Assembly (NCBI GenBank): GCA_022376465.1
Contig: JACDTU010000017.1
Location: 558,001 to 622,000 of the forward strand
Direction of reading: 5' to 3'
From: Cubamyces lactineus
Taxonomy: Eukaryota > Basidiomycota > Agaricomycetes > Polyporales > Polyporaceae
DNA length: 64,000 nt
The position numbers were made by a program, and so were the translations under genes. Shown piece by piece: positions 1-64,000 of this stretch. A model generated the notes under the pieces. That model ran no database searches. It worked only from the letters and a program-made list of their open reading frames with translations, and was not told the DNA's origin. Numbering within the stretch: the first letter of the stretch is position 1; the number at the start of each line of letters is the position of its first letter.

Positions 1-163
1 CATCGGGATGGCCAAATGTCCTACGCCAATCTTCCATCTGGAGGATGCCGTTAATCGTCCCTGTATCGTATCCGATGATGATACCACCAAAGGCAGCGAA
101 CGTGACCATAGCGATGCCCGCAAGGTTGCCTCGCTTGCTCAGGACTCCGTCGCCAATGCTCAT
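1..163 (-). CDS. MFS hexose transporter, N-terminal part, cut by the window edge
   Basis: The start codon lies at 163-161 and the reading frame runs off the left end of the window, leaving about 54 residues. They contain the hallmark first membrane segment of fungal sugar/H+ symporters: an AAFGGIIIGYDTGTING stretch followed by ILQMEDW. The same block opens the two complete transporters downstream on this strand, so this is the next member of a tandem array. Predicted role is uptake of hexoses across the plasma membrane. Substrate cannot be told from this fragment, and intactness of the rest is unknown. Confidence 0.8.
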   Translation of the reverse strand, partial: MSIGDGVLSKRGNLAGIAMVTFAAFGGIIIGYDTGTINGILQMEDWRRTFGHPD

Positions 164-905
164 ACCGCGAGCATGATTCACGATAGACAACATCCAGATG
201 TACGGTGGTCGACCAGAGCTTAGTATACGCGATGAGGTATGTCGAGCCCGGAGGAGACTTGTCTATACGCTTGATGACGATATCGCACATGCGGTGATGG
301 TTCGCACATTTGTCTCGTCGGTACAGGCGAACACATATCTTGCGAGCGCGAGAGAAAGCGTAGGACTGGGTGTGAGTTCTTGTACGAACTCGGAAGTAAA
401 GTACCCACCATGCTAGGGCTGAACGAGGTAGCGTTCTCACTGGTGTGAGTAAACAATCTCAAGTTAGCACTGAAAATTTTGATGTCAATGTACATAGCAG
501 TACCGGCTCTCAGAGCAACTTCGGCTTTGTCACTTTAAATTTATCCTCAGGCATCCTGCTAGTCAGGCGGTGCGGGTGTGTTGATCTCAACTGATTGATG
601 TTTCTGAGCACATGCATCACTTGAAAAAACAGCCGATACAGAGACGCGGGAGTCTAGGGCGGAGGACGACAGAGAGAGACTAGGCGACTAGATATTTGTC
701 CAACATGATGGAGGTTCCTGAGAAGCCTGAGAGCGTTAATAAGCGCCCAAGTGTTCATCGGCGCCGATAGCGTAACAGCTCCCAACTTCCGAAAGTTCAA
801 GATAGTACCGTATCCTACATCGATACCGTTGATCCTAATCACGCCAATCACCACAGAGTTGCTCAGAATATGCAGTATCCCGTCGCAGTGGTCGCGGTGC
901 AAAAT
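164..905. other. Intergenic spacer between transporter genes
   Basis: Sequence upstream of the partial transporter and downstream of the next one. I see no coding signal with family motifs; short open frames here lack codon or motif support. It presumably holds the promoter of the left-edge gene and the 3' UTR of the 906-2799 gene. Confidence 0.4.
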
Positions 906-2799
906 TTACAGCGCGGAAGATACTTCGGCGACGACGCTGCTCACCATGACCTTCTCTCCGTCATCCTTCAGCTCAATCTCTTGAAGACTACCTTCCACAT
1001 CGCCTCGGGGGAGCGGACGATTATGCTCAGCAATGAAAACTCGGCGGTACCGCATGCTTGTACGCGGGGTAGAATTCTGATAAAGGAGGTCAATTTGTTC
1101 CAGCGAGAGGCCCATCGTCTCCGGAATGCAGAAGTAGGCGAACACCGCGCATCCAGCACAGGTGGTGCCCCAGATGAAGAACACTTTGCCACTGAGGCCA
1201 GCGTTGCCTGGTCCGGAGTTAACGAGGTATGGCGTCGCAAAGGCGAGTGCCCAGTTCCATAGCCTGCATGATACAGTGAGCGTTTCGTCCCAATCGGATT
1301 GCGAACTCGTACCAAAGCTTACCAGTTCGACGCTGCAGAGAGCGACACACCTTTCGCGCGCACGTTAAGCGGAAATATCTCGCCCGTGATGACCCAAGCA
1401 ACGGGGCCCCATGTCGCGGCGAAAGCCCCCACATAGAGAATGACGAGCGCAATCAGACCTTTTTGGGCGCCAAGGTCGGTCTTGGGATAGACGATCCCGA
1501 GAACTGCGATGAGGTACTCGCAGATGCACATGACCACTGCTCCCCATATGAGTAGTGGCCGTCGGCCAACGATGTCGACAATCCACATTCCGAAGAAGGT
1601 CATGGCGGTCCCGGAGATGTTGGCAGCAATGGCAAGGAGGAACGGGTTGTGGGCTCCTACATTTGTCAAGAAGGCGACTCCATCTGAGCAATTCGCCATC
1701 CATGTCAGGATACCTCACGAGACTGACGAAGGTAGAGACGTCTCACAGTACGCAATGAAATTTATTCCTGTCAGCTGCTGCCAGCCTTGTATCGCAATCC
1801 CCGTGAATGTTCGCAGAGAAATCTTATTTTGTCTCGACCGGAAGCAGTCCAGGTAGGAGCTCTCGCCCATCTCTCGCTCTTCCTTCAGAGCAGCGATGAT
1901 TTCCTCGAGCTCCTCTTGTACCATGTAGTCATCCTTAGACAGTGACCGCAGGCGCGATAGCGCTGTCGCAGCATCCTCTCGGCTGCCTTGCATGACGAAC
2001 CAGCGTGGCGTCTATGGAGATAACAAGGTTCATGGAGTCAGGGTCAGCGTATACCCGGCCGTCAAGACTGCGGAAGCCACAGTACTGACCTCAGGTAACC
2101 ACAGCATCCCGAAAAAGAGGATGAAGCCCCAGACGAGCTGCAGGGAAATGGGGATTTGCCACGAGGAATGGTTCGGACGGTCCTTCGTCGCGTTGTTGAC
2201 GACGGCCGCTACCAGTTGTCCGGCAGCGATAGCCCACTGGTAACACGATACTAGCAAACCCCGGCTGTCCTTTGGGGCACATTCGGACTGGTAGACTGGA
2301 ACCAGCGTGGAGATAAGGCCCACTCCGAGGCCAGCACAGAACCGCCCAATGACGAACGTGGCAAGAGTAGCTGCGCCGGTCTGGAGACCGACTCCGAGGG
2401 AAAAGACGATGCAGGATAGCAAAATGCTCTTCCTCCGGCCCAAAGTATCTGCGATGGGCGCGCCAGCCAACGCGCCTATATTAAAAGTCTGGTCAGTTCT
2501 CATGCCCATGTCATGAACGAACAGGGAATTATACCTAGAAACGTCCCGGCGGAGAGGATGGAAACGATCAGAGATTCGCGGGAAGTAGGTAGGGAGTAAC
2601 CTGTCGCTGAGTTACTGTCGGACTGGCCAAACGTCTTGATCCAATCGTCCATGGCGAGGATACCTGAGATGATACCTGTGTCGTAGCCAAAGAGTATTCC
2701 GCCAAAGGCGGCGAAGGCCGTCATGACAATGCTCGAAAAACGGCGAGCGCCACCCGCTGTGCTGTGACCGCCGATCGGCGAGGACGATAGGGTGGACAT
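906..2799 (-). CDS. MFS hexose/H+ symporter (sugar transporter family)
   Basis: Five exons read as one sugar-transporter chain of about 520 residues, the usual family length. Exon 1 (from ATG 2799) holds GGILFGYDTGIISGIL. Exon 2 holds GRRKS after helix 2 and the long loop VYQSECAPKDSRG. Exon 3 covers the central cytoplasmic loop and QQLTGINFIAY. Exon 4 has GRRPLL and the NVRAKG signature. Exon 5 has the PETMGLSLEQID C-terminal motif and stops at 908-906 (TAA). Splices restore the frame: for example the intron 1322-1264 joins SNW to LWNWALAF, and another joins FIAY to YGVAF. Predicted to import hexoses at the plasma membrane. It is part of a same-strand tandem cluster with the genes on both sides. 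No disabling change was seen. Confidence 0.9.
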
Positions 2800-3806
2800 G
2801 GCGGCACAACGTCGTGTGAGTGAGGATTGCGGTGAGTACTGGGGTCCTCCTCAGCTAGAGAGGGATTGCAGATCGCAACACGTCGCGGGGTGGGTCAATA
2901 TAAGTGGCTCGAAGTCATGCGGTTCTTCGCCCTTCTCACTGGCCCAGCCTCAATTCCGTAATGGTATCATGATACGTCTCGCAGCGATGCTAAGGAGACT
3001 CTGGGGGCGATGAACGTAGAAAGAGTGGAACGAACCAATAGCTTCACCGTACCGAGACAAGGCAAGACGTTTGCTCAGCACAACGTGCGTTGACGCTCGA
3101 AATGTCGCCTCTGCTAACCGCGTGATGAAGGAGGAGCCGCTGTTGACAGCTCTGCTCCGCATTGACCAAGATCTGATGGATAGTCGTGGCAGTTTACGAC
3201 TCAGGAATGGATGGTGGAGTAGAGCTCACGGCATACGCAAAGAAGGCTTCACAGCAAGGATCAGAGAGCGATCGGTGAGTATTTAGAGCATCAAACTGAA
3301 GAGTCGTAACTCGACGTATATCCTGGTAGAGATAATGGAGCGTGTAGACACGTGCTCATCTGGGGTTGCAACGACCTGCGTGCAGTATTCAGTATCATGG
3401 CCGGGTACATCACGCACGATGCGATGCAGTAGAAGGCCTACCACGTATTCGAGCATAATCTCACCATCACTAAAGCGGAAGTAGGCGTCCAGAGCGACGT
3501 GCCGGGTGCACATTGCGGCGACAGTTTACAGAACCATCCTATTCTTCTCCCATATTGGCTCTTCCGTGACGGCACAGATAGCACGCGGTTGCGTGGTATC
3601 GGTCAGGGCTTCAGGAACACGAGATGACTTGCAAGCAAGGAGAAGCTCAGAGATGCTCGACTTGATTCTTGGACGAACCATCGGTGCGCAATGCCTGAGG
3701 AGCGGTCAAGTTTTCACACTCTCTAGATATGGCATTAGGTCGGGCTGGTCTAGAAGTAAATAGCCCCTACGTCAAATTCTTCTCACCTGCTTCGCTCAAG
3801 TCCATT
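2800..3806. other. Intergenic region upstream of the transporter
   Basis: No recognisable gene. It should contain the promoter of the 906-2799 transporter. A short minus-strand frame at 3283-3513 (76 codons) has plausible composition (YFRFSDGEIMLEYVVG) but no family match that I can name and no splice context. Confidence 0.35.
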
Positions 3807-4925
3807 CTACCGCCACAACCTTCTTGACATCACCAATCGCTCGCCCGGGCTTGACATTGGAAACCTTCCTTCGTCTGGCGACACCAGGAGGCCTGCTTCG
3901 CTGGACACCGCACTATCCTCTGCCGAACGCCTCGCAAGTGCCTCGTAACGAGATAACGCGCTAGTGGTGAACACAGTTGTGGCTTCGTAGGGCACCTCGA
4001 TTCCCCCAAGCAAGAGTGTCTTCATCTCAGGTACACGCAAGTACGTGAAGACGACACGAACGGCAGCTGTCGAGCCCTATATGTAGAGGACTTTGACGCA
4101 CAGGTTGGGCGTCTTGAGTTTCGGAATTGACACGGAACGAGGACACGCGCGGTGCGGCCCAAGTAGACAACCTGGAGGATATATGTGAATGGTCAGTACA
4201 GCGAGGTGGAACATCTAGCCAGGGAACGTGTTACACTACCAAAGCGCCACAAGTGACCAGGAGCGACACCGCCTTCGCCTAATGGTGAGTAGGATGAGCG
4301 TACTTGGGACCACACACCCCACAGGGCTCCAGGTCGCCGCGCTGACGGCGAGATAGATACGCTCGAGCGCGATTTCTGCCCGTCGGGGCGCTACGTAACA
4401 GGCGGACGTTGCAATCTCCAAGATCGCTTGCAGGTGTGCGAAAAGGCATATCATGGACGTGCCTTTCGGGAGTAGAGCGCGGCGCCCGACCTGCTGGACA
4501 TCCCTTCGCCAAACACGTCTGGAGGTTCCGCGATGAGCGTAGAGCAACTAAGTCGCCTGTTTCCTTAGTGTATTTACGGTGGAGTGCATTGTTACTGCGT
4601 ACCTGTGCGACGAATCTACTGCGTCAAAGTCTTTACGGAACATGCATGCAGGAATCGAGGGTATGGACCAAGCCGAAGTCCTGCTGAAACATCGCTCATG
4701 AGTGAGTTTCGCGAAGAATCATGCCGCTCGCTCTGCAGTACACTGCGATTGAAATACCTGGCCAATGCGCACCATAATACGGAAAACTTCGAATGTGTTC
4801 CGGTCGTGGACTTGGAAGAGGCATGGAGGTGTGTTCACGTATTGAAACGCTTGCACGCGGCGCCCGAGCTTCGGCAGCAGCATCCGCTTCGCGACTGGGT
4901 TGAATCACCGCCTGGCCGTGGATAA
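3807..4925 (-). pseudogene. Decayed hexose transporter copy
   Basis: Two stretches on the minus strand align clearly with the intact neighbour at 5263-7173. At 4236-4500, GRRALLPKGTSM, APRRAEIALERIY and AATWSPVGCVVP match GRRPLLLWGASV, APQRAVIALVCIY and AATWGPVGWVVP. At 3807-4060, VFTYLRVPEMKTLLLGGIE and YEALARRSAEDSAVSSEAGL match the last exon. The WG after GRRPLL and the PETKG motif are lost, the frame is interrupted between the blocks, and no N-terminal exons are recognisable. From 4500 to 4925 similarity to the central loop is faint. It is best read as a relic of tandem duplication, once part of the same transporter cluster. Confidence 0.75.
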
Positions 4926-5262
4926 CATCGTGCTTGCATCTGAAGTACTGCGCTAGTCAAAGGTAAGTCGTCTCCTCTAGCCAGACATACTGTCAGTTTC
5001 AGAGGGTGCCGCAGAGACGCTCGCCACAGATTCTGAGAATTGTCTGCCCAGAAAGACAAGACTAGAGCGGAATGCATAGGCCGACATGGAATGAATACCA
5101 TGAACATCAAAGAGAAAGCGGAGGAGTATAAGATCCAGAGGCAAGCACGAGAATTTGCGTAGTGAATTTCTACCTATAATGACTCCAGAGACGTTGTAGC
5201 AGCCCGCTTTAGGTCCATGTTTCCAGCACAAACGGAACTCACCAGTAATGTCTCGTACGTGC
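4926..5262. other. Spacer without recognisable gene
   Basis: Between the decayed transporter and the stop of the next transporter. It may hold the missing 5' part of the pseudogene, but I could not align it. No other feature seen. Confidence 0.3.
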
Positions 5263-7173
5263 TCACACAACCACAGCAATCTTCTCGACGTTCTTCATTT
5301 TCTTCTCACCTCCGAGATCGAGCGCCTTCTCCGATTCTGAGAGCCCTATCTCGCTCTCAACAGCACTGCTCTCTCCCGAACGCCTAGCGAATGCTTCATA
5401 ATGAGCGCGAGCGTTCCTCAGAGGAGAGCCAACCGAGCACGTGTAGAGCACGTCGATTTCCTCAAGCGAGAGCCCTTTGGTCTCAGGTATGCACAAGAAC
5501 GTGAAGACGGCGCATATAGCAGCAGTCGTGCCCCATATGAAGAAGATCTTGGCGCCTAGCCCAGCGTCTCCGGGCCCAGAGTTGACGAGGTATGGGGACA
5601 CGAACGATACGACCCATGTAGAGAGCCTATCGCGTACAGGTTGGTGATCAGCACATTGTTTCTTGAACATCCACGTCGGAAGAGTCAGATTACCAGTGTA
5701 CTGCGACTGAAAGCGACATCGCTTTCGCCCTGATGCTGAGCGGGATGATCTCGTTCGGGACTACCCACCCCACAGGGCCCCAAGTCGCCGCATATGCAGC
5801 GATGTAGATGCACACGAGAGCGATGACTGCTCTCTGGGGCGCTACGTCGCGCACCGACGTTGTGGTGCCCAAGATGGCTACGAGGTACGCACAGATGCAC
5901 ATCACGGACGCGCCCCATAGAAGCAGGGGACGACGCCCGAGCTTCTCGACGCCCCATATGCCCGGGATCGTCATGCCCATCTGGACGATGTTCACTGCCA
6001 CTTGGACGAGGAAGGGGTTGCGCACGCCGACGTTCGCGAAAAACGTGGTTCCGTCTGGACAGAGGATGGGATCAGCGAGAAGATGAAGGACACGCGCTGA
6101 CGACGAAGACGTACACGAAAACACGAAAACGATCCCAGTTAGCTGCTGCAAAACCAAGACGAGCGTAGACGTGAGTGTCCGCAGCGCCGCCCTGTTGTGA
6201 GAGGAGCGAAAGCAGTCCTTGTAGGTGTATTGTCCGAGTACACGATCGTTGTGCAATGCCATACGTATTTCGTCCAACTCGGTTTGGACGCATGGATTGT
6301 CTTCTGTTCGACCACTAAGACGACACAATGACTTCGTGGCAGCGTCAAGGCGGCCCTTCCCTACCAGCCATCGCGGTGACTGGCGGCATGTAACCAATGT
6401 GAGCAACAGATACTCGACTACGGGATGGTGTGTACATACCTCAGGGAGCCATAGCATCCCCAGAAACAACACCGTCGCCCAGACGAACTGCACGCATATC
6501 GGTATCTGCCACGCAGAGTTGCTTGGCCGGTCCTTCGTCGCATTGTTCGTGACAGACGCGAGGACGATGCCAATAGTGACGGCCCACTGGTAGCACGAGA
6601 TGACCGCGCCGCGGATCCACTTGGGCGCGCACTCGGACTGGTACATCGGAATGAGTGTAGAAACGAGTCCGACGCCGACCCCGGCGAAGAAGCGCCCGAG
6701 GATGAAAGTGGGGAGCGTCGTACTGGAGACAGACGCTCCGGCTTGCAGGGCGACGCCGAGGGAGAAGACGACGCATGAGAGCATGATGCCCATACGACGA
6801 CCGACGATATCTGCGATGGGGGCTGCCAGGAGCGCACCTGCGGAAAATGAGATATTACAGAGAGTTGTGTGGACGGCCCGCGAGGCTTACCCAAGAACGT
6901 CCCGGCAAATAACATCGAGACCACTACTGACTCCATCGCAGTGGGCAGAACGAAATGCTGCGCCTTGGTCGGTTGCGTAGCAGGTGCGTCCACGGACTTT
7001 CCGAATGCCCTCAGCCAGTTTTTCATCTGCAGGATCCCCGATATAGTCCCAGTGTCGTAACCCAGGAGGATTCCCCCGAACGCCGAAAACACCACCATTG
7101 CAATGGCGGAGATCCGCTGTTTGAGTACAAGAGCTCGCATACTGTCAACTGGAGATCGTGAATCGTCGAGCAT
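5263..7173 (-). CDS. MFS hexose/H+ symporter (sugar transporter family)
   Basis: Starts at ATG 7173-7171 and ends near 5263. Family blocks in order are GGILLGYDTGTISGIL, GRRMG, MYQSECAPKWIRGA, LPE then SPRWLVGKGR, QQLTGIVFVFSYGTTFF, LGRRPLLLWG, AATWGPVGWVVPNEI, SIRAKA and CIPETKGLSLEEIDVLY. Two introns have lengths divisible by three and no stop, so an unspliced reading looks open: one between LPE and SPRWL (GTATGT..CCGCCAG), the other splitting FSY-GTTFF (GTACGT..GTCCAG). Skipping them restores the canonical family sequence. The C-terminal tail is acidic and basic (GGEKKMKNVEK). The role is plasma-membrane hexose uptake. It is the apparent closest relative of the pseudogene immediately downstream. 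Confidence 0.88.
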
Positions 7174-8352
7174 GTGTGGAGAACCAGGGAGTATTCTGCA
7201 GCAGCGTTGAGCACCTCGTTAGGCGGCCGGCATCGCGGGAGAGCGTCTCATGTCTTTCGGCAAACGAGAAAGCTTCTCATCTTCTTGCGGTAGAGACTCC
7301 GCCGTAACTCCATGGGAGAGAGTCCGAGAGGGCGCCGCCATAGATGTTGCGGCTGTCCGCCCTGCACGAAAATGCACGTTGACTAACGCCGGAAACCTGG
7401 ACGAGTCGCCATCCCACCGGTCACGCGTGCTGCCGAGTGAGAACGACGAAGAAACGTCTTGGCGAGCGCGCACTACTTGGGCACACGTCGGCCGTTAGAG
7501 GCCATGTCCTGTGTCGTTCAGCGTCTTAACGGTTATCGTTCAATGACTAGGAAGCGTCTACCGTACTGTTGACGTACCACGAGCTTCTCCGAACGTGCCG
7601 AGTCAACCGCGCTTCCCTCCGGTGTGTTTGAAAGGAGAAAGATGAGATTTCCTCGCCTTCTATAGAGAAATATGTCGTCGAGCCTTGACGATGTTCACTC
7701 TCCCATGTCGCGCGGCTGGACGAGTCGAAATGTAAAAAGAGGCGCAATTGTGGGACCGCGGCGCGACACGCGACGGCCCATGTTGCGACTCCGCTCCAGT
7801 CCCGCGGACAGCAGGCCGTTCTGCGTGGGTAAGTGATCGCCAAATGCACCCTCTTTCGTCGTGCACGATGAGAATTTTGGATTTTCCCTCGGGACGCGTT
7901 TGAGTTGCGTGTCTTTGTCGACACCTAAGCTAGCCGACGGGACGAGAGCCAACTAAAAGACCTCCCGTACCCCGGATCGCTATAGAACTTTGTCAGATGC
8001 ATGCTGGGTAAGTTGGAGTTGGCGGCTCTATTGATTTGACGGTAGAAATTGACGATACGTACTCACTTGAACGCTACGGCAGACGCGTACGACAATGTGG
8101 TACGTAGATGAGTGACCCGCCGGGGTATTTGGCGCCCGCAATGGTCCATGAATTGGAGCAAACCTCAAGCTTCGAAGATCATCTCACTCCCGCAAACTTC
8201 ACAAAACTATTCGCCACATCTACTGTTGCGCTATATTCGTACAGATACATATACTCTTATTCAACTGTGCGAAGTCCAATGAGCGTCTCTAAATGAGCGC
8301 TAGCGGCTTCGAGGTAACGCCGTCCCAAACACCCTGCTTCCCTCGCCTTCGT
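7174..8352. other. Intergenic region
   Basis: Upstream of the transporter and left of the palindromic element. Only short frames without recognisable motifs on either strand. The last 100 bases are the original 3' neighbourhood of the phosphatidylserine decarboxylase gene, displaced by the element. Confidence 0.35.
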
Positions 8353-8361
8353 GGTATTCAA
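8353..8361. repeat. Left 9-bp target-site duplication (GGTATTCAA)
   Basis: GGTATTCAA directly abuts the left inverted repeat and is repeated exactly at 9521-9529 directly after the right one. A direct repeat precisely at both edges marks an insertion event. Confidence 0.85.
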
Positions 8362-9520
8362 CAGGCTCCTCCACAATTGCCAGACCGCTTCGAGGTGAGG
8401 GGGCGATATCCCGACAATAGGGTAGATGTTTTGTACTAGAGTAGGATTAGCGCTTAGTCCGAATAGCATGTCACGTGTTGAATCCCTTGAACCTTGAAAC
8501 CCCCTCACCTCTCAGCGGCGGCTGGCACCAAACACGAGTAAATAGCGGGGGTCGGGGGTCAGACGCCCAGCACCATCTCCTTTTGGAAACCCATCAGCCG
8601 GGGGCGTCTAATCATTAACCAGGATTTCTTGCAGGACATCTCGCGCTGGTCTCATGCGCCCTTCGATCGCGAACATCAGTGAGCTCGCGCAGGGTTTGCA
8701 ATAGGCTCGCCAAGGGTTCGCGATGGGCTCGCGCTGCGTCTAATGGCAGTCGCGCACATATAGAAAGCCGTCCATACTTGCTGAAGCCCCTTAGAAGCAA
8801 TGGTAGCAAAGAGGAAGCTCAATGTGCACTTAGTACTCAGATCGCACATGTGCTGTTAACGTAGTTTGTAGTGTCTGACAAGATCTGGCAAGAACATTCA
8901 ATGTATGGCACCCAGCTGGCATTTGAGTTACTCTGTTATAATGGCCATTACTAAGCCAATAGCCTCAAGCATCAGTGTGTGCCATTATATTAGTGTGGTC
9001 TACACCACTTTGAACGTGATTGTGTTGCTGACCATTTGACTATTACTACAGACTATTATTATAAAAACCACACTCTGCGGTCAGCTCCAAAGGGGCTTCA
9101 GCAAGTATGGACGGCTTTCTATATGTGCGCGACTGCCATTAGACGCAGCGCGAGCCCATCGCGAACCCTTGGCGAGCCTATTGCAAACCCTGCGCGAGCT
9201 CACTGATGTTCGCGATCGAAGGGCGCATGAGACCAGCGCGAGATGTCCTGCAAGAAATCCTGGTTAATGATTAGACGCCCCCGGCTGATGGGTTTCCAAA
9301 AGGAGATGGTGCTGGGCGTCTGACCCCCGACCCCCGCTATTTACTCGTGTTTGGTGCCAGCCGCCGCTGAGAGGTGAGGGGGTTTCAAGGTTCAAGGGAT
9401 TCAACACGTGACATGCTATTCGGACTAAGCGCTAATCCTACTCTAGTACAAAACATCTACCCTACTGTCGGGATATCGCCCCCTCACCTCGAAGCGGTCT
9501 GGCAATTGTGGAGGAGCCTG
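8362..9520. mobile_element. Palindromic DNA transposon (non-autonomous, 431-bp TIRs, 9-bp TSD)
   Basis: Arms at 8362-8792 and 9090-9520 are inverted copies of 431 bp. I found one mismatch, in the run around 8410/9470 (GACAATAGG versus GACAGTAGG). Both ends begin CAGGCTCCTCCACAATTGCC read inward. The 297-bp centre (8793-9089) is AT-richer and has no open frame of note, so the element codes for no transposase. A 9-bp duplication and long TIRs fit Mutator-like (MULE) elements as a class; that assignment is inference from structure. The insertion lies 25 bp past the stop of the decarboxylase gene. A transcript through it would fold into a 431-bp hairpin. Confidence 0.85.
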
Positions 9521-9529
9521 GGTATTCAA
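9521..9529. repeat. Right 9-bp target-site duplication (GGTATTCAA)
   Basis: Exact copy of 8353-8361, immediately after the right inverted repeat. Confidence 0.85.
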
Positions 9530-9553
9530 GAGCAATAGAAGATGGTGGGGTAC

Positions 9554-11195
9554 TCAATGTGTGGGGAGCAGGCTCTTTCCAAGCGAGTCCCCGACCTTGA
9601 CGAGCGTCTCGATCGGGACCGCGGAGTTCCGCACCAAGTCGTCGTCGAACCTGCGGCCGGCAAGTGGGCAAGTGATGTCATGCATCAGCATCATCCGACG
9701 CACATGGTGCACGCAGAATGACAAGAAGCGATGAGTGAAGAAATGTACGCACTTGATAAGGCCTGGAGGGAAGAGTACGACGACGGTACTGCCGCCATAC
9801 GCAAAGTAGCCCAGCTCGTCGCCGCGCTTGACGGTCGCGCCCTTCTGCGCGCCGCCCGTCCAACGAATGCTTCCAACCTACACCAACGATAATCAGCCAG
9901 GCTCAATAATCGTAAGCGAGTACTAGAGAAACAGACGTACGAGCATAGCGCCAATTGCGACGAATGCAACGGGGGAGTTAGATTGAGTGTGCGTCATGTA
10001 GAGCACGGAGCGCTTGTTGACGGTGAAGACGTCGAACCCAGGCTCGTTCACTGCTTGCGGGTTGACTGCGCATTTCACGTTTAGCTTACCGCTTTTGAGG
10101 CTATATGCAAGGTAGACATACCGGTATAGTATTCACCAGGAATGTCGGTGGTGTCACCGACGACGCCGTCTAGAGGACTATGGAAACGGTGGTAGTCTTG
10201 CGGTGCCAACCTGAGGCGATTTGAATCTTCCGTAAGCCAAACTTAGAAGTGCACTTGAGGGATAGCTTACCTGAAGACGGCAACACTTGCGCCGTCAAAC
10301 ATGCGCGCCTTGTCCGAGTCCGGGTCTACACCAAGGAGCTGTGGGGTGGTGAAGTTGCTACCCTTGATCCTATATAAAAACACCCTATAAATCCGCGAGG
10401 GGTATGGGCGAATAACAAACAGCAAACCATAGTTGTTTGGCAAGATCAAGTGTGGGGAACACTGTCAGGCGACAGTCGGCGGCGCTGCAGAACCCGGAAG
10501 GATCGTCCGCGTTCTGTACAGGGCGGACGCCCGGCTTGAGCTTCCGGTAAAAGAAGTCGTTGAAGCATTTATACTTGGTGATATCCGGCTCCTCAAGCTC
10601 ATCCAAGCTGATAGAGTAGGTCTGGATGAATGACGGGATAGACTTCACCGATTCCGGGGAGTCGTATATCTTCCCTTGCTGTACCCATAGTTAGTGGATA
10701 GACATATTTGACTCCTTCGCAAGGGATGACGTACCCGGTTGGAGAGATCTTTCAAGATTGTCTCTACGGAGCGATTGTGCAGGAGCTTGACTTGAGTCCC
10801 TCCATAGAAAAGCAGGTGCATTCCGAGCCTGTAACCAGATCAGTATTCCTATCTTGTACCAGCTCGAGCTGCAAAAACACTCACCGTGGGTATATGGGCA
10901 TGCTCTCGAATATGCGCTCACCGGTAGAGCGGACGACTACGAAGTTGCCGACATGGTACTCTGTTGCGATCTGTTCGATGCCTGGTACGAGCTTGTGGAC
11001 CAAGGGAATGCTCTTGAGGAGGTGCATAGGAGCATGGATGGCATTCTGGACATCGGGATGGTCGGCCGAGTGCTCAACAAGTCTCTCTAGAGCGGACGCT
11101 ATAAATCCAGGATCACGCGAAGCGGGCGGGAGGTGCTCCGGGTGGATGGTCTCGACAGGCTTAGTGTCGGCGACATGACTAGGGATGTGGGACAT
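9554..11195 (-). CDS. Phosphatidylserine decarboxylase proenzyme
   Basis: Converts phosphatidylserine to phosphatidylethanolamine using a pyruvoyl group made by self-cleavage. The chain begins [13 protein letters not shown] at 11195-11193 and is split by about seven short introns. Blocks in order are [30 protein letters not shown] with the likely catalytic Asp; [28 protein letters not shown] with the conserved His; [13 protein letters not shown]; and near the end [14 protein letters not shown]. The GGST is the cleavage site, whose Ser becomes the pyruvoyl group. It ends [13 protein letters not shown] with TGA at 9556-9554. There is no C2 or EF-hand region and no clear mitochondrial leader, so this is the short, Psd2-motif type rather than a full Psd2. 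Length is about 380 residues. The palindromic element has inserted just behind it. Confidence 0.88.
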
Positions 11196-11850
11196 GGTTG
11201 ACTCGAATTTGCAAGTGCGGATGTGAGTAGGTGGAGGATATCGATCTGAGCATCGTAGTTCGTGAGGGCGAGATATATAAATGTCCTGGATCAGAGGCGG
11301 AGCAGGTGGGAGCGTTATTCTTAGATGCGGCACCAGCGCTAACGCAATTCCGTACTTATCGTTCTGGGAAACAATGACGTAATTAACGCGCGCCAATTCA
11401 GCGTTCTGTACTCAACGCCGCGTACAAGCGCCCAAGTCTGTCTTCGCCCGCCAGCTTGCTTGCAGGTCGACGGTACTCATATCCAACATGTTCTTTGCTC
11501 GCTCACCGTGCAGACAGTGTGGGTAAGTGGCGTATAAAACTCCTTCTGTTTAACTGTTGAACGGCTGCAGGGCGTCTCCCCAAGGCTTCTATGAAGGATA
11601 TGCAGAGGTCAAATTGAACGTTAACAACGCATGTCAGCCATGATGCATCTCCCACGTCCGTATTTGGAACATAATTTTTCCTGCATCATCTAAAGGCGAC
11701 AGCTAGAGGCCTCGGGGGTGTCAACGATGCTTCTTATCCACACTCTTCACGTACATGCATCACAAGAAGCTACAAAGCAATTGAGGTCCCCGCGTATAAG
11801 AACGGGGGCAGGTGGCTGCTCCTACACCTTCCCCCGTCGATATTACCGCC
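11196..11850. other. Divergent intergenic region (decarboxylase / helicase promoters)
   Basis: Lies between two divergently transcribed starts and should carry both promoters. A TATATAAAT run occurs near 11273-11281 on the decarboxylase side. Nothing else recognised. Confidence 0.35.
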
Positions 11851-14800
11851 ATGCCCACTCTCAGGCAGAATTTCCTTCCAAACCATCCGGACATAATCCA
11901 TGTTCATCACATGAAGCTGGAAGACATGAGAACGGTGACAGACCGCATACTGTGCGATGAAGGCCCCTCGGTCTGCGGTGTATCGATACGCATGTCCAAG
12001 GAGAGCGACGGTATATACGCTATCGCCTTTGCCACGGCCACCGACGTATTCTCAGTAACTCTCGGCGGAGAGCATCTTAAAAATCACGCGCGGGCCTGGC
12101 TTGTTCGCATCCTCTCGAACGAGTACTGCACCTTGGCTGGCTTCAGCATGGCTCGTCTAGCCCTCACCCTCTATCGCCAGGGGAATATCCATGTACGGGG
12201 CGTAGACCTCTCAACCCTGTTTGCAATCGACTCTGCAAAACCACAATCGCCAGCGGATTTCGCTTCCAGCCGGATTCACCCAGATGCTCGGGCGGAGAAG
12301 ATCCACGCGTTGTGGTACGGCGACAGCATTGAAGACATGTGCCTCCGCGCGTGGCTTTCCGCAGTGTATGTTGGACTCGAGCTTCGCACATGTTGCATGC
12401 ACTCACTGAGTCGGGAACTTCGCACAGTCTGGCGGAGGATTCCATCGACGAAATATACAATGCGCTGAAAGTCAATACCAGCCTCCTTGCACACTCCCAC
12501 CTCGTCTGCCTCTCTCAGCTGTTGTGGAACGTGGAGTTACTCGAAGGAGAACGCCCGACGCAGATGGAAAACGAATTCGATGGAGTGGAGGAGGGGGAGG
12601 ACGGCCAGCTCGTCATCCGCAATGCACGATATAACACACGCGTCCGGCGTAGTGGTCAGGTACAGCTAGTAGTTTCTTCAACTGTCCACACGTACTCACC
12701 ATTTGCCATAAAGACGCGCGTCATCATGGAGAACGAGCACGGACACAGCGTCATTGGTCGCGCGGTGCGTTCCGAAGGAAAGCAAACTGGAATCAAGGTT
12801 ACCAGCGGAAGCGTCCGCGTTGGGGCTATCGCGCGTATCCGCGTAGTCGGCCGTGAAGAGCTCACTCACTCGGAGCTTGCCCGCGACCAGTTCCTGCTAC
12901 ACTTACTGCAAGGAATACATCATTCACTGGACCAGTCCCCGTATATCAACATGTTTTGGTTCGAGACGGAGAAGATGCGACCGAAGATGTCTCATACCCT
13001 AGCGGTCAAGGGCATGGTGACGTGGTTTCCCCTCAATGAGTCACAGAAGGAGGTAGTCGCGGCGATGCGATCTGACAATGAACCCCTTGTCGTTGTTCAC
13101 GGTATGCTTTCACATTGAACACACTGCGGAAATGAATTGAAATTCACGATGATGATCTTTCAGGGCCACCCGGGACAGGAAAGACGTCGACTATCGCGGC
13201 CGCCCTCGACTTGTGGGACGAAGAAGGCAGTCCCGCATGGGTCATCGCTCAGTCGAACGTTGGCGTGAAGAACATCGCGCGCACCCTCGTCAAGCGCGGC
13301 ATCGACTTCCGACTTTTCGTCTCGAAGGAATTTTACGTAGAATGGTATGTATCCTTTTCTTCAGAGGCTCTGCAGCATGCGTAATGGATTGATGAATGCC
13401 CAGGCACGAACATCTGTACGAAGAGATTGAAGAGCGCTTGATTCGATCGGACGAGCTGTTCGCAGACCCGATGGATGCTGAGCGCAAACTCGCCGGGGCA
13501 CAGGTCATCCTATGCACCATCGCCATGCTGTCCAACCCCGCAATCGATCGGTGTGGCATATTCAAGTTGGTGCCTGTCGAACGGCTTATCGTGGATGAAG
13601 CCTCGCAAATAGACACGTTTGAGTTCATGGTAAGCAGTTTGGCACGTGTTGCTCGCTGCGCGGACGCTGAGGAGTTGTCACGTAGCATTTGTTCTACAAG
13701 TTCCGCGACTTGCAGAAGCTGTGCATGTTCGGCGACCCAAAGCAGCGTACGTCTTTCTACACCTGGCCCATGCTCTCCGTTGCGCGTTGCGTCTCGACGT
13801 CACTGCAGCATGTTGACCCTAGCCGTCTCACAGTTCCTCCATACGGGAAAGAAACCGCCCCCGGCCTCAAGACCATCTATGACTTCAAGCAGTTCAAGGC
13901 GGCTGCGTACTTCCTGAATACCCAGTACCGCATGCCCCTTCCCCTGGGCGAGTTCATCTCCGAATACGTGTATAACTCAAAGCTGCGGTCCGTGCATAGG
14001 ATCACGGACCACAGCGCGGTGTGCTTTGTCGACGTGCGCAAGGGATGCGAAGGGCGTGTTGGTTCTAGCTGGAAGGTGCGTGGCGCTGTTTGCTGTGTTG
14101 CGCAAACTTCATATTCATATATCCCTTCGCATGGGCGTAGAATACCGAGGAGGCACGAGCTGTGGTCAGCATTGTCAAGAACTACTACCGCTTCAAGGAG
14201 TTCTGTGTCATCACGCCGTACGATGCGCAACGCGCTGAAATCGTGAGGATGCTCAAAGTGGAGAACCTCCCGTGGGAGAACGTCTACAATGTCGATAGCT
14301 TTCAAGGTACGTGTGCCTAAACCATCCTATCATGTCCTGTCTTCAACCTTGAATTTCATTGCCTCATACCGAATGTTCATCGCTATTGCCATCTCGCTTC
14401 ACAACTGCCCTGCCCTTCCTTCCCTTTACTCTCGCTCCTAACACCTTTCCCAAACGTACAGGACACGAAGCACCGTACGTCGTCATCTCAGCCGTGCGCA
14501 CCACCGCGCCCGGGTTCCTATGCTCGCGCAGCCGCGCGAACGTCATGCTCACCCGGTGCGAGCGCGGCATGGTCCTCGTCTCGCAGCGCGCCTTCCTGCG
14601 CGGCCCCGGCGCGCGCACCCTCCTCGGGGAGCTCGCGAGCCGCTGGTCCGAGCCAGAACGCGCTGCTGCGGGACGGTCTCCAGGTCCGTGGCGCGATCCC
14701 TGGATCGACTCTCTGGAGCTGTCGGATGGGCGCGCGAGCCTGCCGGGAGCTCCGGGGAAGTCGGCGCCTGTGATCGTGGCTGGTCCGCCGCCTTCTGCCG

Positions 14801-15297
14801 TTCGTGCCAATGTCGCTTCCCCTCGGGCTGCCAGTGCGGCCATTACTTCTCATAGTAGTCAAGTCAAACCGACGACCTTGACTACTCACAGTACTAGAGT
14901 TGTACCGGCTACCCTAACGACCAAGCCGAGGCCCGGAGGGACAACAGGGACAAGAGCGACGATACCTTCATGGTCATCGATCGCGAGGTCTCCGACGTCA
15001 CCGCGCGTGTCGCCCCCCGCGCCAACCAGCAAGTACCCATCTAATCTACTAGTGCCGGGGGCGCGTGTCAACCCGCCTGCTGCTCGTGTCGATGTCCTCC
15101 GTAACTCTTCACAGGCGAATGCCTTGGCTGACAGAAGGAACGCGAAAGGCACGGTGCTCCGTAGGAACCAAGATAACGACTCGGACATGGGTGTAGATCC
15201 GGGGAGCGCATTCCCTGCGCTTGTCTCGGGGAAACCGTCGAAGCAGCCTGTGGTCAAGGGACAGTGGCGTAAAGGTTCGAGTGCATGCCGCTTGTGA
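11851..15297 (+). CDS. Upf1-like SF1 helicase with degenerate exonuclease-like N-terminus
   Basis: Start ATG 11851 gives MPTLRQNFLP; the paralogue at 48475 also starts MPTL, which supports this choice. About nine introns. The N-terminal 180 residues (VCGVSIRMS..., LAGFSMARLALTL, VRGVDLSTLF, LRAWLSA) have the layout of a DEDD 3'-5' exonuclease fold but lack the expected acids. The helicase core has motif I GPPGTGKTST (13170), VIAQSN, motif II DEASQ (13597), motif III GDPKQ (13734), QYRMPLPLGEF (13922), ITPYDAQR (14213), VDSFQG-HEA and motif VI SRANVMLTR (14532). It resembles DNA2/NAM7-type RNA helicases such as Upf1, though the Cys/His zinc domain of Upf1 is absent. The C-terminal 250 residues are Ser/Pro/Ala-rich and low-complexity. 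Target unknown; an RNA-processing or silencing role is inference. Confidence 0.85.
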
Positions 15298-15750
15298 ACA
15301 ACCATCGTGACAGCGGCAGCAGGCTCCGGACATGGTGCTCTGAAGCTTGGTAGAGCGTGGCAGTCTTCATTTTGTGCATAGATTGTTGGTATCTGAAGTA
15401 TGCTCCATGTACGAACTCTATACCGAGGCAGGGCGATCATTCTTGTCAGTGTAGAAGTCAGCAAGCGGTGTGGGTTGAGCGAGTATCATATGCACTGTCT
15501 ACGAGGCCTGGGTCTGCGAGGAAGGTATGTATTACATGCCCATGCCAGGCCTCGATCCGATATAGGTATAAGGACGTGTGTGAGCGAGCGCTATGCTGTG
15601 AATGGAACAAAAATATGCCAGTATCCCTTAAATGAGCGAATGTTGCTTCCAAGATACACATGTTACAGTCGACGGTAACCACAACCACAACCACAATCAC
15701 AACCGCAGACACCGGGAAAACCGTCCGATCCATGCCCGCGTCCATTCGTG
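15298..15750. other. Convergent 3' intergenic region with short (ACCACA)n run
   Basis: Lies between two convergent genes. A short hexamer repeat, about four imperfect units of ACCACA, occupies 15677-15705. No coding signal. Confidence 0.5.
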
Positions 15751-17787
15751 CTATGACATGGTGCGACGATCCGGGCCTTCTTGCTGTATGTGCGGCGGGA
15801 GGGGCATCTGGATACCCTCTGGACGAGGCTGATACGGCGGAGGCTGGTCCTGATCATCGCTGGCCTGCAAGTCCATGAGCACCGCGAGGAAACGAGGGTG
15901 CGACTGGCCTCTCGAGCCGCGCGATAGAGAAAAGACGGCCGACTCGCGCGTTGCAGTCGTCTGGTCCGTCGTCGCGTCCGGGTACTGCGAGGTCATCGCC
16001 GACGGCGATAGCAATCTTCCCGTCACGGTTTCCAAGCCTGCGCCGGGCTCGCAGGCACCCTGGACGACGGGCTCTATCCCTGCGCGCGCGCTGCCTTCCG
16101 ACATGGCCGTCTTCTCTGATAGCTCGGCCACGCCCTTCTCGTCTTCTGGGGGCACGTCGGCGTGTGACGATGGCCTTGGTGGTTCCGGCGTTGCTGATGC
16201 TGTTGCTGATGCTGCCGCAGCAATGGGGATTTCTGTGTCAGTTGTGGCTGGTTCGTGGGACTTCACCATTCTGGCAGGGACGATGATGCCTGGTGGCATG
16301 GAGGGCAGGGACGGCGGTGTTTCGTCTTCTTCCGCCTCTGTTATCGTTGGTAGGACCGCGGTGCAGCTGGAGTCTCGCCTGGATGAGGTGGGCTGGACCT
16401 CGAGGGGGAGACGTTCCGTTGAGCCCCCCGGTTCGGAGGCGGTGCTGTCCTGTTCGGAGGTGCCGTACTGTAACAGAGGCACACCTTCCGTCGTATTCCC
16501 AGATGTTACGGATCTAGAAGACGAGGTGTAGCTCGGGGCAGAGTAGGGGCTCTTGACAATGGGAGAAGTGTCTGCGCGGATGTCAAGAACGGAGATAGAC
16601 GAGGAGGGCGAGGTAAAGGCGCGATCCGACGGGAAAGAAGGCTGTACACCGAAGGACTCGCTGGGATCATGTTTTTCATCCGTGTTGTGCTTTTCGTTCG
16701 GCGTGCACGGAAAGACATCTTCATGGCCTCCAGAAGGTTCGCTTTCTGCTCGAAGAATCTCTTGTTGGGTACGCCGTCGCCGCCGCCGGGCACAGAGAGA
16801 GAGACCGCAAACCACTGATATGAGTACAACCAGCCCAAGGACGGCCGCAAGCGAAATGATGACAGTTGCCGAAGGTCCTCGCGGTCCGGTGGTGCTCACA
16901 GTGGGAGATGCACCGGAGGCACTAATGGAGCTGAGGAAAGACGATGAGGCTCCGGTTGAATTGTTGAGTGATTGTGTAACGAGTGTGCTGGTGTTCATGG
17001 ACGGGAACACGGTGGGCAAAGTTAAAGAAGTCCCCGCAGTGGTTGATTGCGGCAAGCCAGAAAGAGTAGGAGATGTTTGGCCCGCTCCCTTGGACGAGGA
17101 GGACGAGGACTTGTTCTCCAGTGTTCCAGAGGAGGTGCCCTGACTGTTGCTTGTCCCACTGGCAACAGTATGAGTCGTCGATATCGTGGTCGTCTGACTG
17201 TTCGCGGTTGTGATAATCGCTATGGAGGTCTGTGGTGTCGACAGTGGGTGGGATGCTGTGACGATGACCGTTGAGGCTGGTTTACTTGCAGAGATTGTTG
17301 TGCTGCCCTTGCCTCCTGTACTCTCTGTCGTCAACTCGGATAACGCATGAGCGAGGGGCCTGATTAGTTGGTACTGACCTACAGGCCCGGATCCGCTGCC
17401 GCTGTGGCATGCCTCCATAGCTGAGTTGAATGCTGTGACATCTTCGCTGAAGCAACCTGACTCTATGCAGTTCAACGCGCGTTCCTCCGCGCCGGAATCT
17501 TCGCAGAAACAGGTCAGATCGTTATTCCTGTGATTCAACATTCAGCATGTTATACTACCGATGTCGACAAACTGAGCCTGTTAGTAGCTTATTATACTCG
17601 ATTGCGATACGTACGTGGGACAGCTAGAATGATCCCAGGCGTTGTCCATGCAATTCCAAGCACAATTCGAGAAATCCTCCTGGTTATTGGTGGTCTTCAC
17701 GTTCGGTGCTCGTCGCACACCGGCGTTATTAGCTTCGTCCACTCCAATCCTGGACAGCGCGGTAAGAGCTATGGCTCTGCGAGGCAT
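15751..17787 (-). CDS. CFEM-domain single-pass membrane protein
   Basis: A first exon with CAWNCMDNAWDHSSCPT joins, across an intron between about 17636 and 17533, to NNDLTCFCEDSG, ALNCIESGCF and AMEACHSG. These give the eight-cysteine CFEM pattern of fungal extracellular proteins. A long Ser/Thr-rich region follows (residues about 110-290) that should be heavily O-glycosylated. Next comes one membrane helix (SATVIISLAAVLGLVVLISVV) followed by an RRRRRR stop-transfer run. The cytoplasmic tail of about 300 residues is acidic and Pro/Ser-rich. The stop is TAG at 15753-15751. A clean signal peptide is not obvious at the ATG chosen (17787, MPRRAIALTALS), so an upstream exon is possible. Predicted surface sensor or haem/iron-related adhesin; the ligand is unknown. 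Confidence 0.8.
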
Positions 17788-19266
17788 ACTCTGCTCTGCA
17801 CTTGGCCTGTAGAGAGAATCAATGAACGGAGGATGGATGCCGGACGAGCCACCGCAAGCGGGAGGTGTTCTGGACGGGAGGTCATACAACGCGGACGCCG
17901 TACCAAGCGGACTATATACCTCAGGATCCTCAACATGTAACGTGTCGAAGACTATCATTTTCAACACGCGTCGATCAATGGAAACGACCCGACAAGCTGA
18001 AGTGTGTGGGACGGCAGCATTCTGTTATGGTTTCCCATGGATTCCTGGATCGGGGACGTGATGAACTTGTTGGAGGGCCCCGTTCTAAGTCTTCCCATCT
18101 TCTGAGGGTGGCATGGGCGCGGTGTTCGTGGCAGCCAACATTGAACCACGTCGCCTCCAGTAAGAAGCGTGAGCCTTGGCACGCCACGGTCGTTGTCTGA
18201 AACAACTTCGCCGGTCGGGACCTTTCGTTGACAGATGCAATCTACGAACCTTGACGGTCAATATTTGGAAGAAGCAGACATTTGGCGCGTTCCCAGGGCG
18301 CCTCAGGTCGCGGCTAGTAACCACCCAATACCACGTCAATTGGGGGGTAAGCATGACACACGGACGACGATACAACGCCGATCATCAATGACCATTCTAC
18401 CTCTCCAATAAACTGATATGGTAGTCTTTGTGTTCAGTCCGCGTTCAGGCGTTCCGTGGTAGCTTTGTTGCTTGTCGGGAGCCTGGAAGCCGTCAAGACG
18501 GGTACTTCTGATTTGTGACCGGGAGCTGTGAAAACATTTGAATACATCAGTATCATTGTGGCGCAGATTTGCTGAGTATATCATACGGATGACGCCTACG
18601 GTGATACGCTGCGAACGAGAGCGGAGACAGCCCGTGCTGTGCACGGGCTCTGGCTTGAGCAGGGACCACTGGCCGTCAACGACCCAGTGCTCGCCGGGAC
18701 CGAGCCGAAAATCTGTAGGGTCGGTCTTGCAGATGGTACAACATGGACTACGTGGATCTTCATTCCTCTCTTGGCAAAGTACGTCAGCGGAAATGCCCTC
18801 TCCAACTTGAACTTGAAGATCGCAAGATTACTCTCTAAAGGGGTTTGTAGCTGCTGACCTGCTATCAGCATTGCGATATGCATTGAGATTGGCCGCTGGC
18901 GACGCCCAGGCGCCATCCTGCCTAACGACAGTGGAGAAACAGAATTCACGTACAGGCCAACAGTACTAATCGGCAGTGCACTGGTCGCAACATAACACGT
19001 GGTCAAAGCATACACAGGGTCCGGAGTCGCGACCTAGAAAAAGCTCTAGTGGAGTAGTGGACTCACGGATAGTTACGGTACTGTGCTACCTTGTAGTAGC
19101 GTTTGTTGTCTAGCTTCTAGGTCGACATTGACTCGCGACAAGATATATGGCATTACAGGTTGCATGAATGAAACTGATATAACTGCAGTAAATGATATGT
19201 GAGGAGATCGGCGTGACGCGCAGAGGTACACACACCTACACAACAAGCCCCGCCATCCTGTCAATG
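17788..19266. other. Intergenic region, no recognised gene
   Basis: Several frames of 70-140 codons exist on both strands, but none shows family motifs, conserved splice structure or consistent composition. Likely promoter of the CFEM gene plus spacer. Confidence 0.3.
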
Positions 19267-20257
19267 TCAAGACAGATCCATGGCCTGCTCGTCTCTCCCT
19301 CCCTGCCTCTCGTCCCCTCCCGCGAAACATAGCTCGTTCTCTTCAGCAACCGCCTCGTCATCGTCCTCGTTCCAGTCGCTCGTCGTCTCCCACTCGTTGT
19401 CAAACTCGATGTCGAACGCGTTCTCGCGCGCCCCGTCGTCCTCGTCCGTGAGCGGCATGAAGCTCGCCAGGGGCGGCATCGCCGCCGGCAGCGTCTGCGC
19501 GACGGGCTGGACCCAGCGTCGCTCTCGGAGGCGCTTATGCCGTTCCCGGTCCTCCTCCATTCGCCGCTTGATGTCGTCCCGCGTTAGTGCCCCGGCGGAT
19601 GAGTCGGGTGACGATGCGCGGGCTGCGGAAGCGGACGCGGCTGCTCGCCGCTCATCCAGGTAGGCGATCACTTCGTCCACCTTTTGCGGCTCGACGATGC
19701 GTTTGGTTCGCCAGCTTTCTAATATCTGCGGAAGGGAGTCAGCCATGAGACCATGGCACGAGAAAGACTCGCAGGGGAGACGTACCTGTTTCGTGCTCAT
19801 AAGGTTGGGAAGACCTTGTCGGCCTTCGGGTACGACATTATCCACGATTTTGCGCAGGTCGCGAGAGACATAGTCGACGTAGGAAGAAGAGGGCTGGTTG
19901 GAACCCGAGGGTGGTCTTGACATCAGACATGCTTCGCAAAGGGAGTCGAGCAGATATAGAATGTTGATGCGGTTGTTTAGCGAGCCCTGTGGCATCCCAA
20001 CGTTTGTCAGTACAGTGCGCATGAATGCGAGCTGATGGAGACCAGCACGGACCTTCTGGCATTCTTCAGTCATGCAGTCCCATAGGTCCTCTCCACATGA
20101 GGGGAAGAATTTCACGGCGTAGCCCACAATCTTCTTGATAGACTGTTGCGAGCTGTCGGTCGTTCAGGACGTCCGGACGCGCGGAGAGTAAGGAAACGTA
20201 CGCGTCGAGGCGGCGGAGCAGCGCGAGGAACTGCATGCGCACTTCGAAGGGATCCAT
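19267..20257 (-). CDS. CTK3: CTD-kinase gamma subunit, CTK3-like (CID domain)
   Basis: Starts MDPFEVRMQFLALLRRLDA at 20257-20255. An intron follows, and SQQSIKKIVGYAVKFFPSCGEDLWDCMTEECQK continues across two exons. A third segment gives GSLNNRINILYLLDSLCEACL, DYVSRDLRKIVDNVVPEG and GLPNLMSTKQ. The last exon gives ILESWRTKRIVEP. This is the CTD-interaction-type (CID) fold diagnostic of Ctk3/Lsg1, the gamma subunit that activates the kinase phosphorylating Ser2 of the RNA polymerase II tail in the nucleus. The C-terminal 120 residues hold DDIKRRMEEDRERHKRLRERRW and an acidic end. Three or four short introns; no lesions seen. The symbol follows the yeast name. Confidence 0.85.
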
Positions 20258-20649
20258 GTCTGTTTGATGCTATCGAAGGCCTGGATACCTAGATAGAACA
20301 CACTGGTGTATCCCCTTGTGTATTTAGATAGCGGTAGAATTGGTGAGTGGAAGACTCAGGCGAGAGTTGGGAGGTGGGAGGGAATGAAGACAAGCTAAGG
20401 GTTAGACGGAAACTTCTAATCGGGCCAAGGAGGGTGATATAGACTCTATAATAAACGAGTAAGCGGCGTATTGAGGGAACTAATCCTCCTTCCAAAGGCG
20501 TTTACGAGATTGTTATTGGAAGCCTATGTCAAGCGCTTAGCGCGCTGCGTCACGGCGGCAGCTTGACCGACCCGCTGGTTGTCCTCAACGCTCATCTCGC
20601 TTCACCTCTCGACCCTCCCTCTGGTACCTACGTCTCCGCTCCTTACACG
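20258..20649. other. Divergent promoter region
   Basis: Separates the divergent CTK3-like and pinin-like genes. No coding signal; presumed shared or back-to-back promoters. Confidence 0.4.
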
Positions 20650-22033
20650 ATGTCAACAGAAGAGTATGCTACACCGATTTCTTTACTCAAAGGTTATGTC
20701 TGACCGTGAAACCTACTCTCACTCCCACAGACCGATTCGCGAGTCCCCCGCACCCTCATCCGTTCAAGACACGTCTATGCAGGTCGAGTCCACGCCCGCG
20801 CCAGATGCTGCGTCTGGGGAGACGAAAGCCGGCACGAAGAAACGGCCTCGTATTGACATGGCGGTAGAGCCGCGCGAGCGCAAGCGCGGCAAGACGATGT
20901 TTGGGCTCGTCCTCGGCACGCTCGCCAAGGCGAAGAACGAGGACCAGGAGCGGAATGCGAGCGAAGCGGTGCGCCTATATTTTCCCTTTCCATGACTCCA
21001 GCTATGTACTGACCAGGCCATGATGCGACCTGCTGGTGCTATCTTGTGAATCTGGTGTAATGTGGATTGACGGGTGGTGCGGGGAACACAGGCCAAGAAG
21101 AGGCAGTTGATCGAACAGAGGTTACAGGATAAGCTCCGGAAAGAGACTGATTCTGTCAGACGCGCAGAAGAGGCCAAAAAAGACAAGACGACGGCGAACC
21201 GCAAGGAGGAGGAGCTTCAGCTCAAGGACTCAATCGTACGTGTCTATCACGTCTCCTCATATCTGCCACCGATCCCCACTCCGTGCTCCCTTGAGTTTGC
21301 TCGCAAAGATAGAGATTGTACTAACGCATTGTTCGTTTCGTCAGCACAAGCTCCGTCGTACACGACTTCCACTTTTGTCCAACTTCTTGCTCACGTCCGA
21401 TGAAATACCCTCTACCGACTCTGAAGGTCCTACATCGACAAATCCGCTCGCACCACCACCGCGGACACGACCACCTCCCCTGTATTACCTTCCAGCCAAG
21501 TTGTTGCCTTTGCAAGAGGCGTTCCTTCAGCGAAGGAAAGCGGAGGTATGTTCCTCTGATCATCTCACAAGCGTTCGTATAATGATAACAATATACCTCA
21601 GGTCAAAGAAGCAGCTGAGCAGGAGTGGGAGAAGTTCAAGGAGGAGCGCGCTGCGGGCATTGAAGAGATCACTCGGCTGCGACAGCGTGTAGCCGAAGAG
21701 CAGAGCCGCAAGCAAGACGCGGACGGCGCCGAGAAGACTCAGCCAGCAGAACCTAGTCCTGACAAGGATGACGTGAAGATGGCAGTCGAGGGCGACGATA
21801 AGCCTGCACCAGCAGGGGCCGATCAGCCCGCAGAGACGAAGCAGAACGACGAGGCGAAGATGGACGTGGACGACGGTCCTAAGCCGTCTGGCGCTGAGCC
21901 GACGGAGGCGAAAGAGGGTGAAAGCAAGGCGGAGGTGAAGTCAGAGGGTGTGGATGATTCGGCTAAGGAGAAGAAGACGGATGCGACGTCTAACCCTGGG
22001 CCCGGGTACGAAGACGATGCTGTTGAGTACTAG
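20650..22033 (+). CDS. Pinin/SDK/MemA-domain protein
   Basis: ATG 20650 starts MSTEE; an intron then joins to PIRESPAPSSVQDTSM. The next exons give KKRPRIDMAVEPRERKRGKTMFGLVLGTLAKAKNED, KKRQLIEQRLQDKLRKETD, HKLRRTRLPLLSNFLLTSDE and a YYLPAKLLPLQEAFLQRRKAE block. These correspond to the pinin/SDK/MemA domain, in which RGKRMFGLLLGTL and the basic coiled coil are typical. The tail (from about 21600) is rich in Glu, Lys and Ala with repeated EAK and DVDD patches and ends EDDAVEY. Family members act in pre-mRNA splicing and exon-junction-associated complexes in the nucleus. Five exons; no lesions seen. Confidence 0.85.
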
Positions 22034-22326
22034 GGCGATTATGGTATGCTAGGGTAGGTAGCCGTATGTAGTGCCATAGTAAGTACTGTTGACGGTCGCA
22101 GAAGATATTCCTCAGGCAGTAGGTACTTTGATATGCCGGAGTCCCTTGTTTTGTCCGCGACATGCTTTACTTTGTAGTATTCGTTCTTTTGCGCATGACT
22201 GCTTACACCTATGACATGTCGGTTTTTTCTCTGCTGATAGCTGAGTACGACATGCACATCGTGACTCTGAGTCTGAGTCTCTAAATCTGCAGGCTGCGGT
22301 TTACTGCTGGTTACACGGCGCTTGTC

Positions 22327-22707
22327 GCAGGCGCGTCTCGCGATTTTTTCGCACACTCCACGTCTTCGACTAGCTCTGGTACCACCTCTACTCAGAACTG
22401 CGATAACTCCTTCAAATCTCATCCTTTCTCCTTGATTTTTGCTGCTCTGGAGTAGTCTCTACCGCGCGCAGGGCACTGTATAGGTTTTGTGAAATTTCGA
22501 CCGGTTGCACGACTTGGCCGCTCTCACTGGCCTCAAACCGCCTTCCTCTGCCTCAGAACTGCAATCTCGCCGCCGTATCGCAATGGTCCTCGTTAAGATC
22601 TACTTGAATACGTTCTAGGGGTTTGTGCGGAGGGCATGGTACCGATTTGGTACGTGAAACACGATCTACCCGCCGTCTTGCTACTGCACCCTACGCACCG
22701 TCGTGCG
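22327..22707 (+). repeat. Left arm of a 381-bp inverted repeat
   Basis: Runs from GCAGGCGCGTCTCGCG to CACCGTCGTGCG and is the exact inverted copy of 23326-23706 as far as I could compare by eye. The spacer is 618 bp (22708-23325) with no gene. Confidence 0.85.
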
Positions 22708-23325
22708 CCCGTCCATGTACCTTTTTGTATCCATTGTCCCGTATCCCATGTGACATCCCTATCGCCCAGTTCTCAATGTTTATCCTCTCCTCATGTGTGC
22801 CTGTGTGTTCTAGAAGAGGCACTTTGTCCTGAAAGCACTCATAGTTGGTCGAGGTGAAGATATAAGCCTCCGCGTGCAGCTACATCTTCTTCATTCAGGA
22901 AGCACCCCCAGAACTTGTTGTACAAGCCTCCAGAAGGGTGTTTATTGTGTACCAGTATGCAAAACGACCGGATAAATGAAATTATAGCGAAAAGACACGG
23001 GATTGAGCACCTTGGGGACTCCAGTGCGAGTGTAAGATCTTCTGGACCCAAGCACTTGGTGCGTTGCGAGTTCTGAGCATATTTGAAGACAGTATATGAT
23101 TGTTACAAAAATACAGAAGTGAGAACACACGGAATACATGATACTAAGGAGCTTGCACAGATACGCACAAGGGTCATGAGTATATGAACGTGCTCGCTAC
23201 CCCTCGCACCTTGACTGAACTACATGTCTTGCAGAGTGCTTGCACCTTCTGCACTCGCACATCGAGTGCTCTAGAAGATGCATACGCAAGGATAGTTGCG
23301 GGGGAATGACGGTTGGACTGGCGAA
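22708..23325. other. Non-coding spacer between inverted-repeat arms
   Basis: No open frame with recognisable content on either strand. A weak TTCTAGAAGAGG / GCTCTAGAAGATG symmetry lies near both inner ends. Confidence 0.35.
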
Positions 23326-23706
23326 CGCACGACGGTGCGTAGGGTGCAGTAGCAAGACGGCGGGTAGATCGTGTTTCACGTACCAAATCGGTACCATGCC
23401 CTCCGCACAAACCCCTAGAACGTATTCAAGTAGATCTTAACGAGGACCATTGCGATACGGCGGCGAGATTGCAGTTCTGAGGCAGAGGAAGGCGGTTTGA
23501 GGCCAGTGAGAGCGGCCAAGTCGTGCAACCGGTCGAAATTTCACAAAACCTATACAGTGCCCTGCGCGCGGTAGAGACTACTCCAGAGCAGCAAAAATCA
23601 AGGAGAAAGGATGAGATTTGAAGGAGTTATCGCAGTTCTGAGTAGAGGTGGTACCAGAGCTAGTCGAAGACGTGGAGTGTGCGAAAAAATCGCGAGACGC
23701 GCCTGC
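23326..23706 (-). repeat. Right arm of the 381-bp inverted repeat
   Basis: Inverted copy of 22327-22707. Both arms contain the same Ser/Thr-rich open frame (STSSTSSGTTSTQNC). No target-site duplication could be found at the outer edges (TTGTC on the left, AGGGC on the right). Confidence 0.85.
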
Positions 23707-24148
23707 AGGGCTTGGCTTGGATATATCCTGGATAATCCGGGCATCCGTGGTAATGCCATCCGCGGATAGAGCATCCGTTAGGATCCATTCCCACGGGTCC
23801 TGGCAGTGACATGACATAAGCAGCAGGCGCAGTGCTCGAAAGTCACGGTTGGGCGACCGCCGCGGCTGTGGCGACAAGTGCGACAGAGTTGGTATACCAG
23901 TTACGATGGGCAAGGCACTTGTCTCCGAGACCATTGTCGCACACGTTGGGTGAATGGTCAGCATTAATAAATGAGTGTATGTATTAGAAGGTAGTACAAT
24001 GTGCTCGTAATTATGTACTGTCAGGCCATTTTCGCGTGATGCAAGAAGATGTAAGTACTGTAGCGACCCAAGTGGTCTGGCAAGTACTGTATATGTTAGT
24101 ATGGTGTGAGCTTTTAAAACGGACAAAGGCTATACAGTATAAGAGCAT

Positions 24149-24575
24149 CTAGGCAGAAGCTGAGGAGGAAGGTCGAAGAGGCCTGCTATGATCTGCAATG
24201 ATTTGTGTTGCAACATCCTCGTCGTACCATGGTGCACTCGACCATGCAGCAATGCACATCTTCACGTGGAACGTTTGCGAGGACATCAACTCTTGGTTCC
24301 AGTTGATTTGTGTTCGGCCCACAGAGAACTCACGGTCCGCTGGGGCCGTCGACGCTGTCCATCATTGTTAGTCCATTGAATGTGAGTTTACTGCGGTGTG
24401 GACATGCAAATACACGCACCAGGAGCTGAAGTGTATGCTAGACCCATGGCAGCGAGGCTCGGGGTTACCTTCAGCTGGCTATCCCAAAACTGAAGGACAG
24501 TCAAGCCTGGGGGAAGAGGGTGCGGTGGAAGGGAGAGGTAGTGTTTGATGTTATCGAAGTCGGATTGGTTGACTG
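24149..24575 (-). pseudogene. hAT transposase, C-terminal dimerisation fragment
   Basis: Read on the minus strand from the Gypsy boundary, the frame gives DFDNIKHYLSLPPHPLPPG, then FWDSQLKVTPSLAAMGLAYTSAP. After a probable intron (GTGCGT..GGACAG) come ASTAPADREFSVGRTQINWNQ and ELMSSQTFHVKMCIAAW, then stop TAG at 24151-24149. This follows the hAT dimerisation region: a YL...P.....L.FW...... P.LA.M pattern, then a PA...REFS.GR block and SSQT....C..AW. Everything upstream is missing: the frame stops at the first base of the Gypsy 5' LTR and does not resume beyond 39152. It is therefore a stub that cannot make an active transposase. Confidence 0.75.
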
Positions 24576-24803
24576 TGTTACGATGGTGCGTGACACGGCC
24601 ACTGTTACGGTTACGTCTTGGTCTTGTGACTTGTCCTATGCTTATGTATCGTGCTTACGTTCCGGAGGCCGAGCCTGCTGCGGCTTACTCGTGTGTTGTA
24701 TACTTAGCTCCATTCTCCCATGCCACGTCAGCGACACGTCAGTTATTCTCATGATTCGTCACCTCCATTCCCATGTACAGTCAGCCCCAGCTATACTTAG
24801 CCG
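24576..24803 (+). repeat. Gypsy 5' LTR, first part
   Basis: TGTTACGATGGTGCG onward matches 38684-38917 apart from one T/C change near the start and one missing GGTTAC unit. It ends with AGCCG at the Copia insertion. Confidence 0.9.
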
Positions 24804-25335
24804 TGTTGAACTTCCAGGTTATCGGCTGCGCCGGACCGGGAATGTGGACCTTGTGGCTGTGGCGCCTACAACGCGCACAGCATGGACTTTGTTCCTTTTA
24901 TGGACTGCTCAGTGTACGTACTGTAGTTGGACATTCTTTCATTCCCTCCATCTTTCCGTTGCGTTCTACACTGCTACGGATCCTTCCAGAGAGTTCTATA
25001 CCTATGACACCATATGTCGCGATACTCGCACCATGGTCTTACTCATTGTACATAGCGATCACATGCCTCCTTTCTTCGCTTACTCATGGCACTCCTCTCT
25101 CAGTATATAAGGAGGACATTCTTCGCCCCTGCTCTTCAGTCGTTCGCTCACAGACTGAAGAGTAAGTTCCCTTATTACCTATGGTTTATATGCAGTTACT
25201 TACTGAGTACTTGTAGCTTCTTTGTGTCGCTTACAGGTACTTATACTATGCAATATAGTCGTTCGCTCACAGACTGAAGACTTCTTTGTGTCGCTTACAG
25301 GTCGCTCCCAGCCTTCTAGGTTCAGAAGTTCGTCA
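24804..25335 (+). repeat. Copia 5' LTR
   Basis: TG..CA ended. A TATATAA box lies at 25104-25110. Downstream, two near-identical segments (CGTTCGCTCACAGACTGAAG, then CTTCTTTGTGTCGCTTACAGG) recur in the R/U5 part, one pair carrying a GTAAGT donor-like site. Confidence 0.95.
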
Positions 25336-25347
25336 GGTTATGAGCCC
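25336..25347 (+). promoter_or_regulatory. Copia primer-binding site, tRNA-Met anticodon-arm type
   Basis: GGTTATGAGCCC directly follows the LTR and is complementary to GGGCTCATAACC, the anticodon arm of initiator/methionine tRNA. Copia-type elements are known to prime from half-tRNA-Met fragments, which explains a match to the anticodon arm instead of the tRNA 3' end. Confidence 0.65.
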
Positions 25348-26307
25348 TGCGCTCTAACTTGTTGCTGCTTCTGTCGACATCTCTGCGCGCACCCTCCCTT
25401 CGTCGACATCGCTGTTGTGCACCCTCCCCTCCATAATTCCTTAACTCTTGACTGTTGCCCGCCGACACTGCTACCAGGGGGACATTTCTGCGCTCGTGAC
25501 GCAGCCCTGAGTGCTTTTACTATAGCCCTAGTACTCAGTAGGCTGTACAGCTCTTTGTAGCGAGCTCTTTCTAGTATCCCTGGGTCAGGCCTCGCACTTG
25601 CGACAGCCAGCCCTTGTATCCGGGTTCTTTAGGAACTTAGGACCGGAGGACAACCGTCTGGACCCTCCTTACGATACTCTTTTTGTCGGATAGCAGTACA
25701 TAGTTTTTCTTGGGCACAGTTGGCAACTTCTACCCAGATTTTCGGGCATTTCGGCTGTCTGGATCTCTGGTTCTCCTGAACAGGTGTTCCCATCTACCAG
25801 GACTTCTCGGTGCACACAGCAAGTCAATCATCGCGCTTTTTCTGAACCGTTTTGGAGCCGACCACAGCGGAACCTCTTGCCATAGACTCTGAGGAGGAAG
25901 TCGACGCCACTCTCGACAACCCTTCAGAATCATCTGCCTTTGATTGTTCTGGGCTTATCCACTTCTTCGACGTCGACGAGAACCTCGACCGTTACTACGA
26001 CCCAGAAGACGACAGCTACTTTGCTTGCGATAGCTTCCCCTGCCCTAATCGCTACCAGAACCTTCAAGAGCCTCCACCCGGTAACGTCTGGGCTGTAGTC
26101 CCAGAACCTTGGCAAGTTACTCCGCTTCCTCCTTCTTCGACAGAAGAAGAGGAAGACCTAGAATCAGTCTACGAGCCTTCACCTCTCCTTGCTCCCACAC
26201 CCCTTCCTCCGGACGCGCCTCTCCAATTCGTGCCTCCACAATCTCCACCTCCTACACTCGATCTAACTGAGAATCTCGTCGATTCGCCCCAATTCTTTCT
26301 CCTCACT

Positions 26308-29300
26308 ATGGGCGACATCAAACCTGAATCCGTCCCTCTCCTTTCTTCGGCCAGCCAGTACGCCGACTGGGCTGCAAAGATGAAGGGTCTCCTCATGTTC
26401 ATGAACTGCTGGGATGTAGTCTCTTCGGAGACGACTGAACCTACCGACGCTGAGGAGCGCAAGGAGTATAGGAAGAAGAATGCTCAGGCATGCGGTCTGC
26501 TCTTCATGCGGACTGGGCCTAGCTTCCACTATCTCCTCGAAACGAAGACGACCAATGGCACCTCCTCTCCGGCCAATCTCACTGCCAAAGAAATGTGGGA
26601 TGCGCTGAAAGACAAGTTTGGGAAACCGAACTCTGCGCACGTTTGGGGTCTCTTCGAGTCGCTCATCAGCGAGTCTCGCATGTCAGACCAGCGTTCGCTT
26701 CAGGATCAGATGAGTCGGATCGTCACGCGTATCCGCGAGATCTCGACCAACGGCCTGAAGTTAGAGGACAACATTCAGGCCCTCATCCTTCTCTCCAAGG
26801 TCCCGGAGTCCTACCGACCTATGATCTCTGCGCTCATGGCCACTATGGACCTCGACAAGATCACCGTCGATGTCATCCTCGAGAAGTCTCTCTCTGAGGA
26901 AGCCATGCGCAAGACCGGTCAGTCCGCTGCTCGGATCTCCAAGACCAAGCCCAAGCCGTCCGGCCCCTGCGACTTCTGTGGCAGTCAGACCCATCATGAG
27001 TCAACTTGCTACAAGAAGCACCCCGAGCTTCGCCCTAAGGGCAACAAGGGTAAGGGCAACGGTGGCAAGAAGAAGGACAAGGATAAGGAGAAGGACAAAG
27101 GGAAGGGAAAGGACAATTCTCATGACCATGCGCACGTCTCGGCCAATGTACTTGTAGCTGAATCCGGCTCTAACATGCACGCTTCTTTCTATGATGCGGC
27201 GAAAGCTGCTGCTGGTGTGCGGTATACTCGTTGGCTGATGGACTCTGGTGCATCTCAGCACGTCACTTGGTGCTTTGACGACTTCACCGAGTATGAACCC
27301 TTCGACAAACCGCTGACCTTCAATACCGCCTCATCTGGCGAAGGTTCGGTTATTCAGGGACTCGGTCAAGGCACTGTTAAAGCTGAGACTCTTGTCGATG
27401 GTCAACGGTGGACTATCACTCTTCCAAACGTCTGCTATGTGCCTGAGGCCTCTGCACGACTATTCTCCACCGGTACCATTGAGAAGAATGGTTATTCTCT
27501 CTTCCAAGGAGCGAGGAAGATGATGATCTTCGACAAGCAGCCGGAAGGCGCTGTCGACTCAGGCTCGACGATTCGCATCAAGGGTCGAAAGATCCTTGAG
27601 GCACCGTACAATCCTGCGAGCAATCTCTATGATTTGACTCTGGAGATTATCCTGAACAGGCATGTCCACCTAAACGTTCGCAGTTACAAGACCTGGCATC
27701 GTCGCTTTGGTCATGCAGGCAAGGAGCCTCTTCGCCATCTGCCTAAGAACGTTAAGGGTGTTGACCAGCTTGATCCCGCGGATGATGAACCATGTGAGGG
27801 TTGTGCCTTTGGCAAATCCCACAGACTCCCTTTCCCGTCGTCAGAAAAGCGTGCGGCTGAGCCCCTTGAGCTCGTTCACACTGATCTTGATGGGCCAATG
27901 CGCACTGCGTCAGTTGGCAGCGGATTCAAGTACTTCGCTAGCTTCATCGATGACTACTCCGGTCTCGCCCGTGCTTACTTCCTGAAGTACAAGTCGGACG
28001 CCTTCAAAGCGTTCAAGGACTTCAAGGCTTGGGCCGAGAATCAAACCGGGAGGAAAATCAAGCGAGTCCGCTCTGATCGTGGTGGGGAGTACACGTCAAA
28101 CGAGTTCTCTGAGCTTCTCCGCAGTCTAGGGATCGAGCACCACAAAACTATGCCTGATTCGCCTCAGCAGAATGGACGCGCTGAACGCTGGAACCGTACA
28201 ATCACTGAAAAGGCTCTGTCTATGCTTCATCATGCTGGACTTAGTCACGGTTTCTGGCAACTCGCTATCGAGGCAGCCGTTCACATCTACAATCGTCAGC
28301 CTATGCGTCGTCTGAAATGGCGATGCCCCATCACTCTGTGGGATGGGACCATCCCTGATGTGTCCTATTTCCGCGTTTTTGGCTGCAAAGCCTACGTTCA
28401 CGTGCAAAAGGACAAGCGCAAAGGGAAACTCGACATGAAGGCTGTCGAGATGATCTTTGTCGGGTATGAGCAGGGTTCCAAGGGGTATAAATTCTGGAAT
28501 CCAGCCACCCACTCTATCGTTGTATCTCGCGATGTGATCTTCGATGAAGAGTCTTTTCCTGCACGCAAGATTCCTGGCAATCGTCCTGTTACCCCAGACG
28601 ATAGTCCGTTCTCAGATCAAGAAGTCCCTTCAGACGATGCCTCCAATGCTGAGCCTGAAAACTTCGAGATCGATATCCCTCTTCCTATTCCTCTCCCAGA
28701 GGCTGCACCTCCTGCGCCTCCTGCACCTCCAGAACAACCTGCTCCCCCTTCTCCACAACAACCTAATCCACCACCTGCTGTTCCTCCGCCACGGCCTAAC
28801 CATCAGCGAAATCGTCATGAGCCAGTGGGAGGTCCTAGCATAGCGCGTGATCGCCCTCGTCGCGAAAACGTTCCTAGACCTCAGCGCTACAGGGACAGCG
28901 TGTACGGTGATGAGCCACCTGCAAAGGTTGATGCTCGAACAGATGCGGAAGGGAACTTGGAGGACGATGAACAAGTTGTACAATCTATCATTGCGATGCT
29001 CGCTGCCGCAACCCATAAGCCTGGCATTCCTAACTCTCATCGACAAGCCATGGCATCTCCAGACGCGGAGAAGTGGCGTGCAGCTGAGAAAGCAGAGTAC
29101 GACTCGCTCATTGAGAACAAGACCTGGCTTCTTGTGCCCAGGCCGAAGAACCGACAAGTCGTCGCCAATCGTTGGGTGTATGACATCAAGCATGATGGTC
29201 GGTACAAGGCTCGTCTTGTGGCCAAGGGTTTTACTCAGGTCTGGGGGGAGGATTACAATGAAACCTTTTCGCCTGTTGCGCGTTTTGAGTCAATTCGTTA

Positions 29301-30573
29301 CCTCCTCGCGCACGCTGCGCTTGAGGACTGGGACATCGAGTCGATGGATGTCAAAACGGCGTTCTTGAATGGCGACTTGGAGGAGGAGATCTACATGGAA
29401 CAGCCTGAGGGCTGGGTTGTTCCTGGCAAGGAAAACTTCGTGTGTCTGTTGCTGAAAGCTATTTACGGCTTGAAGCAGGCGTCTCGTCAATGGAACGCCA
29501 AGATACACCAAATCTTGCTAGATCTGGGATTCATACGGACATACTCTGATGCCGGAGTCTATGTATATCGGCGACATAGGGGGGATTCCGTCACGATCAT
29601 CGTTCTGTATGTCGACGATCTACTCCTCATGGGTGACAAGCCTGGCCATATTAAGGCTACCAAGGAGGCCTTGATGCAGCGGTTCAAGATGATGGATCTG
29701 GGTCCTGTCTCGCGTTTTCTTGGTCTGAACATTGTTCGCGATCGTAAAGCTCGAACGATTGACATCGACCAGATAGACTACATCCAGTCCGTTCTCGAAC
29801 GTTTTGACATGGCCGACTGCAAGCCGGCTCGCACTCCTCTCCCTGCTGGTGCTGTACTGGAGAAATCTAGTCACACCGCCGCCGATCACTCCCGGAAACG
29901 GTACCAGAGCCTAATTGGCAGTCTGCTCTATGCGACTTTGGGTACACGTCCGGATATCTCCTTCGCGGTCCAGAAGTTGTCTCAGTACAACTCTAATCCT
30001 AGTGACGCACACTGGAACTATGCCAAGTATGTTCTGCGGTACCTGCAAGGGACCAAAGACTACCGGTTGCGTTACTTCGGTTCCTCGAATGACGGTCTTT
30101 TGGGTTATTCAGACTCGGACTGGGCTGAGGACCGGGATGACCGCAGGTCCACTGGAGCTTACGTCTTCTTGATGGCGGGCGGCGCTATTTCCTGGCAGTC
30201 TAGGAAACAGCCGACTGTTTCGCTCTCCTCGACCGAGGCGGAATACAAGGCTGCGTCAGACGCTTGTCGTCAAGTTGTATGGCTTCGCACGTTTGGTGAA
30301 GAGTTGGGGGACGACATCTCTCGCCCTACACCCTTGTGTCTCGACAACCAAGGGTCCATCTTCTTATCGGTTAATCCAGTCACCGAGCGTCGCACGAAGC
30401 ACGTCGACGTCCAGTACCACTACACTCGCGAACAGGCTGAGTTAGGGACGATCGACATCTTCTACGTAGCGACAGAGGATCAACTAGCTGATTCCTTGAC
30501 GAAGAATGTCTCCTTCTCTATATTGGAGCGCTTCAGAAAGGCGATTGGTCTAGTCTCTCCCTCCGCAGTTTGA
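26308..30573 (+). CDS. Copia Gag-Pol polyprotein
   Basis: One frame of 1422 residues from the first ATG (26308, MGDIKPESVPLL). It stays open upstream to 25846, but only with non-ATG codons. Order: UBN2-type Gag; zinc knuckle CDFCGSQTHHESTC (about 26970); protease DSGASQH (27241); integrase HHCC (HRRFGHAG ... CEGCAFGKSH) and catalytic DDE residues in HTDLDGPM, SDRGGEYTSNEF and GRAERWNR; RT with KARLVAKGF, DVKTAFLNG and YVDDLLLMG; RNase H ending with SDSDWAED and STEAEYKAASDA. All catalytic motifs look intact and there is no stop or frameshift, in contrast to the host Gypsy pol. Copies RNA into DNA within cytoplasmic particles and integrates it. Confidence 0.93.
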   Translation: MGDIKPESVPLLSSASQYADWAAKMKGLLMFMNCWDVVSSETTEPTDAEERKEYRKKNAQACGLLFMRTGPSFHYLLETKTTNGTSSPANLTAKEMWDALKDKFGKPNSAHVWGLFESLISESRMSDQRSLQDQMSRIVTRIREISTNGLKLEDNIQALILLSKVPESYRPMISALMATMDLDKITVDVILEKSLSEEAMRKTGQSAARISKTKPKPSGPCDFCGSQTHHESTCYKKHPELRPKGNKGKGNGGKKKDKDKEKDKGKGKDNSHDHAHVSANVLVAESGSNMHASFYDAAKAAAGVRYTRWLMDSGASQHVTWCFDDFTEYEPFDKPLTFNTASSGEGSVIQGLGQGTVKAETLVDGQRWTITLPNVCYVPEASARLFSTGTIEKNGYSLFQGARKMMIFDKQPEGAVDSGSTIRIKGRKILEAPYNPASNLYDLTLEIILNRHVHLNVRSYKTWHRRFGHAGKEPLRHLPKNVKGVDQLDPADDEPCEGCAFGKSHRLPFPSSEKRAAEPLELVHTDLDGPMRTASVGSGFKYFASFIDDYSGLARAYFLKYKSDAFKAFKDFKAWAENQTGRKIKRVRSDRGGEYTSNEFSELLRSLGIEHHKTMPDSPQQNGRAERWNRTITEKALSMLHHAGLSHGFWQLAIEAAVHIYNRQPMRRLKWRCPITLWDGTIPDVSYFRVFGCKAYVHVQKDKRKGKLDMKAVEMIFVGYEQGSKGYKFWNPATHSIVVSRDVIFDEESFPARKIPGNRPVTPDDSPFSDQEVPSDDASNAEPENFEIDIPLPIPLPEAAPPAPPAPPEQPAPPSPQQPNPPPAVPPPRPNHQRNRHEPVGGPSIARDRPRRENVPRPQRYRDSVYGDEPPAKVDARTDAEGNLEDDEQVVQSIIAMLAAATHKPGIPNSHRQAMASPDAEKWRAAEKAEYDSLIENKTWLLVPRPKNRQVVANRWVYDIKHDGRYKARLVAKGFTQVWGEDYNETFSPVARFESIRYLLAHAALEDWDIESMDVKTAFLNGDLEEEIYMEQPEGWVVPGKENFVCLLLKAIYGLKQASRQWNAKIHQILLDLGFIRTYSDAGVYVYRRHRGDSVTIIVLYVDDLLLMGDKPGHIKATKEALMQRFKMMDLGPVSRFLGLNIVRDRKARTIDIDQIDYIQSVLERFDMADCKPARTPLPAGAVLEKSSHTAADHSRKRYQSLIGSLLYATLGTRPDISFAVQKLSQYNSNPSDAHWNYAKYVLRYLQGTKDYRLRYFGSSNDGLLGYSDSDWAEDRDDRRSTGAYVFLMAGGAISWQSRKQPTVSLSSTEAEYKAASDACRQVVWLRTFGEELGDDISRPTPLCLDNQGSIFLSVNPVTERRTKHVDVQYHYTREQAELGTIDIFYVATEDQLADSLTKNVSFSILERFRKAIGLVSPSAV

Positions 30574-30584
30574 ACGAGTGGGAG

Positions 30585-31116
30585 TGTTGAACTTCCAGGT
30601 TATCGGCTGCGCCGGACCGGGAATGTGGACCTTGTGGCTGTGGCGCCTACAACGCGCACAGCATGGACTTTGTTCCTTTTATGGACTGCTCAGTGTACGT
30701 ACTGTAGTTGGACATTCTTTCATTCCCTCCATCTTTCCGTTGCGTTCTACACTGCTACGGATCCTTCCAGAGAGTTCTATACCTATGACACCATATGTCG
30801 CGATACTCGCACCATGGTCTTACTCATTGTACATAGCGATCACATGCCTCCTTTCTTCGCTTACTCATGGCACTCCTCTCTCAGTATATAAGGAGGACAT
30901 TCTTCGCCCCTGCTCTTCAGTCGTTCGCTCACAGACTGAAGAGTAAGTTCCCTTATTACCTATGGTTTATATGCAGTTACTTACTGAGTACTTGTAGCTT
31001 CTTTGTGTCGCTTACAGGTACTTATACTATGCAATATAGTCGTTCGCTCACAGACTGAAGACTTCTTTGTGTCGCTTACAGGTCGCTCCCAGCCTTCTAG
31101 GTTCAGAAGTTCGTCA
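30585..31116 (+). repeat. Copia 3' LTR
   Basis: Same length and, by eye, same sequence as the 5' LTR (24804-25335). Followed by the second AGCCG target copy. Confidence 0.95.
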
Positions 31117-31356
31117 AGCCGTACTGAACATTCGCTTACTGATCCGGTCTATTATTAGTTCCGGTCATGTATATATAAGCCGAGGATCTTCTTCGAAGAA
31201 CCTCAGCTCGATCTGGTTATCTATTGCCTATTCACCGAACCCCGACTCGCCTCTTCTCAGAAGATCTTTGATCCCTGACTCGCCTCTTCGTTACTCTTCG
31301 AGGCGACGTGACCCCTAGCTCAGCCACCGCGTGACCGATCTAGGCTCGTCATAACA
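31117..31356 (+). repeat. Gypsy 5' LTR, second part
   Basis: Continues the Gypsy LTR after the Copia insertion and ends GTCATAACA. It holds a TATATAA box at 31172-31178 and a likely transcript start near 31200. Confidence 0.9.
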
Positions 31357-31358
31357 TT

Positions 31359-31368
31359 AGATCGAGCT
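31359..31368 (+). promoter_or_regulatory. Gypsy primer-binding site, putative self-priming
   Basis: AGATCGAGCT starts 3 bases after the LTR. It is the exact reverse complement of AGCTCGATCT at 31205-31214, which lies about 30 bases past the TATA box, where the mRNA 5' end should be. Tf1/sushi elements prime by folding the mRNA 5' end onto such a site. No tRNA 3' end match was seen. Confidence 0.6.
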
Positions 31369-31861
31369 CTCGAATCGCCGTCAATCTACCCAGATTTAGA
31401 CGACACCGATCGGCGCGGCTCTGGAATAGAGTGCGCCTGAACCCGACGAAACGGAAGAACAGCCGACAGTTTACTCGGCGAACAAGGAGACCAAGCTAGT
31501 ATACTACGGAGAAGACCAAGTTTACTGGGAAGACAAATCGTGGCACTTCACTCCTCACCCACTCACCTGGCAAGAGTGCCTTCAAATCTCCCCTGAATAC
31601 CGTGTCAAGTACAACGAACTAGCTGAAGAAGAACTCCCGGAGGAACCAGCGGCACCCGTGGAGACAGAAACCCGAACAGAACCGAACTCGCTGCTGACAT
31701 CCCCAGTCGACTTCACCACTCCACGAACTTCTCGAGTAGAAGTAGCGAGCAGCAGTGAATCAGAAGACACCTCTCAGCAAGGCGAGAGCTCGACAGAAGA
31801 ATCGGAAGAACCGATCGCCGCACCAGAAACCAAGGAAGACACCTCAGACGAATCAGAAGAT

Positions 31862-32899
31862 ATGGCCGAACAAAGACAGCAGGAACCCCAGGCAGCGGCC
31901 CCCGCACCACTCGTCGAACCGCGATACGAGCGAACCCCCGAGATGAAACTGAAGATGCCCCCGGAGTTTGAAGGGAAGCGAGGAGAGGTCGTTGAATGGC
32001 TGCAGAAATGCATGCTATACCTCTCTATCAACGAAGCAGCCTACAACACCGATCAGAAGAAGATCATCTTCTGCCTCATGCTGATGAACAGAGGGACATC
32101 CGGAGCATGGGCGAGGTCGTTTATCGAAGACACACAGGCACAAGCGGAGAAACAAGGACCAGGAACTCCTCTAAACTGGGGCACATGGCGGGACTTCTCC
32201 AAGCAACTCACTGAAGCCTTCGACGACGCCGACGCTCAGGCCAGTGCAAGAGTACTGCTGCGAAGCGTCCGCCAGGGCAAACGACCAGTGGAGGAGTACA
32301 TCACCGAATTCAAATCCCTGATCTCGCGCTGCGGTATCACCGACTATCGCATCATCGCCGACTTCTTCTACGAAGGATTGAATAGGCCACTGCACGAGAA
32401 GATCTTCGGGATGTACCCCATGCCTAACGACACGAACACCCTCTACATGAGAGCCGCGACACTGGAGCAGCAATGGTTGCTCAGCAAGACATACAATGGG
32501 AAGGGAAAGACCACGTACAACCCTACCTACAAGCCGCGCCAACACAGGACACGCGAACGAGACCCTGACGCCATGGACGTCGACCGAATGCTCCCAGAAG
32601 AACGTGAGAAGCACTACAAAGAAGGACGATGCTTCAATTGCCATCAAGTGGGACATTTGGCACGCCAATGCCCCCTCAAGAAGGGGAAGAACGGAGACCG
32701 GAAGGGGAAGACGAAAGCCCGAATCACGGAGGTAGCCGAAGAAGAGGACAGCGACGACGATTCCAAGTCCACCTCTACCCGAGCATCTAACTCCTCTAAG
32801 AAGCTCATCGCTGCATGCATCCGCCTCGCCCTCAAGGACCTCGATGACAAAGAAGACCGCAAGGACGTAGTATCCGACCTCCTGGACGGGGGTTTTTGA
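31862..32899 (+). CDS. Gypsy Gag
   Basis: From ATG 31862 (MAEQRQQEPQA) the frame gives 345 residues. It contains a retrotransposon Gag capsid block (PEFEGKRGEVVEWLQKC ... WGTWRDFSKQLTEAF ... VEEYITEFKSLISRCG) and one CCHC zinc knuckle, CFNCHQVGHLARQC (about 32632-32675), followed by a basic then acidic tail. The same frame is open without an ATG from 31429, and its content there looks coding. Gag ends GGF-TGA at 32897-32899 within a GGGTTTT slippery sequence leading to pol. Forms the particle shell and packages RNA. Confidence 0.88.
   Translation: MAEQRQQEPQAAAPAPLVEPRYERTPEMKLKMPPEFEGKRGEVVEWLQKCMLYLSINEAAYNTDQKKIIFCLMLMNRGTSGAWARSFIEDTQAQAEKQGPGTPLNWGTWRDFSKQLTEAFDDADAQASARVLLRSVRQGKRPVEEYITEFKSLISRCGITDYRIIADFFYEGLNRPLHEKIFGMYPMPNDTNTLYMRAATLEQQWLLSKTYNGKGKTTYNPTYKPRQHRTRERDPDAMDVDRMLPEEREKHYKEGRCFNCHQVGHLARQCPLKKGKNGDRKGKTKARITEVAEEEDSDDDSKSTSTRASNSSKKLIAACIRLALKDLDDKEDRKDVVSDLLDGGF
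32890..32896 (+). promoter_or_regulatory. Candidate -1 ribosomal frameshift site, GGGTTTT
   Basis: In the gag frame it reads G-GGT-TTT followed at once by the TGA stop. Slipping back one base places the ribosome in the pol frame (GGG-TTT-TTG-AAG). This fits the X-XXY-YYZ rule for -1 shifts. No downstream stem or pseudoknot was assessed. Confidence 0.55.
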
Positions 32900-35800
32900 A
32901 GAACCGGCGTGCATCGACGTCACGACCGCGAACAACGATCCGTAATGTAATAGTAGCGCAGACTTCAAAGCAGTCTATGAGAATACCGCTATTTATTCAT
33001 ACGGATCGAAGCGTCGAAGCGAAAGCCCTAATCGACACAGGAGCTGGAGAAACTTTCATGGACTACCGATTTGCGAAAGAGCAGAAGTTGAAGCTCACGG
33101 AACTGAAGAAGCCTATTCGAGTCTTCAATGCGGACGGAACCCAAAACGAGGCAGGCGACATCAAGAAGTGCGCTTCGATCGAAGTCGAAGCAGGAGGACA
33201 CCAACACATCATCCGATTCCTCATCACATCGCTAGGGAAGGAACCAATCATTCTAGGACTCCCCTGGCTTCAACGAGTCAATGCGAACATCGACTTCACA
33301 GCAGGGACACTGGACATCGACCCTGGCAAGGTAGTCAAGACGGTCGTCGAGCACCTCAGAGAGATGTGGTTCCCAGATCAAGATCCATTCACGGGACGAC
33401 TCAGGGAAATAGGAGAAGAGGAAGACCCAGAGAATGAAACAGAATCAGAAGAAGACGAAAACGAAGACCCCCTATACGAAGATATCGGACGAGTTACCAC
33501 ATCAGACATCAAGTCAGAGGAAGAACCAGATGACCAGGAACTCTTGATCGCATATCTACGAGACGAAATGGACAAAACGACCCATCCGCACGTGGTTGAA
33601 TGGCACGGAGACACTCCCAGACCGGGAAACCCCTTGACCGGTGAACATCAACACGATGATGACGCACGCGTAGGACCAGGACCCAGCATCGGACGAATTC
33701 GAAAAGCACCAACAGGAATACGCTTTGCAATAGCCAACAATGTCTGGATACGAGCAAAAGTCAACCCCGCTATGGCAATGGCACAGCAGCAACAGGCGCA
33801 GGAGAAGCCGAAGACATTCGAAGAGATGCTACTGGCGGCGTATCAGGAATTCGCCAGTGTCTTCGAGAAGAAAGCCTCAGAACGATTTCCACCGGCCAGG
33901 CCATGGGATCTCGCTATTGAACTAAAGGAAGGCTTTGTACCGAAGGACTTCAAGCGGTATCAGTTAACGCCCAAAGAACTGGAAGCTGAAGAAGAATTCA
34001 TGCGAGAAAACCTGCGAAAAGGATACATCAGAACCTCGAAGTCCCCCATGTCATCACCATTCTTCTTTGTAGGGAAGAAAGATGGGTCACTGCGACCCTG
34101 CCAAGACTATCGTTACCTGAACGAAGGAACAATCCCGAACAAGTATCCTTTACCGCTGATCCCGGAGTTAATCGACAAGCTTCGAGGAGCCAAGATATTT
34201 TCGAAGTTGGACCTACGATCGGGATACAACAACGTACGAATCAAGAATGGCGATCAATGGAAAGCCGCGTTCCGAACCAGTTCGGGCCTATATGAGCCGA
34301 TGGTCATGTTCTTTGGCCTCCGCAACTCGCCAGCCGCCTTTCAAGCCATGATGAACTCCATATTCAAGGATATGATCGATGAATGATGGGTGGTAATCTA
34401 TATGGACGACATCCTCATATTCTCAGGAGACGAGGAAACCCATCGACGACGAACACTTCGAGTACTGGAACACTTACAAGAACACGACCTTTACCTCAAA
34501 CTCGAAAAGTGCACCTTCGACGCAGAAGAAGTGGAATACTTAGGAATGATCATTCGGGAAAACAGCGTTGCGATGGACCTGGTCAAACTAAAAGGAATTC
34601 TCGATTGGCCGGAACCAACGACCGTAAAGGATGTCCGATCATTCCTAGGTTTTGGGAACTTCTATCGACGCTTCATCGACCACTTTTCCGAGATCGCGCA
34701 ACCACTGAACGCACTCACCAAGAAGAACGCCAAATGGGAATGGTCCGCAGAATGCCAGAAAGCATTCGACCAACTCAAGACCCGCTTCGCCATGGCCCCT
34801 GTGCTACAGATGCCGGACGTCACCAAACCATTCCTAGTAGAATCAGACGCATCTGAATGGGCAACTGGAGCGGTCTTGCGACAGTGCGACATCAATGGTG
34901 ACATGCGACCTTGTGCGTACCTATCGGAAGGATTCACCGAGGCGGAATGAAACTACGAAATCTACGACCAAGAACTGTTGGGGATCATTTGAGCACTCAA
35001 AGCATGGCGACACTATCTAGAAGGATCAGGGAATCCAGTAACGATACTCTCCGACCACAAGAACTTGACCTACTGGCGAAATCCACAACAGTTGAACCGA
35101 CGCCAAGCACGATGGGCGCTCTTCCTTTCCCAATTCGACATGACATTAGTACATACCCCTGGAACAGCCATGGTCCAATCTGACGCCCTATCACGACGAC
35201 CGGACCACCGACAAGGAACCGACAATGACAATGTAGAACGCACAATGCTCCCAGATAAGCTCTTTGTTTGAATGGTTGACCTAGCCGTCGCACCAAGATT
35301 CCAAGAACTAGCAAAACAAGACCGCCTGTTTTGCGACGCACTGGCAGCGCTACGGAACCACGGACCCCCGCCAATAAGAAGCACCCTGACAGATTGGTCC
35401 GAAAGGGAAGGACTGGTCTTTTACAAGAATCGCTGTTATGTTCCTGCAGACGAAACTCTCCGAACCGATCTCGTGCGACAGCATCACGACTTACCCGCCG
35501 CCGGACACCCAGGCAAATTCAAGACGCTAGAACTCTTGCGAAGATCCTGCTGGTGGCCGGGAATGTACACCATGGTATCCAAATACGTAGAAGGCTGCGC
35601 CATCTGTCAGCAAGCAAAACCGAACACACATCCCACGACACCGCTGCCACAAGCAATTCCTGCTACAGGCGTCACCCAACCATTCGAAAACGTCACCATG
35701 GACCTCATCACTGACCTCCCAATATCGCATGGCTATGACAGTATTCTGGTCGTGGTCGACCAAGGCCTTACGAAGGGGGTGATTTTTGCACCCTGCAAGA

Positions 35801-36735
35801 AGACGGTGGACGCAATCGGAATGGCGGAACTCTATCATCGACACGTTTACAGAAGGTTTGGACTACCCAGCAAAATCATCTCGGATCGGGGACCCCAGTT
35901 CGTATCCAACGTCACCAAGGAACTAGGACGACTCCTTGGAATCACATTGTCACCCTCCACAGCCTATCATCTGCAGACCGATGGACAGACAGAAAGAGTT
36001 AATCAGGAACTTGAAGTCTACCTCCGAATATTCTGCGAAGGAAGACCCGACAAATGGGTAGAACATCTCACCGATGCGGAAGTCGCGCATAATCAACGCC
36101 TACACTCGGCCCGAAACGCGTCGCCATTCTACCTCATGATGGGTTACGATCCTCCACTGATACCGCTGGCGTACCCCCGAACCAATGTCCCAGCAGTACA
36201 AGAGTGACTTACGAACCTGCAGAAAGCAAGGGATGAAGCATTAGCAGCGCACGAACTGGCACGGAACGTCATGACCAACTGGTATCGAGGGAAGTTCACC
36301 CAATTTGCCAAAGGACAGAAGGTCTGGCTAGAAGGGAAGAACCTACACCTTGCTTATGCCTCGAGGAAGCTGGCACCCAAACGAGAAGGGCCATTCCACA
36401 TCACCGAAGTCATCGGACTGGTCACATACCATCTAGAACTGCCAAAGTCGTGGAAGATCCACCCTGTGTTTCATGCGTGTTTCCTGACACCCTATAAGGA
36501 AAACAACACCCACGGACCCAATCACACGAGACCCCCACCTGACCTGGTTGACGGAGAAAAAGAGTACGAGGTCGAAGCTATTGTGGGACACAAGATGATC
36601 CGAGGAAAACCCCGATTCCAAATCAAGTGGTGGGGTTACTCATCAGCGGAAAACACATGGGAACCTGAGTCAGCGCTCCTGCCAAATGCTGCCGAGATCC
36701 TCGAGAGGTATAAAAAGGCAAGGAAACTCGCCTGA
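32896..36735 (+). pseudogene. Gypsy Pol with chromodomain, interrupted by five TGA codons
   Basis: One frame from 32896 to 36735, unshifted throughout. Protease DTGAGETF (33038); RT with GYIRTSKSPMSSPFFFVGKKDG, FSKLDLRSGYNN and YMDDILIFS (34400); RNase [13 protein letters not shown]; integrase HHCC (HHDLPAAGHPG ... CAICQQAK), MDLITDLP, SDRGPQF and TERVNQE; chromodomain EVEAIVGH ... [18 protein letters not shown] (36570-36680). Stops in frame: 34384, 34948, 34990, 35269 and 36205, all TGA. At 34948, 34990 and 36205 the family normally has Arg ([25 protein letters not shown]). CGA is a heavily used Arg codon in this element, so CGA-to-TGA change explains them. The chromodomain presumably targets integration to marked chromatin. 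Confidence 0.88.
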
Positions 36736-36745
36736 ATCTCTCACC

Positions 36746-36979
36746 ATGCCCTCTCTCGAATCACTCCACATCCTCTACTGTGCTGTCCTCGTTTCCGCCA
36801 CGCTTGCCTTCCTCCACTTCACCCTCCGAGACCAACCATCCCCCGCACTCATCTTCGCTCTCTACTGCACCCTTGTTCTCGCTTCCATCCTCACCTTCCT
36901 CCACTTCAATCTCTCCGATCTCCATACTCGCATCGCTGAGCGAACACTCAAAAACCGCAACCCCTCCAGCACCTGGTGA
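36746..36979 (+). CDS. Gypsy extra ORF A: two-helix membrane peptide
   Basis: 77 residues from an ATG in good context (CACCATGCC), 10 bases after the pol stop. It has two hydrophobic helices that are repeats of each other: HILYCAVLVSATLAFLHFTL and FALYCTLVLASILTFLHFNL. A basic tail (RTLKNRNPSSTW) follows. Its TGA (36977-36979) is immediately followed by the ATG of the next ORF. I recognise no family. It sits where retroviruses and errantiviruses carry env, but it has no fusion peptide, glycoprotein features or signal-peptidase site that I can identify. Confidence 0.65.
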   Translation: MPSLESLHILYCAVLVSATLAFLHFTLRDQPSPALIFALYCTLVLASILTFLHFNLSDLHTRIAERTLKNRNPSSTW

Positions 36980-37204
36980 ATGCCCCATTTCATCGAACGA
37001 TTTGCTTACGTCATCGTCGCTGTTCCCGCAACCATCGTCGCCACCATCGCAGCTACCATTTGCCTCCCAATCCTTTGCGTCGCATCGTGCCTCACCCACG
37101 ACTCCCTCGAGCGCGAGTTCCATCACACCAACAACCGATCGCCCCCATTACCGATAAGAATCCCCGCTCGCTCCACCGAGTCTGACGATGAACGAACCCT
37201 ATGA
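36980..37204 (+). CDS. Gypsy extra ORF B: single-helix membrane peptide
   Basis: 74 residues, MPHFIERFAYVIVAVPATIVATIAATICLP and on. One long hydrophobic stretch with Ala/Ile/Val and three cysteines (residues about 9-38) is followed by a polar tail ending TESDDERTL. It starts directly at the stop of ORF A (TGAATG) and its TGA overlaps the next ATG as ATGA at 37201-37204. No known family recognised. Confidence 0.6.
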   Translation: MPHFIERFAYVIVAVPATIVATIAATICLPILCVASCLTHDSLEREFHHTNNRSPPLPIRIPARSTESDDERTL

Positions 37205-37353
37205 TTGTTGTCGTGTGCATGACCATCAACTTCCTACTCGCCCTCCTCTGGATCCTCGCCTACGCCGTCCTCTATCTTCGTATCATCGAGTTCACCATCG
37301 AACACCGCGACATCCCTGCCGACAGCCTTCCCATCTACCCCAACCATGCCTAA
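37201..37353 (+). CDS. Gypsy extra ORF C: 50-residue membrane peptide
   Basis: MIVVVCMTINFLLALLWILA continues as YAVLYLRIIEF, giving a single N-terminal membrane helix, followed by a short polar tail ending PIYPNHA. It overlaps ORF B by four bases (ATGA) and ORF D by eight bases (37346-37353, ATGCCTAA). Such tight stop/start overlap implies termination-reinitiation if it is translated. No family recognised. Confidence 0.55.
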   Translation: MIVVVCMTINFLLALLWILAYAVLYLRIIEFTIEHRDIPADSLPIYPNHA

Positions 37354-38647
37354 CTTCGAGTTTGCGGAGAACCTAACCCCGGAGAGTTTCTCAGTCACCT
37401 CCACGCAGTCGCTAAACCCGAGCGACCAAGAAAACATTCCCCCTCCTGCGGCTCCTCCTCCTCCGTACGACGATGCAACAGACGAAGCGGACAGCGACCC
37501 CGAGGAACTGGACGAAACATCTGATCTAGAGTCGCTCGCTACGAATGACACTCTCGCCGACCAACCCAATTCGCGAGAAGGACGACAACTCGTCAATGCT
37601 CTCCTCACGGATCCGGGACCCCTCATCAATGCGGTGCGCGCCGATCCCGAGCTAGTCAACCCGCTCGCCAGATATCGGGACATGTTCAACGATGCGCGGG
37701 AGTTCGGCCACATTGGCGGGCATCTGGTCAACCTGCGAGGGTCGGCGTCCCTGATCAGGGAAGACGCGCGTGGCCAACTCGGCAGGATACAAAGGAGCAT
37801 GAAGACTGTCGCAGAAGCGCTGGACCATGTTGAAGAGGTTGTCAACGACATAAGAAAGGAAGTCTCCGACATCACCCACCTCTATGAAGACGATGCCGAG
37901 CGTATCCTCGAATCAGCGCAGGAAGTCACCGAGTACGTCCATTCCGTCGAGGCATCTGTCAGCCGATTCCGGCTCCGCAATGGTCGAGGGCGGCGAAGTC
38001 TCATCCAGCATATGGAATCCCCTGCATTCACCGTTCGACACCAGCCGTACACTCGCAACCTCCTTCCCTTGCTCGAACCTCCATCCGGCGAACAGCCCGC
38101 TGCGTACCATACCATCCCTGGATCTTCGCGGGAGGACTACACGTACCTACCGCGCGACCACCGCAACTACACCCGACGAGCACGAGAGGCGACAATAATA
38201 CAGCGACGACTCGAACAAGGAGTCGAATCTCGTGTAGCGCGACGCACGTCGATGCGTCAAGCACGACCACCAACGCCCTACGCTCCGGAGGTAGCTGGTC
38301 CAGTCGCTGCCAACCCTGGGCCCTCAACAGTGGTGCCTCGAATCCCACTTGCAGACGTTCAATTCCGTACGCACTCGCTGTCCTACGAACCCGCGACGAG
38401 GCCTGCGACCGCAGCACCTGCGCAGCCGGAAGAAGCCCCGGTCATACCGCCACCCCCATATGGCCAGGCCCTGACGAACAACGCGCAGTTCTATCCGCGT
38501 TCGCTGGAGGAAGCGACAAGGGACGCGCGCGCTAACCCACCATGGGGAGTACAGGCTCCCGTCGAACTCGCGGACGCCACTCTCGATGACCCTGCTCGTG
38601 GTCTCCAGGGTCTGGACGGGCTCAACAATTGCGAATATTATTGGTGA
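37346..38647 (+). CDS. Gypsy extra ORF D: 433-residue coiled-coil protein with two PPPPY motifs
   Basis: From ATG 37346 (MPNFEFAENLTPES) to TGA 38645-38647, uninterrupted although pol is broken. The N-terminal 80 residues are acidic and Pro-rich with APPPPYDDAT. Residues about 100-215 form helical heptad-like sequence (RGSASLIREDARGQLG, MKTVAEALDHVEEVVNDIRK), likely a coiled coil. Residues 215-330 are Arg/Pro-rich, then IPPPPYGQAL occurs near residue 370. PPxY is the ligand for WW domains of Nedd4/Rsp5 ubiquitin ligases. No family match known to me. It ends 36 bases before the 3' LTR, just upstream of the purine tract. Confidence 0.65.
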   Translation: MPNFEFAENLTPESFSVTSTQSLNPSDQENIPPPAAPPPPYDDATDEADSDPEELDETSDLESLATNDTLADQPNSREGRQLVNALLTDPGPLINAVRADPELVNPLARYRDMFNDAREFGHIGGHLVNLRGSASLIREDARGQLGRIQRSMKTVAEALDHVEEVVNDIRKEVSDITHLYEDDAERILESAQEVTEYVHSVEASVSRFRLRNGRGRRSLIQHMESPAFTVRHQPYTRNLLPLLEPPSGEQPAAYHTIPGSSREDYTYLPRDHRNYTRRAREATIIQRRLEQGVESRVARRTSMRQARPPTPYAPEVAGPVAANPGPSTVVPRIPLADVQFRTHSLSYEPATRPATAAPAQPEEAPVIPPPPYGQALTNNAQFYPRSLEEATRDARANPPWGVQAPVELADATLDDPARGLQGLDGLNNCEYYW

Positions 38648-38671
38648 ACGACGAGGTCATCGTCGACCATA

Positions 38672-38683
38672 CGAAGGGGGTAA
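38672..38683 (+). promoter_or_regulatory. Gypsy polypurine tract
   Basis: CGAAGGGGGTAA directly precedes the TGTTAC start of the 3' LTR, the position from which plus-strand DNA synthesis is primed. Confidence 0.75.
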
Positions 38684-39152
38684 TGTTACGACGGTGCGTG
38701 ACACGGCCACTGTTACGGTTACGGTTACGTCTTGGTCTTGTGACTTGTCCTATGCTTATGTATCGTGCTTACGTTCCGGAGGCCGAGCCTGCTGCGGCTT
38801 ACTCGTGTGTTGTATACTTAGCTCCATTCTCCCATGCCACGTCAGCGACACGTCAGTTATTCTCATGATTCGTCACCTCCATTCCCATGTACAGTCAGCC
38901 CCAGCTATACTTAGCCGTACTGAACATTCGCTTACTGATCCGGTCTATTATTAGTTCCGGTCATGTATATATAAGCCGAGGATCTTCTTCGAAGAACCTC
39001 AGCTCGATCTGGTTATCTATTGCCTATTCACCGAACCCCGACTCGCCTCTTCTCAGAAGATCTTTGATCCCTGACTCGCCTCTTCGTTACTCTTCGAGGC
39101 GACGTGACCCCTAGCTCAGCCACCGCGTGACCGATCTAGGCTCATCATAACA
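38684..39152 (+). repeat. Gypsy 3' LTR
   Basis: 469 bp, TGTTACGACGG..CATCATAACA. It contains the uninterrupted Copia target sequence TTAGCCGTACTGAAC at about 38911, which proves that the Copia element split the other LTR. Confidence 0.93.
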
Positions 39153-39823
39153 TAACCATCGAAACCTTCGGCCTACAGTATATCTCGCTGTGGGCGCCTA
39201 ATATATAATGCTATGACGCCCTAATAATAGCTGTAGTAGTCGCCTTTGCAGGTGATACAGACTGGACGTAATGCATTACTTAGGTAGAAACAGATTCTAA
39301 GTAGACTACATTATATGAGAGTTCAAGCGCTCACACATGTATAGACTCAGGAGTATGCTGGCTTGGCCGAGCGCCTCTGGGCTCCGAGAATTTGTCCAGT
39401 TATGTGACATAGGTATGGCCGTGCCTTACGCGATTTTGTCCGGCATTTGACAGTGGGTTGGGGGCCAATTTTGGCCTGTTTTGTCCGAAAAAAATGTAGC
39501 TTGGCCCCCCTCCGGGGGACCAAATTTGTCCGAATTGTGATATGGCTGGGCCTACTATTATCGGGGGTCCTTGGTAGCGCTGGGGAGGTTACTTATGGGC
39601 GCACGTGGGTGCTATTTCGTCCCTGATCGGGTGTTCCCCACGTTGTGCCGCAACTCTGTCCTCACCACCTCTTCCTCTCAGTTGCCATCATCGTTGAGAC
39701 CGCAAGACTCGTCTTACCTTCGTCTTGCTAGCAAGCTATTGTGCGTGGACTTGGAATTGTGAAATCCATAGCGCAAGCTCAAAACCGCCCGGTTCGATCA
39801 GGCGCGCAACCACACTTGCAAGG
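39153..39823. other. Intergenic region upstream of a CFEM gene
   Basis: No gene. The hAT frame from the left side of the Gypsy element does not continue here. The region includes the tandem repeat at 39391-39555 and presumably the CFEM promoter. Confidence 0.4.
39391..39555. repeat. Degenerate ~45-bp tandem repeat with TTTGTCC core
   Basis: TTTGTCC occurs at 39391, 39435, 39480 and 39525, spaced 44, 45 and 45 bp. Each copy is followed by a loosely conserved TGTGACAT-like stretch and TGGCC or TTGGCC. One unit contains the hairpin CCCCCCTCCGGGGG. Confidence 0.55.
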
Positions 39824-40719
39824 ATGGTGCTCGCGGCGTCTTGGTCCATTCACCTCATCCTGGCTCCCATCGCACTCTACGTGCTCGGTTCAGCCGTGCG
39901 TGTAAACGCTGCTGCCTCGCTCACGCCGCCAGTGGACACGTCGTCGTCGACATCCGCAAGCGTCGGCCTGAGCCTGTCTTTCACCCCGAACGCGAGCGTC
40001 ACCGCGACGGGAAGTGCGCAGTCCGGGGCAAGCACCGGGAGCGCTACGGCGACGTCGTCCGCGCCGTTCCCCAGCTTGACTGGTCTGTCTGATTGCGGTG
40101 AGTGGTGATGCAGCGGAAATGGGCGAGGGTTGGAGAGAGCTGATGATATGGACGGTGCTACCTACAGCCACCCAGTGCTTTGGACTGGCTATATCTCAGG
40201 GCGGATGCAGTAGCATCGTGGACGTCAACTGCTACTGCCACGGTCAAAAGTGAGTACTTGATCATTGATACCCATTATACCCGCAACATCCCGCTTCTCC
40301 TGCACTGGATGAGCACAACTGCTGATATCGCGCCTCTCCGCAGCTCAACACGCTTCGCGAACGCCCTCGTTGCGTGCATCTCCGAGCAGTGCCCCGGGGA
40401 CCTGTCCTCCGCCGAGTCCATCTCGGAGCAGTTCTGCGCGCTCGCGGCGACGAGCACGTCGCTCACCTTCCCCACCTCCGTGCCGTCCTCCGCGTTCTCT
40501 GACCCATTCACGTCGTCGACGTCGGCATCGCGTAACGGTTCGAGTACGACTACGCCGCATGGCTCATCGGGCACTTCTTCGGGAGGAACGCAGACGCAGA
40601 CTGCTACTGCTACCAGCACTACGAATGGTGGACGTGGGTTGAGCGCTGCCCAGAGCAGCGTGGGCGCTGCTGTGCTCCTTGGGCTCGTAGCTGCACTTTC
40701 AGCTTTCGCTCTTTCATGA
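39824..40719 (+). CDS. CFEM-domain GPI-anchored surface protein
   Basis: ATG 39824 starts MVLAASWSIHLILAPIALYVLGSAVRVNA, a good signal peptide. A Ser/Thr-rich segment precedes the CFEM domain, which is built from three exons: LSDC, ATQCFGLAISQGGCSS..VNCYCHGQN, and ALVACISEQCPGDLSSAES..QFC, giving eight cysteines in CFEM order. A second Ser/Thr-rich stalk follows and a hydrophobic C-terminus (VGAAVLLGLVAALSAFALS) with no basic tail, typical of GPI attachment. Introns start at about 40097 and 40250. Likely an extracellular wall or membrane protein; some CFEM proteins bind haem, but the ligand-determining Asp is not certain here. Confidence 0.87.
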
Positions 40720-41079
40720 ACGGTGTTTGGCTCTCGGATTCGCTGTGGGACGGGAGGAATGAGGATACCCGGGTTATTGACGTTGACGACTCGGATGCCC
40801 TGGCGCTTCGTATCGGAGCGCATATACCTTGTACACTTGAACTTTGGCTCCATGTTTTAGCTCGGAGTTGCTCTGCTGCTCTTGGACATGACGATAGTTC
40901 ACGTACGCTGATATATACCATTTGCATCTGATGTTCGGGGATGTATGAGAGACGTTCACGGACCGGATATTCATCCCATAAATGCACCCAAAGGCATCAC
41001 GTTTGGTGCGACGTTTACGTTGGTATGTACCTCTTCCGAATCTAATCCTTCCTTCACGCTGGGCTCATTCTCTACAATC
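40720..41079. other. Convergent 3' intergenic region
   Basis: Lies between the convergent CFEM and flavin-reductase genes. No coding signal. Confidence 0.4.
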
Positions 41080-42353
41080 CTACAACGCAGAAGACCCCTC
41101 ACTCGGGCCCTTCACATCCACACTCTTCAAAAACTCCTGTATCTTCTCCCCTTCCAACTTCCACTCCGGCCTCGGCAAGCGGAACGCATCGCCCACGCGC
41201 GCATACGTGATATCGCCCATGCGCCCGACCGGCTTCAGCTTCGCGTAGTCGACGACGCCGCGCTCGTTGAGCACGTCGTGCCGGACGTGGATGCACTTGA
41301 CGAGCCCGAGGACGAGCGTCGCGGTCTGTTGGCCCGTGGAGGGGTGGATGATGTCGACGGCTTGGAAGAGCTCGCATTCCATGCTGAACGCGCTTTCGCG
41401 CACGCGCGGGGCTTTGACGTGGGTCTGTGTGCATAAACGGAAACGAAGGCGGACGCGCATGCGGGTTGTCAGCTAGAGTACTGCGCATGGACAAATGAGC
41501 TTAGAGAGAAGTTCCGTACGCTGGGCTCCTTCGTAAGACCCGAGACGGGCCACTCGCTGACGTCCGCGGGGGCGTCGAGCGAGGTGAAGTTGGCGTTCTC
41601 GACGAACGGCTCGCTGATGATGTTCACCGTGAAGTTCTTCGTCGCCTTGATGTTGCTCGCCGTGTCCTTCAGGCCACCCTTGGGGCCCGCGGAGCATGAG
41701 ACGGAGATGAGCGGCGGGTTGTGCGTGATCTGGTTGAACCAGCTGCAGACAGAGATAGTAGCTCAGGTTCTCATCCTTGTATTGCTAGTGAGTGGAACGC
41801 GGGGACTTGCCTGAAGGGCGCGAGGTTCTCGACGCCATCGGAGGAGACGCTTGAGACGAAGGCGATAGGACGCGGGACGATTCCGCTGATCATCATCGCG
41901 TACTGAGGGCGGGTCGATGCGGCGCGCACGTCACGGTCAGCTCAGTCGCTGTACCTCGTACGGGTTCAGTCAACTGTCAGGTACGAACCAGCTTCCTGCA
42001 TATAGCCGCGATGCGGTAAGTAGAGTGGATGGAAGCGTTTCGCGAGGTGTTCCGTACCCAGGGTCTTCCGAGGCGGTCTCGATGGTCTTCCAGCCCTCCT
42101 TCTGTCCTTCGAGCCACTTCTTGCCGTCGGAGGTGTCCTCGACCTTGCGCCCGTACACGAAGCCGGGGTTCGGGGTCTCGGTGTACTTGGGCTTCGCTTC
42201 GCGGTCGAAAGCGGGGAGCGGTTCTGCGCTTGACATCCTGGTGCTATACAGACGGCGGTAGGATCTTGGAGGAGTAGTAGAAAGACGCGATAGACCACGG
42301 CGCAGGACGAGGTTGAGGCTGGTCGTACAGGTTCTTGGTAAGATGGGCGTCAT
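41080..42353 (-). CDS. Flavin-reductase-like (FMN-binding split-barrel) protein
   Basis: ATG 42353 gives an Arg-rich, acid-free N-terminus (LVLRRGLSRLSTTPPRSYRR) that could be a mitochondrial presequence; an internal ATG (MSSAEPLPAF) would give a cytosolic form. Downstream exons encode YAMMISGIVPRPIAFVSS, VENLAPF, WFNQITHNPPLISVSCS, KATKNFTVNIISEPF and FSMECELFQAVD, then HVRHDVLNERGVVDYAKLKPVGRMG and a C-terminal LPRPEW block. This is the fungal flavin reductase-like domain, which binds FMN and uses NAD(P)H; substrate unknown. At least four exons; stop TAG at 41082-41080. No lesions seen. Confidence 0.83.
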
Positions 42354-42804
42354 GGCCTGTGGGACTGAACCTCGTATTCTCTTCGCAGCGGTCCTGGTGG
42401 AACCATAGAGTGCCTTTCTTTAGTGCGGGTCTTGGTAACATCGCCGGACCGGTACTCCAGACATACACCGGTACAGTCAATTATTCAGCACCATGGCCGG
42501 CGACCCTAGCCAAGCACACATAGACATTCTCCCTATAGGCGGTAAAAGAACGAACAAGAAGACTGTAAGAGTATGCTGTATACGAATGCCAGCTTCAGAG
42601 GTGTCGGCCTGCGAGGCTGCGAGAGTACTCGTGCAATTGCAAGGCGTTCAGATCCTAGAGCAAACGGGCGTTAAACCTATGATCTCATTGCTTGTAGACA
42701 TTGTATTTCCCACGGTTAGTAAATGGCTTACCTTGGGCTTATTGTACGTATTTACCGCTCAGCGGAAACAAGAAAGTCAATTTGCAGCAGGCTTGGGTTC
42801 GAGA
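42354..42804. other. Divergent promoter region
   Basis: Between the divergent flavin-reductase-like and RPAC1 genes. An open frame upstream of 42805 lacks family content and is probably leader. Confidence 0.4.
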
Positions 42805-44335
42805 ATGGCGTCCTCTTCCTCTTCCCACCTCCCTCCCTCCGCCTACAATCCTCGCCGCCATGTTGGCGTGCATGCAGAACGCATCTCGGACGTCGCGAGC
42901 ACCGAGTTCCCTGGACACTATCCTGGAGAGGACCATAGCTGGAGTCTCGCGCGGTTCAAGGAGGTGAGTGCTCCTCGCGAATACTTCTCTACTCTCGCTT
43001 ACCGGACCGGACTCATTTTCAGAACTTGAAAGTCTCTGTGAAGCGACTCTCACAACGATCAATTGAGTTTGACCTCGTCGGCGTAGACGCGTCTATCGCG
43101 AACGCTTTCCGACGAATACTCATTGCGGAGGTATGTTGAGCTTCCGAATCCATACATGCACACCGCGCCTGACGGTAAATAGGTCCCCTCAATCGCCATA
43201 GAAGATGTCTTCGTATGGAACAACACGTCCGTTATCCATGACGAGGTTCTTGCGCAGCGCCTCGGACTCATCCCGCTGAACGTCGACCCTGCACTCTTCG
43301 AGTTCCGACTACCGGGAGACATTCCATACGATCGGAACACCCTTGTGTTCCAGTGCGTGCACATATAATTTAGATATGAGGAGGTGTGACTTATCAGTGT
43401 CTTTCAGACTCGACGTAGAGTGCTCGCGGAATAGGAAGGGGGAAATTGTAAACGAGTACGTGAAAAGTGGCGACCTGAAGTGGGTGCCACAAGGCGAGCA
43501 GGAGTCTGTCTTCGGCGATGTCGTTCCCGCTGCTACGAACAAGGTATGTGCAACTCCTATTGCACAGGCTTCTTGCATCTTACGATTCGCGTTCAGGACA
43601 TCGTTCTTGCAAAATTGCGACCAGGTCAGGTCATCAACATGGAGCTTCACGCGATCAAGGGCGTCGGAAAGGAGCACGCAAAATGGAGTCCAGTCGGTAC
43701 GTAAACGTCCCATGGTGTGCCTGACGCGCAGTGCGCTGACCTCGATGTGCAGCAACGGCGACGTACCGACTACACCCTCTGATCCTCCTTAACCCGTCAA
43801 AACCCGTCCCTCCACAGTTCGCACAAAAGTTCGCGTCGTGTTTTAGCCCAGGGGTCATCAAGGTCAGCCCTGACGGACAGGTGCGTGGTTTCCGACGTCC
43901 GCTTCCGCGTACCGCTTTTGAACCTCTTGCCCACTTTTGTATAGGTGTCAGTTGACGAGCGGCACCTGCGCAAGGAGACCATGTCTCGCGAAGTCCTCCG
44001 GCACAAGGAGTTCGAGGGTTGCGTAGAGCTTAAGCGCATCCGCGACTGGTTCATCTGTACGTTTTCCTTCCCCCCTTTTCTCTTTCCCGTCGCACCCACC
44101 ACATGGTCTCTGACCCCATCTTCGCTTTTCGTTTGCAGTCAGCGTTGAGTCCGAGGGCCCGTACACCCCCGAGTCGCTCTTCCCGGAATCGATCAAGGTC
44201 ATGCGGAGCAAGATCGCGTCGATACGCTCCGCGGCGGAGGCCCTCCTCGCGGACTCGCAGGACTTGGGCAGCGGCGCGGTCACTGCGGCTGCAGGGCCAG
44301 ACGCAGATGGGGACGTTGAGATGGTCTCGTCATGA
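42805..44335 (+). CDS. RPC40: RNA polymerases I and III subunit AC40 (RPAC1)
   Basis: ATG 42805 starts [18 protein letters not shown]. Eight exons give [64 protein letters not shown] and [17 protein letters not shown], then [87 protein letters not shown] and [22 protein letters not shown]. These are the alpha-like motifs of the shared Pol I/III subunit; it pairs with AC19 to nucleate enzyme assembly in the nucleus. The C-terminal acidic tail ends DGDVEMVSS. Length about 370 residues, close to the family norm. Symbol by yeast usage. Confidence 0.92.
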
Positions 44336-44740
44336 GGCTGCTGTCGTGGGGGTGGTCTAGCACCCGCTGTGTATCTTGACGAGGTGTGAGCTGTTTCTAA
44401 TAGAATAATGGCGATCGGGTTCTACGACGACGAGTCGCGCGGGTCCGTATGCGTGGGTTAGATGAGGTAAGGTATCTGGGTGGGAGGTGATGTAAAGGTA
44501 CGCATCCAATGCTAAAGTAAGAATAAGCGATAGTATGTAAGACGGAGGAAGGCGGGATCTGGCAGGTATGTTTGCGCATGCTCTGCTCGTGCGCGCGCCA
44601 CGGACAAAGACGAATTCAAGACGGTGTAGAGACAGTCGAACCCATGGGGTGTCGGAAAGATGGTATGTCCAGACAAGAAACGGAAGCTTGTATCAAGCAG
44701 GCAATAAAGGCAGAAGAGAGTAAGGTAACCATACTCCCGG
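44336..44740. other. Convergent 3' intergenic region
   Basis: Between the convergent RPAC1 and CFEM genes. Nothing recognised. Confidence 0.4.
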
Positions 44741-46530
44741 TCAATATGCCACCGCAAAAGTCTCAATCGTGCGCGCGAAAGGCGTCTCCTGGAGGCCCCG
44801 ACGCGCTACCTCCACGCCGCCCCTAGGCACATACGCCACGCACGGCGACTGCACATGGCTAGTGCCATTGCCATTACCTTCCCCACCTCGGGGAACGGCG
44901 AGCATCTCCACCGACATCCCCGACTCGCTGTTCGCGCCCCTCTGCGCACGGCGCGAGAGGTCAGATAGGTCCGAGACGGACGCGGCCGCCGCTGCTGCTA
45001 CGAGCCCGGGCGGAAGACGGTGCGCGGGTGCAGCGTGCATCTCCATGGGCTGAGACAACACGGACTCGCTGGGCGTACCGTTCTGCGCGCGACGCGAGAG
45101 GGGAGAGAGAGAAGAGAGAGAAGAGAGGGACGGCGCGGTGGCGTGTCCGGGGCCCAGCTCGGGCGGGGCTGGGGGCCCGCAGATGTGGAGGACGTGCGAG
45201 GGGGAAAAGAGCGCGGAGAGGGGGAGGGAGCACCGGCTCTGGGCAGCGGGCGCTGCGAGCGTCGCGGTGTACTTCGTCGAGGCTCCGTCGTCCTGGCATC
45301 GAGATGTGTTGGCGGACGGGCGACGGGATTTGCACTCGGGTTGGTGGTGTTCTGGCGAGGCGCCGCCGTGTGCGCCGTCACGGCCCGCGTCGCTTCGGCG
45401 GTCCCCGTCGAAGGAAGTGCTTGCACTGCGGAGGAGCAGGAAGGGCTCGAGGCGCGAGGGCGTGCGCGCGCGATGCCGGCGGTAGCGGCGGATGCATAGG
45501 ACGAGGGCTGCTACGAGCCCAATGAAGAGGAGAGAGCCGAGGAGAGAGGACACGACGATCATCGCGGTCCGAGGATGATGGTTGGAGTCGTGCCCCGAGG
45601 AGGCAGTAGCGTTGGGACTCGGGGATACCGATGTTGTCGATGGATGAGCAGGAAGGGAAGACGAGGGTTCCTCCGTGGGTCCGGGCGCGGATACTGTTGT
45701 ATTTGCAGTGTGTCCCGTAGTGTTCGTGATGGGGTGCCCAGGCGCCTTTGAAGAGGTCGAGGTGATCGATTCGGTCGAGTTAGACTGAAAGGTCACGCTG
45801 CAGGTCCCGGGTCCTGAGGCGGCGCCGGTGGGTGAGGGAGACCACGTCGTCGTAGGAGAGTTGGCGTTAGGGGAGGTAGTGGAGGCTGAATGAGGCCAAC
45901 TCCATGGCGGTAGTGTCTGGCTGATGATGCTGGCCCCTGTAGGCACAAGCCCTGTATTCTCGCTCGCTACAAGACCGAAGGGATGGATGGTTATAGGTGA
46001 ATAAAGCGTATGTTAGAGCAAGAACGGACAGCACAGAGAGAGGGTTTTGCTATCTAGTAACGACGGACGTCGTGACTTACAAGAGTCACTGGCCCTTTGA
46101 GGAGGGCACCGAGTCAGATAGGCGTTCAGAGCATCGTCGTCGTTTTGGGTACAATAAACGTTGACGCACAGCAGCGCTGCATCCTGGGCAACCGTGCTCC
46201 CACATAGGCAGGTCAGTTCGGGAGTGCTAGTGTAAAAAGGGGAGCTCGTATTAGCACAGCGTCCACCTCAATGACATGCTGACAATATACGCACCTATCG
46301 GTGCATGTGCTGAATTCATAGACTGTCTCGATGCATCCCCAGACACAATTCGAGAGGGTCCCTCCGATTTCAGGTGCCCTTTTCGTGTGACTTTCTCCCT
46401 GCTTCCTATTTGTGAGGCGTCAGCGACCGTTACCCAGGACGACATCTTCAGGACTTATCGCATTTACCCCGCTGGCCATGTCCACATCAACGCTGACCTG
46501 TACCAAGAACACACGATTAGGCTGTAGTGT
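44741..46530 (-). CDS. CFEM-domain single-pass membrane protein (third CFEM gene)
   Basis: Three exons rebuild a CFEM domain: NCVWGCIETVYEFSTCTD (about 46350-46295); then STPELTCLCGSTVAQDAALLCVNVYC and ALNAYLTRC (about 46225-46080); then SENTGLVPTGASIISQ into the long last exon. All eight cysteines are present in the right order. A Ser/Thr/Pro stalk is followed by a membrane helix (AMIVVSSLLGSLLFIGLVAALVLCI) with an RRYRRHRAR stop-transfer run. A cytoplasmic tail of about 240 residues follows, with two similar SLS..LSRRAQ.G..SES segments. Stop at 44743-44741. The first exon with the signal peptide was not resolved, so the 5' end given is approximate. Confidence 0.75.
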
Positions 46531-48474
46531 ATAGGCGCAGAGTTATCGCTGAGTACGTTCGAGGGCTATTTCGTGGTAGCTGGGATCGACGGACACGGTC
46601 ATATAGCGCGAGCTCGTCTCGTGGATCTCAGTATTCGCCGCGAGTCAGATATGCTGGCTGTTCCGCACGGCCATACGTGTTACGGGCCTGTCTATGTAAG
46701 ATTGACCGTTCACACGTGGACAGAAGGAGGGCGCATATAGGGTACCTGGAGGGAGAAGGACTGTATTTGGCCTACAACTGAGCTCGACTTGTATCGTCGA
46801 AGAAAGTACCTGAGGTGCCGGAGACGCTTCTCGCCTCGCTTGGTTGCGAGCGCCAAGCGCCGTCTCGAGGCACATAGGATCCGCTGTGGTGCAGAAGGTG
46901 CAACATGCTACTTCACGGCTGGTGGTTGTATTGGACAGGTCGAAGACGCCTTCGGTGGATACGGAAGTCTGCTGCTGCGAGATGCCATCCGCCCACGTTG
47001 TCGCGGCGGCCGCGACCCCATCTGATAGAGATTCGAAGTCGCTGAGGGGGCTCGGTTCGCATACTGCCTCGCGAGTCCTCGTACGAGAGACCCTATAGAG
47101 TATGAATCCTGGCGGTTTCCTTGCTAATGTATCACTATACAGATGAGCGAGCAACTTCTCTACGCTGAACTGCATGATGGACCTCACCGGGAGTCACTGC
47201 CTCAGTGTCCGAGTCCAGGTGGTACTGGCAACTACCGCCATAATCCCAGACGTGGTCGACTTGGATGCAAATCATTACCTTTGACGCAAATCAGTAAATC
47301 GTTGCTGAGCGCTGTATTGCATGGTGACCGGTCGGGTACGTGTACGAGGACTGGCTGTCTTTCCCGTTGTGGATGCCATGTCGGATGTCGGTCTCAGTAC
47401 CGAATGCCGTGGATGCTGTTACAAGAAGAAACTCAAAGCTGTACCGGCCGCAATATTAGCGAGCAACGAGACTGGTCAGGGACAAAGCCAGGTTTTGTGC
47501 TGCATCCTCTGTAAGTCGGGCTCCATGCCTAGTGATCGAATCAACCCATGACCAGGATATCTTTTCTCATAGTTCGCAAGCCGTTATGTGAAAAGAGGGA
47601 CACCTTCAGTAGACAGAACACAGTATATGTATACCTAGTTCCAACTTCGTTGTATACAATGACGTTTCCAGCGGAGATGCGGGTCGGAGGTTGATTGGCT
47701 GGCACATCGGACCTCGAAGCCCTGGGGCGGACTTGAGCGGTGCCCGAATCGCCAGCCTCATTGTGCGTCTCCTTGTTGATTGACTATCAACTTATGAGAA
47801 TGGCTAGGCTATGAACGGTTTACTCTGCTCTTCCTCCTTGAATCACGCAGTGGTGGCAACATAGAGTCTTCGCGACATCGCTGGGGGTTGCAGTCAAAGG
47901 AGGTCTCCTTTGGTATTTGGATGGCGCTGATCATATATAAAGACACTATAGCCACGCATAGCGTGAGACTCTGCATTCTGACCACGCATCCTTACAACTT
48001 CACGGCCGCGTACTCGAGGAGACGAACAAGTCTGATCTCCATTTCATAAAGGTGTCACACCCTCTGTCAAGGCTTCATATGGCAAGCTGGCAAAGACGAG
48101 TCTGTGTCACTGCCGTATTCATGCCATCGGAAGTCTTGAGAGGGTATAACGCAGAGGGACGCACTCGATGCCCATGTGAGTTAACGTTATAGCTTGTGTT
48201 TGTCCGTCTGCCAGAGATTGATGATGACATTGCATACTGTTATAGTGATTGAGGAAGATTATATCCCTCGTCCGGGCGTCTGCTAGTAACGCTCGGGGAA
48301 GGCAATCACCATATCCAGATAGCAAGGCGGCCTTGGACGCGTTGCCACCTCGTTATGTTCTTCCCTGACCGATCCGCCACGTTTATTATTGAACCTTATA
48401 CAGCCAGCCCTATAAGATGCTAGACGGAGACCTTTCGCTCCTGGCCTGTCTTCCTCTTGCCCCCACGAGCCGCC
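46531..48474. other. Long intergenic region, no firm gene
   Basis: A minus-strand open frame of 180 codons (47187-46645) has two cysteine-containing stretches (REVACCTFCTTADPMC, APSFCPRVNGQSY) but no family I recognise and a poor start. It may be noise or part of an unresolved secreted protein. A TATATAAAGAC sequence lies at about 47934. Otherwise nothing seen. Confidence 0.3.
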
Positions 48475-51469
48475 ATGCCCACACTCGGCACCCAGGATCT
48501 TGTCCCCGGCCTGCCGAAGACGCTGCGCTATCGCCGCTTGAACTTCGATAGCTGCAGCGGCCTAGGGGCCATTCTTGCCTTGGGCCAAGGGCCTGAGGTG
48601 AAGCCAGTGGGCGTGTCGATGCGGCTGTCGGGCAAGGGCGCTATCACTGCCGTCGCGCTCGCGACTGAGACGACCGTCGTCCAACTCAATATGGAAGGTA
48701 CTTCTTATGAACCCAGCGCACAACCAGGTCCGAGCAACAGCTCCACCAACGGACTAGCAGCGTTACTTGGTCGATGGGACTGTCTTCTAGCAGGTATCGG
48801 TATGCCTCGGATTGTCCTTCTACTTCGTCACCAGCTTCAGGCCGATGGTCATGCTATCGACCTACCTCTTTTGCACAAAACGTTAGTGGAGAAGGGTGTG
48901 CCCTCTCCAGGTATACTGGCGAAGAAACTGCTTGGACAGAATGCGCTTGAGTTCAAAATCAATGCTTTGTGGTATCGCGACACCAACGATGCCATCTGTC
49001 TTCGGGCTTGGCTGAGCGCATGGTGCGTGGTGCTGTGTACGTTTACAAGCTGCGGCGTATACTCACTGACATCGCATATCCACCTCCTAGCATCGCTTCC
49101 AAGTCCAGAGACAAGATTTCGGCGTCACTCAAGCTGCGTACCCACCATCTTACAGCGCCTCATCTCCATTGCCTTGCCGTCGTCGTCATGAACGTTGAGT
49201 TGCTAGAAGCCATGAAGCCAACTCAGATGCAAAACGAGTTCAAGAACGTCTCAATCGGGAAGGGTGGGGATATCAGCTTGATCAACTCTCGCTTCAAGTC
49301 GCGTGTACGCAAGAGCGGACAGGCAAGTCTTCCCTATGTTAGTCAAACCGTGAACCAACCCTGACCCGAAATATAATCACCAGACTCGGGTAGAGTTCAA
49401 CGGTGGGAAAATGTTCGCAAGACCCGTAGGGGCGAAGGGAAAATGTACAACATTGGTCATCTCGGGAGGTCGTGTCCGCCCGAAAGATATTACGCAAATC
49501 CGCGTTCTCGGTCGCGAGGAGGCAACCTGTGCGGAGCTCGCGCGCGACTTCTTCATCACGCAGATCCTACAGGGGGAGATAATCCTAGATGTGTCGCCCT
49601 TCGTCCGCATGCTGTGGTTTCCACCACGTCAGAAGAGCAAGAAGCGGGCGAGGAAACCGGCAACTGACGAGCAGTTTGCCGAGCTCAATGACTCGCAGCG
49701 TCTAGTAGCGGCTGCTATGATAGCGGACGGAGAGCCCTTGGTGATAGCTCATGGTACGCAGCTACCTCCTTTTGTTTTTGTTATGTTCTGCCAGTCTGAT
49801 CGGTGAGACACAGGCCCTCCCGGTACCGGAAAGACGTCCACCATTGCAGCTGCGCTCAAATTCTGGCAAGATGCTAAGCAGCCAGTATGGGTAGTCGCCC
49901 AGTCAAACGTAGGCGTCAAGAACATCGCGAGGAGCATCGTAAAGCGTGACATCGACTTCCGACTCGTCGTGTCCATAGAGTTCCACTTCGAATGGTAGTC
50001 TTTGTTTTCCTCGTGAAGATCATCTCCTGACCGAGGCGCGTTTGAAGGCATGAACACCTGTACGAAACTGTCCAAGACAAGATGATCCGTTCGGACGAGC
50101 TGAGCTGCATCAACTTCGACCCCGTACACCGTATCGGAAAGGCAAAGATAGTTTTGTCGACGCTATCTATGCTCTCAAATCCCCTGATGGTCATGTCTGG
50201 GGTCTTTGCACATTGTCCGGTGCAGTATCTGATCGTGGACGAGGCCTCGCAGATAGACACCACGGAGTTCATGGTACGTTCGAATGCTAGACTGATCATT
50301 CGTTAGGAGCTGCCGTTCTCATGCAAACACAGCATCTGTTCGATAAATTCGACAAGCTCGACAGATTGCGCAAGGTTTGCATGTTCGGCGATCCGGAACA
50401 ACGTAAGTCCCGCCATTCTCGCTGTACCACCATTCGTTTCGCTGATAGCGTCCCGCAGTCCCGCCGTATGGAAAGGAGAAGGCAAAGAAGATGAAGACCA
50501 TCTTTGACTTCCCACACCTGAAGAGCTCTTCGTACTTCTTAGACACACAATGTATGCACGCTCCTCCAGTGTCGTCTTCCAGCACTGACATAGACTTGCG
50601 CATTTCGTTCCAGATCGGATGCCTGTTCCGCTGGGGCAGTTCATATCCAAGGAGATGTACAAGTCGAAGCTCAAGTCTATGCACGACATCAAAACACTAC
50701 AATGCATTCGAGCAATTGATGTACGCAAGGGCGAAGTCGAGATGGTCGGGTCGAGCTCGAAGGTGAGCGGCTCGTCCGCGCTGCTAGGGCTACTACCAGT
50801 TACCCATCGTTTCGCGACCTAGAACGTGGAGGAAGCTCGTACGGTCGTAAACCTCGTCAAGCATTACTACCGCAAACTGAAGGGCGACTACTGCATCATC
50901 ACACCGTATGACGCTCAGCGTGGCGCAATCACGGACCTTCTGAAAGCCGCAAACCTCCCCTCTGACAATGTTTTCAATGTCGACAGCTTCCAAGGTACGT
51001 CCCCAAACCAACTATCCTCATCTCACACCTTCGGTCCCTAATCTCGTATGATGCCATATTGTCGCGCCCTGGTAGGCCACGAAGCACACTACGTGATCAT
51101 CTCAGTGGTGAAGACGACGAAGCCCGGGTTCCTAGACTTCGCGAACCGGGTGAATGTCATGCTCACCGGTGCCAGAAGGGCATGGTGATCGTCACTCAGC
51201 GAGCCTTCATCGACGGTGGTGGGAGGAACACGCTTGTTGGCAAGCTGGTCAAAGAATGGGAGAAAGCGACGGGTGCGGCTGGAGGTCCAGGCGTGTGGGC
51301 CGACGCGATGGAGGTCGTGGATGGGAGGGCGGATATGCCTGGGGCTCCGGGGAGAGGGCACGCAGTGTACACGAGTGGGGTTGGCGGTGCTGCTACCTCT
51401 TGCGCGAAGACGCAAGGTCCTGCGGGGTCGAGCGGGGGTAGGCGAACGATCGTGCGGATAAGGGCATGA
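48475..51469 (+). CDS. Upf1-like SF1 helicase paralogue, frameshifted in motif VI
   Basis: ATG 48475 starts MPTLGTQDLVPGLP. Same layout and intron positions as the 11851-15297 gene: exonuclease-like N-terminus (VGVSMRLS, GIGMPRIVLLL, CLRAWLSA), then G-PPGTGKTST (49820), VVAQSNVGVKN, DEASQ (50243), GDPEQ, an intron within QYRMPVPLGQF, ITPYDAQRG, VDSFQG and HYVIISVVKTTKPGFLDFANRVNVMLT. There the genes part: the paralogue has CTCACCCGGTGC, this one CTCACCGGTGC (51162-51172). One C is missing, so the frame ends at GARRAW-TGA instead of reading CQKGMVIVTQRAF, which stays open to 51469. Motif VI Arg and the last 100 residues are lost unless the base is a sequencing error. It lacks the other gene's long Ser/Pro tail. 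Confidence 0.8.
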
Positions 51470-51725
51470 ACAGGTTCGAGAATCGTCACGCCGGCGCGCA
51501 TGCTTTGTAGATATCTCTCGGCGGTAGATCATTCTTGTCTCGGTGCGTTTGTTTTGCTTTCTTGACACGTTGATTGTGTACTACTATATCAGTGGCTCAA
51601 TGTTCTCATCCTCTCGTACTAGACGCGCTGACACGTTCCGATTGTATTTTCTTGTAGCTTTCACAACGTTGCCTGTGCAACATACAGTGCTGTGTCTTTT
51701 GTGATACTAGGGCCACGGCACGCCC

Positions 51726-53937
51726 TCATGCCGACGGGACCCACTCCGCGATCCACTCCTGCATGTACTGCAGCGCAGTGTCCTGCACGCTTTTAATCTT
51801 GCTGCTCGCGGCGCCCTCGCGGATGAGCATGTCCGAGCAGTGGAAGCCGTCCGCAAGCAGGTGCGGCTGCGCGTCCGAGCCAGCGTTCGGCGAGCCGTCC
51901 GCAGCGACGGTGGCCTCTCGCCACGGGTCGTCTGTAATATGGAATGTGGTGGTTAATCGTACTGTATACGGTGATAAGTAGGCAGTGGGCGATGCGTTGT
52001 ACTTACTGACGCCATTGGCGAAGATCAAGCGCTCGGTGGTCGTGCTCCACCCTTGGTACGCGCCGTTAACGCCTCGCGCGTTCGGAACCTCGATGGCGGT
52101 AGTCGTGTTCGTCGGGAAGGCCCCGGGGAAGCGGTAGCCGCATTGTCGCTGCGATCCATTTTAGTCAGTTCACGTTGTTCTAGCCGCGAGTGTCCTTGAC
52201 TTTCGGAGAATAGTAGTACTGCGTACCTGCCAGTACGCTGGGGTGACGACGCGAGAGGTGATGGTGGGCTGGTTGGCGGGCGCCCCATCGAAGTCGAAGC
52301 CGAACTCGTTGCAGCTGCGAGGGGCGTGCGTGTTGAGTACGTAGGTTCAAGACTAGGGAGAATCGAGGAAAGGCACGTACAGAAGCCATTGCCAGGACCG
52401 CTGGGCGTTGTCGAGGTAAGTGTAGCTCCAGAACGGGTTCGTCGCATCGTACGTCCCGAGGCATGTCCTGACATGCTGTTGTCAGTGCGATTACATACAA
52501 TATCCTCTCAGGCCACTCACTCTACATCGTCGCTTCCGCAAACTGACATTGATCAATTCATGAACAGTACGTAGGAAATCGTCGAAGCGCTTACTTTGTT
52601 GGTAATACGAAGACTTCCAGTAGTTGCCCCACGCTTGCAAGGCGTTATCCAGGCCCCACCCAGATGGACCCGCGCTAACCCCGTTCTTCACCTCCAGGAC
52701 GTCACAGAAGTGGTAGAAGTCGGCTCCGGGACCGCTATCCGGCTGCATGTCCTGCCAGCCGAACAGATTCTCTTGCACTACAGGTGGTTTCGCGGTCAGT
52801 CCTACGGAATCCCCGGATGCTTGAGAAAGGCTTACAGGCGGCCGCGAAGTCGTCGTTGTGAGAGAGGCCTTGTAGTCCAAAGGTGCTCTTGAGCGTGTTG
52901 ATCTGGGTACTGTCATTGGAGGCAATGACGGAGTCAACGTGCGCAATGACAGCCTCGATATCCGCCGAGCAGTTTGCTGGCATAGCTTGGCGAATGGGTT
53001 CGAAGTAGCCCCAGAAGTCGCTGCAAGAGATGTGAGCGTCGATGCCGATACACTTTGCTGAGAACATACACAATGGCTTGGACTACGGCGGAAGATGCGT
53101 ATCCCGCGTAGAATGACTGGGGATGACTGAATAGAATCACGTCTCATCAGCGTCAATGTGATTGACCAAATGTGGGTAGGAGCATACTTGTTCATAGCAT
53201 AGCTAACCAACGCGCCGCCGTAGCTGCCGCCTACGAGGATCCAGGGCGCCTTCCCGGGAGCGAGCTGATCGCCTCCAGGCATAGGCAGCTGGACATTTTG
53301 AGCGAAGTAAGCGAGATCGTCGATGGCCTGTTGGACTGTGTGCACGCTGAAGCTTTGCACGGAGAGGTCGGGGTACGGGTTCGAGCTTCCGAAGAAGCGG
53401 TGCTCGAGGATCACCGTAGAACCATTGAGTTCCTGAGCGATCCGCCCGTTTATCGTCGAATTGGTGAGATACGAGGTGTAAGCTGCATGTCCCGGCGGAA
53501 TGGTCACATGAGGGCCTGACTATCTCCGGAGTAAGCGTGGACTTACTTGAAGCGTCGACTTCTCCCGGAGTCATGAGTATTATTGGACCACCTGAGGAAG
53601 ATGACATCAGTACACGAACGAGTGCTGCTATGTACAAATATATGGCTACGTCAAGCGTACCAGGTTCGTAGAATTCGTATGTGTGCCAGTAGCGTTGCTT
53701 GAATGTCCCCAGGCTCGGGTTATTGTGGTCAATGAGCTGCTCAAAGTAGTAGCTGTAGCTGTAGGGGGGAAGCTGGGTGCCATTGCGACTGGTAACAGGG
53801 AGCTCTTCCGAGGGCAACTCGATGCGCGGGAGACTGGGCCTTGGCGGTCCCACTCTTGGGCCCGTCGCACGCGCAGGACGAGCGACGGCGGAAGAAACAG
53901 CCAGTAATGTGGGTAGAAGCAACTGAGCAAGCCGCAT
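51726..53937 (-). CDS. Secreted serine peptidase, family S28
   Basis: ATG 53937 gives MRLAQLLLPTLLAVSSAVARP, a signal peptide. Exons then encode YSYSYYFEQLIDHNNPSLGTFKQRYW, GPIILMTPGE, NGSTVILEHRFFGSSNPYPDLS, WILVGGSYGGALVSYAMNK (nucleophile Ser in GGSYGG), HPQSFYAGYASSAVVQAIV, DFWGYFEPIR, LYTYLDNAQRSWQWLLCNEFG-type sequence, RQCGYRFPG, DDPWREATV (acid region) and LLADGFHCSDM (His). This follows the prolyl-Xaa carboxypeptidase / dipeptidyl-peptidase II family in order. About nine introns; several N-glycosylation sequons (NSTI, NGST). Stop TGA at 51728-51726. Likely extracellular or vacuolar protein breakdown, cutting after proline. Confidence 0.88.
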
Positions 53938-54888
53938 CGTAGGCAGGAGGAGAGGGACTCAATGGATGGTGTGTCCTGACATTGTGCCTCACCAGAGACC
54001 ACGTTCATATAGCGTGGAGTGGCCCGTTCAGGAGAAGCAGATACAACAGGCGTACATCGTTCTGGATGTGCGAGCATGCGGTCTTTCGACATACGTCTGA
54101 TGGCATGTGCCTTGACACGTAAGATAAGAGCGAGCGTTTAGGCGGATTTACGGCGATGGAGGGTCATGCTCGAGCGCAGTGCCGGAACGAAGACCCATAT
54201 ACTGCAGTCGTCCACCTCAGACAGGGAGGGCGGATGTGATTACTTGGATTTCTACCTTCGCTGCCAGCGTTACATTGGCAGCAGAAGGCTTGAAGAAGTA
54301 CTGGTCTTGTGACGGAAGTAGTCATCCGCTCCACTGAAGTGATTTCTCCGAGTCCCCGAGGACAGTGCACGAAGTCATACGTCAATGATCGAGGCACAGA
54401 AGGCCCCTCGGCATGTTATCAGGGCGTTACCAATGAACTCTGCAGTAATATGCAGGATATCACATTCAGCCGGAGGGCAGCTTTTATGAGGAGCTTGGAA
54501 TGGAATACGCACCCCTTTGAAACGTCTTGCCACGTCAATACGACGTAGATATCGAGCATTGTAGCTCGCTGAGGGGCATAGCATCGCTGAATAGGATGAT
54601 GCGCGTTTCTAGCGAGCGTAAGATCGAGAAATGAACAAGGCCTTGGAGGGTCATGGTCATGCAAGTTATGCGGGACCGAGATGTTTCCGATTGAGGCCGT
54701 CGCCTTCTGATCCTAATAAGTACAAACAAACATTCACCGCGAGCGCTTGCAACTTCAGCCACTCGTACTATTTCAATGCAGCTGTATCTATCAGCTGACA
54801 TCATCTTATAAATAGACAAGATGGACCCACCGCCCAACGAAGTGTACTATATCATCGAAAGGGCTGTCCTTCAAGTTCAACGTCGTCC
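53938..54888. other. Intergenic region
   Basis: Upstream of the S28 gene and downstream of the RdRP-helicase stop. Frames up to 100 codons show no recognisable content. Confidence 0.35.
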
Positions 54889-57800
54889 TCAAGCTGATTC
54901 TTCAGGCCGAGCGATGACAACCTCGTGGCAGGATGCGAGTGCCCTCTGCCACAGCGAACTCGTTGTTTGAAGGGTGCGGCGGTCCCCCACAATGACCAAG
55001 CCTAACGTTGGGCGAGTCCATGCGACATTCAGCCGACGCTCGTCTTCCACGAAACCAATGTCGCCCTCCATGTTGCAGCGTACAGTGGAAAAGATCACGA
55101 TGTCGCCTTCGCGTCCTTGGAATCCGTCTATTGTGCTGACTTCAACATTCATCGAGGCGGGCAGCGTCTCTTTGAGGAGTTTGACCTGTCTCGAGTAAGG
55201 CGTAAGGACCACGATACTTGCCGATCGCAGGCGACTCGTATGTTCTTCGCTCTCTTCCAAAGGCTTACGCATGAGGGATACGATGTACTTGACCAGGGCT
55301 ACTTGGCCGGCGTTGCTCTTCGACTGCCTTCCGTGGTCCTCGTCGGACGAGCAAGGGGCGAAGACAACAGGGCGGATGCGTCCATCCACAGTAGGCCATG
55401 GGAACGAAGATATACCCAATGTACTGGCAATCTCGGTAGCTCTCGATGTTCCGGTTTGAAGTCGCCCCTCGTAGAATTCGTGCGACGGAAAAAGCGCAAC
55501 GTCTTCAGAAAAACGGTACTGCACCTGCCATGTACAATCAACGGTAAGTCGGTTGCTGTCTTTGGCGCGGAGCAGAGCTATATACCTCGAGCATGGTGCG
55601 TGCGAGCTCGGGATAATCGGTTCCCCTCCACAGCCGCTCGAAGAGAGACCTATCGAATTCCAAAGCCTTTCCCATGGGCTTGACAGTAGGCCGGAGCTGA
55701 ACGCTGCACGTGGAGAGGTAGATCACTTCATTAGGGGATATTCGAGTCGTGACATAAATTGAGACTTACTGATCTCCGACGAGCACCGCGCGCTTGCACC
55801 CCTTCACCAAAGGGATCAAAGCGCACGGCTCCGTGATTTGTGAGGCCTCATCTATGAGTACGGTGTCGAAGTCGACGCTACGCAAGATACCCAAGCCAGC
55901 GCCAGAGCAGGTCGTGAAAACGATTCTGGATGCCTTCACCCTCTTAACAGCTTTCTGGAGCAACCGCGGGTTGTCGTTGATGTTGCCCCCAAGTCGAGAA
56001 TCAACTGTGTACTTCTGCAATTCCTTTTTGACTCTTGAGCTCTCAGTTGCAGCGCGAAGGATCTGATCGTCCTCGAGCAGGTGGCGCTCGTGATTGTACT
56101 TTACGAAGCGCTCCAGAACGTTGTCGACGGCTGTAATATATGCAAGTCAGACGTCCCTCAATTTTCTCATATGTGTCAGATATACCATTATGTGTAGAGG
56201 CAGTCATGAGGATCTTCGCGTCTGGGAAGCGACGGATCAGCTGCCCGAGGATCTCCACTACCACTGTCGTCTTTCCTGTCCCTAAAAGTCGGGTCGTTGT
56301 TAGTCTGATGCTTGAGATATATCTGATGAATATGATACCTGGAGGACCCCAGATGAGACATAACGGGGACTGTGTTGCAAGCACAACGGCTCTTTGCTGG
56401 CTGGCATTCAGAGCTTGAGAGACCGAGTCCAGCTCAGCAACCTGATCACCCTCATCAACGTCGGCTTCGGTCGAGGCATTCGAAGCATCGGCGTGCGCGA
56501 GAGGCAACCCCACGATTACGTTATACAGCCTGCAAGCCTCGTAGCGCTTAAGTGCGAGTTTACGCACGGCGTCGAGCATCGCCGCAGACGTCGCGGTTCC
56601 GCCCGCGTCGAAGATATTCCAGTCGACGGCCTGCCATTCTGGGGGAAGGGGTTGCTGGACGGTGAGATACATTTCCCCGCGCGTTGCCCGAGTCACGAGT
56701 GCGTCGACAATTGGAGGCGGTCTAGTTGCGGCGGGATCGACAGACGCGACTTGGAGGCGGACGTGATTGTGGATCCGGACGGAATTGGGGGCGTCAATAC
56801 GAGTGTGAGCGACCACGATTGTCTCGTCTGACTCTTCAGCCTCAGGCTCCTCAGCTACGGGCTCGGCCCCTTCGGCCTGCGCGCCTTCACCCAGTGTCCC
56901 GCTAGTCTTCGCTCCTCCAGGTGTTGTGGCGGCCTCCTTTGGGGGCGGGGGGACCACTAACTTCGCTCTCGTTGGCCGACTGGACTGCCGCTTTGGACGG
57001 CCGGTCTCATCGCATGGACAAGTATCCGCAGCGTCCTCGGCCCTATCAAAGGCAACACCAAGAGCATGCTTGTGCGCATACTCCACGATGGGGTTGCTAC
57101 TTCTGGCGTCGGCTCGGCAGTCGTGCAGAACGAGGAGTACCTCTTGTACCAGCTTGGGAGAGCGTATGCATAGCGTAGTCAGCCAGAGTATGTCAATGTA
57201 AGTGCCGAGGTCAAGAGCGTTGATGTCGTGCACAAGGCGCTCCAGCGCGGCGAGGACTGCGATACCCATAGCATCCGCTGAACGGATGATATTTCGGACA
57301 ATAATTGGGGCGAGAGGAGAGAACGATTCTGGAAGTGCTGCAGGGCCCTCGGGGATGTGTTTCTTGAGGATGCAGTAGACGAGCGAAGGGTAAGCATCCA
57401 CATAGCCAGAGAGATCTTGAGGGGCGAAGTCGCCTTTTTCTAGTAGGATGTTGAAGATCATGAAGACGTGTCGCTCGACACGGTATTGGATAGCGATGTC
57501 AAAGTAGTGACGTAACCGGCTCTCGTCGAGACGACTAAAGGTCCTTTGCGCTCGATCTTGCGGGGCGTCGGGGTCGAAAAGTTGTGCCCCGAGGTTGTCG
57601 TCGCCCCACTCGTAGTCGTCGATTGTGTTGTAATGAAAGGATGTCTTCGCGTGATCGAACCTCTTGAGAGTCTCTTCCGTCTGTACGCTTTAGCGATCGG
57701 TGAATGAGTGGTCCCCAATGATACAATAGTAAAGTGACTCGCTGTTCAAAACGAAGGTCGAAGGCTTGGTGTGCAATGCGGTCGCGACACGACACTACAT

Positions 57801-60800
57801 GAATTTCGATGTCGAGTACCGGATTGCGTAGTACACGGCCGCATTGCTGTGAGGTGCACTTCGTTAGTTGGGGTGCCCGCTTGGATCGCTAGATTTGGAA
57901 CGAACCTGCTGCACTCGCTGTGAGATCTTGTTCAGTGCAATACTTGTTACGATATCGACACCAGACCGCGGAGGTGGTCGTGTGACAAATATGAAGCTAT
58001 TTGCTCTTTGCTTGTCGAAGAGTTGCATGACGCTGTCACCGCAATACAACTGATATCCACGTGTCCCTTGCCAGTAGGTCGACATGAGACCGGAGGCCTT
58101 CGGCATGAACGAGCACACGACGACGTTTTGGTTGACTTCCGCCTGCAGGTACATCATGAGTATGCAAACAGGAGGACAGGGAAGAGACGACCAGTACATC
58201 ATCATCCCAAGCTATCTCTCCCCGAAGGAATACACCGACAGAGAACCGATCATCAGTCTAAACGATCCTGGTGTCAGTTTGTATGAATGCTGATACAATA
58301 GGGGGGCATACATACACGAAGAATCAGCATACGTCTCGTGAAATTAGCCACGGCTAAGCGCAGATACTCGAAGAATGCTGCACGCCCTTGTTGGGATGAG
58401 GTATAGAGCCTCTGCAGCCGAAGTGGCCCCCCGAGCTTCCGGTCTTCAAGATCTCTTGGTTGAAGAATCTCGGAGCGAATGAGACTGCATGTATTTTATC
58501 ATCAGTTACACACGGCAGCTTCCCGGATCTCAGACCCACCCCACCTGTTCCATACGTATGGGTCCTTTTCGGGAGTCAAACCGAGCTTGTAGCTGATGGC
58601 GTACTTCTCCGCAGTTGTGAGTGCACTGAAATCAACATGCCCGAGGTGTTCGCGAATGTCAAGGTGATGACTATCGGCGAAACGCGCAGCCATCGTGATG
58701 AGCTCGAACTCGGAGATAGCGAGCTTCTCCGAGGTCAGGAGTCCAACTAGTACTTCCTCAGCATCGATGGTATCGATGACTTGTTCGGAGGCCGCAACTG
58801 TTTGGATGAACTCGTCATAGAAGGCCTTTGCAGATTCTCGCAAAAGATCCAGGATAAACGGGTCTGTGGGATCTTCTGGAGGACGTGTGAGGCGGTCAGG
58901 AATCTTGACCGATCCGCCATCGACAACAAGGGAATGCAGTGCATTTAGATCCTGACATTCGTCGCTCATAGCACCTTTCGGACTGCAGCGAACCCACTTG
59001 CTGTGCAAGTTGACGATTCGGGCCAACGCCATGCTGTTGATGCAAATGAAGACATTACGAGATAGCGTTAAGATGGAACACCTACCTGTTGTACGAAGCA
59101 AAGTGGCGAGCAAGATCCTCTCTAGTGACATTACTGACGACGTGCTCCTTACCAGGGGGATATGTGTAGGACTGGCAGATTTGGGCATGTGAAATGCGGA
59201 ACTGTGCACAAATGCGCCATGAAACGTACCTCTGCCACCTTGCGGGGGACAAAATCCGGGTCCCAGATGACGGTGTATTCGTCGCCGTCTGGTCGATGTG
59301 TTCATCAAGCAGTACTCAGTAACTATGTTGACGCAATGGAGCCCACCGAGATCTCCTCCTGCACTCATTGACGGAGCAGCGCGTTCACCCGTTGATGCGA
59401 AGACGATGCAGTCGACTAAGTGAGATAGACGAGGATGCTCCACCGCCCGTAGCTTCAGACAGTCTCCAGGATGCAAGCACGGGTTTCGAACGACAAGGAC
59501 CTGTGTGTTCGTGAGTGTCGTCGCCCCTTTGCGAGGGACCGACACTCGGACGTGCACCTCCCCCTCCTTCAGGACGCCATAAGGATCGCAGATGCCAAAC
59601 AGGAAGCGGGATTTCGGGATGATCATGCGTGCGCGGAACTTCTCTTTTTTCTTGAAAGCCCCGATCTCCGCCATTTGCGCAGACCTGATGCTCGCTTGAA
59701 CGTCGCGATGTTCAATGCCCCGAAGTAAGAGTCGCTCGGCGGCCTCGAATTGCTTCAATGCACATAGGACGTTGAACGCAACTTGCCAATCTGCAGACGC
59801 AGTCCGTATCCAGCCATGATACTCTTCTTGCCTTCTGAGGAACGTCTCGTGCGTAATGCCGAGGCTGGAGAGTAGGACAACGATCTCATTGTTGAGCCTT
59901 GCGTACGCGTATGGAACCGAGTGCGCCACGACGGAGAACGTATTGTCGTTCGTCGCCTTGAACTTCCTCTGGCTCGCTCGGAATTGAGCGACGCATTCCT
60001 TTGAGAGCTCCCGGTGCTGCATCAGAACGCCCTAGCCAAAAACTCAGACCCTGATGCCCGATAAACCATGCTTCTCCTACCTTGTACCCCTTGTACCTAT
60101 TACGTAGAAACAGTCAATGCATGCGGGTCAGAGCCCAAGTACGGAATACTTCACCTGATCTGGAAGACGCTTGGAGTATAAGGTCGACCATGGAAGACTA
60201 TGCGTTTGCGGCGACTCAGCATACGCGCAAAGTGCGGGGCGATGAGTCCGCAACCGTCGGAGAAGTTCTCTCCGTTCACAATGATGTCCTCGATGTCCTG
60301 CGTATACTTGGGGTCAAGCGTCCAGTCGATCTCCGCCTTCGAGAACAAAAGACCAATGCGCTTTGCACCTGCGAGTAGTCAGAGTTAGATGGTCTAGCAT
60401 ATCATTGAATGCGAGTCGTTCGACTGACATTTGGCGACGTTTTTGATCTTGCTGAATTCTCCGTAGCTGTTGATGCGTCTCTCAAGCTCCACGTCCGTTC
60501 CTACACGCATGAAGCAACTTCCGGACCGCTAGAAGCAGTGAGTTGAATTAATTTAAAGAAGAGAGACACGCTTACTAGCTGCGAGTTGCTGTGGCCATAG
60601 AAGCGATACTCTACTCCGTTGAGGTGGAAGCCCGCTTTGAACATCCGGATCTTGTAGTCCCTTGTCGTCGAAGCGGGCTTGTCCGGGAACCGCAGACTCT
60701 CGAAAGATACGAGAAGGAACTTCGATTTGTCGTCGGAGTGCAGGATACGATTCGATGGGTAGAGATTCCAGTCCAATTTGATGGCTTCGGCTGTGAAGGA

Positions 60801-60905
60801 GACATGCAGCCCCATATCAGGCCGTTTTCGAGGAGGTAATGTAGCATGGAAGACCCATGCATCGTCATCGGGTGAGGGATTAGCACGTAAGATGACTGGA
60901 CTCAT
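54889..60905 (-). CDS. RNA-dependent RNA polymerase fused to an Upf1/Hrr1-type SF1 helicase
   Basis: First ATG at 60905 (MSPVILRANPSPDDD); about 16 introns; roughly 1700 residues; stop TGA 54891-54889. RdRP part: YPSNRIL..FLLVSFESL, GVEYRFYGHSNSQL, DGCGLIAPHFARML, FQIR-YKGYKGVL, FGICDPYGVLKEGEVHVRV, VRNPCLHPGDCLKLRAVEHP, SAGGDLDGDEYTVIWDPDF (catalytic Asp triad, split by an intron near 59281-59340), ALARIVNLHSKWV, LHSLVVDGGSVKIPDRL, SLIRSEILQPRDL and RLQRLYTSS. The same frame continues through VVVCSFMPK, IALNKISQRVQQQCGRV and an EE-rich linker. Helicase part: GPPG-TGKTTVVVEIL (intron inside, 56350), DEASQITEPCALIPL, GDQ-VQLRP, VQYRF..FPSHEFYEG, DGFQGREGDIVIFSTVR and ERRLNVAWTR. Every splice tested kept the frame. 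The canonical RdRP N-terminal extension is short or absent. Confidence 0.85.
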
Positions 60906-61191
60906 GCTCGGTGAGGCGAAGGGAGATTGGCAAGGAGGCGTGAACCTAGAGTGGGATTCCGGAACCTTGAGGCCCTGGGTAAGAGGCACGTGAAGCTACC
61001 GCAGCACACTGGTGTCTAGACGGGTTCTCAGAAGCACGGAGACGCTAATTGAGATACTTGTACCACGGAAGCGGTTGACGGCTCACCGATATCTGAGCAA
61101 AACAGTAGCTCAAGGGCCGTATACTAGCCGTACGTCTCCTCAATCCATCCAGACCGCAATCTCATTAGGATGAAACAGCATTCAACACGAT
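60906..61191. promoter_or_regulatory. Short divergent promoter region
   Basis: Only 286 bp separate the start codons of the RdRP-helicase gene and the P-loop NTPase gene, so the two promoters must be back to back here. No specific element identified. A missing 5' exon of the RdRP could also lie in this stretch. Confidence 0.45.
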
Positions 61192-61897
61192 ATGTCTTTC
61201 GACTTTGCTACCGAGTATCGCTACGGTGCTGTCTTCGTCCTTGGACCATCGTCTAGTGGCAAAACGACGCTATGCGACACCCTCTCCGAAGAGCTTGGCG
61301 TTCGGCCGCCTCAGTACATCAAAGAAGTCGCTCGAAACGTCATGAAAACTCACGGGTTCACGAGGAACGATACCGATACGTACGAGATGCAGTACGCCAT
61401 CATGGCAGCCCAGCTGGAAGCGGAAGAACGAGCCGCAGCCGCATTGCAAAACACGACCGTAGCTGGCATTAGGCTGATTTTGAGCGACCGATCAGCGATC
61501 GACCCCATCGTGTATGCCGGCACTTCAGGCGTACCAGGAGCACTCGGCCGTCGTCATCGGCTACTAGAGGACGCTGCTTTGCAGAGGATGTTGCCATCAT
61601 ACCGAGGCTCTTTGTTCGGTACGCAGATAATACAGGAGCGATTCGCATCTCATTGACCCAGATAGCTCAGTGGTGCTGGAACCGGTGACAGAGTGGCTCG
61701 AAGACGACGGGGTGCGATCTTTGGAGGATCCGGGACGATATAACAGCGTGCTAGTTGCAACTTTGCGGGAGTTGGGCATCCCGTACGTGACCATAGGGAC
61801 GGAGACGAAGGATATACGCGCGAGGGTGAACTTGGTACTCGAACATCTTCTAGACGTAGCAGCGTTGTCTTCGAGAGTCCTCACCGGCGGCAAGTGA
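61192..61897 (+). CDS. Small P-loop NTPase (AAA_28/NadR-like kinase fold)
   Basis: ATG 61192 starts MSFDFATEYRYGAVFVLGPSSSGKTTLCDTLSEELG; GPSSSGKTT is the Walker A loop. Later ILSDRSAIDPIVYAG gives a DRS motif typical of this nucleoside-kinase-like family. One intron (about 61620-61671) joins GSLF to VVLEPVTEWLEDDGVRSLEDPGRYNSVLV. The chain ends LSSRVLTGGK with TGA. About 215 residues, as expected for fungal AAA-domain proteins of unknown role. Substrate unknown; kinase activity is inferred from the fold only. Confidence 0.78.
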
Positions 61898-62167
61898 AGG
61901 ACGCGCCCAAGCAACGGTAGAAGTCTCGTCGCAAGGCACTTACGGGACGGTGAACGATGTTCAGTATGGGTTTTGTGTAACGACTAGGATGTAGCACGTG
62001 TTGCACCCCGTCTACTACCTAAGGTACAGAGGCTGATAGGCATTTTGTCAGAGTCTATACCACAGGCCTTCGCTAAGATGCTCACCGCAACTATCGACCA
62101 CGAGTTGGACTGCATGCGCAGTTGTCAATCGACCCGAGGTGCATATCTCCCACAAAAGGATTCATGC
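61898..62167. other. Convergent 3' intergenic region
   Basis: Between two convergent genes; no feature recognised. Confidence 0.4.
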
Positions 62168-63510
62168 TCAATCTAGGAGACCTAGTGTCGCGAGCGCCTC
62201 GCCTAGCCTCTCTTCCTTTCTGTCATCCGTACCCTCAGTGTCGCTGTGGCCAGCGTCTTCGTCCTCGTCCTCATCCTCTTCGGCAGAGAGCGGCTTAAGG
62301 CCGCGCCATCGTTGCACCTTCACTCGCAAGAGCCTCTCAATCTCGCTTATTGATTCGCATTGTCCCAGCGTCGAACGGAATTTGTTGAACCATGGCCGTC
62401 GGCCACTATGTGGAGGCGAGGTGCCGATCAGCACAATCTCGCAAGATATCATCGGAGCGCGAACGTTGTGCGTACCATTGATGGTCCACGAAGTGCCGTA
62501 TATGCGTTTGGATGGTTTGGATGGTTGCAGTGTTGGGGTGTTCTCGACAGATGTCAAGATACTCTAGTGATATCCTCACCGGGTCTGGCGTGACATTTGC
62601 GAATAGGCTGTTTCGTCCGCTCGTCAGTCTCATCGCCCCGCCATGATCCCTCTTACTAGGTCTGTATGTCGCTTACCAAGGATTCGCCAGTAGTGTTTCA
62701 CCCACCATGACACCGTCTGCTCCAGTTTCTTCTCTGTTCTTCACGACATCATCCCAAGTCTTTACGTTTCCGTTACTAACCACAGGTATGCGCACATACT
62801 CCTTGAGCATTTTAATTTGAGCGAGATCAGCTGCGCCTTGCCGTCGGCGTCGCGCGGAGACATGTCGTGCATGTAGAGCGAGCCATGACGCGCCTGCAGC
62901 TTCGAGACGTGTCCCGAGCTCGTGCGTCGCGGGTGTATGTTGACATAAGCGTAGCTTAGCACTGACTGGAACTGGGAGCGAATGAGCAAGGGCAGAGACT
63001 GTGAAAGTGAGGATTTATTATGACTTGAGCACGGTTCCAAGCGGCTGTTCAACTTGCAATTACGTACCGATGCTCTCGACCACCGGCCAATCCTTCTTAT
63101 CAAGAAGGTATCCACCGTAGTGGCCCTCTCTTGCTGCCTCTTGAGGACATCCGAGATTGAGGTCTAATTATCTTCGCAACTACGTAAGAGAACAGTCCAT
63201 GTCGAGTAGGCAAGAAGTGCGCACCTATAGCATCTGCTCTATCCACGACTTGACGCGCCGCTTTCACAACAAGCTCTGGATCATTTCCGCAGAGCTGCAC
63301 GACAACTGGCGCATCAAGTCCGTCTCGGAGACCTCTCCTATGAAACTCGAGATATTCCTGGTCTTCCAAAAGGCGGTCCGGGTGAAGCATTTGCGTGTAG
63401 ACGAGTGATGTGTTGTACCGGCGTACGAGCAGGCGAAACGGCAGATCACTTTGATTGACCATCGGCGCTGCGATGGTTGAAAGGTCGAACGGGCATGCTG
63501 TCTTTGCCAT
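62168..63510 (-). CDS. DUS4: tRNA-dihydrouridine synthase, DUS4-like
   Basis: First ATG at 63510: MAKTACPFDLSTIAAPMVNQSDLPFR. Exon 1 goes on through LLVRRYNTSLVYTQMLHPDR and VVQLCGNDPELVVKAA; an intron then joins DAI to DLNLGCPQEAAREGHYGGYLLDKKDW, which holds the catalytic-loop Cys of LGCPQ. Further exons give VSALAHSFPVPVSAKLRL, LHARHVS, IPVVSNGNVKTWDDV, TGADGVMVGE and LLANP. C-terminal helices follow (RISLEYLDICREHP, TIQTHIRHFVDHQW, RPWFNKFRSTLGQC) and an acidic tail EEDEDEDEDAGHSD. FMN-dependent reduction of uridines in the tRNA D-loop; yeast Dus4 acts at U20a/U20b. The order of motifs is complete; stop TGA 62170-62168. Confidence 0.88.
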
Positions 63511-64000
63511 CTCACGATGAGGTTTAGAAGACGGTAGGACAGGGACAACACCCGACAATGAGTAGAACAGTAAATCTCGAATCTCGGATGTAGCCGATAT
63601 GGGCGCTAATTATACACCCTCCTTGCTCCCTGCCCTCATTTGGTCTTCATTTTTGCATGCGGCTTGCAGTATCTGTCTCCACCACCCTCGTTGTCATATC
63701 ATTCATTCACTGCGTGTCAGTCCACGCTCTCGTGGTCAACCCTCAGCATACTCACAACATCCATATGCAATACGACGAAGTACTGACATCTGGGAGAAGT
63801 CTGCAAGAGACCTCGTGATGTATGCCCATCAACAGGTGCGCGCACAAGAAACGCACGAATTCAGGAGGGCCTAAGGCGGCGGTCAGATGATGACCGGTAT
63901 GGACAGTTATGAAGACTCATGCAAGGCTTCTCCTGGCGCCATATGCATCCTGCAGCATGTGGAGACGCACTTTCCTCGCGAGACCTGCTGCGGGATCATG
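63511..64000. other. Right-edge region
   Basis: A plus-strand open frame at 63599-63874 has no recognised motif. It may be the 5' part of a gene that runs out of the window, but nothing here supports a product. Confidence 0.25.

Follow-up and report, generated by a model that had tools for sequence, protein, structure and literature searches.

In a survey of the Gypsy/chromovirus elements of fungi (PMC2864245), the majority of full-length elements are described as having one or two ORFs, and on some elements an additional ORF of unknown function is marked. The chromovirus of Cubamyces lactineus described here shares with the surveyed elements the LTRs, gag, a pol comprising protease, RT, RNase H and integrase, and the C-terminal chromodomain. 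Unlike the majority of these, with their one or two ORFs, it carries four additional ORFs in an overlapping series after pol.

In plants and rotifers, additional ORFs in sense orientation have been reported upstream of the 3' LTR (PMC7264820, PMC5408684). The cassette studied here has in common with them the position, the strand, membrane spans in some of the products and an uncertain use. Yet the ORFs of these two reports are env-like or encode an enzyme, whereas the cassette consists of three miniproteins in tandem plus a PPxY protein, and it occurs in a fungus. PPxY late domains are found in retroviral Gag (PMC2958808, PMC2940739), where the motif lies in a proline-rich stretch as it does in ORF4, the last ORF of the cassette. 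In the retroviruses of these reports the motif is part of Gag; here, in contrast, it belongs to a separate protein encoded after pol, and the binding of a ligase is predicted.

Stop-restart translation is described for the silkworm non-LTR element SART1, for caliciviruses and for influenza B (PMC5972666). The cassette resembles the systems treated there in that a stop codon touches or overlaps the start codon that follows (TGAATG, ATGA). It differs from them in that three restarts in series are predicted, that the carrier is an LTR element and that no clear helper structure was found in the six copies folded. Polycistronic mRNAs as such are reported from Agaricomycetes, Trametes versicolor included (PMC4503453, PMC11590231). 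The polycistronic gene pairs reported for G. lingzhi are on average 434 bp apart, whereas the gaps in the cassette, including that between pol and ORF1, range from -8 to +10 nt. In the open-access literature, searched by titles and the beginnings of abstracts, we found no description of a comparable row of ORFs. What is secure about the cassette is which genes it comprises, that two families conserve them and that the PPxY motif is kept; its mRNA, the restarts, the ligase partner and the use are proposed.

The element and its cassette

The window, i. e. the whole stretch of DNA that was analysed, comprises 64,000 nt of C. lactineus contig JACDTU010000017.1 (558,001-622,000, forward strand), and all coordinates are positions in this window unless a locus is named. 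The genome in which copies were searched comprises 36.3 Mb in 43 contigs. The element spans positions 24576-39152 on the plus strand (Table 1). The order protease-RT-RNase H-integrase, the C-terminal chromodomain, the TG...CA ends of the LTRs and the polypurine tract identify it as a chromovirus (Ty3/Gypsy). In pol, the domains RVP_2, RVT_1, RT_RNaseH, Integrase_H2C2 and Chromo scored above their Pfam cut-offs; rve scored under its cut-off (26.4 vs 32.6).

Table 1. Features of the chromovirus and its cassette (positions in the window).
Feature	Position	Strand	Remarks
5' LTR, first part	24576-24811	+	96.3% over 242 columns (6 gaps) to the LTR from 38684; begins TGTTACGA
5' LTR, second part	31117-31356	+	1 mismatch in 241 vs 38913-39153; end at TCATAACA by inspection
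gag	31658-32899	+	Retrotrans_gag, CCHC zinc knuckle; GTG start as listed
Probable -1 frameshift site GGGTTTT, then gag stop TGA	32890-32899	+	from the sequence
pol (protease, RT, RNase H, integrase, chromodomain)	32896-36735	+	single frame, five in-frame TGA here
TATAAAAAGG, candidate internal promoter	36709-36718	+	37 nt before the ORF1 start
ORF1	36746-36979	+	77 aa, two membrane spans resembling a tandem duplication
ORF2	36980-37204	+	74 aa, one membrane span; abuts ORF1 as TGA, ATG
ORF3	37201-37353	+	50 aa, one membrane span, charged tail; overlaps ORF2 as ATGA
ORF4	37346-38647	+	433 aa, soluble, proline-rich; overlaps ORF3 as ATGCCTAA
Polypurine tract region ACGAAGGGGGTAA	38671-38683	+	assigned by inspection of the sequence
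3' LTR	38684-39152	+	TGTTACGA...TCATAACA

The 5' LTR of the chromovirus is split by a Copia element (about 24812-31116), which carries an ORF of 1573 codons (25852-30573, TTG start as listed) that was typed as Copia by its sequence. The flanks that were read show no target-site duplication, so that the window copy may be a recombinant. Since, in addition, the first and second parts of the 5' LTR have not diverged to the same extent, dating by the LTRs was dropped. The pol of the window copy contains no frameshift, but because of the five in-frame stops this copy is probably unable to make its own Pol.

The cassette follows the chromodomain, with which pol ends, and precedes the 3' LTR; the polypurine tract lies downstream of ORF4. 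The initial annotation had described four ORFs of 77, 74, 50 and 433 codons, joined by TGAATG, ATGA and ATGCCTAA, and all of its coordinates proved right. ORF1 starts 10 nt after the end of pol; its open frame reaches further upstream to an ATG at 36686, within pol. The frame of ORF4 likewise extends beyond the ATG in the upstream direction, by 41 codons (474 instead of 433 codons). The two strands of the window together contain 272 ORFs, among which there are 17 abutting pairs of ORFs of at least 50 codons, so such pairs alone are not rare. Three consecutive abutting links, however, occur in the window only in the cassette.

ORF1 to ORF3 had been taken for hydrophobic membrane peptides and the whole for an accessory membrane module. 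For the three small ORFs (50-77 residues) this is borne out by hydropathy, which peaks at 2.4-2.7 over 19 residues and gives each of them one or two membrane spans. It does not extend to ORF4, where the highest 19-residue value is 0.56 and no membrane span is present. The ORF1 of the window copy's family appears to have arisen when a single membrane span was duplicated in tandem (z 6.2). A likeness of ORF2 to other ORFs of the cassette was not found (p 0.10-0.84), and in Pfam none of the four ORFs reaches a family cut-off.

Conservation and purifying selection in two families

In the family of the window element, called family A, 17 copies were examined: 14 with whole cassettes, ten of them uninterrupted and four split by later insertions, and three with partial ones. 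All 14 whole cassettes have kept the four ATG starts and the junctions TGAATG, ATGA and ATGCCTA(A/G); one partial copy has TAAATG. Premature stops are absent from ORF1 and ORF3 (0/14 each) and occur in ORF2 of two copies and in ORF4 of ten. In one copy a single nucleotide of ORF1 is deleted. In comparison, stops interrupt the last 244 codons of pol in six of the 14 copies. Among the 16 stops in ORF4, 15 are TGA and nine lie at positions where the window copy has CGA, a pattern of CpG decay. The 417 changes seen in single copies include 281 C-to-T or G-to-A changes, 148 of these at CpG, and across the cassette the copies differ pairwise by 8-12% on average. ORF4 is intact in 4/14 copies, and all four ORFs are without stops or frameshifts in three, the window copy included; such low shares are as expected for decaying copies.

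Selection was assessed by dN/dS (Nei-Gojobori), pooled over the 14 copies, with intervals from a codon bootstrap. The values are 0.104 (0.048-0.190) for ORF1, 0.256 (0.155-0.394) for ORF2, 0.140 (0.068-0.264) for ORF3 and 0.141 (0.115-0.171) for ORF4, compared with 0.111 (0.078-0.158) for the last 244 codons of pol. Omission of any single copy shifts them by at most 0.03. Eight out-of-frame controls gave values of 1.16-5.2, with bootstrap intervals that extend below 1 in five of the eight. A context-conditioned permutation in which CpG changes were treated separately agrees with these results (observed/expected N/S 0.15-0.44). Because copies decay neutrally after insertion, the dN/dS values would understate the selection that acts on active elements. 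ORF1 to ORF4 are real genes under purifying selection. The check proposed in the initial annotation, namely whether other copies keep the four ORFs and their overlaps with a low dN/dS, thus came out in favour of the cassette.

One of the family A copies, C42 (loci L046 and L018), is a mosaic: the end of its pol and ORF1 to ORF3 are nearest to copy C15, and its ORF4 is nearest to the window copy. This suggests template switching.

A sister family, family B, with an integrase 81-86% identical to that of family A, is represented by 55 genomic places with ORF3-like matches; all 15 genomic places that match ORF2 belong to family A. Family B has homologues of ORF1, ORF3 and ORF4 but not of ORF2, in a spacing that is different yet equally tight. 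Its ORF of 52 aa resembles the second half of family A ORF1 and its ORF of 62 aa resembles ORF3 (z 8.8 and 7.3, block shuffles); its ORF4 has 344 aa (locus L034, 1474-2508). We examined 21 loci, which amount to 20 distinct copies since L033 and L065 are the same copy. In 19 of them both ORF1 and ORF3 are preserved, as are the gaps of 5 and 1 nt, and the 344-aa ORF4 is retained by 16. N/S is 0.04 for ORF1 and 0.33 for ORF3 (19 copies, one frameshifted copy excluded); for ORF4, calculated from the 16 intact copies, it is 0.11. Between the families, the identity amounts to 52% for ORF1, 41% for ORF3 and about 35% for ORF4, compared with 86% for the integrase-chromodomain part and 56% for the C-terminal end of gag (123 aligned residues). 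A paralogy of ORF1 and ORF3 was considered and dropped: of four comparisons in block shuffles, that of family A ORF3 with family B ORF1 had a p of 0.03, but in the remaining three p was 0.16-0.35.

In a third chromovirus family (integrase 50-52% identical), both copies read have an unrelated ORF of 385-422 aa after pol (L081 690-1847, L082 688-1956). Together with the additional ORFs marked in the survey PMC2864245, this means that extra ORFs after pol are not unique.

Family A ORF4 contains 11% proline and a single Cys and has a charge of -23 (family B, -4). PPxY is present at residues 38-41 and 369-372. At one and the same alignment place the motif is found in all seven ORF4 sequences aligned, as PPPY in family A, PPEY in family B and PPSY and PPNY in the database proteins P0004 and P0005, with both prolines and the tyrosine invariant. 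Within family A, the N-terminal PPPY was read in 13 of 14 copies (C42 has an alignment gap there) and the second PPPY in all 14; PPEY is present in the 16 intact ORF4s of family B. Gag has no PPxY. By shuffling, two motifs in family A have p = 0.012 and one in family B p = 0.09. For so short a motif in a protein with this much proline, the conserved place is a stronger argument than the shuffling. The C-terminus of family B ORF4 carries two zinc knuckles, CX2CX4HX4C and CX2CX6HX4C, both present in 16/16 intact copies; they are absent from family A ORF4.

In the protein database searches, each of which scored the 8000 candidates sharing most words, four relatives of ORF4 were found among the scored candidates with alignments that included family B. 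A search with a single ORF4 sequence found no relative among its 8000. The relatives are 98% (P0003), 94% (P0006), 69% (P0004) and 66% (P0005, from Trametes cubensis) identical to family B ORF4, and P0003 and P0006 may stem from the same species or one very close to it. With P0003 as the query no relative was found in viral contigs, and an ORF4 profile matched no solved structure at E up to 1. The Pfam matches of ORF4 to the coronavirus spike S2 (20.8, cut-off 40), DUF948 and EzrA all lie below their cut-offs and were rejected; we read the spike match as a coiled-coil artefact.

Possible signals for expression

The layout of gag and pol fits a -1 frameshift, and pol seems to need such a shift. 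The GGGTTTT heptamer is found in seven of eight further family A loci (it is missing in L077) and in the 4/4 family B loci read. As pol would be reached only by this shift, ribosomes that arrive from pol alone, by read-through or by stop-restart, would make almost no ORF4.

A possible way out is a separate mRNA. The motif TATAAAAAGG holds the only TATAAA in 32896-38650 and the only TATA(A/T)A(A/T) in 31358-38650. Of 16 family A copies, 15 retain TATAAAA and one has lost it; 19/19 distinct family B copies shown have it. The motif lies on Tyr-Lys codons (TATAAG in family C), and therefore protein constraint explains part of its conservation. The TATA motif points to an mRNA of its own, in place of read-through from pol, as a possible source of the cassette's products.

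The contexts of the four starts differ. At -3 there is an A for ORF1 and ORF4, a T for ORF2 and a C for ORF3, the last two being poor contexts; in family B ORF3 has a C and ORF4 an A. In nine of the 14 family A copies, the window copy not among them, the stretch from the ORF1 start to that of ORF4 contains no ATG besides the four start codons and a single Met codon in the frame of ORF3. Stray ATGs are, however, not fewer than synonymous shuffles predict (window copy and one family B copy). The stops and starts overlap or abut in all 14 family A cassettes and are 5 and 1 nt apart in 19/20 family B copies. Spacing and start contexts fit the possible coupled translation that the initial annotation had suggested; victoriviruses are a further example of stop-restart systems. 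RNA folding, analysed in six of the 14 family A copies, has its lowest segments across the pol-ORF1 and ORF2-ORF3 junctions (mean z -1.81 and -1.77), which is at best weakly suggestive of a helper structure. The pentamer TGGGA occurs at 36658 and, in L034, at 1036 and 1461; 36658 and L034 1036 are the same chromodomain site.

Possible roles of the cassette

Our interpretation is that the cassette is a selected accessory operon for membrane association and trafficking, specific to the lineage of a small chromovirus clade and probably translated by stop-restart on a subgenomic mRNA; we put the probability of this at about 50%. ORF1, ORF2 and ORF3 would be very small membrane proteins, which probably assemble with each other, and ORF4 would be a soluble adaptor whose PPxY most likely binds the WW domains of a Rsp5/NEDD4-type ubiquitin ligase. 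This contact could link particles or RNA of the element to the membrane or to the ESCRT/endosomal route. The cassette would then act as a matrix plus budding module, unlike a fusion envelope. The short subgenomic mRNA probably starts just upstream of ORF1, where the conserved TATA motif lies, and ORF2, ORF3 and ORF4 would be translated by ribosomes that terminate and then reinitiate where the codons abut.

Several other explanations have to be weighed. Open frames that arose by chance in a decaying element can practically be discounted: the pol of the window copy is dead and stop-start abutments do arise by chance, but the in-frame dN/dS of 0.10-0.26, as against 1.16-5.2 in the wrong frames, the conservation in two families and the homologues outside them led us to reject this. 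Fungal genes are rich in introns and the frame of ORF4 is open upstream of its ATG, so one might think of the four ORFs as exons of one spliced protein. Yet the ATGs of the ORFs are conserved and set at the preceding stop, in two families of different spacing, which makes a single spliced protein very improbable; it was rejected as well. More thought is due to the idea that the ORFs counter host defence or control copy number like retroviral accessory proteins, without relation to particles. Fast divergence is frequent among host antagonists, and the divergence of ORF4, ORF3 and ORF1 between the families (35, 41 and 52% identity) exceeds that of pol (86%), with ORF2 found in a single family. 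Gag, however, diverges fast too (56%), and the low dN/dS within the families, with no overall sign of positive selection, makes host antagonism appear doubtful.

The zinc knuckles of family B raise the question of whether ORF4 is a second nucleocapsid or an RNA chaperone, with the small ORFs mainly serving as translational devices that meter it, as small ORFs upstream of a main ORF are able to do. We regard this as unlikely, since family A ORF4 has no knuckles and ORF1 to ORF3 are conserved as proteins, with homologues of ORF1 and ORF3 across the families. The location between pol and the 3' LTR, the several membrane spans and the PPxY, which is similar to a late domain, would also suit an envelope-like module for passage from cell to cell, in which ORF1 to ORF3 were parts of a membrane fusion or channel complex. 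But a large glycoprotein is absent; the cell walls of fungi hinder entry; ORF4, which has the N-glycosylation sequons and an RxKR-type site, is not a membrane protein; this single site lies at different places in families A and B; and the match to the coronavirus spike stays below its cut-off. A true fusion envelope was therefore rejected, given an ORF4 with one Cys (family A) and no membrane span and ORF1 to ORF3 of such small size, and we see little chance for an envelope-like module in the wider sense.

The preferred reading, an accessory operon for membrane association and trafficking, could be carried further. The duplicated membrane span, the miniproteins with a PPxY adaptor, the three successive stop-restarts and the mRNA from an internal promoter might together constitute a home-made operon for the egress of particles, which would stand in for matrix and envelope and could carry RNA of the element in vesicles between hyphae. 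This is speculative and, in our estimation, improbable.

ORF2 and the duplicated span were gained in one of the two sister families, or lost in the other, which means that the module is being remodelled. If the proposed translation is true, several serial stop-restart junctions on one eukaryotic mRNA would offer a compact natural test bed for reinitiation. LTR elements of fungi are usually regarded as gag-pol machines confined to the cell. If our interpretation is true, selected membrane miniproteins and a motif of the ubiquitin-ligase-binding type would mean that these elements put together their own sets of accessory genes, in the manner of viruses.
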